A DNA stretch of 64,000 nucleotides from Lepidurus packardi (lineage: Eukaryota > Arthropoda > Branchiopoda > Notostraca > Triopsidae), in contig JAKZAN010000001.1 of the NCBI GenBank assembly GCA_023053545.1, positions 10,064,565-10,128,564 of the forward strand, read 5' to 3'. Below the pieces are notes generated by a model that worked only from the letters and a program-made list of their open reading frames with translations, was not told the DNA's origin and made no database searches. Each line of letters begins with the position of its first letter. The stretch's first letter is position 1. A program made the position numbers and the translations under genes. Shown here piece after piece: positions 1 through 64,000 of the stretch.

Positions 1-470
1 GGGGAGCGAAGGCCATACATGGTAGAATACTGTATACTGCCAGACTCACAGCAGAGGAAAAGAAGGGTGAAATAAATAAAGATGAAAAGAAAGGGTGGAG
101 GAGTCGTGGGAAGGGCTTCGAACTCGCTCTCCGTCTTTACATGCTTCGTGTACATCGTTTCCCTGTTTTAGACAGTGAAGAACCTACCCTGACTTTCCTT
201 ACCATTCTTTACTACGTGAACATTTTTAAAGGTATTTTCTCTTCGCATGTGTTGTCGTCCCTAGTCCGAAATGTATCCTACACCTATGTTTGCCTTAGAC
301 GCGAAGCCCCTAATAGGACAACGGACGAGACAACTCGAGATCTTGAAATTTGACGTAATTATAAATAACACAAAATGTAAACCTGCCAGTGCCAATACAG
401 ATGAAACTAAAATTAGAAAAGTCTGTGCTGGTTAGAAAAAAAGTTGCACAGGTATTGTGATCGCTGGTTA

Positions 471-598
471 CAGGGGCGGACTGGTTCTACCGCGGGCCAT
501 GGCGATTTTCTACCTGCCGGCGCCGCTGAGTAATAAGATGGTATTTGAGCCGGCGCATGGGGCACCTGCCCCAATGCCCCATAGGCCGTCCGCCCCTG
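471..598. mobile_element. 128-bp hAT-type MITE with 8-bp target duplication
   Basis: The ends are inverted: CAGGGGCGGAC at the left and its complement GTCCGCCCCTG at the right. The flanks are a perfect 8-bp direct repeat, GCTGGTTA, at 463-470 and 599-606. Both features fit the hAT superfamily. There is no coding capacity. Confidence 0.88.
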
Positions 599-606
599 GC
601 TGGTTA

Positions 607-1755
607 TTAGAATCAGCCTCTTTGTAGAATCAAACAGCAAATACTCGTTTCAGAATGGTACAATACTTTACCTTTTTCTTTACTATAATCATATTTTTGG
701 AAATTAGAATCAATTTTGGGTGAGGAAGAGTAAGAAAGCGGGGAAAACTGCTGTCAAGGGGAAACTTTCTGTTCGTATTGGGGAAAGGGTTTCACTTTTT
801 CCTTGTTCTAAAAGTTGAGAGTCGAGAGAAGGTGCTCATGAGTATAGTGTGCTTGCAGGTGGTGACAATTCTGTTTGTAGACACTTATATCATGTTGAAA
901 AATCGTTACAAAAACTTTAAAGTCTGAATTGTAGGCAAACTAAAACAAGTGAATATTTTAAATAATAAACTGTAATTTTGTTCTTAATACGTTCTGAATT
1001 TATATTATTTCTTATGGGGGGATTCGCATCGCAAAAAACAAGTGTTTCGGATTGCGAGAACGTCTCCGGAACGAATTATGCTCGTCTTAAGAGGTTTCAG
1101 TGTACTTACAACTGTATTTCTGGTTATTGAATGGCCGCTTAATAGATTCAAAATACACTGGCCAAATGTGATCAAAATAAGCGACACCTACTGTACTTCA
1201 AAACTCAGTTAATCTATAAACCTAAGGACCCGAAGTTTGCTATTATGGACTACGTATACGTATTTCCACATTAGGTCCGTATTACGGAGTTAACGACGAA
1301 AGACGAAAGCTTGCCACACTAGGGTGCAAATGGAATGCACGTTCTGCGGTCTTACATCTTTCCTCTTCGCAATGCGTTAGTTTATTAAAGGCAAAACTTA
1401 TGAGGATGTAATTTGTACCAAAGTACTTTTCGTGCTAAAGAGATAAATGACTTCTTACGGTTTTGCAGTAACCGAACCGTTTGTAAGAGAAACTCGTGTA
1501 GCCAAGGAACAAAGCCCATTTTTCCAACGGTCAACTCGTTTCTGTGTTACTGATTCTCTACTGGAACGAAGTCGATTGAGGTACTAACCAAAGTTCGAAT
1601 GTAGCTTTAGTCGGGGGACTGGAGCGGCAACTGCTTCCGAACTTCTGTATAACGTACTTCTCATGTAACATAGCAATAGGGGATGTCAAGAGAAAAAACG
1701 CGTCAAGTTTTCTTGCGTCGAAGCTTAGTTTTGAACCAACTTCCAGTAGGCAAAC
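607..1755. other. No gene seen in left arm
   Basis: AT-rich sequence. Near 1085-1110 there is a short stretch resembling a pogo/Tigger terminus, but no partner end was found. Open frames here are short and not recognisable. Confidence 0.5.
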
Positions 1756-2301
1756 ATGTCCGCAGCACCACAACCGCAAAGTAGGTTTTCGTGAAAATTT
1801 ATAAGTCTCGTTTCTTATCTAACATGTGCTTTTCTTCAGGAACCGAAAGGCAGCAGCTTATTGCCGCTGTTGCAAAAGGGTTTGCCCTTCTGGAAACCAA
1901 CGGAGAGAACGAGGCGGCAGTTTCTAAAGGATTTTCTATACTTTTATAGTCAAGGCCCAAAACCAAGTACGTATTAGCAATAATGTAAGAAATAAAAGCT
2001 AAATGTATTATTGTGTAGTTCCCGAGGGAAGTGCAGCAAATGCAAAAAAAGGGGCCATACCGTAAAGAACTGCTGGTTCGCTAAGAAGAAAACCGTAGAA
2101 AAGGACGGTGCTCCAGCAATGAAGAAAACAAAAGCAGCCCACCAAATTACTGCCGGAGCCGCAATGGACTGCGAAGCTGCTTCCGAAGCAGCAGCGGAAT
2201 GCCACGCAGCTCCCGAGGTCGGAGCTGAGTGTTACGCAGCTCCCGAAGCCGCAACGGCGGACAGCGAAGCCGCAGCGGTAGCAACTAAGCACTCAGGCTA
2301 A
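1756..2301 (+). pseudogene. Small zinc-knuckle (CCHC) protein gene, probably broken
   Basis: The inferred structure has three exons. Exon 1 is 1756-1780 (MSAAPQPQ). The second runs from 1840 to about 1965 and reads through a stretch containing VAKGFALLETNGENEAA. The third starts near 2019 after a clear acceptor. The last exon has one CCHC zinc knuckle (CSKCKKRGHTVKNC) followed by a low-complexity tail of repeated Glu-Ala-Ala and Pro-Glu units. With these splices the middle exon holds one in-frame TAG (1948-1950), in a position where CAG would fit, so the gene is either dead or spliced differently. Zinc knuckles bind single-stranded nucleic acid in many proteins. I do not recognise the family. 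A second identical copy lies in the other arm. Confidence 0.5.
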
Positions 2302-2499
2302 ACATTATGCCTTAGAATAATGTTTGGCTGAACGTTTGCATAACGATAGGTGCAAATTTGAAAATAAATTTTTCATAAAACGAAAACCGTTACTTATTCT
2401 TACGCTTGTGCAACGTATCAATATTTATGCGGAAAATGACTCAGGTTCAACTGTTTTTTTTTGTGTTTTCACGAGGGGTAAAGGTTGCTCGCATTTGAG

Positions 2500-2731
2500 C
2501 TAACGCAACTGACTTTTCGCCTCTGCTGGACCAACAGCAACAGCTACGGTAAAACCGCTTACCACTTGCCACAGCGTTTCAGTACGACTCGAAGTTTCCC
2601 CCTTGCTTGTTGTTCTTTGAAAAAGTTTCAGCCCTTCTTGCCTCAGCTCTGAATCATCTTCACTTTGATTTTCTTCGCCTGCAACTTTGACAACGACTAG
2701 AAGTACTGCAGCTTTTGGATTCGGTAAGTCT
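2500..2731 (-). other. Exon-like open stretch, unrecognised
   Basis: About 76 codons stay open on the minus strand, ending in TAG at 2500-2502. The composition is protein-like, acidic then basic, with motifs such as GEENQSEDDSELRQEG and ending AEAKSQLR. It has no start codon of its own, so it could be a terminal exon of a gene antisense to the MULE. It is mirrored at 10655-10886 on the plus strand. No family was recognised. Confidence 0.25.
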
Positions 2732-3139
2732 TACTTTCTTTTGTCCTTTATGCTGCATGACACAACACAACTTACCCATTGTCGAATGTCACCATCTTTG
2801 TGCATTGAGGGTCGCCATGTCTTGGTTCGATGGTCAATCATGATATTGATAAGTGCACTGTAGACTTAATGGAACTTAACCAAAATGAAGTTACCTATGT
2901 TAAATCTATGAGAAGCCATAGTTGTTTTACATGAACGATATCTAATTAAAGTAAAAGGAAGCAGGTATAGCATTGCTAATCCTACTGTATACACACCTTT
3001 GCGTAAGACTCGCTTCTATGTCTCTGCGTAACTTGAGGCCGGTAAAAGTTAAAACGGTCTGGACCCAAAGATGGCGATGTTCGACTCTAAAACATGGTGG
3101 CATTAAGGTTCGCATCCAACCTTTATTTTTTTTTCTCAA

Positions 3140-5634
3140 GATGTTCTCCCGACAGATGAACTGCAAATACAACAAGAAGTAGAAGTTAGCAATTCGTCAA
3201 GTCAAAATAACAAGAAAACAAAAGGTTCCAGTTTTAGGATTATTTGCTACTTGTGTAAAGAAAGCTTAACTAGTTACGTTACACTAGTTAGGCATATAAA
3301 GGATACACATGATCAAATTGAATGTCAAATTAAGTCAGAAGCCTTTCCTGACATACAAAGCTTCTATCAATGGAAAGAGCATACGGAACTTGAAGACAAC
3401 ACGTCTTGGGTCACCCGAAGGGGGGAAAGACAATGCAAGGATCGTACTGTCATCAGTTACGTATGCAACAGGTCCTACGTTTATAAGAATAAAAGCGAAG
3501 GTCATCGTGCCATTAAGCAGCAAAAATCGCTCCGTACAGGGGTAAGTTGCACCTCCTTTGTGCAAGTTAATCTAAACACAAAGACAGGCAAAGTCGCCAT
3601 TGATTACTGCCGATTCCACATTCCTCATGATAGGCTCCCTGGCCGAAATAGGATTCAGGTGTCTGTGAAAGCGAAGATGGGGAAAATGATTTACCTTCAA
3701 ATGCCTACCCATGTCATAGTGGAACAATTGGCAGGGGATATTGACCAGGAAAATATAAACATCAACAAGCTTGTAACACCCAAAGATGTACGTAATTTAG
3801 CGCAAAAATTCCCGAAAGCACTAAGAAAACATCAATATGATCACGTTAGTGTTACTCCTTGGGTAGAAGAAATGGCAAAAGCAGATTATAACCCTGTTTT
3901 CCTCTACAAGGGTCAGGGCACTCAAGACAACGATTCGGGTCTTGAAGAGAAAAATTTCGTTCCAGTCTCAAGCGGAGGCTTTAAATCTATATAAGGATGA
4001 CTGTGTTTTGATAGAGAGTACCTATCGAATTAATTAATATGCTTTTGTCTTAACTACCTTAATGGTGTTAGACAAGTCCCGAATGGGATACCCAGTGGCT
4101 TTTTTAGTGAGCGACCGGGAACACGAGGTAGTTATTAAATACTTCTTCAGTAAACTGAAAGAGAGAACAGGAGAATTAAAGCCGAAGCAATTCATGAGCG
4201 ATATGGCGGACCAGTACTGGAACGCCTGGGGAAAGGTATTCGATACCAGCAAAACACAAAGACCTATCTGCATTGGCATTGGCAGTACTGGAACGCCTGG
4301 GGAAAGGTATTCGATACCAGCAAAACACAAAGACCTATCTGCATTGGCACGTCCTCCGAGCCTGGAAAAAAAACCTAACCAAGCTCCAGGCACAAGTTAC
4401 GAGTGAAATTTCTGACCACATCTTTTCTTCCCTGCAGCGTTTAATATGCGTTAGGGATGAAATAGATTTTCGAAGGACTTACACCCAATTTTTAACTTAT
4501 ATTGAGGAGAACCATTGGTCCTTCTTCACATACTTTTACGATGAATACAACAAGCGTATATCTACATTTGCTGGATATAATTACAAAGATATGTATGTGC
4601 GAACAAACATGGTCTTAGAAACGTACCATCGCCATCTAAAACACGAGATCATGGCGGGTGTATTTAACCGTAGAATCGACTCACTAGTCGAGCACTTGAA
4701 AGATGTTTCAACTCGTAGAATGCATAAACAGGTAGTGCTCTACAATAGAGGCTACTATAGTTATAGTCTCAAACAAATTCATATTAGGCATTATAGATCG
4801 AAAAAGATACCTGATGAGCACGTGACGATTTTGGATGCGAAAACTTGGCGCGTGCAATCGCAGTCAAATCCTGGTATCTCTCACTTAGTAATTAGACATT
4901 ACGACGGACTATGCACCCAACCTGATTGTTTTAATCGATGTGGCCTGTGCGGAGCATGTCGACATACATTCTCCTGTGACTGTAAAGACTTCTACTTTTT
5001 AAAGTTTGTCTGCAAACATATTCACAGAGTTATCCCACCGCTAACGAACGATCAGAGACACTCTCATGTCGACGCCGTTGCTATCGAAGAAGACGGCGTG
5101 CATATGGCAGATAAGTTATTGCCTGCAAAATTAGAAGATAATACCTTGTTAGCGAAAAAGTTGCTGGACACTTGTAATGAAATTATCCATAATATAATAA
5201 TTAAACAAACTAATTACACAAGGGAACAATTTGTTCACATGATTAGCACGGCTGTATCCTTCAAAATTTTAACTGAACAGGAACCAGCCAAAAATGTACA
5301 AGAAATATTTGAAGATAAAATTTCTGCAAGTAAAAATGCCGTGACAAAACCTCAGAGTAGGGATTTTTTTGCTACTCGCAAAGAAACACGGAAACGAAGC
5401 AAAACAGCAAAAATTGATGACCAGATACTGGACGACATAACACCCGCATTTTGTGCCACGTGCTTTAAGCAAAATGCTCCGAGTGATCCAGAGAATTGTC
5501 AATGGATCGCATGCAATGAATGCAACAGCTGGTTCCACGAAGAGTGTGTGCCAGGTTTAATTAGAGCGGGTCTCAACGCAGAGGACCTGAAATCAATTGT
5601 TTTCAATTGCATCTCCTGTGCTTTGTCCTGTTAA
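3140..5634 (+). pseudogene. MULE (Mutator-like) transposase with C2H2, SWIM and PHD fingers, dead
   Basis: Domain order is: a C2H2 finger (CYLC...HIKDTH, about 3245-3310); a FAR1/FLYWCH-like DNA-binding region; the MULE core (LTTLMVLDKSRMGYPVAF, then YLHWHVLRAWKKN); a SWIM finger (CDC...CKHIH, about 4975-5025); and a C-terminal PHD finger (CATC, CNEC, WFHEEC, CISC; 5453-5625). Animal Phantom-type MULEs have this general layout. The gene is broken. There is a frame change near 3975 and a TAA at 4035-4037 where CAA is expected. A 71-bp tandem duplication at about 4211-4352 shifts the frame. The residue at the expected first catalytic Asp is Glu (LIESTY). The long open frame from 4273 covers the second half of the core onward. 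Confidence 0.85.
4211..4352 (+). repeat. 71-bp tandem duplication inside the MULE gene
   Basis: The segment beginning CAGTACTGGAACGCCTGG recurs exactly 71 bp downstream (4212 and 4283). Since 71 is not a multiple of three, this alone breaks the reading frame. It is present identically in the other arm at 9034-9175. Confidence 0.92.
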
Positions 5635-6449
5635 GTGCAAAACTTTAACAAGGCCTTCAACTTTAGTTTCTTGCTAAGTTATTGGGGTAACCCCCTCTTA
5701 AATATATTTTCCGTATTAAATGCCTTGTGATGAATGTTCATGAGTGCACCGGTAGTATATCTACCAGAGCGATCTCGGACAGAACTGTTTCATTTCAGCA
5801 GAAACGAGTCAGTTCGAGATTCCGGCAAAAGGAAACAATAGTTTCCATTGCACGGTAATCACATCACCAAAACAGGCGACACAATTAAAATAATTGTGTG
5901 TTTTAAGGAAGTTGTGGCGCAAATCAGCGCCATTTTCAGTTGCACGTACTGAGTTGTGCGCTGTTGTAAACGAGCACACTTGGTTTAGCGTGCTTCTTGA
6001 AATGGCAATATTTTCACCAATTTTTTAATTAAACGTAGAATAAACTTAAATGTACTTGTTATGAACCATGTTACAAGCATGTTATAAATGAAATATTTAA
6101 ACTCCATTGTGTCTGGCTCTTCTTATGACATAAAAAATAAAATGAAAAGAACATTTCAGAATTCAAAAGGACTTTTCCGAGTGCAAAAGGAACCTCAAGG
6201 GAAAAGTCTGACAATATTCGTCATTGCTCTGGCGGTTCAAAACTCAACAAAGCCTTTATTGAAATAGTAGCAAAATATTCCGCCATTTTTTGCCTCATCG
6301 CTCTGCTGAGCATTGACAACATTTTCATGGCTAAAACTGCGGATGCTGCTGCCGTTTCCTGCCAAAGCAGCAGCTACAGCATTGTGTACCTTGTTTGTCT
6401 CTAGTGGCGGGAAAATTTATTCACATACAAATATGAACCTCAAAATCTC
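5635..6449. other. MULE 3' flank, no gene seen
   Basis: AT-rich non-coding sequence between the MULE stop codon and the inner edge of the arm. No terminal inverted repeat of the MULE could be fixed by eye. Confidence 0.5.
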
Positions 6450-6640
6450 GCAGGCGAAAATAGATAAATAAAAACTAAATTTCTCATCATGATGAAGTCG
6501 CTTCCACCGTAAGAAACACGACTAACCGAATGTAAGCTCCAACAACGAAAACCTTACAGCTCAGTTCGTGCAACTAACGCGGGTGCTATTTTTAGGAATA
6601 TACGAAATAATAATAAGAAAGACCAGCTTTACTCACGCCT

Positions 6641-6904
6641 TATCCCTGGATAAAGAAAAAAATATCATGCCGTAATTGGGAACTACACTAAATAGAAGAA
6701 ACGTCAACATAACGTTAACTTTTTGACATTAACGTCAGTTAAATTCAATATTCACTAATTCACACACTACCACATACCAAGACGGGATCCACCGATATAT
6801 TGACGCTCCCAGACAGAAACGGCTCTCTTCATACCGACAGCACGCCACAGAAAATTTAGCGGTCAGACCGGTAAGCTTTTGAGAAGTCCGATCCTCCGAA
6901 AAGG
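6641..6904 (+). repeat. Dispersed repeat, copy 1
   Basis: It matches 44086-44310 in the same orientation, from ATCCCTGGATAAAG through AACGTCAACAT to GGTAAGCTTTTG. There are scattered changes, and about 40 extra bases here near 6765-6805. Family unknown. Confidence 0.85.
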
Positions 6905-6934
6905 CCTCCGAAAAGACGTCTTTTCGGAGGCCTT
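6901..6934. repeat. Perfect 34-bp palindrome at the spacer/arm edge
   Basis: The sequence is self-complementary around GACGTC (centre 6917/6918), with half-site AAGGCCTCCGAAAAGAC. It ends 2 bp before the right arm begins and could mark how the inverted repeat formed. Confidence 0.95.
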
Positions 6935-7751
6935 CGGAGATTTTGAGGTTCATATTTGTATGTGAATAAATTTTCCCGCCACTAGAGACAAACAAGGTAC
7001 ACAATGCTGTAGCTGCTGCTTTGGCAGGAAACGGCAGCAGCATCCGCAGTTTTAGCCATGAAAATGTTGTCAATGCTCAGCAGAGCGATGAGGCAAAAAA
7101 TGGCGGAATATTTTGCTACTATTTCAATAAAGGCTTTGTTGAGTTTTGAACCGCCAGAGCAATGACGAATATTGTCAGACTTTTCCCTTGAGGTTCCTTT
7201 TGCACTCGGAAAAGTCCTTTTGAATTCTGAAATGTTCTTTTCATTTTATTTTTTATGTCATAAGAAGAGCCAGACACAATGGAGTTTAAATATTTCATTT
7301 ATAACATGCTTGTAACATGGTTCATAACAAGTACATTTAAGTTTATTCTACGTTTAATTAAAAAATTGGTGAAAATATTGCCATTTCAAGAAGCACGCTA
7401 AACCAAGTGTGCTCGTTTACAACAGCGCACAACTCAGTACGTGCAACTGAAAATGGCGCTGATTTGCGCCACAACTTCCTTAAAACACACAATTATTTTA
7501 ATTGTGTCGCCTGTTTTGGTGATGTGATTACCGTGCAATGGAAACTATTGTTTCCTTTTGCCGGAATCTCGAACTGACTCGTTTCTGCTGAAATGAAACA
7601 GTTCTGTCCGAGATCGCTCTGGTAGATATACTACCGGTGCACTCATGAACATTCATCACAAGGCATTTAATACGGAAAATATATTTAAGAGGGGGTTACC
7701 CCAATAACTTAGCAAGAAACTAAAGTTGAAGGCCTTGTTAAAGTTTTGCAC

Positions 7752-10246
7752 TTAACAGGACAAAGCACAGGAGATGCAATTGAAAACAATTGATTTCAGG
7801 TCCTCTGCGTTGAGACCCGCTCTAATTAAACCTGGCACACACTCTTCGTGGAACCAGCTGTTGCATTCATTGCATGCGATCCATTGACAATTCTCTGGAT
7901 CACTCGGAGCATTTTGCTTAAAGCACGTGGCACAAAATGCGGGTGTTATGTCGTCCAGTATCTGGTCATCAATTTTTGCTGTTTTGCTTCGTTTCCGTGT
8001 TTCTTTGCGAGTAGCAAAAAAATCCCTACTCTGAGGTTTTGTCACGGCATTTTTACTTGCAGAAATTTTATCTTCAAATATTTCTTGTACATTTTTGGCT
8101 GGTTCCTGTTCAGTTAAAATTTTGAAGGATACAGCCGTGCTAATCATGTGAACAAATTGTTCCCTTGTGTAATTAGTTTGTTTAATTATTATATTATGGA
8201 TAATTTCATTACAAGTGTCCAGCAACTTTTTCGCTAACAAGGTATTATCTTCTAATTTTGCAGGCAATAACTTATCTGCCATATGCACGCCGTCTTCTTC
8301 GATAGCAACGGCGTCGACATGAGAGTGTCTCTGATCGTTCGTTAGCGGTGGGATAACTCTGTGAATATGTTTGCAGACAAACTTTAAAAAGTAGAAGTCT
8401 TTACAGTCACAGGAGAATGTATGTCGACATGCTCCGCACAGGCCACATCGATTAAAACAATCAGGTTGGGTGCATAGTCCGTCGTAATGTCTAATTACTA
8501 AGTGAGAGATACCAGGATTTGACTGCGATTGCACGCGCCAAGTTTTCGCATCCAAAATCGTCACGTGCTCATCAGGTATCTTTTTCGATCTATAATGCCT
8601 AATATGAATTTGTTTGAGACTATAACTATAGTAGCCTCTATTGTAGAGCACTACCTGTTTATGCATTCTACGAGTTGAAACATCTTTCAAGTGCTCGACT
8701 AGTGAGTCGATTCTACGGTTAAATACACCCGCCATGATCTCGTGTTTTAGATGGCGATGGTACGTTTCTAAGACCATGTTTGTTCGCACATACATATCTT
8801 TGTAATTATATCCAGCAAATGTAGATATACGCTTGTTGTATTCATCGTAAAAGTATGTGAAGAAGGACCAATGGTTCTCCTCAATATAAGTTAAAAATTG
8901 GGTGTAAGTCCTTCGAAAATCTATTTCATCCCTAACGCATATTAAACGCTGCAGGGAAGAAAAGATGTGGTCAGAAATTTCACTCGTAACTTGTGCCTGG
9001 AGCTTGGTTAGGTTTTTTTTCCAGGCTCGGAGGACGTGCCAATGCAGATAGGTCTTTGTGTTTTGCTGGTATCGAATACCTTTCCCCAGGCGTTCCAGTA
9101 CTGCCAATGCCAATGCAGATAGGTCTTTGTGTTTTGCTGGTATCGAATACCTTTCCCCAGGCGTTCCAGTACTGGTCCGCCATATCGCTCATGAATTGCT
9201 TCGGCTTTAATTCTCCTGTTCTCTCTTTCAGTTTACTGAAGAAGTATTTAATAACTACCTCGTGTTCCCGGTCGCTCACTAAAAAAGCCACTGGGTATCC
9301 CATTCGGGACTTGTCTAACACCATTAAGGTAGTTAAGACAAAAGCATATTAATTAATTCGATAGGTACTCTCTATCAAAACACAGTCATCCTTATATAGA
9401 TTTAAAGCCTCCGCTTGAGACTGGAACGAAATTTTTCTCTTCAAGACCCGAATCGTTGTCTTGAGTGCCCTGACCCTTGTAGAGGAAAACAGGGTTATAA
9501 TCTGCTTTTGCCATTTCTTCTACCCAAGGAGTAACACTAACGTGATCATATTGATGTTTTCTTAGTGCTTTCGGGAATTTTTGCGCTAAATTACGTACAT
9601 CTTTGGGTGTTACAAGCTTGTTGATGTTTATATTTTCCTGGTCAATATCCCCTGCCAATTGTTCCACTATGACATGGGTAGGCATTTGAAGGTAAATCAT
9701 TTTCCCCATCTTCGCTTTCACAGACACCTGAATCCTATTTCGGCCAGGGAGCCTATCATGAGGAATGTGGAATCGGCAGTAATCAATGGCGACTTTGCCT
9801 GTCTTTGTGTTTAGATTAACTTGCACAAAGGAGGTGCAACTTACCCCTGTACGGAGCGATTTTTGCTGCTTAATGGCACGATGACCTTCGCTTTTATTCT
9901 TATAAACGTAGGACCTGTTGCATACGTAACTGATGACAGTACGATCCTTGCATTGTCTTTCCCCCCTTCGGGTGACCCAAGACGTGTTGTCTTCAAGTTC
10001 CGTATGCTCTTTCCATTGATAGAAGCTTTGTATGTCAGGAAAGGCTTCTGACTTAATTTGACATTCAATTTGATCATGTGTATCCTTTATATGCCTAACT
10101 AGTGTAACGTAACTAGTTAAGCTTTCTTTACACAAGTAGCAAATAATCCTAAAACTGGAACCTTTTGTTTTCTTGTTATTTTGACTTGACGAATTGCTAA
10201 CTTCTACTTCTTGTTGTATTTGCAGTTCATCTGTCGGGAGAACATC
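7752..10246 (-). pseudogene. MULE transposase, mirror copy, dead
   Basis: This is the exact mirror of the gene at 3140-5634, with the same C2H2, MULE core, SWIM and PHD regions and the same lesions: frame change, premature TAA and 71-bp duplication. Shared lesions show that an already dead copy was duplicated, rather than two independent insertions. Confidence 0.85.
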
Positions 10247-10654
10247 TTGAGAAAAAAAAATAAAGGTTGGATGCGAACCTTAATGCCACCATGTTTTAGA
10301 GTCGAACATCGCCATCTTTGGGTCCAGACCGTTTTAACTTTTACCGGCCTCAAGTTACGCAGAGACATAGAAGCGAGTCTTACGCAAAGGTGTGTATACA
10401 GTAGGATTAGCAATGCTATACCTGCTTCCTTTTACTTTAATTAGATATCGTTCATGTAAAACAACTATGGCTTCTCATAGATTTAACATAGGTAACTTCA
10501 TTTTGGTTAAGTTCCATTAAGTCTACAGTGCACTTATCAATATCATGATTGACCATCGAACCAAGACATGGCGACCCTCAATGCACAAAGATGGTGACAT
10601 TCGACAATGGGTAAGTTGTGTTGTGTCATGCAGCATAAAGGACAAAAGAAAGTA

Positions 10655-10886
10655 AGACTTACCGAATCCAAAAGCTGCAGTACTTCTAGTCGTTGTCAAA
10701 GTTGCAGGCGAAGAAAATCAAAGTGAAGATGATTCAGAGCTGAGGCAAGAAGGGCTGAAACTTTTTCAAAGAACAACAAGCAAGGGGGAAACTTCGAGTC
10801 GTACTGAAACGCTGTGGCAAGTGGTAAGCGGTTTTACCGTAGCTGTTGCTGTTGGTCCAGCAGAGGCGAAAAGTCAGTTGCGTTAG
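10655..10886 (+). other. Exon-like open stretch, mirror copy
   Basis: Mirror of 2500-2731. It stays open for about 76 codons to a TAG at 10884-10886. No family was recognised. Confidence 0.25.
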
Positions 10887-11084
10887 CTCAAATGCGAGCA
10901 ACCTTTACCCCTCGTGAAAACACAAAAAAAAACAGTTGAACCTGAGTCATTTTCCGCATAAATATTGATACGTTGCACAAGCGTAAGAATAAGTAACGGT
11001 TTTCGTTTTATGAAAAATTTATTTTCAAATTTGCACCTATCGTTATGCAAACGTTCAGCCAAACATTATTCTAAGGCATAATGT

Positions 11085-11630
11085 TTAGCCTGAGTGCTTA
11101 GTTGCTACCGCTGCGGCTTCGCTGTCCGCCGTTGCGGCTTCGGGAGCTGCGTAACACTCAGCTCCGACCTCGGGAGCTGCGTGGCATTCCGCTGCTGCTT
11201 CGGAAGCAGCTTCGCAGTCCATTGCGGCTCCGGCAGTAATTTGGTGGGCTGCTTTTGTTTTCTTCATTGCTGGAGCACCGTCCTTTTCTACGGTTTTCTT
11301 CTTAGCGAACCAGCAGTTCTTTACGGTATGGCCCCTTTTTTTGCATTTGCTGCACTTCCCTCGGGAACTACACAATAATACATTTAGCTTTTATTTCTTA
11401 CATTATTGCTAATACGTACTTGGTTTTGGGCCTTGACTATAAAAGTATAGAAAATCCTTTAGAAACTGCCGCCTCGTTCTCTCCGTTGGTTTCCAGAAGG
11501 GCAAACCCTTTTGCAACAGCGGCAATAAGCTGCTGCCTTTCGGTTCCTGAAGAAAAGCACATGTTAGATAAGAAACGAGACTTATAAATTTTCACGAAAA
11601 CCTACTTTGCGGTTGTGGTGCTGCGGACAT
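11085..11630 (-). pseudogene. Zinc-knuckle protein gene, mirror copy
   Basis: Mirror of 1756-2301, with the same CCHC knuckle, Ala-rich tail and in-frame TAG. Confidence 0.5.
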
Positions 11631-12787
11631 GTTTGCCTACTGGAAGTTGGTTCAAAACTAAGCTTCGACGCAAGAAAACTTGACGCGTTTTTTCTCTTGA
11701 CATCCCCTATTGCTATGTTACATGAGAAGTACGTTATACAGAAGTTCGGAAGCAGTTGCCGCTCCAGTCCCCCGACTAAAGCTACATTCGAACTTTGGTT
11801 AGTACCTCAATCGACTTCGTTCCAGTAGAGAATCAGTAACACAGAAACGAGTTGACCGTTGGAAAAATGGGCTTTGTTCCTTGGCTACACGAGTTTCTCT
11901 TACAAACGGTTCGGTTACTGCAAAACCGTAAGAAGTCATTTATCTCTTTAGCACGAAAAGTACTTTGGTACAAATTACATCCTCATAAGTTTTGCCTTTA
12001 ATAAACTAACGCATTGCGAAGAGGAAAGATGTAAGACCGCAGAACGTGCATTCCATTTGCACCCTAGTGTGGCAAGCTTTCGTCTTTCGTCGTTAACTCC
12101 GTAATACGGACCTAATGTGGAAATACGTATACGTAGTCCATAATAGCAAACTTCGGGTCCTTAGGTTTATAGATTAACTGAGTTTTGAAGTACAGTAGGT
12201 GTCGCTTATTTTGATCACATTTGGCCAGTGTATTTTGAATCTATTAAGCGGCCATTCAATAACCAGAAATACAGTTGTAAGTACACTGAAACCTCTTAAG
12301 ACGAGCATAATTCGTTCCGGAGACGTTCTCGCAATCCGAAACACTTGTTTTTTGCGATGCGAATCCCCCCATAAGAAATAATATAAATTCAGAACGTATT
12401 AAGAACAAAATTACAGTTTATTATTTAAAATATTCACTTGTTTTAGTTTGCCTACAATTCAGACTTTAAAGTTTTTGTAACGATTTTTCAACATGATATA
12501 AGTGTCTACAAACAGAATTGTCACCACCTGCAAGCACACTATACTCATGAGCACCTTCTCTCGACTCTCAACTTTTAGAACAAGGAAAAAGTGAAACCCT
12601 TTCCCCAATACGAACAGAAAGTTTCCCCTTGACAGCAGTTTTCCCCGCTTTCTTACTCTTCCTCACCCAAAATTGATTCTAATTTCCAAAAATATGATTA
12701 TAGTAAAGAAAAAGGTAAAGTATTGTACCATTCTGAAACGAGTATTTGCTGTTTGATTCTACAAAGAGGCTGATTCTAATAACCAGC
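11631..12787. other. No gene seen in right arm
   Basis: Mirror of the stretch left of the zinc-knuckle gene. Nothing is recognisable. Confidence 0.5.
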
Positions 12788-12915
12788 CAGGGGCGGACGG
12801 CCTATGGGGCATTGGGGCAGGTGCCCCATGCGCCGGCTCAAATACCATCTTATTACTCAGCGGCGCCGGCAGGTAGAAAATCGCCATGGCCCGCGGTAGA
12901 ACCAGTCCGCCCCTG
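12788..12915. mobile_element. hAT-type MITE, mirror copy
   Basis: Mirror of 471-598, flanked by the 8-bp duplication TAACCAGC at 12780-12787 and 12916-12923. The insertion predates the inverted duplication. Confidence 0.88.
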
Positions 12916-13385
12916 TAACCAGCGATCACAATACCTGTGCAACTTTTTTTCTAACCAGCACAGACTTTTCTAATTTTAGTTTCATCTGTATTGGCACTGG
13001 CAGGTTTACATTTTGTGTTATTTATAATTACGTCAAATTTCAAGATCTCGAGTTGTCTCGTCCGTTGTCCTATTAGGGGCTTCGCGTCTAAGGCAAACAT
13101 AGGTGTAGGATACATTTCGGACTAGGGACGACAACACATGCGAAGAGAAAATACCTTTAAAAATGTTCACGTAGTAAAGAATGGTAAGGAAAGTCAGGGT
13201 AGGTTCTTCACTGTCTAAAACAGGGAAACGATGTACACGAAGCATGTAAAGACGGAGAGCGAGTTCGAAGCCCTTCCCACGACTCCTCCACCCTTTCTTT
13301 TCATCTTTATTTATTTCACCCTTCTTTTCCTCTGCTGTGAGTCTGGCAGTATACAGTATTCTACCATGTATGGCCTTCGCTCCCC

Positions 13386-14219
13386 TTCCCACGAAACGCT
13401 CTTGTTGGGCTAGGGACGTGCCCCACAGAACGGAATAAATTGGCGAAAAAAGATAAGCGCAGAACCAAAAGAAAAGTGTAGCAGCAAAAGTAGACTTCCA
13501 TTTGGCAGCGAATAAGTACGAAACATTGTCTGTATTGTCTTCTACTACAACTCGCAATATATAAAACATAAATGTAAGAGAATGAAACACAGACACACAC
13601 ATGAAAAAAATATGCTCCTAAAAGGCGTCCAGGAAACAAATTGGAACTTGATACGATTACCTGCTCGAAAAAAAAACAGTTACAAATCTTTTCAAATTAC
13701 AGTAAATGAGTAATAGATGAAAATTTGTCAAGTTCTGTCATGGCCTTCACTTATAGCACTGTCACTAAAACATGAAAGTGAAGGGAACCAGGGTTGCCAG
13801 ATTTTTTCTGAGTCAGCAAACCAAAGTAACTTGAAAAACAAACCAAAATAAACCACCGGCCTTCCAAAACAAACCAAAAACAAACCATTTTTTAAAAAAG
13901 TGTTTAAAATTCGAATTTCTAAAGCAATTACTTCACTAAGTTGTGGAAAACTTCTGCGATACCACTGCGACCTATTTTCCTATTAAATTAATGTCGGAAA
14001 AATCGTCAGGATTAAAGATATACTCATCATTAAGCAAAATAGAATACAAACCCCAACTAAATAATACAACATTTGATTAAGTTACTTTATTATCACAACG
14101 AGATCATTATATTTTGGGAATTGAAACCCATGCAAATTTGCTCCTGGCATGTGTGCACCGCAATTAAAATTGCACGTTAAAGAGATTCATTTTAGATTAT
14201 ATCACAAGTGAGGGCTTTT
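13386..14219. other. Single-copy flank up to the scaffold gap, no gene seen
   Basis: No recognisable gene. At 13789-13800 is CAGGGTTGCCAG, a common hAT-type end, followed by a run of short CAAACC/AAACCA units to about 13890. A 189-codon open frame at 13033-13602 on the minus strand crosses the arm edge but resembles nothing known. Confidence 0.4.
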
Positions 14220-14319
14220 NNNNNNNNNNNNNNNNNNNNNNNNNNNNNNNNNNNNNNNNNNNNNNNNNNNNNNNNNNNNNNNNNNNNNNNNNNNNNNNNN
14301 NNNNNNNNNNNNNNNNNNN
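14220..14319. other. Assembly gap (100 N)
   Basis: Exactly 100 N, a conventional gap of unknown size. Order and orientation across it rest on scaffolding. Confidence 0.99.
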
Positions 14320-14659
14320 TAAACTGTTCCCTGTTTTCAACTTTTGATATGTCTCCTAATGTGAAAATACGTTGAGAAATGCATGGTGGTCCTTACTAAT
14401 ATTAACTATGGTTTCTTTTCATTAAAATATAGTGTAGTTATGTAATTCGAATACTTACAGAGGATTCATTCATTTCTAAACACCAAAATTCAGTTGGGCG
14501 TTGTTTGGGTGCGATGCTTTTGGCTTTTAAACCGCGTGGAGACGCTTAAAAAAGCCAAAGCACGCTTCCCATAAGCTCACGTGACTCAAACGATTCACGT
14601 GAGTTGGTTCACGGAGCGTAAAGTGACGTCATGTCCAGCAAATCGTTGCGATGCCGGGG

Positions 14660-14833
14660 CTCAACCGTGGTCTAAAAATTCGATTTTACCGTTACCGCGC
14701 GGTACTTTCAAAGGCTTGCGGTAATGCGGTATATGCGGTAAAATTAAAATTAGCGCGATAGAATACTGCGGTAAAGTATTCTACCGCGGTAATTACCGCG
14801 GTAAAGTGAGTAGCGCGGTATATCAACCCTGGT
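14660..14833. repeat. Short TACCGCGG-rich repeat inserted in a hAT transposase remnant
   Basis: Repeated TACCGCGGTA and GCGGTA words, many self-complementary, between TCAACCGTGG and TCAACCCTGG. The transposase reading at 14834 onward stops abruptly at its edge, which fits an insertion or a deletion join. Confidence 0.5.
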
Positions 14834-15460
14834 ACTAACGTACGTTTCGAGTTCCCCAAATAAGGAAAAGCTATCAACCGTCTCCCTCTGAAACGCTAAA
14901 TTAAAACTTTCGACTTCCAAGAGAATTGGCTTTAAAAAGATGAAAAAAAGCTTGTTTGTTTCGTCATTATACACGTCACGAAGGAGGCTTGCAGTATAAC
15001 AGCGTTCTTTAATTGACACAGAGTTGAAGAAGGCTGCTAAACTGTCCCACTGGTCCAATATTCTAGTTATGCAACGAGAAACGGACAGCCAACGTGTTGC
15101 GGAAGGGGAAACAAACGTTAGAGGTGTACTACATTGCGATCCTTCCCCGGCTTGAATTACATCGTATATTTCTCTGTACAGGCTTCTACGCATTGGGCTA
15201 TTGCTAAACCAGTTGTAGGTTTCCCGAACCATAAAATCAACGTGTTTAGGAAAAACTAAACAAGCTTTGGAGGAAGCTAAGTGAAGCGAGTGACAAATAC
15301 ATTTAACTAATATTAACCCTGGTACGCTGTCGCGAAGTTTGGTGTAGAGAGAATTGTTAACACCACACATTGCACTAGCACCATCAGTGCCAATACCAAT
15401 CAGATTTGCAAGGGGGAGCTTTCTCTCAGCCAAGAAGCCGACAACTGCCGTGTATAAATA
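14834..15460 (-). pseudogene. hAT transposase fragment (DUF4371/ZMYM-like class)
   Basis: The minus-strand frame reads GIGTDGASAMCG, then CICHSLHLASSKAC, SATRWLSVSRC and DQWDSLAAFF. These are hallmarks of the RNase-H-like core of hAT transposases of the DUF4371 type, where GTDGA carries a catalytic Asp. Only about 200 residues remain. The N-terminal zinc finger and the C-terminal dimerisation region are absent, and the 3' side is cut by the TACCGCGG repeat. A remnant of a cut-and-paste transposon. Confidence 0.8.
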
Positions 15461-15756
15461 TACTCCATATTCTCCAACCCCATATACTATAAAATACCTC
15501 GTCGTGTTAAGAGAGTCGTGTTAAGAAAACGGTAAAAATCTGCTTTGAAAGAAATTGCGAGTGAGCTCTGTGAAATTTGCAACAAACTGCACGGAAGCGC
15601 AATAGCAATTGCTGACGAGTTGATGAGACGACGCTATTTATATGAAATTAAAAACAGTAGAACGTAGCAAGTGCTTGTCTTTCTTTGCGGATTAGCAAGC
15701 AATGTGAAGTGAAAGATATTACCGTAAGACTTTAATACCAAGATCCAGCATAATCA
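15461..15756. other. No gene seen
   Basis: Non-coding AT-rich sequence between the hAT remnant and a dispersed repeat. Confidence 0.5.
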
Positions 15757-16053
15757 TTTCCGGGAGAAAACTTTCAAAATCGCGCAATGCTAGTCGAATC
15801 TTACGTCAGCCCCAAACTCCCTCGAGAGAAAGGTCACCAGTCCCCCGTTTTGTGAATGTTTTGTTCTCTTTTCGAACCCTTCTTGTAGTAGATTTGGAAT
15901 GCCGACTTCTGGGGTAGGATGGGCAAGTCTGTGAATCCATCCCTCCTATGTTCCTTGTTACCCCCACATCCTCTTGAGACCGAGAAAATCGTCTTAATCC
16001 CTTTACATTGGAAGATACCCCCAGTTACCATACTGTGTAAACCTTTATACTGT
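15757..16053 (+). repeat. Dispersed ~296-bp repeat, copy 1
   Basis: It matches 42070-42365 in the same orientation with only a handful of differences, from TTCCGGGAGAAAA to CTTTATACTGT. No coding capacity, no obvious terminal repeats. Family unknown. Confidence 0.95.
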
Positions 16054-16953
16054 AATATAAACACTAACCTTTATAATCCTGATGCTTTGATTCCTGTAGG
16101 TGAACGCACTGCGATTTCGTCTCTAGCGTTCTAAATGACCTCGGAAGAAAAGATAAACTTCGTAAGGAACTCACTTTCCTTTCATTTGACTATAAATCTA
16201 TAAAGTTTCACCCTCGCTACGCCACATTAATCAGTAATTAAGACAAACACTTCAGCGCGAAGCTTCAAGCTCTTCAATTGTAAAAAACACCCTAATCAAA
16301 CTCGTGATCTATTACTGATTCAGCCGCCATATCGGCACTAGAACTTCGAATCTCGCGCCCAACATACCTTGAGAGCAGTTCACAAAGCGCCAGACTGCGA
16401 GTCGTCTGGCAGCGGTTCCCGAAGTCGTAGAATCCGCACCTACCCTGTATGCTTTAACAAGGGATCCGCGCCTCCCTTGGGAACCGGTCCGCTGGTTACG
16501 GAATGCGGTCTATTACCTCTATGTAAATAAAAGCGGCAAGAATACATTGCGAACGGAGTTTGCTTTTCTATATAAAAATCTTCATCACGTAAAAGCGAGA
16601 AAAAGTCGCCAAATACATCGCCAATCGCCAAGTGCCTTCAAATGCACGCCAAACTATGCTCCCAAGTCGCCAAAGTTGTCGAGAAATCGCCGTATCTGGC
16701 AACACTGGTTGTGTTTGTGTTCTGACTGTATTAGTCCCGCCACTACACTGCATTACGTAACTGTATGAGTTAACCAACTCACCACATCCACCTTAAAGAA
16801 AAATAGAGTTGCTAACTTCTCGTCATAATGGCGACTTAGAGGGCTTTCTCCAGCAATAACTTGCATATGAATTTTAAATGATCTAAGAGATTCGAATCTG
16901 TCATGTCATGTTTCCGTCCACGAGATGGCGTAACGAACCCGGAGTGTCGGAGT
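16054..16953. other. No gene seen; one hAT-like end motif
   Basis: At 16696-16707 is CTGGCAACACTG, an inverted match (11 of 12) to the motif at 13789-13800, but the 8-bp flanks of the two do not match. No gene recognised. Confidence 0.4.
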
Positions 16954-17367
16954 TAACAGGTTCTCCAGTTTCGGAACTCGGAGATAAAATTGACACTAGT
17001 GTGTATTATTGTTGCAAAACGTTCTCCGGAAAAAGAATGACAAATGGGTGTAACTCGAGTTGAAAATTGTTGTTGGATTGGAAATGAATTAGTTTAGGTT
17101 AGGTTAGGATAGGTTAGGTTAGCTTAGGTTAGAGGTTAGGTTAGGTTAGGTTAGATTAGGTTAGGTTAGATTAGGTTAGGTTAGATTAGGTTAGGTTAGG
17201 TTAACGATTCTCATCAACGAAAGTTGATGAGAAACGTTAAAACTTGCACTTTCACTCCACCAGCTGAAAAAAATAAAAATTCATTGTTAGACAGTGACAC
17301 ACTAGTGTAAATTTTTAACTCCGGGATACATTACGTACGTTGGTAACTAAATCCGGAGAACGTGTTG
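16954..17367 (+). mobile_element. MITE with TTAGG-like core, copy 1
   Basis: The ends are imperfect inverted repeats of about 60 bp, from TAACAGGTTCTCC at the left to GGAGAACGTGTTG at the right, with an inner ACACTAGTGT block. Flanks are a perfect 8-bp duplication, GTCGGAGT, at 16946-16953 and 17368-17375. The core holds an imperfect TTAGG tandem and an adjacent hairpin (TCTCATCAAC). A second copy in reverse orientation lies at 36874-37217. The 8-bp duplication fits hAT. Confidence 0.88.
17093..17203 (+). repeat. Imperfect (TTAGG)n run inside the MITE
   Basis: About 20 units of TTAGG with interspersed variants such as TTAGATTAGG. The unit is the common arthropod telomere repeat. Its location inside a MITE makes it an interstitial array, not a chromosome end. 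Confidence 0.9.
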
Positions 17368-17548
17368 GTCGGAGTACGTCTTTGGTTGGTTCTCGAACCC
17401 GCTTCCTTCTGGTTGTTATCAACAGCATCAACGGTAGAGGGTTGGACGAATATGCGATATGTTGACGCCCTCTTTGCCGGTGTCTGGGTGACATTTGATT
17501 AATATGGCGGCAAAACAACTCCTGTATAACACCTATAAATCGGCCTAC

Positions 17549-18895
17549 TATTGCCCTTATTTCTGAGCAATGCGGACACAGACTTGAAGAACAGATTCAT
17601 CTCTTTGAGGGCATCAAGCCACTATTTACTAACAAGGTATATGCTTCATTATCCAGTGTGATATTTTTACTAATATTTGCTTTATTAGCCCATGCTTCTT
17701 ACTTTCAAAAAGCGTTCGAAAATGATCATGTCCCAATTGTGCAAATGTCTACCGAAGAAGGAGTAGTGGAAGTTAAGACAGAGGTAAGGGCGGATTATTT
17801 ATTTGTTTTCTGGTGTTCAATTTCGATTGTCTAGGCTTGTGAGCGTTGATTGCTAGCTCATCTTGTGGAAGGCAAGATGCGTAGCTAGAAGGTAGAAGGC
17901 GTCTTGAACCGTCTAAACGTAGGCGAACCCAGGCGAAGAGATAACGTTGTTCGACCAGTTTGCATTCCGGATTCGCAGAAGAAAGCAGCTCAAGCTGAGA
18001 AGGAGAAAACTAAAAGGACGGAACGAGCTATCGAATTGGAACAAGGGGACGACCACATTTTGTGGATTACAGAAAGAATTATGACCTGCCATACGACTTC
18101 AAATACGACAAAATTCCAGAATTCTGATAAAACAAAAACGTTGCCGACTACATTGATCCGGATCTTATTGTGGTTAGTTTATCGTTTTATCTTCGGCCGG
18201 TTTTTTTTACTTTTTTCCTTTTTTTCAGAAATTTTAGCACTTGGAGAAAGAGAAAGAACTGCGAGCTGAAGTTTGACGAACCCAGTGATGAAGAGACAAA
18301 GGAAGTCCATCAACTCGCCAAGCAAATTCGAGACAAGGCTAAAACTATGTCTGTTGAAGCTCGTCTGGGAAAGAGTGGAGGCAAACCTGTCATGCCAAGG
18401 GCTGGTAGGAAGCGAGAGCTCTCCGTTAGCCGATGAGGGAAGAAATGGAGAACTTGGGAATGGATTTGGCTGGCACAGAGAAGGTATTTTTTGTATAGAT
18501 ATTTTTATAACTGAACACGGTTTTTAACCAACTTTATGCTTTAGTAGGCCCATTTCAATCAGTCTCGTTCGATTTCAATTTCGCGTAAGCCAATCAAGCA
18601 AGCTCGCATGGATGAAGAAGGCCGTGTACGTCTAGCTCTTCTCGCGTTACTCCACGTGACCAGAGTAGAGTCAAGAACCCAGAAGTAATTACTAAATTGG
18701 GTTTATTTTAGTTGATTGTAGTTACTTAATGTTTAGTGTTACTTGTAGATGAAGAACAAGTTGAAGCTCGTTGGACGCAAGGCCGCATGGGCAAAGCTGG
18801 TGAAGCTGACAGACATATTTCGGTTAAACTGCCCAAGCGTTTGTTCTCCGGAGAGAGCGGCATTGTCAAAACGGACAGGCTTTAAGCAGGCTAAC
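17549..18895 (+). pseudogene. GTPBP4: Intron-containing pseudogene of nucleolar GTP-binding protein 1 (NOG1)
   Basis: Decayed exons follow the C-terminal half of NOG1, a GTPase of 60S ribosome assembly, in order. 17549-17636 gives EQCGHRLEEQIHLFEGIKPL. 17689-17783 gives FENDHVPIVQMSTEEGVVEV. 17835-18172 gives RAIELEQGDDHIL and DLPYDFKYDKIPE. 18229-18483 gives EVHQLAKQIRDKAK. 18548-18684 gives NQSRSISISRK. 18749-18895 gives MGKAGEADRH and KLPKRLFSG. Introns of 50-60 bp persist between them, so it is not a retrocopy. Premature stops lie near 17845, 17880 and 18126-18131, several frame changes occur, and part of the GTPase domain is deleted. The N-terminal half is absent. Confidence 0.92.
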
Positions 18896-19380
18896 TGGAC
18901 CCTGTTTCATACTATTATATGTCGGCTTTGGCCAGGTCGTTCTTCTTAGCCTGTGTTGAAACGAAAATTCGAACTGGGTAGTTTCGACATCATTTGTGGC
19001 CCTTGAAATGAAATCTGGAAGGACTTGCGAAGAGAATATAAGTTTGCCTTGTAATAAACTTTGAAATGACTTTTTACTCATTTAGTATTGCTGATTTTGA
19101 GATGTTTTTGACTTTCCTTCAGTTCCAAATGAGATGTTTTGCTCCCTCACCCCGTAATACGTACTTGCGTATTTGTTGTACCCATAGAGCGCTCCCCGTA
19201 ATACGTACTTGCTAATTAGAATAGACGAAATAACAATGGCTGAACCTTACAAATTGGATTTTCCGGATGCAAAGTCTACAAAACGTCTCTTAAAAGGTGC
19301 TCTCATCCATCCTATTCTTCAGAAGTAGCCCCTAATCACAACGCAGGGACCATCTTATTTTTACTCATACCCAAATCCTC
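18896..19380. other. No gene seen; short direct repeat
   Basis: The 17-mer CCCGTAATACGTACTTG occurs twice within 19155-19212. Nothing else is recognisable. Confidence 0.5.
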
Positions 19381-19640
19381 CACATTTAGTGCCGTGACCA
19401 GGATGAGCCGCACAGAAACGAAGTCCATTGATCGAGTGAAGATCAAATCCTCTCTACTTTCTCAATCCATCGTTAATACCTTCGAAACAATGAATAACCT
19501 TGAGCAAGAAGACGCCCCCACGAAACAAGAAGCCAGTGCTGATCTCCTGAGCTCCCTCGAAGAATACCTTCAAGACTTGAAAGCCCTTTATCAAGAAATC
19601 GAAGACAATATTACACTTGTGTGACCTCGAAGACGTCCTG
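19381..19640 (+). other. Possible LTR-element leader/gag fossil
   Basis: A short coiled-coil-like open frame at 19394-19624 follows a motif (TAGTGCCGTGACCAGGAT) like those just before gag in some LTR retrotransposons, possibly BEL/Pao type. It abuts a Ty3/Gypsy fossil but may come from a different element. Fragmentary and old. Confidence 0.3.
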
Positions 19641-19744
19641 AAAACTCATTTCGACGTCCTGAAAAAACTAAAGCAATCGTGGAATGGTCCCGACCAGTGA
19701 CCAGTGATGAATTGAATAGTTTCCTCGATCTTCATACTATCGTC

Positions 19745-21265
19745 GATTTGTGAAAGGTTTTGCTGACATTGCCAAGCCGCTATATAAACTAACCGAAAAG
19801 AATGTTCCCTTTGAGTGGTCCGTGTTATGTGAGGAAGCTTTTACAGATCCTAAACGGCTCCTTTCTTCAACTCCTGTACTCGCTTTTCCTGATCTGTCCA
19901 AAACACTTCTAGTGGACAGCAACGCCAGTAATATTGGGCTAGGAGCCGTGTTGTCACAAGAAATTGACGGTGTTGAACGGCCTATAGCATATGCAAGTCC
20001 ATGCTTGATGAGACCAGAGAGTCGTTACTGTGTAACGCGGAAGGAGCTCCAGGCAGTTAAATTTGCTGTAATGAAATTTAGCCACTATCTTCTGGGGAGA
20101 CCGGTTATGCTTCGGACGGATAACAGTGCCGTGGCCTGGATGAAAACTTGCAAAGAACCAACTGGACAGACTTTGCGATGGCTGAACTTGTTTGAATCGT
20201 ATCAGTTCACAATTGAGCATCGACCTGGACCAAAGCATGGGAATGCGGATGCACTCTCAAGAAGACCAATGTTCACAATGTGGACGTCATGAACGTGAGT
20301 GGACGAAGAAGACGATAATGCCACATGGACCACAAGGAAATGTCGTGTTAAATCATGTGGAATTGGCTAGTGACGGTAGCGTCGTAGTAGCCCAGGCAGA
20401 AGACGAGGAGATGAAAATTATCAAGAGATGGTTACAAGAACATTATAAACCGTGTCTGCAAGATATGAGTCAGTCGTTGCGCAGCGATTGGGCGCAAAGG
20501 AAAAATGTGAGTCTTCGTGGTGGCGGGCTTTACCGCGAATGGATTTCGAAAAACGGATCTCAGCGCCTGCCTCTTGTGCCTAAAGCGAAGCAAGAGGAAA
20601 TCTTCAGAAGTTACCACGGTGATAATTCTGGGTCTCATATGGGAAGTGAAAAAATCTTAGAAAAATTGCGATTGTATTGGCCCAAGATGCGGAACAATGT
20701 TGAAGGGTGGTGTAAAGGCTGCGTGACATGTGTGCAGCGAAATCCTCCATCCCAAAAGACTAGAGCGCCCTTGAACCCTGTGCAACCTAGATTTGCAAGT
20801 GACATTGTAGCTATGGATATACTGGGTCCTCTGCCTGAACAGTAGATCATTATCGCTATAGTTTGGTTGTCAGGGATTTGTTCACAAAGTGGGTGGAGGT
20901 ATATCCTATTCCAGATCAGGAAGCCAGTACTATCGCCACCAAGCTCTATGGGGAATACATGAACAGGTATGGAGTGCCGCTTCAGCTTCATCCTGAGCAA
21001 GGTAGAAGTTTTTGAATCAAGAACTGTGAGCGAAATCTGCCGGTTCCTCAAAATCAAGAAAACTAGAACTACTCCATACCATCCGGAGAGTGAGGGATTT
21101 ATTGAAAGGGCCAATAGGACGATTTTAGCAGGCCTCAGCAAACTCATCGACGAAGGTGATGAAACCTGGGATACTGTGTTGCCTAGTGTTTTACTTGAAG
21201 AGAATCCTTCCCCAAAGAGATTAAAGTTCCACAAGTCGTGGTTTTTATTAAAACCATCGGAATGA
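19745..21265 (+). mobile_element. Ty3/Gypsy LTR retrotransposon fossil, broken
   Basis: Parts in order: the end of the reverse transcriptase, RNase H, the zinc-binding N-terminus of the integrase, and part of the integrase core. The arrangement identifies Ty3/Gypsy. No LTRs, gag or protease were seen. It is truncated at both ends and carries at least two further breaks, so it is an old fossil. Confidence 0.88.
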
Positions 21266-23316
21266 TATCCTAACGTTTACCCAGCCAGCATACGAAATGT
21301 GGGCTGTCCAGTATCGATGGTTAATGTTATAATTTGTGTTTTGGTCGTTCAGTGTCTATAGTTCATTCTTATTGTTTTTTCAGACATAATTTTTCTGACG
21401 TGTTGTGACTTTACAGCTAAATTTGAGCAAATTTTAATTTTGACTTTTTCTTAAAGTCTTGTTGTTACCCATTTACGTGCAGTGCTTGCTAACAATACGA
21501 AATAATGAGACCCATAAAAGAGCAACGGCTGAAACGGTGTAAGTAGTACAGTAAAAAACTAATTCCGAAATCTACTTATTATAACTGGAGGGAGATGCAA
21601 AAGAATCAAACTTCTAATACTAGTATGAAAGCAAGTGTATTCGTAAAGTAACTTACAACAATTTCACTGTGCTCTCTTTCAATCAAGTCGTTTAGCAACC
21701 AGCGTTTCATAAACAAAAGCAAACGTGAAAAACAAAGTTATAGTACACTTGAAGTTAAACACGTCAACGAAAAAAAGATGTCTGAAAACCGGGATTGGGA
21801 TTGGATTGGTGGAGTGGCCGTTTTCGAAAAAGAACGGAAAGCTAGAACGTTTTGCAGCAAGATTTATAGCCACCGGAAGTAAGTTGCTCATCATAATATT
21901 AAAAATATATTTTGCAATACTAATTACTGTTCTTTTAGACGATGAGGGGAGGTTGGTGTTAAAAATATGAAGTAAATGTGACTTCTTAAATGAGGTGGGA
22001 GTCCTGCGTAGTCTTGGTTTAAGATCAACGGAGATGATTGTCACTTCATTAAATGTATTTCAATACAAAATCACAAGGGATAAGTCCACAAAAATGGTGA
22101 TATAAAATTATGGTTAGTTAAAAAAAACGTCAACTCAGTTCAATAGTTCAAAATACAGTTGCCCCGGAACGTTCGGTCGAAACCTTTTGTAAGCTTCGTC
22201 GACGTATAGATTTCGTGCTCCTTTTACGAAAGATTGCAAGGAGTCCAAGGTCGAAAAGATGACACCAAAGACACAAATGTTGTCTATAATAAAAAGGTCT
22301 ACGCTTAAAAAATCCTCAACAGTTGGACAAGGAAGCCAAAACTTTGATAGAACAGTTTTTTTCGAAAGAAGCGTCAGCAGCACATGGCAATTAATGTCTC
22401 TCCGGATTAGCGATCCTCATCTCCAGAATCGTGTGACAACAGTGAATTACAAAATGCACCAAGATCACCCTCCTGTGCAAGCCGGATCTCTACTCAATAA
22501 TCTTTCAAGAAACGTATTCGTGAACTGGTAACTGACTTGGATAATAAGAAAGACGACAGGTAAGTTTCATTGCCGTAATATTATTTCATAATAATTATAT
22601 TTCCACTTCTAAGACTTTACTGAAACTACTCAGTGGAACAGAGGACGAACTAGACAAATGTATCAGGAACAATTGTATTAAAACTGTGGCCTTCTTTACC
22701 ACAAATGTACTCTACAGTATGAGGAGCACGAAATGCTTGGCGCCGTGGTTACCGGATAAAAAAAACAAGGCAGAGTTTTGGGCCAAGATAAGCTGAAAGC
22801 ACTTATTGGTAGGAATAATTCAGATACTTAGAGCTGCTTTAATAGACTTTGATAAATTTTTGTTTTTAGGGATGGTCTCTAGTATGTTCCTGACGGTCCG
22901 TGACAGCGACATCGTGCGAGTTACTGGAGACAAGCGCAGAAATTAAAAAAAAGCTGCAACAAAGGAGAAGCAACAAAATGGAGGAACTGTTTAATAACTG
23001 GCAAAAACAATCCGTTTTTTATGCTTTCTGTTTGTGGGTCTTTTATTTAGCTTATAATTATTATATTGTAATATAATTAATGCTTAGCTGTAACCCCTGA
23101 TTCCTTTTGTACGAGGCGTTTGTTCTTCGGGGCACCACTGTATAATGTGAGAATATAAGTCCGCTCCGTCTTGGAGACTCCAACGCACTTTAGTGACTAT
23201 TTGGGGCGATACCCACGTGAGGTCGATTGTTGATTATGCCAGCGTTCATTGTAAAACGTTGGGGTGTTCCACTCTTTCCATAGGTTCCAGTTTCGTTCGG
23301 TTATAAAATGAAGTTC
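21266..23316. other. Unassigned stretch with exon-like fragments
   Basis: Several possible intron borders on the plus strand (for example GTAAGT near 22560 with an acceptor near 22615, and GTAGGAAT near 22808) suggest a decayed intron-containing gene at about 21765-22950. No frame is continuous and no family was recognised. Confidence 0.3.
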
Positions 23317-23644
23317 TTATCCTACAGTGGCTGGTGTCCTGCCTTCCCACAGCCAGAGGTGTGCGTTAAAGTCCTCTGTGATGATGTAGTTGCTGTCGTA
23401 GTGTTTGACTTTCTCCTGTATCTCTTTCAAAAGTGCAGCTGTGGATTCCGTATGACGGCGGTAATGGCTATTATAAAGGTGGACAGGATGTTGAGGACAT
23501 TCAGTCTGAGGACCAAGAATAGGCTAGATATATGCAAAATGGTGTAAGGACTGTTGGGGTTCCGCAAAACAATGATTCCTTTGCGACTGTGCCACTGTAG
23601 CATTCGCGATGTTCAGGTCAAGACTGGCTGCATTCAAGAACATG
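23317..23644 (-). pseudogene. Non-LTR (R1-like) endonuclease remnant, part 1
   Basis: The minus strand reads ALLKEIQEKVKHYDSNYIIT then EDFNAHLW. This is the GDFNAH-type motif of the apurinic endonuclease domain of non-LTR retrotransposons, with Gly replaced by Glu. Frames are broken. A hAT element at 23653 interrupts it. Its upstream part (LQANRRNKNAVATYM) lies on the far side at 28686-28760. Confidence 0.65.
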
Positions 23645-24185
23645 GCTGCATGCAGGCCCGTACCCAGGGGGGGGGGGTTCGGGGGGTTTAACCCCCCCCC
23701 CCCCCCCCCCGAAATGTTTCCGCAAATGAAAAATATACGTTTCTCTAGCATATGGTACTTGAGAAGTTTATTTCGAATGGAGCTTTGGTTTTGTTTGACT
23801 GTTTTGAAGCTCGAACAACGCGATAACTTTTCTCCTTTTTCGTATCCCCCTTTGCCCTTTCCTTACCGGAAAGCTGTGCAAAGGAAGGCGAGCTGGAGAA
23901 ACCTTCATATGTTCTTTTTGCGTTGCGTTCCTTCGGTCCTTCGCTGTTTCTCCCCCACAAGTAACATTTTTCTAACTTTTTCTTTCCCCCGTGTTATCCC
24001 CTTCCTGTCTTGCAGAAAGGAGTGGAAAGGAAAACACGGGAGTTTTTAAACGTGGTCGAAGTCAAGCTAGCTCAGTTTCATATCTGAGACTTCCCAGACA
24101 ACAAGCTTAGCGTGTTAGGTCGTATTCGCTAGTTTCTCGATTCGTTACCTCAGTTTAGGTCTGTGATCATTTCACAGGTTGAGTT

Positions 24186-24761
24186 ATGAAGCGCAAAGTA
24201 GACATCAAATCTTACTTCCTACCTAAGGCAGTAAAGGTGGAAAATTCTGTAACACCTGGACCTGGGTGTTCAACTACTCGAGAGGACTTGGCAGCTACCC
24301 AGCAAGAGGCCACAGGCGATTCCAATGGATCGCAACCAGGTACTTCTCTGCTGCCCGCAGAGAATAATATTAGTGTTTCACCTATTTCTTTCGTGTCCAT
24401 AGAGACTTTGCTAGCAAATACTTCTGAAGAAGTAAAAAAGCAGGATTGCACGTCAGGTAGCTCGTCCACTTCTCGGGTTTCCGCTTTTCCAAACGACATA
24501 GGAAAATTTGTTAGCATGTCCTCTGAGCTAGACTCCACTATGAAACTTAACTTACTTAAATCTCCATGGGTACCTGATTTTTCTTACCGTTTCCCCGTTA
24601 CGGGACCAAGAAACCTAAAATTTCAAATTGCCTGGCTTAGCCGTTTCTCGTGGCTTTCCTATTCTCCGTCTGAAGACGGAGCAAGCGGAGATTCTAATAA
24701 CCGAAAATCGGAAATGTGTACATGTGTACAGTACATGTGCGTAGGTTGTTTTATGATGTAA
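24186..24761 (+). pseudogene. Truncated hAT transposase, N-terminal TTF-type finger region
   Basis: A 191-residue frame opens MKRKVDIKSYFLPK, then a Ser/Thr-rich linker, then LKSPWVPDFSYRFPVTG and RFSWLSYSPSEDGA. This is the start of the TTF-type zinc finger of ZMYM/DUF4371-class hAT transposases. After EDGA the family similarity stops where CxxC residues should follow, so the DNA-binding finger is incomplete and the DDE core is missing. The start is the first ATG of the frame. The same protein is encoded at 26572-27147. Confidence 0.82.
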
Positions 24762-25735
24762 ATAAGAAAAATAAAAATAATGATATTAAGAACGAAATTA
24801 CATTTTCTTGTCTATACCAAATGACCATATTCTTTATTTTGCAACGATTTTTCAACAATTTTGATAGAGATGATTGAGGAATTCTTAAATTAACAGCCGC
24901 TTTCCTTTGTTGCAAATCTTTTAAATTCAACCTGTCGTTTCAATGCGAGCCATACCTGCTCTGTTACATTTCTATCAACGCTTATTTTCTTGTTCTTTTT
25001 CTGTTATTTCCGCAATTTTTATATAACCACGCGTCTAAAGCACAACCAACACTGCTGAAGCCTACTCCCACGCTTAGGGAGGGTTCTCAACACGGTTTGA
25101 ATCAGTCCTTTAAAACTTAATTCCATAAACCCGCTGATTCCAACAACCAGGGATCGCAATAAGTGGCATCTACTACGGGACCTTGACTATAGTATTGAAT
25201 ATTTTTTAAGAGTCGCAATATTTTTGGTTCTCTTGCAGTTGATTGGGAGCTTTGAACTGTAGCTTCTCCTTTCCTTTCACTTTCCTTTTTTATTTTCTCC
25301 GTGTTTTCTCGTCATTGGATTGTGTAAACTTCCACGCCGGGTTTTTTACAGGTAGGAAACTTTCTATGTTCGCTTCATTAACAGAACTCGTCAGCTATTC
25401 TGCGCGAGCTGACCGTAGTTGTGGGGTGGGGGAAGGGGAAGCCAGCTCTAAACGGCGTCAGTTCAATGCACAGGTTTCGAGTCGGGTAGAGTTTTTAAAT
25501 GGCCCACTATTACGGTGAGGCCGGGCAACGTCGGGTGGCACTCATGCAGGCAGCGTACGAGACAGGGATGACTCCCCGACGGGTGCTGTCTTCTTCTTAA
25601 AAGATGGCTGGAGTCGCGCGGCGGCTAATTCGTATGGCCGCGACATATTTCTTTATTTGTTTGCATAGCCTTCCCCCTCTTCCCCCTTTTTTCCTTCTCT
25701 TACCCCCGGTGACCGCGAACATCATGCCCCAGCTT
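24762..25735. other. hAT interior without a gene
   Basis: AT-rich followed by pyrimidine-rich sequence (CTTTCC, CCCCCTCTTCCCCC). Small open frames at 25243-25518 and 25604-25933 are not recognisable as proteins. Confidence 0.5.
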
Positions 25736-28121
25736 CAGCCAGAGGTGTGCGTTAAAGTCCTCTGTGATGATGTAGTTGCTGTCGTAGTGTTTGACTTTCT
25801 CCTGTATCTCTTTCAAAAGTGCAGCTGTGGATTCCGTATGACGGCGGTAATGGCTATTATAAAGGTGGACAGGATGTTGAGGACATTCAGTCTGAGGACC
25901 AAGAATAGGCTAGATATATGCAAAATGGTGTAAGGACTGTTGGGGTTCCGCAAAACAATGATTCCTTTGCGACTGTGCCACTGTAGCATTCGCGATGTTC
26001 AGGTCAAGACTGGCTGCATTCAAGAACATGGCTGCATGCAGGCCCGTACCCAGGGGGGGGGGGGGGTTCGGGGGGTTTAACCCCCCCCCCCCCCCCGAAA
26101 TGTTTCCGCAAATGAAAAATATACGTTTCTCTAGCATATGGTACTTGAGAAGTTTATTTCGAATGGAGCTTTGGTTTTGTTTGACTGTTTTGAAGCTCGA
26201 ACAACGCGATAACTTTTCTCCTTTTTCGTATCCCCCTTTGCCCTTTCCTTACCGGAAAGCTGTGCAAAGGAAGGCGAGCTGGAGAAACCTTCATATGTTC
26301 TTTTTGCGTTGCGTTCCTTCGGTCCTTCGCTGTTTCTCCCCCACAAGTAACATTTTTCTAACTTTTTCTTTCCCCCGTGTTATCCCCTTCCTGTCTTGCA
26401 GAAAGGAGTGGAAAGGAAAACACGGGAGTTTTTAAACGTGGTCGAAGTCAAGCTAGCTCAGTTTCATATCTGAGACTTCCCAGACAACAAGCTTAGCGTG
26501 TTAGGTCGTATTCGCTAGTTTCTCGATTCGTTACCTCAGTTTAGGTCTGTGATCATTTCACAGGTTGAGTTATGAAGCGCAAAGTAGACATCAAATCTTA
26601 CTTCCTACCTAAGGCAGTAAAGGTGGAAAATTCTGTAACACCTGGACCTGGGTGTTCAACTACTCGAGAGGACTTGGCAGCTACCCAGCAAGAGGCCACA
26701 GGCGATTCCAATGGATCGCAACCAGGTACTTCTCTGCTGCCCGCAGAGAATAATATTAGTGTTTCACCTATTTCTTTCGTGTCCATAGAGACTTTGCTAG
26801 CAAATACTTCTGAAGAAGTAAAAAAGCAGGATTGCACGTCAGGTAGCTCGTCCACTTCTCGGGTTTCCGCTTTTCCAAACGACATAGGAAAATTTGTTAG
26901 CATGTCCTCTGAGCTAGACTCCACTATGAAACTTAACTTACTTAAATCTCCATGGGTACCTGATTTTTCTTACCGTTTCCCCGTTACGGGACCAAGAAAC
27001 CTAAAATTTCAAATTGCCTGGCTTAGCCGTTTCTCGTGGCTTTCCTATTCTCCGTCTGAAGACGGAGCAAGCGGAGATTCTAATAACCGAAAATCGGAAA
27101 TGTGTACATGTGTACAGTACATGTGCGTAGGTTGTTTTATGATGTAAATAAGAAAAATAAAAATAATGATATTAAGAACGAAATTACATTTTCTTGTCTA
27201 TACCAAATGACCATATTCTTTATTTTGCAACGATTTTTCAACAATTTTGATAGAGATGATTGAGGAATTCTTAAATTAACAGCCGCTTTCCTTTGTTGCA
27301 AATCTTTTAAATTCAACCTGTCGTTTCAATGCGAGCCATACCTGCTCTGTTACATTTCTATCAACGCTTATTTTCTTGTTCTTTTTCTGTTATTTCCGCA
27401 ATTTTTATATAACCACGCGTCTAAAGCACAACCAACACTGCTGAAGCCTACTCCCACGCTTAGGGAGGGTTCTCAACACGGTTTGAATCAGTCCTTTAAA
27501 ACTTAATTCCATAAACCCGCTGATTCCAACAACCAGGGATCGCAATAAGTGGCATCTACTACGGGACCTTGACTATAGTATTGAATATTTTTTAAGAGTC
27601 GCAATATTTTTGGTTCTCTTGCAGTTGATTGGGAGCTTTGAACTGTAGCTTCTCCTTTCCTTTCACTTTCCTTTTTTATTTTCTCCGTGTTTTCTCGTCA
27701 TTGGATTGTGTAAACTTCCACGCCGGGTTTTTTACAGGTAGGAAACTTTCTATGTTCGCTTCATTAACAGAACTCGTCAGCTATTCTGCGCGAGCTGACC
27801 GTAGTTGTGGGGTGGGGGAAGGGGAAGCCAGCTCTAAACGGCGTCAGTTCAATGCACAGGTTTCGAGTCGGGTAGAGTTTTTAAATGGCCCACTATTACG
27901 GTGAGGCCGGGCAACGTCGGGTGGCACTCATGCAGGCAGCGTACGAGACAGGGATGACTCCCCGACGGGTGCTGTCTTCTTCTTAAAAGATGGCTGGAGT
28001 CGCGCGGCGGCTAATTCGTATGGCCGCGACATATTTCTTTATTTGTTTGCATAGCCTTCCCCCTCTTCCCCCTTTTTTCCTTCTCTTACCCCCGGTGACC
28101 GCGAACATCATGCCCCAGCTT
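25736..28121 (+). repeat. 2386-bp tandem duplication, second copy
   Basis: Second unit. It includes a duplicated piece of the interrupted non-LTR endonuclease, the hAT left end (26039) with its target site (26031-26038), and the truncated transposase frame. Confidence 0.97.
26572..27147 (+). pseudogene. Truncated hAT transposase, second copy
   Basis: Identical in translation to 24186-24761. It belongs to the original-length element, 26039-28685. Confidence 0.82.
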
Positions 28122-28685
28122 AACAGTACTAGAAGCTTCATATTTCTCGTTAGTAGTAATTTATGGCAAATAATTATATTGGTAACATTACTTAGTTATC
28201 GTTATTAAACTACTTTAATAATTTTCTGCGTTTTTTATTTTGTTTATGACAATTTATACTATTATTTAAATTTATATGTTTATATTAATATTATGTTTTT
28301 GCAAAATAGTGCACTTCATGTTTATAAATGTTACACTCATTAGCAAGTTAATTTTATTTAAATTTATTGCCGCTGACGTCGACTCCTCGTAGTGGTGGCG
28401 GTGGGAAACACCTCTGCGACACGGGTTAAATACGATGAAACCAACCGGATATTACCTCCGTAAGGTGTAACATGAACCAACGTCACAGTGGCAGGCTAAA
28501 CGTCGACAAAAAAACTCTCGCTAGTTTGAATGTGAAAATTAACTTTATGTGTATATAGTTATCGTCTAATTCTCTACATTCTATACGGAAAACTTGATAG
28601 ATTAAGATGGTATACGAAAAAAATAGGATTTCAAGTTCTCGGGTTAAACCCCCCCCCCCGAAAAAAAATCCTGGGTACGGGCCTG
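28122..28685. other. Single-copy right part of the hAT element
   Basis: AT-rich, then a C-run and the inverted right end. No coding capacity was seen. Confidence 0.7.
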
Positions 28686-28797
28686 GCTGCATGTATGTTG
28701 CAACAGCATTTTTGTTTCTCCTATTTGCCTGTAATGACAAATAACGAAACGAAACGAAAAGCGATGCGAAAAGAGGAATCCACAGAAAATTCATCAC
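28686..28797 (-). pseudogene. Non-LTR (R1-like) endonuclease remnant, part 2
   Basis: The minus-strand frame SLQANRRNKNAVATYM resembles the start of R1-type endonuclease domains (LQANLNR-like). It continues past the hAT insertion at 23644. Confidence 0.55.
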
Positions 28798-29029
28798 TGA
28801 GGCTCTTAATCAAGACTATATCTTGTTGTGGGATTACTGCAATGAAATTTTGCGAGCTTAACGGACCGCGGTTAGCGGACTAGCGGTTAGCGAGGATGGA
28901 AAACGAACAAAGATGTCTGCTTGGGTCTGCAGGCTAGCTTAGCAGACGGGAACATTCCATTATTGGGCAACAGTGAAATTTTAATGTTGCGAACTAGGTA
29001 GACCGAAATTCATTCTTGTCAACAACAAC

Positions 29030-29290
29030 TTTGAAGGTTCGGAACCGATTTTGGGGTTTTCGGATAATACCGATTTTGGAGGTTTATGAAAATACCCATT
29101 TAGGGAAACAGGCTGCTCATTTTGGGGAAAGGTTACCCTTACTAGGTATGCGTTATTCCTAATTGGGGGTCCCACTCACTTTGGGCTACAGCTACCTGTT
29201 TTGAGTGCTGGTTCCCCGTTGCTGAGAGGGAGAAACCTATCTTTGGGGAAAGGTACCCATCTTGAGTAGTAACTACTAATGTTAGCATGT
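29030..29290. repeat. Very degenerate minisatellite, ~20-25 bp period
   Basis: Successive phrases such as CCGATTTTGGGG, CCGATTTTGGAGG, CATTTTGGGGAAAGG and ATCTTTGGGGAAAGG recur every 20-25 bases with heavy divergence. Confidence 0.5.
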
Positions 29291-29494
29291 CTTTATATAC
29301 CTGTTTTAGGTACCCTTTTTAAAAGTGCATATGAAGTCGTCATATGTATAAACATTGTTTACATGAGCAGGGAGGAGGGGTAAGAGGAATAAAGAAGGGG
29401 GAAAAGGAAAAGATATTTGAAATGTGTGCAAGGTTGGGGAAAGTGATCACGTATATTGGTACTTAGAATTAGACGCTTGGTTAGGTTTTCTTCG

Positions 29495-29687
29495 TTATGT
29501 TGCTGCGGTTGCCGATTTTACAAGAAGAGATAAGGTTTCGTATAGTTCGGGGTTTGTCAGTACAGTTACGATGTTGAGGTGCAGTTTTAGGGAACGTAGC
29601 CTCCTGAGCAGTACTGTTATCTCTTTATTGAGTCTACGGCATTTGAACAGGAGATGAATGAGGTCTTGTCTTGACCGAATCTTGACA
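29495..29687 (-). pseudogene. 3' end of a non-LTR retrotransposon ORF2
   Basis: The minus strand reads RQDLIHLLFKCRRLNKEIT then LHLNIVTVLTNPELYETL to a TAA at 29495. The layout, with a Cys in HLLFKC, a leucine-rich middle and an LL-rich end, is that of the C-terminus of jockey/R1-type polymerases. Only about 60 codons remain. Confidence 0.45.
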
Positions 29688-30391
29688 AGTGCTCATATCC
29701 GAGTCATCTTTTGAAATCCTCTTGAGGCAGGTCTTGGTCGAGAAATGGGTGGTCCTCACTTGAATAATTGTAGAGGTGATGTTCCGAGGCAATTATAGAG
29801 ATGGAATTATGAAATGAAATTATGAGATGAAATTATGAGATGAAATTATACAATGCAAGGCAATACTCCAAGGCAATCGGGGAGTTGTGTGGATACCACA
29901 TAGAGTAATAATAAATAGAGAGAACATTGAGGCCTTTCCTTACGGAAAGTTTGTTACCACTTTCGAGAGCCCCAGGCTAACCCCATGAGAGGAGGTTGGC
30001 CAGAACTTCTTGGGACAGCGGGAACTACGAAAAACGGAGTTGAGCTGTAAATCGATACCAAATGGACTCGATCGATTTCTTTGCCTTAGCGGAGACCAAG
30101 CGGGAAATTTTTAAACATTAATCCGAACTATAACCGGATCATAGCGACCATTTAGAAAATGCACATATTTATATAATATAACGAGTATGTATAGAATAAA
30201 AACAAAAAGTCGATACATGAAAAAAAAGGGTTGGGGGTTACAAAAAATGGGTTTTGACATTGCAAGCATAGGAATTTCCGACATAGGGATACGGAGGATT
30301 GATTTTACTCTTGGTATGTCAATGTTAACATTTGAAACATTTTGTAAACATTTCAAAATTATAAGTGAGGTTAATTTAAGGATTATACATG
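29688..30391. other. No gene seen; small tandem repeat
   Basis: A 14-bp unit (GAAATTATGAGATG) repeats about three times at 29808-29850. Otherwise nothing is recognisable. Confidence 0.5.
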
Positions 30392-33300
30392 TCAGTTTCC
30401 ACTGAATATGGTGCATTTCTTGTTCACCTGCCTTAAAGTTCCAGAGTGCGTTTGGCTATTACGGGCGCGTGCGTAATGGTACAGTCTGGTGTTTAAATAT
30501 TTTCTTACAACAAGACTAACAAAAAGTCGCCCATGTTTGTCCTGTCCTGACAACTGATTATCATGCTCGACAAGTGCTTTCAATATATCTCCCTTTTCTT
30601 GGCAATTCTCAAACACGTAACTAACGATAGACTCTTCCAGTCTTTCCACTGCTGGAATACTGTTGGGTGTTGAGGCTAAGATCGTTCGAAAAAAGCGTTC
30701 GCATAAACGACAAAGAAAGTGCACTAAGGCGCTTGGTCTGCAAAGGCCGCTGTTTGTGTTACTGTAACTTTTTACAGCTATTAAATCTGTGCGACAGTCT
30801 CCAGAAACTTCCTCACACAGGATAAAACTACGGCATTGTACACACGAAAGCGATTTCAGGTCTAACAATTTTTTTGCCACAAAACCTCCAACATAAAAGA
30901 TTACGTCTTCGGCAAAAAGACTGAAGCAATCAGTATCAGAATATTCTAGATACTCGTGGTCCGGTTGTTTTTCAAGACTAGCCAATGCAGCGAATTTCTC
31001 GCGCAGCGGATTACAAATGATTAAATCCTGCTTTTCTGCTTCTTTGCGCAGTTTGTTTGCTATAGAGAAAAGAAACTTGAAGGGTTCTTCTGGAGTACAG
31101 TTACCACTTTCAATAGATTTAATTTCATTCCTAACCAAAAGCTTAATGTAGGCGGAACAGAACTGTGTTGCAGTTGGATTATATCATTAAACCCCCCTTT
31201 GCAACGGATCATTCCGAAAAACATTTCTAAATGATCCTGGCTAAACGCATAGGTGTGCAAATATTGCATCGTACCATTTTCTATCAAGTAGTTGTACAAA
31301 CCTCGAACACTTTGCATACAAATTAAAAACCCTAAAAATCCTGTTTTTCGGCCACTGTTCAAAATACAACGCGGCTCTTTGTCGTGTGAATCGCAAATAT
31401 ACAGCTTCTCAATTAAACTTTCTATTTCTTCAAAGCGGGAAAAAATTGCATTGGAATTTTGTTTCATTAATGCTCCTTTAAATGACGGAGCATTAGAAAA
31501 ATGACTATTTAAAACATCAAAAAGATCGTTAATGGCCAAAAGGAACAACTCAGTGTGGGCCGAATCAGCAAATTCATGAATACCATTCACCCGACAATGC
31601 TCTAAACTTTTCGATACAGATGTACTAAAAACCTGTGCAGCTAATTTAACTTTCATTTTCTGCTTTTGAAAATTGACATGAGCATCTCTGAGTCGATTTG
31701 CCGACACGAGGCCTTCACGTTTTTGAAGTTCGTGAAGCGCTTCAATGTACTGTACTTCCAGCTTATTTTGCTCTTACTATTGCCAATATGTAGTTCTCTT
31801 TTTTCGCTAAGTGTGTTCCGGACCAGTTTTAACATGTGGCTGGGATCAGGAAAAATGAATACTATTTTGTTGGCGTCTGATGGATGCTCGAAGAACGAAG
31901 TGCGATACGGATGACTCGGGAAAGCTCCTAGTTTCTTAGCCATTGACATATTGGCCTGAGTTCCATCAAACGTCAGGGATACTATTTCAATTCCATTTTC
32001 GTGGAGAATCATTAATGACCTTATTACAAGGTTCTTTTTTTCATCTGCGTTAAGTCCTGCAGTTAAAAAATACCCTATTGGAAGCTTCCATCCCTCATTT
32101 AGACAGGACACCATAAAGACTAACGCTTCGCTAGCTTCTGGTAGACTGTCGTCGTCGATATGGTCACCCATATCAATTCTACCGACAAATCTTTTTTTGT
32201 TCTGGTCATATTCGACGTGATTGCGGATATGCATCTCGTCAAATATGAGAGAGCAGTACATGGTTTTGTCTGGGCTTTGTCTTTTCTTTTCTTCCCAAAC
32301 GCAAAGTGCATGATTCGTAAAACCAGGGGAGCCGTCAAGACTTCTGTACCATTTTACGATAGTTTTCGGATGAGGCAAAACATTTAGTAGCTTAGTTCTA
32401 ACATATTCGTAGGCTCTCACGGAGTGGAAGTGTAGAGTGGTTGCGAAAACTTTCAGTTCATCACTAAATTGCAGCCTAGAGCCTTTATTGCCTTTCTTCA
32501 GCAAACTGGTCAAAAGTTTGCCAGCAACTGTCCCAGACAAGCAGCTATTTATTGCTTCCACTCCAGCCTCCGATAAGCCCTCTCTTTTTAATTCCTCAAC
32601 CATTGTTTGTAGATAATTAATTTTTACCGAAGCTCTTCTATTTTTCATTCTAAGTGCACGAATATGCCTGTGTTTTGTTTTTTGCTGAACTTGTTGAAGT
32701 TGAAGCTGTTTTAACAACCTTTCCTCACTGTTAAAAAGGGGTCCGAAAACCGCTACTTAAAGTGCTTCACTTGCTGCATACAAGCTGCACTTTCTGCAAT
32801 GCCTGCTTCGTAAAGCGCACATAGGAAAAAAGAGAGAGTAAAAAGCTGCACTTTTGGCAGCTCCAGTTTTCACCTTCTGCAGTGCCTGCTTCAGAATGCG
32901 GCTACGGGGGAAAAGAGAGGAAAAGGCTGCACTTTTAGCAGTTCCGTTTTACACTTTTCTGCAGTGCTTGTTTCATAATGCGCACATAGGAAAAAAGAGA
33001 GTAAAAAAGCTAAAAAGTAACCAAAACAAAGTAACCACGGGAAGAAATAATGGAATATATAATAATATAAAAAAATATATATAAAAACAAGGCAGTCTTA
33101 GCCTAATCACATAAACGTTACATAAGTAAATAAGACTGACATTTGATAAGTTTGTTGTCATTTCTAGTGAAGTTCTAACATGATAGTTACATAGGTGTGG
33201 CAACGCTGCCTACCGGTGGGAAAACCAGGAAAAATTTTTCAGTGTTGCTGCGAAAGGCGTTTTGAAGACCCGTGTTTGACCCGTTTTACACTTGTTTCTG

Positions 33301-33401
33301 TAAATATCTTTAAATTTATTAATCTTATTAGATATAGGTTGAATATATTTGTATAGTTTTGACAGAGTTAGAAAAACCTTGCGTGCCTAAAAGTACGGAA
33401 A

Positions 33402-33960
33402 ATGGTAGACGAGAACAAGCTAGTTTTTGTCGAGTTAGACCATGCGATTTCCGAGGAGACGGACGAATTCGAAGTTAAATAAAGCATAAGGAGTTCGACA
33501 ATGAATCAGGTAGTTCAAGTTAGAAAAAAATAACTAGCATTCATCACCAACTCCAATTTTAGAAGTGGCTTCTCGCCTTGTTTTGGAAATTCTTCCTCGC
33601 ATGCTCATGGGGCAAAAGAAGGATAGGAACGCATGGAGACATTTATTTGACATACGAGAGGTAACTGAACGTTTCTTTGGTTGAGAAGTCTGTGTAACAT
33701 TGTTTTCTCTTTTTGAAAGGAATCCGCAAACCTGCTTGATTCAGTTTCTGAAATAAAAAGAGGCCCACCTTTTATAATTGCAGTGGGATCCGACTTATCA
33801 GTAGTTGTGGATGGGAGTGAACCCATCTACATCGGTAATAGCTCAGCAGAAGCAGTAACGGTATTGATGGCGGCGTATTACGTCTTTGACATAAAATACT
33901 CCTCTTACGTGAAGCCAACTCTATTATTTCTACAATCGGAATGACTCGGATTTAAAGATA
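33402..33960 (+). pseudogene. Passenger gene of CACTA copy A, function unknown
   Basis: Three exon pieces can be read. The first is MVDENKLVFVELDHA from 33402. The second, after an intron, is VASRLVLEILPRMLMG. The third starts at about 33720: PPFIIAVGSDLSVVVDG, then EAVTVLMAAYYVF and KPTLLFLQSE. The last module resembles a domain I have seen in many uncharacterised animal proteins of repeat origin. Exon 1 meets an in-frame TAA in both CACTA copies, and this copy also has TGA at 33943 where copy B has TGC. Probably non-functional here. Confidence 0.45.
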
Positions 33961-34299
33961 AGGAAACGCAAATGTGCGTTTCGCTGGTATCGTTCTTGCC
34001 TTTCCTCACAGAGGCAAAACCATGTCTCGAAAGTCCGTAGTCGTCCGCCTGGAGTTTCTAATGTTCGTTGTTCTAATGTTCGTTGTTCTAATGTTTCGTA
34101 GTTTCTAATGTTCGTAAAACATCGTTGTACGTTTTGTACGTTTGTATTTTTACGTTTATGGTTTATTTGTAGTTCAGCTTATTTTTTGTTGCTTGTTATT
34201 GTTTTTTGTTTTGTTGTTTGCAACACAAAATGACAAAAAAAGAAATAAATGAATTTCACTTACTGCACATTAAGATTTACGTTATTGAAGCCCGAGTAC

Positions 34300-34470
34300 T
34301 TCTAGAAGTAGAGTTTCCGAAGTGCACTTTTAGAAGCCCAACGACTTCAAAAAGTGAAGATTTCAAACTGCAATTTTAGAAGCCAGACGGCTTCTAAAAC
34401 TGCAGATTCGAAAGTTCACTTTTAGAAGCTCGACGACTTCTAAAAGTGCAGTTCGGAAGCTGCTGTTATT
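34300..34470. repeat. Subterminal hairpin array of CACTA copy A
   Basis: Alternating CTTTTAGAAGC and GCTTCTAAAAG words make at least three imperfect hairpins with stems of 10-12 bp. They are mirrored in copy B at about 37370-37530. Likely transposase-binding repeats. Confidence 0.6.
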
Positions 34471-35251
34471 AGGAGGGTGCTGCAGTCGGAAAAAAGTGAG
34501 AAGAAAACACTGCACTTTTGTTTACCCGTTTTTCGTGGACGTTTTTCTCCACAAATCGCAGAAGTTTTCTAACAGTGCTGTTGCTTTATTGTTAGTGGGA
34601 GGATAATTTTATCGTCCAGCTTTAGCTTTTTTGGTCGACCAGGTCTTAAAAACTGGAGCTTGCGCTTCACTGTCGAGCGAATTTTTTTCTTTGCTAACTG
34701 AGTCGGTTTAAAATCAAAGGATAATAAATTGCATGGTGTAACGCAGCTGCGATCCGTAGGCGACAACTGCTCGCTTGAGCCTTCAATCCTATCACTGACC
34801 ATAACCAATTCATCGAGTAGGTCAGGGACTTGATCAGACTGAGCCAAACTGCAATCTAAGGGGCACTCTGAAAAACTCGTACTTGGAGGATTACTTTTAG
34901 CGTAATTATGGTCTAAGGTACTAGTAGTCACAGAAATTTGGGACGTATTTAAATAACAACCGTCAGTATGTTCAGTACCAATTCGATCAAAATAGTAGGC
35001 ACCACCCCGTCTTTGAGCAAACGCTTTTTTTTCACGTAAACAAAACTATCACTCGAAAAGTGTTTCGAGCAAACTTTTTGACGAGAATCACAAGGGTCCA
35101 AGACACAGCTTACGTGCCCATTTAACGCACTTCTCCACTTAATAAGCTTATCACTCGACTTTGGTAGTTTGTGGAAACTAACAGCGCTATTCTGTGATTT
35201 CTTGCGAGGAACCTTGTTTCCACAGTCCTTCACTATGCACACAGCCGGCAT

Positions 35252-36669
35252 TTGTTTCCTAAAAAGGGTATGTCAAAAACACTTACTATTATTCACGGTA
35301 AATTTCCTCAAATATACTGGATTACGACAAGAGACCACCAAACTACCAATTTGTGTGATAAAATGAGGCGGAAAAACATACCAGTTTCTCTAGACGAAAC
35401 ACTAGGATTTGGATTGAGATGTAGTTATTAATAGACACTAGGATAGTCGAATATATGTAGTCAATGCAGGGATGTAATCAACAAGCACAACACATCAGAA
35501 ACAATGTTAAAATGGACGACGAAGACGATACAATTGCTTAATCAGGAATGCAGCTACAAGAAAGTAGTTCCCGGATTTTGCTGCTTTCATTCAGCGGGGA
35601 AAGTTTCCTTTCTAGAGAAAGTACTCGAAAGAATGTCAAGTGAAGCACGTACTAAACAGGACAATAATAAAATAACAAGTAAATCCTTAAACTGAATGTA
35701 TGGCATTTCCATGATCAGAATAATTAGTTCCGTATTACTAATGCCATTAGCCCAGATATTACAAGTTCTGACTTGTAAAAAAATTGCATTTTACATCAGA
35801 TATAAACTGAAATTATAATATTTGATTAAGCGCAACGATAAGATCACATTAGTCACATTAGTCCTGCATGTGTACGTGTTCAATACACCAAGTTCTCAAT
35901 TCATATATACCGCTGCTGGTTGTAATTGATTCATGTTTATAATATTGTATTGCCATTTGAGAAGTTCTTAGTCAATACGCTTAACCAACGATATCGATCT
36001 GTAATGTACAGCCAATCAGCGACAAGGACCTACTTCGCAATCTTCCAGCCAATCAGCAGCAAGGACCCCCCTATGCAGTCCTTCCTTTTCGCTGCATTTT
36101 GGTGTAACAGACTTTTGACAGGGACAGTTCTCTCTATTTATTACTCTATGGGATACCAGCGCTCCCCTCCGCTGGTCAGGTTGCAATAACTGTTTACAAA
36201 TCTGTATGTACTGTTCCACACGATACAATAATGCCAGTATCAATTAACCCATTAGGATGGGGGTGTCGTCTGGTATACAGTCATGAGAAATTGAATCTTG
36301 ATGCTTGAACCTTTAGTTAGCTATATGAATCGGTGTTACTATTGTAAGAATGTGTTTTTAATGTCGGCTATTCTTGGATGCCCCCACATAAGTTTCCCGC
36401 CCTCAATAGATGTCGCCTGCCATAGGAACGAACCCATTAGTCCACTCATGATCCAATATTGTTACCCTTTGCTCTAATGACCCGCCCATGCCTTATTACA
36501 AAGGAATTATTTTCTTTGCTAATAAGCTTTATTAATCTTCAGTCGTTAATTGATTAATCTTTATTGGGTTTAAACCTTTGGGAGTTTTAAGCTTTGAGTG
36601 GTTCAAAAATGTCGTAAATTCCATAAATAAAAAATAACTTAACTCAATTTTAATGAAAGGAGATCTAGC
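35252..36669. other. No gene seen
   Basis: AT-rich flank upstream of the P-element THAP exon. Terminal repeats of the P element could not be fixed by eye. Short open frames are not recognisable. Confidence 0.45.
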
Positions 36670-36834
36670 AAAAGCACCTCCTCGGCATATTTTAACGATG
36701 AATTAAAATTCCAATAAGAATGCTAGGAAAGAAAATCACGTACCTTTTTGTCAAAAGCACCTCCTCGGAAGAGTTTAACAATGAATTAAAATTCCAATAG
36801 GAATGCTGGGAAAGAAAACCACGTACCTTTTTTC
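36670..36834 (+). repeat. 83-bp unit repeated twice in tandem
   Basis: AAAAGCACCTCCTCGG starts at 36670 and again at 36753. The units share GAATTAAAATTCCAATA and AATGCT, with a few substitutions. Confidence 0.9.
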
Positions 36835-36873
36835 GCAGTTCTCAAGGAAAAATATGCAAGTAACATTGAACAT

Positions 36874-37217
36874 CAACACGTTCTTCTAATTTAGTTACAA
36901 AATGTATATATTGTATCCTTGACACTTGTGTGTCAGTTTCTAACAAGGAATTTTTTTTCTTTTTCTGTTAGTGGAGTGAAAGATTGCAAGTTTTAACGAT
37001 TCTCATCAACTTTCTTTGAAGAGAATCGTTACCTAACTTAAGCTAACCTATAACCTAACCTAAGCTAGTCTATCCTAACCTAATGCATTTCCAATCCAAC
37101 TACCAATTTTCAACTTAACTGGGACCCGTTTGTCATTCTTTTTCCGGAGAACGTTGTACAACAATAATACACACTAGTGTCAGTTTATCTCTGGGTTCTA
37201 AACTGGAGAACCTGTTG
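36874..37217 (-). mobile_element. MITE with TTAGG-like core, copy 2
   Basis: Inverted relative to copy 1 at 16954-17367. The ends are CAACACGTTCTTC and GGAGAACCTGTTG, flanked by a perfect 8-bp duplication, TTGAACAT, at 36866-36873 and 37218-37225. The telomere-like core (CCTAA words, 37030-37083) is shorter and more diverged than in copy 1. Confidence 0.9.
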
Positions 37218-37751
37218 TTGAACATTTGTATATGTAGTTGAAGCCATCACTGTTAAAAAACTTCTGCGATTTGTGGAGAAAAACGTCCACGAAAAACGGG
37301 TAAACGAAAGTGCAGTGTTTTCTTCTCACTTTTTTCCGACTGCAGCACCCTCCCAATAACAGCAGTTTCCGAACTGCACTTTTAGAAGTCGTCGAGCTTC
37401 TAAAAGTGAACCTTCGAATCTGCAGTTTTAGAAGCAGTCTGGCTTCTAAAATTGCAGTTTGAAATCTTCACTTTTTGAAGTCATTGGGCTTTTAAAAGTG
37501 CACTTCGGAAACTCCACTTCTAGAAGTACTCGGGCTTCAATAACGTAAACCTTAATGTGCAGTAAGTGAAATTCATTTATTTCTTTTTTTGTCTTTTTGT
37601 GTTGCAAACAACAAAACAAAAAACAATAACAAACAACAAAAAATAAGCTTAATTACAAATAAACCATAAACGTAAAAATACAAACGTACAAAACGTACAA
37701 CGATGTTTTACGAACATTAGAACATGAGAACCTAGGAAACATTAGGAAACA

Positions 37752-38433
37752 CTAGGAAACAACAAACATTGGAAACTCCAGGCGGATGACTACGGACTTT
37801 CGAGACTTTCGAGCTTTTGCCTCTGTGAGGAAAGGCAAGAACGATACCAGCGAAACGCACATTTGCGTTTCCTTATCTTTAAATCCGAGGCATTCCGATT
37901 GTAGAAATAATAGAGTTGGCTTCACGTAAGAGGAGTATTTTATGTTAAAGACGTAATACGCCGCCATCAATACTGTTACTGCTTCTGCTGAGCTATTACC
38001 GATGTAGATGGGTTCACTCCCATCCACAACTACTGATAAGTCGGATCCCACTGCAATTATAAAAGGTGGGCCCCTTTTTATTTCAGAAACTGAATCAAGC
38101 AGGTTTGCGGATTCCTTTCAAAAAGAGAAAACAATGTTACACAGACTTCTCAACCAAAGAAACGTTCAGTTACCTCTCGTATGTCAAATAAATGTCTCCA
38201 TGCGTTCCTATCCTTCTTTTGCCCCATGAGCATGCGAGGAAGAATTTCCAAAACAAGGCGAGAAGCCACTTCTAAAATTGGAGTTGGTGATGAATGCTAG
38301 TTAATTTTTTTCTAACTTGAACTACCTGATTCATTGTCGAACTCCTTATGCTTTATTTAACTTCGAATTCGTCCGTCTCCTCGGAAATCGCATGGTCTAA
38401 CTCGACAAAAACTAGCTTGTTCTCGTCTACCAT
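37752..38433 (-). pseudogene. Passenger gene of CACTA copy B
   Basis: Same exon pieces as in copy A, on the minus strand. The last exon stays open for about 100 codons (VGSDLSVVVDGSEPIYIG to LFLQSECLGFKDKETQM, stop at 37752). The TAA in exon 1 is shared with copy A, so it predates the split of the copies or is avoided by a splice form I cannot see. Confidence 0.45.
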
Positions 38434-38703
38434 TTTCCGTACTTTTAGGCACGCAGGGTTTTTCTAACTCTGTCAAAACTATACAAATATATTCAATCTA
38501 TATTTAATAAGATTAATAAATTTAAAGATATTTACAGAAACAAGTGTAAAACGGGTCAAACACGGGTCTTCAAAACGCCTTTCGCAGCAACAGTGAAAAA
38601 TGTGTCCTGGTTTTCCCCCCGAACAACCGGTGTGCAACGTTGCCACACCTATGTAACTATTATGTTACAACTTCACTAGAAATGACAACAAACTTATCAA
38701 ATG

Positions 38704-41103
<2,400 letters not shown>

Positions 41104-41357
41104 TATATGTATATAGCACTGCAGAAAAGTGTAAAACGGAACTGCTAAAAGTGCAGCCTTTTCCTCTCTTTTCCCCCGTAGCCGCATTCTGAAGCAGGCA
41201 CTGCAGAAGGTGAAAACTGGAGCTGCCAAAAGTGCAGCTTTTTCCTCTCTCTTTTTTCCCATGTGCGCTTTATGAAGCAGGCATTGCAGAAAGTGCAGCT
41301 TGTATGCAGCAAGTGAAGCACTTTAAGTAGCGGTTTTCGGACCCCTTTTTAACAGTG

Positions 41358-42069
41358 ATTTATAGTGGATCTTGTGAAGCTCATCTCGAAAACAATGGAC
41401 CTGGATCGCCGCACTAGAACTTGAAAATTGTTAAAAAAAAAAATCCAAGAAAATTCTAATACGTCAAAAACACTTGATCTAAGATGATTAAAATAACAGC
41501 TCACTGCCAGGCAGTTTTGGTGTCGTAATTACAGCGATTACAGCTCTAATTGTTCTAATAAATTTATATGATGAGAAGTAGTAATCACTTAAAATCTTAA
41601 AAGGAAGGTCTAACACCCTTAATTAGATCTGCAAATAAAGCAGCAACGCACAGGAACATTATATGTTCACTTTCGGTGAATATTTAGGGCATCTTCTACT
41701 AATGCCACAGTATAGAGGTTTCACAGTATGCTAACAGGGCTATCTTCCAATGTTAAGGTTTTCTGACGACCTTCTCGGTCCCCCGAGTAATATTCAGGTA
41801 AAAGGCCAGAAAATGAAAGGGTACATTCGCAAACCTCCCAGTGCAGTTCAAAAAAGGTCACGACGGTTTACAAAGCGCGTAATTTAAATCTATTGCTTTA
41901 AACTATGAAGCTTAAAATAAAAGCTTTAAGCTTAAAATAAAAGATGTATGAACTATGTCAAAGCACAACACGTATACACATTATAGACTATTTCGCGTTA
42001 CCCAGGTTGCACCACGAGGAGGCAGTCTATTTTGCAACCCATACATAGGTGTTTTATAGTATACAGGTT
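41358..42069. other. No gene seen
   Basis: AT-rich single-copy flank of the CACTA element. Nothing is recognisable. Confidence 0.5.
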
Positions 42070-42365
42070 TTCCGGGAGAAAAACTTTCAAAATCGCGCAA
42101 TGCTAGTCGAATCTTACGTCAGCCCCAAACTCCCTCGAGAGAAAGGTCACCAGTCCCCCGTTTTGTGAATGTTTTGTTCTCTTTTCGAACCCTTCTTGTA
42201 GTAGATTTGGAATGCCTACTTCTGGGGTAGGATGGGCAAGTCTGTGAATCCATCCCTCCTATGTTCCTTGTTACCCCCACATCCTCTTGAGACCGAGAAA
42301 ATCGTGTTAATCCCTTTACATTGGAAGATACCCCCAGTTACCATACTGTGAAACCTTTATACTGT
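42070..42365 (+). repeat. Dispersed ~296-bp repeat, copy 2
   Basis: Partner of 15757-16053, same orientation, nearly identical. Confidence 0.95.
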
Positions 42366-43181
42366 GCTAATGCCATTTGACACAACGGAATTTGCGGGGC
42401 CCCAAGCCCACTTAGTTTGAAATGAGGCACTCTCATTGGCTGTTTGGAGAGTGATCCAAGCAATGCCCCGCTCGGATCAGCGCTTCCCAAAATGGGCTAC
42501 GCCCAATAGAAGGACAATTAACTATTTATTTATTTTTATTTCTGGGCAATAAAAGGCTAATTTTATCTGATTTATATACCAAAAGGTTTGGATAAGCTGA
42601 TTGGCTAAGGGCCAACGAGATTAGAAAAAGCTTAAGCCGTATTAAAAAAATGTCACAAGGATGCCAGAACCCAACGCAAGGATACCGGGCCCCGACACTA
42701 GGACGCCGGGTCCGACAGTAGGACGACAATAGTTGCTAGCACTACGGGCAAAGGTCTATGTGAGAGATCTTAAGCTTAACAAGTTATGCAATCAGAACAA
42801 TTTTCAGAAAAACAAGTTGCTTGTCATCATACATGTAATCATACACCCCAAAAGATTTTGTGTAATGTTCTTGAATAAAACGAAATTAGTTTAAAGCACA
42901 ACAAATTCAAGTTTTTTCGTATTTATGGATGTATCATGACGCAAACGACTTGTCATGTTAACATAAGTTACCAATTATTAGTAATTTCTTGCTTTCCAGA
43001 AGAGAAAAAAATTCGATTTTAACAGTCAACAAACTGCATTTCAATTTTTCCAAATTTCTCAGACGAACATGTTACTCCTGATAAGATTCACAAGACATGT
43101 TTCTCGAAAGAAAGCTTTTGAAAACGGTTTTCGTCCTACTATCAACGAAGTATTAGGCAAATCAAACTGAAAGACCAAGCC
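42366..43181. other. No gene seen; short degenerate minisatellite
   Basis: About 3.5 units of a 20-21 bp repeat (AGGATGCCAGAACCC, AGGATACCGGGCCCC, AGGACGCCGGGTCC) at 42658-42730. No gene recognised. Confidence 0.5.
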
Positions 43182-43388
43182 ATGACACCAGAGGAAGTAG
43201 AGACAAATCGCAAAACTTCCATAAGCGGATCCGAAGTTGTGGCTGGGGCAGTCTCAGAAAAATTCCTTATTGAAAAAGTGGAGTTGAAAAGGCGAAGAAA
43301 ACCAAAAAAGAAGTCAGGCGCAAAATTCGCAATAGAAAATCGACCCGGATATGAAGTTCAAAGACAAAACTATCTTGTAAAAATTTAG
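43182..43388 (+). CDS. Small basic open frame, unrecognised
   Basis: 68 codons from an ATG, very rich in Lys and Arg in the middle (ELKRRRKPKKKSG). It has an upstream stretch that could be another exon, but no homology that I recognise. It may be a chance frame. Confidence 0.2.
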   Translation: MTPEEVETNRKTSISGSEVVAGAVSEKFLIEKVELKRRRKPKKKSGAKFAIENRPGYEVQRQNYLVKI

Positions 43389-44040
43389 ATTGTTGATGTT
43401 AACTGAACAAAACAATGCAGTGTATATGGCTTGTACACTTGTACTTATACGTTGGTCTCTTAAAGTATTGGAACCTAGGCTGGGCTAACATTTCAATATC
43501 TAACGGCAAAGGCACTACTTTTGAAGTATCGAATGACGTCAGTGATCCATATATCAATGGTTAATATGAAGGCTTGTTTCTGAAAAAAGCTTATCTCCAT
43601 TTTACACCGATTTTAGGCATGTTAAAGATAATGCTAGCTTGTTAACCCTCCCTATATTGAAGTCAATCAGAGTCATATGCTTTTAGATATTTTAGAGCGC
43701 ATTTTTTCTTAGACTTTGTCCCAAACGATGAGCAAAATTTTTGGTTGAGAAGCAAGTTTGTTCCGCATCTCAACGTTAACGTTCGTTACCCGCGGGTTTC
43801 AAACCGGACGCGGTTTTCTGCTTAATAAGGATGTACATTTTCTACGTAGTAAGGAAAGCGCCTTGTAGAAAACGTACGTAACAAGGTAGATTCGCCCATT
43901 CTTGCCGACACGGAGCGAATTTGGTAAAGGCTCTATTAGGATTAGGGTGCGAGGGCGTTTCTTGACATCTTTTCGGATGACATCCACAAGTTGTCTGCTT
44001 CGGGCATTTAGATGCTCATTTTGATGCCTTTTCGGAGCGA
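43389..44040. other. No gene seen
   Basis: Non-coding. A short inverted pair (TTTTCTACGTAG and TTGTAGAAAACGTAC) lies near 43835-43880. Confidence 0.45.
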
Positions 44041-44085
44041 GTCTAACCTAACCTAACCAAACCGAACCTAACCTAACCTACCCTA
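44041..44085 (-). repeat. Short imperfect (CCTAA)n telomere-like run
   Basis: About eight CTAAC/CCTAA units with variants, the complement of TTAGG. It directly abuts the dispersed repeat that also occupies the spacer of the giant palindrome. Confidence 0.85.
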
Positions 44086-44310
44086 ATCCCTGGATAAAGA
44101 AAAAAAATAACATGCCTTAACTGGGAACTACAATAAATAGAAGAAACGTCAACATGACGTTAACTTAGTGGACATCAATATCGGTTAAATTCAATATTCA
44201 TTAGCTCACGTCCCAGACAGAAACTGCTCTCTTCATTCCCACAGCACGCCACAGAACGGTTAGCGGTCAGATCGGTAAGCTTTTGGCAGCTTCGATCCTT
44301 CGAAGAGGCA
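44086..44310 (+). repeat. Dispersed repeat, copy 2 (palindrome-spacer family)
   Basis: Matches 6641-6904 in the same orientation. Confidence 0.85.
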
Positions 44311-44396
44311 TCATAAAGTAGCTTCTGTCCGTTTTGTTACGCTGACGTGTCAAGTTTAATATTCATCAAATTTTACTGTAGGAATCGACAGCAATA

Positions 44397-45936
44397 ATGT
44401 CAAGTAAATATTTATTAATCCATCTTTGAGTATTACTACTCACTCATATCTTTTTGACTTTTATCATTGTTAATATAGAAAGATACCGTTGTGATTGCGA
44501 AGCCACAAAGCATTCTTTGATTAACAACTGCCTCACTTGTGGCCGCATTGTTTGTGCGAGAGAAGGTTCTGGACCGTGCGTTTTCTGTGAAACTTTGGTA
44601 TCTTTTTATGTCTATATATATTACGCGTCTTTTATAGTGGGTTAACTTATTTTTTAAGGTTTGCACTAATGAAGAGGAAGAAACGTTGACTCGGGAATCG
44701 CGCAAATCAGAAAAATTGTTGCACAAGTTGCTCAGCAATAAAATAGAACCCTCGCCACAGGACAATGGAGGTCTTAAGAAAGCTTTACAGGACAAACAGC
44801 GATTATTGGAATATGATCGCACGAGGTTCAACTAGTTATTTATTATCGACTGATTAATTCTTCTTGCCTTGTCTTTTCAGTGAGGCTCGAACACGAGTAA
44901 TTGATGATGAATCTGACTACTTCGCTTCCGAAGGCAACCGTTGGTTGTCTCCTCAGCAAAGAGCTTTAGTTACCCAAAAAGAGAAGGAGCAACGGGATCT
45001 TCGCTATAGCAAGGCAAAAACGTTCACTCTGGATTTTGCAGGTAATAATAATGTACTAGTGCCTTTATATTTAGTGCCTATTATCTTTTGATTAGGACGT
45101 CGTATCGTTGAAGACTTGCAGGATTGTTCAGGTTTGAATCAAGAAGCGATAATTAAATCTCTTCTTGCAAAGTCAGCCTCGAAGTCGACAGTTGATTCAA
45201 AGCTTGCCACAAAAGAATATTCTCTTCCTCCTCCAGAAGTATTATCATCAATTGTCTAATTTATTGGTTTACCCAATAAGTTATTTTCTTAGTATGTCTC
45301 AAGTGGTGTTAAGTGGGCCAGCGTGAAAGCTATTGGGACGGACTTAACTTCGTCTCGGATCCAGGATACTGATTTGCAGCTCATGAGCGATTCTGGACTT
45401 TGTTTAAGCATGCATCAGCCTTATGCAAGTTTGCTAGTGAAAGGCATTAAAACGTAAGATTGACATTATAGACCTATAAAGACAGATACGAATTGTTCTT
45501 AGTGACGAAGGCAGGACTTGGTATTCAAGTCATCGTGGGAGACTATGGATTGCTTCAGGCTCTCGAGTTCCTACTGGTGAAGACATAGAAGAAATTGAAA
45601 GAGCATGCAAAAAGAATCCCGAGAACACTGCCCTGTTTCCCAAACATTATCCTACTGGCTGTCTTTTGGGTTGTGTTACTGTAACCGATGTTTTGCCCCA
45701 AGAAGAATACCGGCAAAAGTACCCAGACGGCCCCAATCAATCCCCTTACGTCTTTATATGCGGCGAACCGCGCGAACTCAATGTTTACATTCCAGTTAAG
45801 GGCCAGCACAAAATCTGTAAGCTTTTTTTACTTTTATTCCGAAGTTTAATTCTTTTTTAAAAAAATAAATCTTTTAGATAAGTTGGATTCCCATTTATTG
45901 GCTGCGGCGCAGAAGTGCATAAGTGCAAAAAGATAA
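44397..45936 (+). CDS. TRIP4: Activating signal cointegrator 1 (ASC-1), 376 aa
   Basis: Eight exons join in frame: 44397-44403, 44479-44597, 44659-44825, 44881-45041, 45096-45238, 45293-45453, 45503-45816 and 45878-45936. The protein opens MSKRYRCDCEATKHSLINNC, the zf-C2HC5 domain (CDC, CLTCGRIVC, GSGPCVFC). A charged middle region follows. The C-terminus is an ASCH domain (LCLSMHQPYASLLVKGIKT, SSHRGRLWIASG, GCLLGCVTVTDVL, IPVKGQHKIYKLDSH). ASC-1 is a transcription coactivator and part of the ASC-1 complex acting in ribosome rescue and alkylation repair. The protein starts right at the zinc finger, so the usual N-terminal region of about 150 residues is absent or encoded upstream. The start was chosen because the 7-bp first exon splices in frame. 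Confidence 0.94.
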
Positions 45937-46261
45937 CATAATTGAAATTAGCTGAAAATGTACATGTAATTAAAACGAGTTTGTATTCAATATGGTTGGT
46001 TTTATGAAAATTGAAGAATACATGACCAATTCAATTTGGAACTAAATTTGTAGTTAGCAACAGTATTTGAGGAAACAGTTTTCTTTTTGTATAATATACT
46101 AGCATTTTATCAGTATTTCCGACTAGTGCTAATTTACTATGTGTCTTCAATACACCAAATAAATACTAAAAACCGATGTTTTCTATCTAATTTCAGGTAT
46201 TGCAATTCGTGGATTAAGTAGTAGCATTAATAGGAGGTTTAATTAGACGTTTTCGCAAGGA

Positions 46262-46269
46262 GAAAAAAA
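46262..46269 (-). terminator. Pol III terminator of tRNA-Thr
   Basis: A run of T on the minus strand, 8 bp past the tRNA 3' end. Confidence 0.8.
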
Positions 46270-46277
46270 ACAGTTGC

Positions 46278-46349
46278 TGCCTCCTGTGAGGATTGAACTC
46301 ACGGCCCCTGGTTTACAAGACCAGTGCTCTGCCACTGAGCTAAAGAGGC
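46278..46349 (-). tRNA. tRNA-Thr (anticodon TGT)
   Basis: A 72-bp cloverleaf on the minus strand. The acceptor stem is GCCTCTT paired with AGGAGGC, plus discriminator A. The D arm is AGCTCAGTGGCAGAGC. The anticodon arm is CTGGT-CTTGTAA-ACCAG (anticodon TGT). The T arm contains GTTCAATCC. There is no intron. A run of eight T follows the 3' end as a Pol III terminator. Confidence 0.97.
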
Positions 46350-46476
46350 GATGAATGTTAGTGGATCTGTAGTAATTTATATAGGACGACAGAAAAGTTC
46401 AATCTTTTATTCGCCAGAAGCTCCGATTACGTTTGTTTGGATGATTTGTTGACATTCAGAAGAACACACAGGGAAC

Positions 46477-47153
46477 ATGGAAAACTACCCTTCCATGCAT
46501 GAAAGTGAAGTCGGATTTGAATGCTTTCATAACTACACGGCTTCAGAAGTGTTTGTGCAAGGAATGGCCGGGTTAGTAAATCAAGAGGATGTCGAAGCCA
46601 TCATCAAAGGGCAGAAACACATGTAAAAAAGCTAACTTTTCTTTCTCATTTTCTTTGACAAGTCGTACTAGTACGTTGAAAACGGAAATATAAAATTTAA
46701 ATGAAGTTAAATAAATCGTGTACTATGATTTACTTGTTTTTTTTTTTTAAAGAATTCTGAAGATATATCCAAATTTTTCGTAGGCTACAAAGGTTCGAAA
46801 AGACCAATGAAATGCTCATTAATTGTAACGCCTTGTCTGCCGGACACTTGCAAAAAGCCAATCAGGATTTTAAGAAACATGCACAACTTCTTCTTGATAC
46901 AAGAAAAGACCTGGAGAACATCTTCCGCAGAGTCCGCACCCTTAAAAGCAAACTAGCGACGCAGTATCCTCAAGCATTTGCCGGTATATAAGAATACATT
47001 CTGGCTCTTTTCTATTGTATTACACATTATCTTATAATTTCCCTAGTCGCAGCCTCCCAAGTTCCAGTCTTGGAAGTGGATGAAGAAGGAGAACAACATG
47101 CTACCCCTTCAACCAGCCGAGCAAGAAATAACGGATCTCAGCAGTCAATGTAA
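46477..47153 (+). CDS. KXD1: KxDL motif-containing protein 1 (BORC subunit), 150 aa
   Basis: Three exons join in frame: 46477-46622, 46784-46983 and 47047-47153. The conserved core is QRFEKTNEMLINCNALSAGH, then RKDLENIFRRVRTLKSKLA and QYPQAF, as in animal KXD1. KXD1 is a small helical subunit of BORC, which recruits ARL8 to lysosomes and drives their outward transport. The start ATG (MENYPSMHESEVG) is the first in the frame, and length fits the family (about 150-180). It lies between the tRNA gene and MITD1, which is transcribed towards it. Confidence 0.92.
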
Positions 47154-47504
47154 TAATATGTCTCAGCTTTACGTGTTATTTACGTTTTGATATAGTTGTG
47201 CATTGAACTGTATTTGTATTCGGGGCTTTTTTGTTTAACGGTGAATTTTTAAAAAACGATATTTATTTATAATTTAAAAATCAATCAATAAGCAAACATT
47301 TTTGTTTGATTTGTCGATCTGCAGTAACTGTATTTACCTTAGTTACTGGTTGGATTAAACCGTAACTATATGAAATACGATCTTTCACAACAAGAAATTC
47401 TCATTACGATATACTTTAAGCAGTTTAGTAAGGCATTTCTTGGAAAATAAAAGTATATACATAAAATTTCATCAACTCGAAAATGTCAGATATATGTTAC
47501 ACTA

Positions 47505-48441
47505 CTATTGTGTGCGCGTGACGATTCCGCTACGATGGAATATGTCCACAGTAGTTGACAAACATGGCCGTAAATCGAGATCGCAGTAACCTAGAGAGAA
47601 TTTCGAAACAGATGGTTTGAAATAATCCAAGCCCCTTCCAATTTTGATGACCCAACCGTTATTCAACCTAAAACGCAAGTAAATTAAACGAACCATTGAA
47701 ACGGAGCAAACATTTCACCTAATTTCTCTGTCGTGAAGGCCGTCTGGGAAGGACCAAGTGAGCTGAACTCCATGAACTTGTAAACTTGCTTGTAGGCTTT
47801 TTAGTGCTGCCTCTTGGAAGCCCGGATCTTTATCTACGCCCGTCTGAAGTTTGACTGAATGTAACTGGGGGCATTTCTTCACAATTAACTCGCTTAAACG
47901 GAGGAAGTTGTACAACTAGCAATGACATGTACCTCTACTTTGACTCGCATTTGGATTACATCAAATTAATACCTGATGGATACTTCTAATATAGGGATCT
48001 TGTATCTCGACTTCGGTAACTGTTTCATCTATAAAGCGGCCCATAACTGTCTCATAACTATGTCCCTTGGAATTCTCGTCGATATTGCACTGCTCATGAT
48101 AACGTCCGAGTTTCTTTTCATTTTCCACGTGCTTATGAATGTGTTCAGCTCTATTCATATATTCCTCTGCTTTTTGGCGCATGTGTGACCGTACCCGTTC
48201 TTCAAGACCTATCGAGTACTTATTATTTAATATCGTTGACAAAAATTTTAAAAATAAATGTTATATAGTTTTAATTACCTGAAGCTCGTATTGCCTCCAT
48301 GAGCATGTGTAAGCCTTCCTGATAGCAAACTAACGCTTCTGTAAAACGATTTTTTGTGTCCAACTCAACTGCCCGTTTTAATACGATGCCTGCCGCTTTG
48401 CAGTGCTCTTCTCCGTTAACAGCTTTCGATTTACTGTCCAT
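47505..48441 (-). CDS. MITD1: MIT domain-containing protein 1, 252 aa
   Basis: Four exons on the minus strand join in frame: 48441-48279, 48208-47973, 47915-47719 and 47667-47505. Residues about 10-90 form the MIT domain ([36 protein letters not shown]), which binds ESCRT-III tails. The C-terminal phospholipase-D-like domain is clear ([55 protein letters not shown]). MITD1 acts in abscission at the end of cytokinesis. Length matches human MITD1 (249). Exon 2 uses an AG at 48209-48210 with a weak pyrimidine tract, the only one that keeps the frame. Confidence 0.95.
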
Positions 48442-48872
48442 TATGAAAACCTCGATCTTGAGAGCAAACTTTTTTTTAACATAAAATAAATAAAAACAAA
48501 AACAAAACGACGTTTCTTTGCGTACACTTTTCTTATTTTAATGTGAACGTATCGTATTTTGTGGAATGTGGTAAATATACTTAAATTTAAATTATCTAGT
48601 TACATTTAACTTGTACGTATTATTGAATTGCAGAGAATTACACTTAAAGGCTTACTGGATATATGTTTCTTCTTGGGATTTAGTATTTGACTAAAAGTCG
48701 GTTCGGAAATAAATCTTATTGAAGTTGTTCATTAAGATAAATAGTATCACCGCCAGATGTCAAACCATCCACGGAAACTGGAGATTCCCGGGATCCGCCC
48801 CTCGACAACTTTCCTTCCTTTCCAGTCACTTTGGATTGGGGAGATTTTGATAGTTTTCGTTTACTTATTCAA
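48442..48872. promoter_or_regulatory. Bidirectional promoter interval MITD1/SNX6
   Basis: The start codons of the divergent MITD1 and SNX6 genes are 431 bp apart. Both 5' untranslated regions and promoters must fit here. No TATA box is obvious. Confidence 0.6.
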
Positions 48873-50618
48873 ATGGTAAATATGGCTAAATTGAAAGTTC
48901 GCTATCTTTAAAGGAGTTTAATATTTATAACTAACAGGATTCCGCTCCGGAAATAGACGTCTTGAACCCTTCGCCAGGGAACTTAGAGAGTAAAAGCAAC
49001 AGATCTAGCACTGTTGACCTGTCTGATAACCCCCTGCAAGTAGACATTTCGGATGCTCTGAGTGAACGCGATAAAGTTAAATTCACCGTCCACACCAAAG
49101 TAAAAATCCTTGTTTGTAAATTAGTTATAAGAAATTTGAATTTCTGCTTAGACCACGATACCTGAATTTCAACAAACAGATTTTTCTGTGGTTCGCCAAC
49201 ATGAAGAGTTTATCTGGTTGCACGATCAGTTCGAAGAAAATGAAATTTACGCTGGTTATATTGTACGTATTCTGTTTGAATTTTATGAAAGAAAGACAGA
49301 AAAATTTCTATAAATTGTCTAATTAGATCCCTCCTCCTCCCCCGCGTCCGGATTTTGACGGTTCTCGGGAGAAATTGCAAAAATTGGGCGAAGGTGAAGG
49401 TACAATGACAGCAGAGGAGTTCAAGAAGATGAAGCAGGAACTGGAAGCGGAGTACTTGGCAACTTTTAAGAAAACCGTGGCCATGCATGAAGCCTTCCTT
49501 ACCAGATTAGCCTGTCATCCAGTATTCAGACAAGATCACAATTTCCGTGTTTTCTTGGAATACAAACAAGATGTAAGTTGGTTTAGTTTAAGCTTGTTGT
49601 TAAATGTAATTATACCGGTAATCGCGTCATTTCCAGCTGTGCGTACGAGGCAAAAACCGCAAAGAAAAATTGGAGGGTTTGTTTAAGTCCTTTTCTAAGA
49701 GCACCGAGGAGATTCTGCTATCTTCAGCTCACAAAGATGTGGACGAAACATTCGAGAAAGAAAAGGCCTTTTTATTAGACTATAATAACCACGTCAAAGA
49801 AGCGACTGCCAAAGCTGATAAAATGACACGTACTCATAAAGGTAAGTAATTTATTCTGGTTGCAAAAATTTTGATTTTATTTTTTTCGTGGCTTTTAGAG
49901 TGGTCGGATCGTTTAATTCAAGTGAGCACGGCCTTGCTGGAGATGGGAACTGCAGATCGGGCTGATTTGGAGCGTTTTTGTACCCGTGCGGCAGATATCA
50001 CCGATAAAGTCCGCAAACTTCAAAGTCGCGTGGCCTCTGATGAAGACCTGAAACTTTCCGATACCCTCCGATATTTCATGCGAGATACCAATGCTGCTTT
50101 GCAGTTGCTCCATCGAAGGTTGCGCTGTTTGGCTGAATACGAAGCTGCTAACCGTGGCTTGGAAAGAGCCAGGTATAAGAACAAGGACGTCCATGCTGTA
50201 AGTACTGCTTTTCTGTTTTCTCTTTTCCCTTTCGCTTATAATTAACGCCGTACTTAATGTAAATTTTGCTGCTTAGGCTTTGGAAGTAGCAGATGTAAGA
50301 TAAGCGATTTATCAGTTATTTTTTAATTAAGTACTAATCTGCTTTTAATTGTTTTTGATACAGGCTGAATGGGCTCAGCATCAAGCCTGCGAGAAGTTTG
50401 AAGCCATGTCTGCCAAAGCTAAAGATGGTGGGATGTTAAGTCTGAAAACGTATTTAACTCATTTTTTTTTTAATATTCCAGAATTGCAAGATTTCAAAGT
50501 TCGACGAGTGGCGTTTTTCCGTAAGCACTTGGTGGAGCTGGCTGAACTAGAAGTGAAGCATTCCAAAGCATACATTCAGTTATTGAAAGCGGCTGCGACT
50601 ACTTTGAGGGAAGATTGA
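48873..50618 (+). CDS. SNX6: Sorting nexin 6-like protein (SNX5/6/32), 414 aa
   Basis: Nine coding exons join in frame: 48873-48875, 48938-49099, 49152-49262, 49327-49572, 49637-49841, 49899-50197, 50277-50294, 50364-50427 and 50482-50618. Residues about 33-172 are the PX domain of the SNX5/6 type ([49 protein letters not shown]) with the helical insert ([16 protein letters not shown]). The rest is a BAR domain ([30 protein letters not shown]). SNX5/6 pairs with SNX1/2 in the ESCPE-1 coat for endosome-to-Golgi retrieval. The first coding exon holds only the ATG. The longer upstream frame from 48759 would run into a stop after splicing. Exon 7 is an 18-nt microexon (ALEVAD). Confidence 0.94.
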
Positions 50619-51077
50619 TAATAGTTAGGTAGAGAAGCGGGAATTCCTGTTAAGTTTGCTTGTATGTAAAAGACCAGATTTACAGAAAAATGGCTTGTCA
50701 AATTGTCGAGTCGTCTTGTTAAATAATACTTTAAATTATGTGTGTCATAACTACTCCCTATTCTATATAACAGATTTCAAACAAACTTTCCTTCCGTTTG
50801 AAAGTTTTTGTTCATTTTTTCCGACCAGTGCCCTGTTATTTGCTTCCCGTACAAGAATATCGACTCGGGTGAAATACACGAAAGATTATAAAAGTAATTT
50901 TGTTCGAAATATCCGCGTTTCTAGGATCACACAACGGTGTACCGACTACTTTCGCCATCTACTAACCACACCGATAATCCTTATTTTCACTACGCCTTCT
51001 TTGGATTACGTCATCGAGGTGTAAACTATGCAAGGACTTTAATAACATTGAGTGCTCTGTGCAAGTAACCCCGGAAA
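50619..51077. other. Intergenic SNX6-TMEM243, nothing seen
   Basis: Presumed 3' and 5' untranslated regions. No other gene recognised. Confidence 0.6.
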
Positions 51078-51556
51078 ATGTCTACGCCATCAAGTTATCA
51101 AGCTGGCAGTACTGGTTACGACGATTTGGGACCAGATCGACCCTTGTTTGGTGATGGGGAACTACGCACAACAGTAAAACTATCATGAAATTGAAATTTT
51201 TTCCATTGTTGCTGTCATTTTCTTGTAGGAAAAGATTATAAACTGGGCCGTGGGTTTCTTGACATCACTTATGGTTCTAATTACATTGATCAGCTCATTT
51301 GTCTTCGCCAAAAACAGTAGCAGAGGCTTAAATATTTATTTTGGAATATGTATATTGTTGGTGTGCTTCCCACATCTTGTGTTGGTAACTAAGAAACGGA
51401 TGCATTCAGGGATTTCCATAACTGAGATTTTTTCGACAGATTTACTGGTATCGCCAAGGGGGGATGGATCCCAAATGCCGTTACCTGATTTATTATAACG
51501 CTTTGAGTATCTTTCTGCTTTCCATTTGTGCCAATTGCTATTTCCACGGAGTCTGA
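51078..51556 (+). CDS. TMEM243: Transmembrane protein 243, 122 aa
   Basis: Three exons join in frame: 51078-51173, 51229-51384 and 51440-51556. The N-terminus is polar (DRPLFGDGELRT). Membrane segments follow: IINWAVGFLTSLMVLITLIS and SFVFA, then LNIYFGICILLVCFPHLVL, then after IYWYRQGGMDPKCRYLIYY a last segment ending CANCYFHGV. The order and motifs match animal TMEM243 (human 118 aa), a small multi-pass protein of poorly known role. The third exon is recognisable only with the 55-bp intron removed. Confidence 0.92.
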
Positions 51557-52132
51557 GGGGATAGCGCAGTTTGTGTGGCCTTTCCAATTTCTTCAGTACT
51601 ATGTTTTGTCAGTTCAATGAAACAAATCTACGCAAGATCATATGGACGTGGACTAGTCTTGGAATTTACGTAAAAACGGGTTATCTGAATGCTTCGATTC
51701 TCAGGTGACAAGAGGAGCATCATTGGTTTATTCGCATTATTTTTGGAATTATTCGTTTTTGCACTTTTACAAAGAATATACAGGTTGTTGTAGTTATAAA
51801 TACAGAACGGTGATTGACTGGACGGAAGTAATCTGGTTGACCTTGTGTGGGCAAGTATGCTATTTTGTTATGAAAAATATGTCAAGGTGGATTTACAATG
51901 ACATTTCCACGAGAAATATAATTTCGTCTGTTGTGTAGATGTGTCCTTGAATCCCTCATTCCTGTAAGGTACAAGATTTCAATTTATTACTATACAATTT
52001 TGCAAAGATAAGTTACCAGACTAGGAGTGTCTTGCGCAGTTGATGACGTCATGAAGCTATTATGGCAAGGTCGACTTCACAAAAGAGCCATGATTTGAGA
52101 TCCATACATCAGATAATCTTAACCTTCATATA
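51557..52132. other. Convergent intergenic region, no gene recognised
   Basis: The 3' ends of TMEM243 and of the coiled-coil gene face each other. A 77-codon open frame at 51705-51938 has no recognisable homology. Confidence 0.5.
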
Positions 52133-54131
52133 CTATGTGGTTGTACACCCCTGATCAGAAAAAAAAATCGTAAAAGTTGTTCGCCGGCCGTAATAAAATG
52201 AATCATTTACATGTTTATGGCGCGAACGTGAGCTTTCCTTTTTCAGGGGAGTAGGCGGGGCTTCAAATTCCTTAACTCTCGCTAGGCACTGAGCCAACAA
52301 AGTGCGTGTCGTTTGCAATTCTTGGATTAATTGGTGCTTACCCGAGTTGGCCTCGCCCAATTTGCGATGGACCACTTGTAAGTCATGGGCCTGGACATGC
52401 AGCTGCTGTCGGAGAAAGCGGACGGAGCGTTGCGAATCCTCCAGTTCCACTTGAGAAAACAGCCAACACGTTTGTGCTTCCTGTAGTTCCACCTGGAGAC
52501 GATGGATCTGCAAATTGGCAGCCTGCAGCGTTTCACTCGCCTCATGAAGTGTCTTTTTGGAAGAATAACAGTCTTCCTCTGCTATCGTTAAACGTGCACG
52601 AGCTGTATATAGTTCTTCTTTAACCTGTTACAGAAAATACGTCTTAACAATTATACCGTAGAACTGGACCCTCATTTTAACTTGTCCTTAAACGTACTCA
52701 AACAAAGAAAAATCGCATTGAAGCCTCATATTGCAGAGATATGGTGTTTCGATGTGTTCCCAGTTCGAGCATTACGTTTCACAATTATTCGTAAAATTAA
52801 CCGATTATCCCATGTTCTTGAGAATGGTAAAACTTAACTTGAATATGAAGGCGTATCTATACATAGCGATGCAGTAAACTAGTAAGAGACGGCTATTTGT
52901 AAATTTTAAAATCATGCAAAGTTAAATAAATAATCGAAAAATTAAATACATAGTTACAGAAAAGTAAATACTTTGTGAAGTTCCTTGGTTGCTGTCTTCA
53001 ACGCACGCGATGTCGACAGTAGTTCTTCTTCCGCCTCAAGTGGTAGAAAAGTTTCCAGAAATGAAGAACAACGAGCAGGTCTCTGACTAATATCACGCAA
53101 ATCACGGACCAATCCGTCCAACGACGTCTGCACATGGTCATGCAATGTAGTCCGTAATTGCCTTAAATGAAACTGGCATGCTTGGTCCTCTTCCTGAATT
53201 CCAATTGCCTATATGTATAGATAATCACCAATGAGGCAAAGGAAATAAAACATAACACAAGATACGTTATTTCAGTGCGAAAAAAGGGATAAATAAATCA
53301 AACAAAAATTTTTGGAAAACGTACAGGAACACGACGCGTTTTCCCCCAAACGGACTCTGTTTCCGATTCTCGCAGCGTAAACTTCAAGTCCTCTACCATT
53401 TGACGCAGGAAGCGGATCTCCTGGTATAAAGTTTCCACTTTGGTTTGCAATTCCGGGACACGTAACTGATGCTGCTTGGGTATCTTGTTCTTCTCGCCTG
53501 CTGCCACACTCGTCGCAATGTCACTGGGACCCCGTCGACCACACACACAGCGCGTCTCAACGTCAGTTACCACACTCAACGTCGTTTCAGTTACGTCATC
53601 GAGAATGTGCTCGTCCTTCAACGAGTAGATCAACACTTCCAAGTCGTGCGAAATGTTATCTAGTACCGGATGCGCGTAGTTTGATTCCGTTAGCACTACT
53701 GGGACATTGGCAACCAATTCCCCTTTGGCAAGTCTATTCAACTGAAGTTGGGAGTTGTCCATCGTCTGCTGCCACGTGATGGGCTCCCCCGCACTGTCCA
53801 AACGAGGTTCGAGACCACCACAAAACGCAGTGTACGAGTGTTCGTCGGTCATCAATCGCTCTGGTACTTCAGCTGGCTGGTTAGTAATGTTAATCGAGGG
53901 CAAATCCACGGGACTAGTTCGGCGGACTGAGCTGGAGAGCGCTTTGTGTGCATTTTGCTTTAAACGCCGACTGCGGAATTGTAACCAGCCGGAGAGGAAC
54001 CGGGAGACGGTGTCATTCAAGCCTTCGGATGATGATACTGAGACCGAAGACGCTCCCGAAGAAGAAGAGGCTTTCCGGCGGTGTCCTTCATTACCACTGA
54101 TACAAACTTCACTGACAGCCTGGGAACACAT
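52133..54131 (-). CDS. Coiled-coil protein, unrecognised, ~511 aa
   Basis: Three exons on the minus strand join in frame: 54131 to about 53325, 53208-52972 and 52624-52133. Residues 1-50 are Ser-rich (KASSSSGASSVSVSSSEG), followed by a basic patch. From about residue 230 the chain is largely coiled coil: LQTKVETLYQEIRFLRQMVE, FHLRQLRTTLHDHVQ, LQIHRLQVELQEAQ, LEDSQRSVRFLRQQL and LIQELQTTRTLLAQC. The C-terminus is basic. There is no signal peptide or membrane segment. I do not recognise the family. A cytoskeletal, centrosomal or trafficking scaffold is possible, but that is inference from the coiled coil only. Confidence 0.8.
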
Positions 54132-56439
54132 GGCACTCTCTATCTATACTTATCACAACTGCGATGAGAACGTGATACCTGCAACAGCGAAAAAAATGAA
54201 TATCAATTTCCTGCTGACTTATGCTTTTATGCGACAAAAAAAGCGAGGAAAGAATCCAGACAATTAGAATTCGGCAGCTCGCAGTTCAAATGTCAAGACG
54301 TTCACCAATACCTTATTAATTTAGGTTTACATTTGTTTTGATCCTTCCAAGAATCCGAGCATAGAATAGAAAGTAATTCCCCAAAAAATTCGCTAAAGAA
54401 ATAAATTTAATAACAAAGCTAAAACCGCAACATAGATTTCATGACGTAAGCATAACAAAATAGGGAGATTTTCGGATTGTGTGACCGACCACATAACTCA
54501 TTTCCTTTTTAGTTGTGCAATTGTGTTACTCACGAGTAACACTCTAGAAGAACTTCCATAATTTGATTTATCCCTTCTATTGCTCATCAATGTATATCTC
54601 TAGTATCGCTATCTCATACGACGTATAGAATATGCCGCTTTTACTTACCAAAAAAAGTGGACTCGGGCTTGACATTAATTGACATGAATTAAACCTAACC
54701 TAACGATTGACTACCGAAAGCATCCGTGTCAGAGGGAAATTAGCAGAACACTGAAGGCTTCGTCTATCCGCCGTAGCAAAAGCGTTGTCCTTTACGAATT
54801 CATTGAAATGTTTCGAAATTACTACTGAAATTGCAGGAATTATGATGGTACCATACCGAGCGGTGAAAGTCCAACTGAAAGCAATTAATGAGGTATCGTA
54901 TCGAGGTGGGTAGCTTTCGCTTAACAAAATTCACTTGTAAAGCAATAAGATCCAATAAGCAAAGTCTCTTTACATGTAAAAATATTCCACGTATTATTTT
55001 TAAACATTTTATGTTGTATTCTTTCAATCCGTGCCCATATATGGTATACGTACAAGGTGAGGAGAGGTAGAAAAAGGGCCTGGCTCTCGCTTCATTAACT
55101 TGCCGGGAAATCGAAGCTGACAGCAACACTTATTTATTTTTTTCACTTGAGCTACAGTATCACTTTTGGCATAAAATCACATGACCACACGTCCAACATA
55201 GTTGTTTTAGTAAAATAATGTCTCAGCTGTTTCTCGTCGCTCGCCACCTCCCCAGACACTAAAGGCAGAAGGCAAGCTAAAAGCTTTTCAGCGATTTTGG
55301 AAGGCACTTAAAAAGGTGGCGGCGGACTGGTATTAATGGCGATGACCAAAACTGGCTTTCTCTTTGCTTTTGGGCCTTTCGTTTCCGCCCGTTTCTCCCT
55401 CCCTGTCTCCCAGCTGACTGCTCTTGCACTGGACTGCCAAACCGTCGAAGACGAAACCAAACCTCAGCAACCGTATGCAAATTCAAACTCTAGAGGAAAA
55501 TGAGGAAGACGAACTAAGCAGCTAAAGTCCTGGAAACGCACAACACAGAGCAGCGTGAGTTGAGGCAACCTTTCGCGACTAATTTCTGGTCTCGGGTCTC
55601 TACAAACCCAATGAGAAAGAAAAGGAACCGAGGGGCTTGGGTTAGAAAGTGGCCCACTCTCACCGATTTAAAAGTATGCGGGTGGGACATAGAGGCTACA
55701 CAGGCCTATAGATTCATCGTATTCTGGAGAATTCTTCCCTGACAGCCTTTTCGTGCGAGTAACGAAAGATGATACAGGCAGCAGCATAAAGTCTGCCGGG
55801 GTCCTTTCATTCCTAACTAAACAGATAAAAGGCGGAGAAGATGAACGTTGGTTCGTATTTCGCTCTATCATTGTTACTGTTACATTCACACACTTTCTCA
55901 CGGGGCTTAGCTCATCAGTTTTTCCATTCCCCACAGAGAAAGAATTATACAATATTAGTGACACTGATTCCTATAGGTATCTTAAAGGTGAGGCGAAGCA
56001 GACAAATCGAACTGAACTCTATTTGGACTCGCACCGGCATTCCGCTTGCCTCCCATTCGTAGTTACTTAGCACTGCAACAAAGGGATACTGAGATACAAA
56101 TTTCCGGGGCTTGTGGCAAATGTAAGAAAGGAAAGCCGAAAACAGAATTCAGTTAAAAGCCAATCAATTTTCGGCGTTGCCTTCGGACACCGACCTTAAT
56201 GCAAAAACATAAACACAAATAAACTAAAGAAAACATTAAATAAAAAGTACGCATATTAAAGCAACAAGTATAGAAATAACAATAACAAACAAAAATAAAT
56301 TTCGTAGTTCAAAACTAAGTACACAAAATATTGCATAATTTCGAGATTTGTGACATTTGCATATAAGATAACGTAATTCATCAAAGGAAATAACAATTCA
56401 CGACAGCTGAAATTGACACTTTTGTATGACGATTAGGGA
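54132..56439. other. No gene recognised
   Basis: This 2.3-kb interval has a short AACCTAACCT telomere-like run at 54690-54704 and pyrimidine-rich stretches near 55380-55420. Open frames (for example 55753-56070) do not resemble known proteins and lack plausible splicing partners. Confidence 0.5.
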
Positions 56440-57390
56440 TTAGAGGCTAGAATCGGAAGCAGGGGAGCTGAGATGATTGATATAGATGCGTTCTAGGTCT
56501 CGGCGAGCGATGGCTTTGATGCAGTGGTCGATGCGTTTCATGTACGCCAGGTCTTGCTCGTCAAACTGTCCAAACTCCGGGTCGGATTTCGGGATTGACG
56601 TCGAGGAATCATCCGAGTGAGGGTTGTCTTGCAGGGGCCATAAGTAGTATTTAGCTTCGGCCACTTGAGCTAATTTAGCGGCCAAGGACGTGTCCATCGT
56701 ACTGGCAATTTGGGCATACTCTTTCTGGAGCATCGTCCACAATAACAGCGTTTGTTGCATGCCCTTCGCTGAGGAAAATACGTAGGCGATGTCTCGGTAT
56801 TTCTCGGCCCATTCGATACATTTCAATTCCAGGGTCAGACGAACCAAATGCATGGGGTCCAGGTAGTTTTTCTAAAGCGAGCGAAAGGAAAGAAAACTGT
56901 AAAAACGTTACTAGTTGTAACTTGTAAGCATCTGTTCTCTTTCATAGGACACCCTCAAAACGATCATTTTGAGTGGGGGGATGTCGAAACGTTCGTTTCT
57001 TGAGATTCGAAAGCAGTTTGGAGCCGGCGAGGGGAGTTTTACAGATAAAAATACGTTCACTTACGGCTGCGAGGTTTCGCAGTTGCTTGATTTCGTGGGC
57101 TAGTAAAGGGTCCCGGGCTGCACAGGTTAATATCATGTGTCTTTCCAGCATATGGGGGCTCAAGCAAGAAAACATATGACATTGAGAACACTGGCTCCTA
57201 GAATGTAAAACCCCAAATAATGAGATAGAACTAAAAACATAGCCTTAGCAAAGATTGCAACAAAAAAGGGGATATAAACTTACGCTAAACGATGACTAGA
57301 TTTTGTAGAGGAGTTGCGTCTTTGACTATCGTTAATCCTAGTGGTCATTTTTGGGGCCATTGAAGAGCTCCACTGTTTACCTCTCTGCAT
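56440..57390 (-). CDS. Small C2HC-type zinc-finger protein, unrecognised, 223 aa
   Basis: Three exons on the minus strand join in frame: 57390-57284, 57197-57065 and 56871-56440. The N-terminal 35 residues are basic and Ser/Thr-rich. A likely zinc-binding motif follows, CSQC then HMLERHMILTC (C-x2-C-x13-H-x4-C). The remainder is helical (MHLVRLTLELKCIEWAEKY, LLWTMLQKEYAQIAST, YMKRIDHCIKAIARRDLERI). No family recognised and no membrane segment. Clean splicing and a clean frame support a real host gene. Confidence 0.75.
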
Positions 57391-57937
57391 TGTCTTTTAA
57401 AAAATCCTTTTTTCTTCTTAAAAGTAACGGAGAGCTATTGTTACACAGCCAACTAAATGTAACAATAATTTAGATATTTAAGAAGCTATACCACACGTTA
57501 TATGTATAAAACCACAAACACGTTAAGCTAGCATGACCCTTTCTAGAAGCAGCAAGCCTCATAAAAGCGGTTTCAGCCATGTTGTAGGAGGTGTCTTAAA
57601 AGTAGCAAAACGCATAAACCAGCGGCGGTGCACGTGATCAGTTTTTTCTCCTCGGGCTTAACTTTGCTTACACCCTAGGGTGCTTAGAACCAAAAGAATA
57701 TCTAAATATTCTGTGTTCAGAAGTTGACATTGATTTTTGACAACCGGCTTAGCAATAAAACGGAAAAGACATAAATATAGCTAAAGAAAACTTGCAGTGC
57801 AAATGAATGTTATTTTAACAGCTCCTTCCTTTGTTGTTTAGTAACAATTTTTTATGGCATTCGGTAAGCCCCAAAACTATTTGATATACAACAGAAAACG
57901 GACTTGACTGATAGCCTAAAAGACGACCCGTAAAAAT

Positions 57938-58110
57938 CTATCAAACGCTATCAAGTTGTATCAAACCTTCTTTCAAACGCTATCAAGTTGTATCAAAACT
58001 TCTATCAACTGCTATCAACTTGTATCAAAACTTCTATCAACTGCTATCAACTTGTATCAAACTCCACCTAGTGTATCAACTTCGAACAAGTTGTATCAAA
58101 CTTTCTCTTC
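57938..58110 (+). repeat. Minisatellite of CTATCAACTTGTATCAAA units
   Basis: Units of roughly 30-37 bp built from CTATCAA and TTGTATCAAA recur at least five times with variation. Confidence 0.85.
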
Positions 58111-58159
58111 TGTGTTTTCAAGTGCTATCAACTCACCGATTTTGTACAAGTTTGTCTCG

Positions 58160-58175
58160 CCTGGCCCGGGCCAGG
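58160..58175. repeat. Perfect 16-bp GC palindrome
   Basis: CCTGGCCCGGGCCAGG, self-complementary, in an otherwise AT-rich stretch about 360 bp upstream of the integrase start codon. Confidence 0.9.
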
Positions 58176-58536
58176 CTCGCTTCAAGGGACGGCCATTTTG
58201 TTGTTAGCTGTGACAACAGCTTATATCGTCCAGACTTTAGCCTTGTTTTTGAATGACGATTGTTTTTCGTATTCTTAATAAGACTAATAGTGTCCTGTTT
58301 CTTAATAAGACTAGTAGTAATAGTTACCTGTCCAATAATAGTGAAGACAAAGAAGATTTTTACTAAGTCTTATAGTGAAAAAAAAACAACACTTCTAAGA
58401 AAGTGTTGTTTAAATTAATTGGTAAGTTTTTAGAAGAGGACAGTTTGATATTACTATTATTTTTATAATACTCTTTCCGGTTTGGGATCCCGCGCTTTTT
58501 CAATACTTTTAACTTCATTTGAAGAAAACGATTAAC

Positions 58537-60266
58537 ATGGACGAATTCACGGATTTTTTCGAAAGTTTGCGAACTAAGATACCTTACTGGCGTGAATCCT
58601 ACCCAACGGATGATGCTACGTTGGTTGAGCGCACTGTTTCTGATATCGAGTCTTATTATCGCGCAATTAGTGGGTTACTACTGCGAAAGGTTAGTGCGTT
58701 TATGATTTAAACAAATTAATCTATTTTCTGGCGACTGCCATTCAGGAAGCATTTACTCCTCCTGTCGTTGCGACACTTGAAAGTTTACTTGATGGTGTTA
58801 GTGCCGCACTGGAAATCTGGAAGTCGTTACCAGTAGCCACCAGCTCGTGTTGCGCTTTGTATTTTGCTCCGAATAAGCAACGTACACTTCACGATGGCGG
58901 TAATGGGAGACCCAGGTACTTGATTTTACAAGAACAAGTTCAAGAACTCTGCTCTTTCGGTAAGCTAGGATATTTAAAAGTAAATGCAATAGCCCCGTCA
59001 TTTCGATATAGGTTTTAACTGTAAACAGATTGCGGGGATGCTAGGAGTCTCGCGTAATACTATGTCTCGTCGCTTTGCCGAATGGGGGTTACAAAGGAAA
59101 TTTAGGTAATTGTGTTGTTTTAAATGACTTGCTCGTTTTTGTACTTTTAGTACGTCCATTACCTAGGTTTTCGAATGTTTCCGACGCTGAATTGATCAAC
59201 GTAATTCGAGAAATTCATCTTGACCATCGACATTTAGGATGTACCGTGCTTTATGGGCTTCTACGTGCAAGAGGTTTGCACATACAACGAGACAGAGTCC
59301 ATTCAGCCCTTCGCCAATGTGATCCGCTTAATGTAACGTTTCTAACTTCTTTTTTATTCGTGTTAGTTGTATTTTATTGCCTCTCAGGTTCGAAGGAGAT
59401 GGGGTGCGCTGGTGACCCGAAAAAAATATTCGGTGAAGGGTGCCAATTCTCTCTGGCATATAGATGGCCATCATTCTTTGATTCGCTGGGGCATCGTAAT
59501 CCATGGTGGCATAGATGGCTTTTCTCGGCTCGTTGTGTTCCTTTCTGCGAGCGGAAACAACCGTGCCGCTACTGTGTTGAAGCGTTTTGAAGAAGCTGCC
59601 GAGAGCTACGGTTATCCTTCACGAGTGAGAAGTGACAAAGGGCTAGAAAATGTCTTAGTTTGTCGACGAATGGTCGAAGTACGCGGTGTTGGTCGGCGAA
59701 GTTTTATTACGGGACGCAGCGTTCACAATCAGAGGATTGAACGTCTTTGGCGCGATGTGTACCGTTGCTTCGTTATCACGTACTATTCCCTATTTTACCA
59801 TTTCGAACATTCGCAGATACTCGACCCATCGAACCCGTATCACATTTTTGCTCTACGCTACGTCTTCTTGCCAAGAATTAACGCGGGACTTAAAAGATTT
59901 CGACAAGGATGGAACTTCCATAAACTTCGCACGGAACGTAATTGGAGCCCTAATATGATATGGGTAAATAACATGATTAGCCTTGCCGAAGAGCCTGACG
60001 AGGTTGACGACAGTTATGGAGTCGATGATGACGGTCCAGCTGACCCAGAATTGGACAATTACAATGAAGCCTCCGAGGATGAAGCAATTAACGAAACTGC
60101 GGATTACCCGTGTCCCATGAGTGGCGAGAATTACCGTCTACTTTGCGAACATATTAATCCTCTGAAAATCTCTACAAATCATGCGCAAGATGTTTTCGAG
60201 GAAGTTTTGAATTATTTGGAAACCTTGCGTGAGAATAACGATTTCGTCATGTTGCCGCGAGTGTAA
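58537..60266 (+). CDS. Integrase-type DDE transposase-like protein, 501 aa
   Basis: Five exons join in frame: 58537-58689, 58746-58959, 59012-59105, 59167-59332 and 59388-60266. Residues 1-120 form an N-terminal helical region of unknown type. Residues about 124-150 form a helix-turn-helix (NCKQIAGMLGVSRNTMSRRF). An IS3-like second helical domain follows (REIHLDHRHLGCTVLYGLL). The catalytic core has D235 in LWHIDGHH, D292 in RVRSDKGLEN and E327 in HNQRIERLWRD, a D-34-E spacing typical of retroviral-type integrases and IS3-like transposases. An acidic tail follows. Related integrase genes occur in many copies in animal genomes. There is no frameshift or stop. The HECT gene follows 82 bp downstream. 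It could be a live transposase or a domesticated one. Confidence 0.9.
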
Positions 60267-60348
60267 GTTTCCCCGCAACTGTTAGCTTCTTGGCGCTGGA
60301 CGGGTAAACACGTTTTTGCTCCAAGTTTTAATACCAAAATATCTCGTG

Positions 60349-63300
60349 ATGGATTCGTCATCGAAGGTTTTAAAACAAGTATTGTGGGATTTGGGAAAGG
60401 AACATTTATTGGAAACCTTTAAATTAAATATGGTAATTACATTTTCAATGACTTTGTGGACACCACATGTTATTGACAATCAACCGCATGCTATATTGTT
60501 TATATATTTTTAACAGATGCATATAGTAATAACTTTCTGATGCATAGACGAAGGCGTGTCAAAATAATCTGTTCTCTTGTCTTTTTGGACAGATAACCGA
60601 CGAAAACGCCAAATTCATTAGCGAGGCTCAACTAAACGCTCTTGGTTTGACAGAGATTGGTTTGCAGCTTAACTTTAAGTCTTTCTTCCGGAAACATGAA
60701 GAAGGTACCTATGGCTTACCTGGACAAAGCCAGTGTACCAACGCTGTTTCGCAGTATAATTCTCCTTCCATAGGTTTGTTATTTTCAACTTAATTTGTTT
60801 TATACATACCACTATCGTCTTTTAGTATAGGACAGTCTCATGAAAATGCGTTCCGGCGATTATCGCAAGCTGAATGTGCCACAAATAATTTGTCTCAAGT
60901 CGAGAAGGAGTGTCGTGATGCATTCAAACCATACAGCAAGCCTACAAATTTCAAAAACAAACGTCACAAAATTGATGAATCTTATTTTGACTCACCATCA
61001 TCGGTAGCTAAGCTAGAGTCAAGCCGTGGTAAACGGAGCATGCCGCGTCATTTGGAAGATGACCGTATTGTTGGGTTTTTGAAATGGAATTCGCAAACAA
61101 CAGCGGCCAGAAACGTCATTGTTGAAACGTCCATGCAACTGGGTGCCCACGATTCAGCAACCGTAGTGATGGAACGTATAATTTCCTTCTTGAGCCGTCG
61201 GCCAAAGGTTTATAAATATATGTATGTATATTGTATATTTATTTATTCTTTTTCCCCTAGTTTGCCTTCGTGTCACATCATGATATCCAACTAGTCCGTG
61301 TAAAAGGGCGAGAGGTTCACGAGGTAGATGTCGAAAAGATAGATGGGGCAACTATTTGTAGGTTTTATCCAAAAGAAAAGTCTGCCGTTTATTTTCGAGC
61401 TCGGGTAACCCGTTTCATAACAACAATAAAAATCGTAAACCTACTATCGTTTTACAGGAATGGGAATTGGTTAAAGGAGAGAATCCAAAGCGAGCTCCCC
61501 AATCAGATTCCGACTCCGATTTTGAAATTACTGCCAGACCCTTGACGGTACACAGTCCTCGCTTCTTCAAACCTTTTACTTAATTCTGCCTTTTTTCATA
61601 CCAAAACTTACCAGAAAAAGACAGTTGATCTTTCTTCTTCGGACACGGATTCCAATGCACGTACCCAGGATGTACCCCAGTATTCTGCGCTTTCTCCAAG
61701 TAAACCATCAGTCAAAGAGTCCGAAATCGCTGATGATGGTAAAAAAAGTGAAACCCTCCCCGATTTTGTTAATTTTATGGACTCCATTGGCGGGTACTGC
61801 ACTAATATTTTTTCTAAACAAAAATACTTACACAGTTACAAGTAGGATTGTTTCAAACGGAACTGGGTCGCGTGAGCTTAACCTTCCCGTCTTTGTCCCT
61901 GTAATGGATACAACGTCCGTTGGCGACAAGTACGTGAAGTATTTCCCACCTTCTTTAAGAGGCAACTAATTTTGTTCTTTCCAGAGCTAGTAATCGGTCC
62001 CTCATAATAGATGTGTTAAATACGCTCAAGTCAAGTATGCTGCCTGGCGTTGTCCAAATTTATTCAACAAGAAGCAATGCGTTTTCGAAGTTCTGCGAAA
62101 AGTCACAATTAGATAGCAAATTGGTGATGAAACACCTCAGCGTGACCCTGGCAGGGGAATCTGGAATTGACGCTGGAGCGTTGACTAGGGAGTTCTGTCG
62201 TCTTGCGCTTATTCAAGCTTTCCAGGAGCTGTGTGAGCCCGCCCCGTTTGGATATATTTTTTCATCCAGTGCACTGGCATTGGAAGAGGAGAAGTTCGTT
62301 CATTTTGCCAAACTTATCGTTGTCGCACTTTTGAATGGCCATCCAGGTCCCAAAAGCTTCGCTCCGGCAGTCGCTAATTGGCTTTTGCAATGCCGTAAAG
62401 CTGACGCAGAACCGTCCATTTGCGATATTCCCGGAGAAGAACTGAGAAGCACTTTGACGAATGTAATAATAAAAAAACATGTTGCGGTTATAAAATCAAT
62501 ATTTGCAGGTACGTGACGCTGGCTCGAAAGAGGAATTTTTAGCATTGCTTTCCCACACTGATTTGCTATCAAAACTTGGCTGCAGACGTTTGCCATCGTT
62601 TAACGAAAAGGATTCCTTTATTAAAGCGGCTTGCAAATTCTTTGTTATTCACAGCGTGAAAGCGCCGATGGACCAGTTTTTACAAGGTAAGCTGTTAATT
62701 ACAGTGCTAAGTAAAGTGGACCAATAAACGATCCGTAACTTTTCATAGGTTTGGGAGAATTAAATTTCTTGGATTCGGCCAGACAATTGCCAGATCATTT
62801 CTGGCCGTTATTTGTTGCTAAATCAGTTGACGATATAGTTGCCAAGGAACTAGTAGAATTGTTCCAAATTGAGTTTGCGGATATCGGTAATACGAAACGC
62901 CCAAAAGAAGAGGCTGTTATAGAACACCTTTTTAACACGTGGCAAGAGATTGAAGGTGAATATAGAGCTATAGTTACACTTTTATAAAAAATTTTGACCT
63001 ATTAATGTTTTCCGACTTTAGAGTGTCCGCTTCAATGTCAGATCTATTTGCCCGGCTTGACCGCTGCCGAAGATACCCAAACAAGTGAAACAGTAGCCTT
63101 AAGTCTGGGTTGCTTTCTCACATTTGCAACTGGTTCACAAGGGTTAAGCGCTGTGGGGTATGGGAGTTTTACCCCTACCATCCAATTTTACCACCCCGCG
63201 CCTGAAGAGGACAATGCTAAGTTTTATATCACTGCCCATGTATGTGCAAATACCGTCATCATTCCTGTTACCAAAAACTATCAGAGTTATGATGAATTTA

Positions 63301-63353
63301 AAACAATGTTCATCACTTCAATAGCGTCCTCACCAGAATTTGGCAGGATTTAA
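60349..63353 (+). CDS. HECT-domain E3 ubiquitin ligase with SAM-like N-terminus, 777 aa
   Basis: Eleven exons join in frame: 60349-60432, 60593-60773, 60831-61207, 61261-61404, 61458-61547, 61615-61793, 61846-61929, 61985-62462, 62509-62686, 62749-62955 and 63022-63353. Residues about 5-60 look like a SAM domain (LLETFKLNMITDENAKF, LNALGLTEIGLQLNFKSFF). The middle is polar and acidic. The HECT fold runs from about residue 395 (LSVTLAGESGIDAGALTREF; APFGYIFSSS; LTFATGSQGLSA) with the likely catalytic Cys742 in AHVCANTVIIP and a C-terminus of FKTMFITSI...FGRI. HECT ligases pass ubiquitin through that Cys to a substrate. It resembles the multi-copy G2E3-like genes of animals but lacks their PHD/RING fingers. 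Tight same-strand linkage to the integrase suggests one genetic unit. Confidence 0.88.
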
Positions 63354-64000
63354 GAATATTCAATTTGATCATGCTATAGGCTATGCTATAGGTTAAGTTA
63401 TTAAATTAACCTAACCCAACTTTAACCCATCCAGGTAAAAAAATAGCACACCGGTGTTTGCTGATTTCAATCTGAAGAGCAGCAGATAATAGTATTATTC
63501 AAGTGCCTTAAATTGTTTTTATACCAAATTGGTCCATTATGATTATTGTTATCTGATTAGCATTTACTGTACTCAAGTGCCATTTATTCCAAATTGATGC
63601 GTTTTTATCGTTATCAGCAGTCCATTTGTGATCTCGTCTGTTTTGTGGCGACCCTCGTCTGATTTGAATATTACTGCATACTCAAGTGCCTTCAATAATT
63701 ATACCAAATTAATTACAATTTTTTAATCGTTGCTGGCTTATTACTACCGCGCTCTCATAAGTGCCTTCAATAATTATACTAAATTTGATCCTTCTATGCT
63801 GTTTGACTTCAATCTGTTATGATGGTGTCTGATTTCAATCTGAAGAGCAGATAATAGTATTATTCAAGTGCCTTAAATTGCTGTTATACCAAATTGATAA
63901 ATTGGACGGTATTTGGTCCATTTTATGGTCCTTGATTATTAAGAAAAGAAACGGACGCATCTAACTTATCGATCGATCTTTAATTTATGTTTTATGTTTC
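63354..64000. repeat. Tandem/interspersed repeats downstream of the HECT gene
   Basis: The phrase CAAGTGCCTT followed by an A/T-rich block and TATACCAAATT recurs about five times at roughly 100-bp spacing from 63499 to 63890. TGATTTCAATCTGAAGAG occurs at 63462 and 63831. No gene seen. The array runs to, or almost to, the window edge. Confidence 0.8.

Follow-up and report, generated by a model that had tools for sequence, protein, structure and literature searches.

DNA transposons of the IS3EU/GingerRoot superfamily are characterized by a DDE transposase, TA..TA ends and target site duplications that are usually 6 bp long (PMC10045372). In rust fungi, IS3EU elements also host TET/JBP dioxygenase and alpha-kinase genes, and the TET/JBP enzymes are thought to aid escape from silencing (PMC12730594). 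Enzymes of the ubiquitin system are found aboard transposons too: a further study reports Helitrons with VTD or OTU deubiquitinase domains (PMC9741609).

Here we analyse a stretch of 64,000 nucleotides from the branchiopod Lepidurus packardi (contig JAKZAN010000001.1, positions 10,064,565 to 10,128,564), which we call the window. It hosts a transposon in which a DDE transposase gene is followed by a predicted HECT ubiquitin-ligase gene. The element resembles IS3EU/GingerRoot elements in its 6-bp duplications, its TA..TA termini, the lack of an HHCC zinc finger and a first catalytic D that lies 100 to 300 residues into the transposase. It differs in its second gene, as neither HECT nor ubiquitin occurs in the main text of the superfamily description. 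The rust-fungus elements are similar in superfamily name, in their TAYGG..CCRTA ends, in their 6-bp duplications and in carrying extra enzyme genes by the transposase. However, these encode TET/JBP and alpha-kinase proteins in fungal hosts, and that text names neither HECT nor ubiquitin (PMC12730594). The Helitrons likewise bring a ubiquitin-system enzyme aboard a transposon, yet theirs removes ubiquitin, the domain sits inside the ORF of a rolling-circle element, and HECT is absent from the text of that study (PMC9741609).

No paper describing IS3EU and HECT together was found in the literature covered, which excludes Repbase, most subscription papers and the GingerRoot description. Among the broader literature matches listed, no title or abstract start describes a HECT-bearing transposon. 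A HECT accessory gene aboard an IS3EU/GingerRoot element is a new variety as far as this literature goes, which does not show that it is absent from print beyond it.

Borders, ends and copies of the element

The transposon is 8,010 bp long and lies on the plus strand at 57853-65862, so that 57853-64000 is inside the window and the final 1,862 bp are beyond its end. These borders were drawn from eight copies. The left target site duplication, ATTTTT, occupies 57847-57852 and its right copy 65863-65868, beyond the window end. The left terminal inverted repeat (57853-58108, plus strand) contains 256 bp that are identical to the right end, followed by a further 100 bp or so of gapped similarity, and has 32-bp tandem units inside. 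The element starts with TATGGCATTCGG and ends with CCGAATGCCATA, giving termini of the form TATGG..CCATA. Downstream of the two genes an AT-rich 3′ region begins (63354-64000 within the window), with a GC content of 0.30 and short direct repeats at 63461-63903. Stop-to-stop frames in the 3′ region that do not reach into the right inverted repeat are at most 85 aa long.

The gene pair, 4,817 bases in all, occurs eight times in the 108.6-Mb genome at an identity that rounds to 100%, with one base changed in one copy. When the flanks are read outwards, the right border is common to 8/8 copies and the left border to 7/8; the copy at C3:5136004 has lost its first 7 bp and has no matching target duplication. 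The remaining seven copies are each flanked by a perfect 6-bp duplication, and all seven are different (GTCCAT, TGGAAC, GTGAAG, GTCCCT, ATTTTT, TTGCAG and CCCCTC). The flanks also differ among the eight copies, which are spread over six contigs (C1, C2, C3, C5, C16 and C46). The seven other copies are 99.75-100% identical to the one in the window, and three of them match it across the entire shared length; summed over all seven, they depart from it by two substitutions and four length changes, of which three are of 1 bp and one is of 20 bp.

We searched for the empty counterparts of two insertions. The flank of the C46 copy was found again on contig C8 at 100% identity, where the site is empty and holds a single CCCCTC, and the flank of the C16 copy gave diverged matches only (66-87%) and no empty partner. 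C8 may represent the other haplotype or a duplicate. The near-identical copies, the duplications and the empty site show that these are recent insertions rather than an old neighbourhood: the element has moved very recently. The near identity of the copies, together with the empty counterpart of one insertion elsewhere in the assembly, suggests that it may still be active.

The preliminary description had proposed that the pair would be a chance neighbourhood if the two genes had independent borders. Both genes are inside the shared borders, so the pair is not a chance one.

The transposase gene

Hand splicing at consensus GT..AG sites, on which the predicted exon borders of both genes are based, gives an open transposase of 501 aa from five plus-strand exons at 58537-60266. 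Exons 1 and 2 (58537-58689 and 58746-58959) are followed by exon 3 (59012-59105), with the helix-turn-helix-like region, and by exon 4 (59167-59332). Exon 5 (59388-60266) encodes the integrase core, as identified by Pfam (PF24764, E 5.7e-81) and by alignment. The catalytic triad proposed in the preliminary description, D235, D292 and E327, falls in this core and does not vary across 12 aligned sequences, namely the window protein and 11 of 120 listed relatives. For the helix-turn-helix proposed there, Pfam gives helix-turn-helix-like matches at residues 121-146, all of them below their cut-offs. No zinc-finger (HHCC) family is among the nine Pfam matches of the transposase with E up to 1.

A homolog search returned 2,704 relatives of the transposase with E up to 0.001, with corals, bivalves and fish among the sources named; the pairing with HECT may be confined to this genome. 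A scan of the viral contig collection found no relative. The genome contig collection gave just three contigs of 3.4-4.2 kb with one, which belong to a Cycloclasticus MAG from a Poecilosclerida sponge, and inspection by eye of these short contigs revealed no HECT-like frame. As a side observation, this places a eukaryotic-type transposase on three contigs of a public MAG of a sponge symbiont; the three contigs are probably sponge host DNA.

The HECT gene

The second gene begins 82 bp after the first, also on the plus strand, and runs from 60349 to 63353. Its 11 predicted exons (60349-60432, 60593-60773, 60831-61207, 61261-61404, 61458-61547, 61615-61793, 61843-61929, 61985-62462, 62509-62686, 62749-62955 and 63022-63353) are all open and encode a predicted protein of 778 aa. 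The claim of two multi-exon open genes, 82 bp apart on one strand, is therefore confirmed by the splicing.

The product is a predicted HECT-type ubiquitin ligase. Pfam assigns it to PF00632 with 30.3 bits against a cut-off of 23.9 (E 4.4e-7), and the expected catalytic cysteine is Cys743, in the motif AHVCAN near the C-terminus, which is encoded by the last exon (63022-63353) together with the C-lobe. The domain has diverged from the HECT profile. Of a bilobal domain that is about 350 residues long in full, the best match to Pfam falls in the C-lobe and covers profile positions 233-304 only, and exon 8 searched alone against Pfam gave no HECT match. Solved structures yielded six weak matches (E 0.15-0.89), of which four are HECT ligases, and a structure model of the C-lobe made from one sequence was too poor for use (pLDDT 39). 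A SAM-like N-terminus, another feature of the preliminary description, was not borne out; Pfam has no match there, and all that was found is one STE11 chain, a SAM domain, at E 0.84 in the solved-structure search.

In searches that reach only relatives with exact words in common, residues 380-778 of the protein had no homolog with E up to 0.001 (7,995 candidates scored) and the whole protein had none with E up to 0.1 (7,994 candidates scored). An NCBIfam search gave no match. The G2E3-like type named in the preliminary description is a tentative assignment.

Older derivatives and selection on HECT

The genome also hosts older and shorter relatives of the element. One of these is a deletion derivative at C1:6832338, where the start of the transposase gene is fused to the last 0.8 kb of the HECT gene, the two parts being 79 and 82% identical to the window element. 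Its left end, upstream of the fusion, matches at 25/25 bases. The derivative is dead, because it carries frame-shifting gaps. In its HECT part 214 codons were compared with the window element, after codons touching gaps had been left out.

Over these 214 codons a simple count gives a dN/dS of about 0.19 for the HECT part, and the differences at codon positions 1, 2 and 3 are 26, 16 and 58 (chi-square p 4e-8). Non-coding positions of the same pair are 78% identical (103 of 132). Neutral decay of the dead copy raises the ratio; therefore, the 3′ coding part of HECT was under purifying selection in the active lineage to which the window element belongs.

Twenty further short loci, taken from a larger set, all share the exon-1 region (20/20), and pieces of the inverted ends match in 10/20. 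Both ends are present in only 1 of 22 short relatives, which is 1,080 bp long and has the target duplication CTGCAA.

The transposase-HECT pair in a second lineage

The transposase search revealed four further loci with matches to the core. A genome-wide Pfam search for PF24764 gave 13 matches at 12 loci, namely the eight copies and C6:5752195, C16:1858677, C1:2654247 (in two pieces) and C2:2634682.

The C6 locus lies in a separate element (C6:5750287-5760452). The inverted ends of this element are identical over 483 bp, its termini are TATGG..CCATA and its target duplication is GGGGTC. Its transposase (PF24764, E 1.2e-53) is 39% identical to that of the window over 166 residues. A HECT C-lobe (E 1e-10) with the cysteine present follows on that strand some 6 kb further downstream, so the order of transposase then HECT is the same in both elements. 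The DNA of the C6 HECT gene occurs once only in the genome. No significant BLASTP similarity was found between the HECT ends of the window and C6 elements, and therefore the HECT genes of the two lineages may have a common origin or may have been captured separately. The C2 locus is a relict in which a piece of transposase is followed about 90 bp on, on the same strand, by a piece that shares 63% identity with the HECT end of the C6 element.

In total, HECT sequence accompanies the transposase at 10 of the 12 PF24764 loci. The two remaining loci, C1:2654247 and C16:1858677, were read for about 7.5 and 7.7 kb downstream, and nothing there resembles the HECT gene of either lineage. These relicts are 98% identical to each other over 2.9 kb, beyond which both run into other transposons. 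Approximately 660 bp downstream of their transposase is a different frame with the stretch HEADIFGKL, which has no Pfam match above cut-off.

A genome-wide Pfam search for HECT gave 62 matches, many of which are pieces of one gene. It matched C6 and missed C2 and the eight window-type copies, the latter because their single exons are under its threshold.

With 6-bp duplications at 7/8 copies and in the C6 element, TATGG..CCATA termini in both lineages, and a transposase that combines PF24764 and the D235, D292 and E327 triad with no HHCC zinc finger, the element fits the IS3EU/GingerRoot superfamily.

Other features of the window and the assembly

A repeat with the frame VMKRKVDIKSYF... is found at 23576-24761 and 25962-27147 of the window. 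By eye it was also seen in the C6 element (L047:3990-5401), between the transposase and HECT. Frames of 295 and 478 aa occur twice with the same translation and in opposite orientation, at 3107-5634 (plus strand) and 7752-10279 (minus strand), and form a large inverted duplication, probably of transposon origin; the 478-aa frame has a weak PHD-like match that is below cut-off. At 39178-40707 (minus strand) a complete frame of 509 aa with CENP-B_N, HTH_Tnp_Tc5 and DDE_1 domains looks like a pogo/Tc5-type transposase that is seemingly intact, a possible exception to the view of the preliminary description that nearly all other transposons in the window are dead. Four contig ends were also read. 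C3 ends in (TTAGG)n, a telomere repeat of the arthropod type. A different tandem repeat, about 20 bp long, stands at the start of C2 and at the end of C1; at the start of C1 no repeat was obvious.

Discussion

In our judgement this locus is very probably a recent IS3EU/GingerRoot transposon with a DDE transposase and a HECT accessory gene, perhaps for a ligase directed at the host. The preliminary description regarded the two genes as parts of one mobile unit, and the common outer borders, the 6-bp duplications, the empty site and the return of the pairing in a divergent element all uphold this. The selection on the 3′ coding part of HECT and the recurrence of the pairing in a distant lineage of the same genome show that the predicted ligase belongs to the transposon as an accessory gene and is not a neighbour.

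How might such an element work? The transposase would act on the long inverted ends and would insert the element with a 6-bp stagger. The ligase could tag host silencing, chromatin or repair proteins, letting the element be expressed or letting breaks be resolved its way. That the tagged protein is a host factor hindering transposition is a tentative reading, to which we would lean without much confidence; it is made by analogy with the proposals for transposon-borne TET enzymes and deubiquitinases. A narrower version, for which we have slightly less confidence again, is that HECT may be a counter-defence factor whose ubiquitylation of a silencing or DNA-repair protein of the host enables a burst, an E3 strategy like that of some viruses that would have arisen inside a superfamily of DNA transposons.

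The target may instead be the element's own transposase. If HECT ubiquitylated it, copy number would be kept low and the host would survive. The small number of full-length copies and the presence of both genes in one order and on one strand in both lineages are compatible with such self-limitation. That said, the burst is recent, the copies are nearly identical and a low number may be a sign of a young invasion, so we regard self-limitation as unlikely, though it deserves consideration.

Far less probable is that HECT is a host gene that was captured passively and is useless to the element. Capture of host sequences by DNA transposons is common, and the element has some 2 kb on its 3′ side that seem to be non-coding. 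However, every one of the 11 predicted exons is open, the dN/dS of the compared part is low and the pairing is found again in the divergent element and in a relict. Two further readings have next to no probability. HECT sequence is plentiful across the genome, as the 62 matches show, so a host HECT gene could in principle adjoin an unrelated transposase by chance, but eight copies of the whole unit with shared borders, duplications and an empty site led us to reject this. We also rejected an assembly artefact or contamination, which the near-perfect identity of the copies might suggest, in view of the distinct flanks on six contigs, the different duplication at each of seven sites, the empty site and the older, shorter relatives on large contigs, such as that of 1,080 bp.

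As the element is possibly active, the role of the ligase is directly testable. A predicted ligase gene beside a transposase gene suggests that protein tagging serves a DNA parasite in managing either the host or its own activity. A HECT gene that is kept in two divergent lineages, and is selected where this is measurable, would extend the tools of a DNA transposon to active protein tagging.
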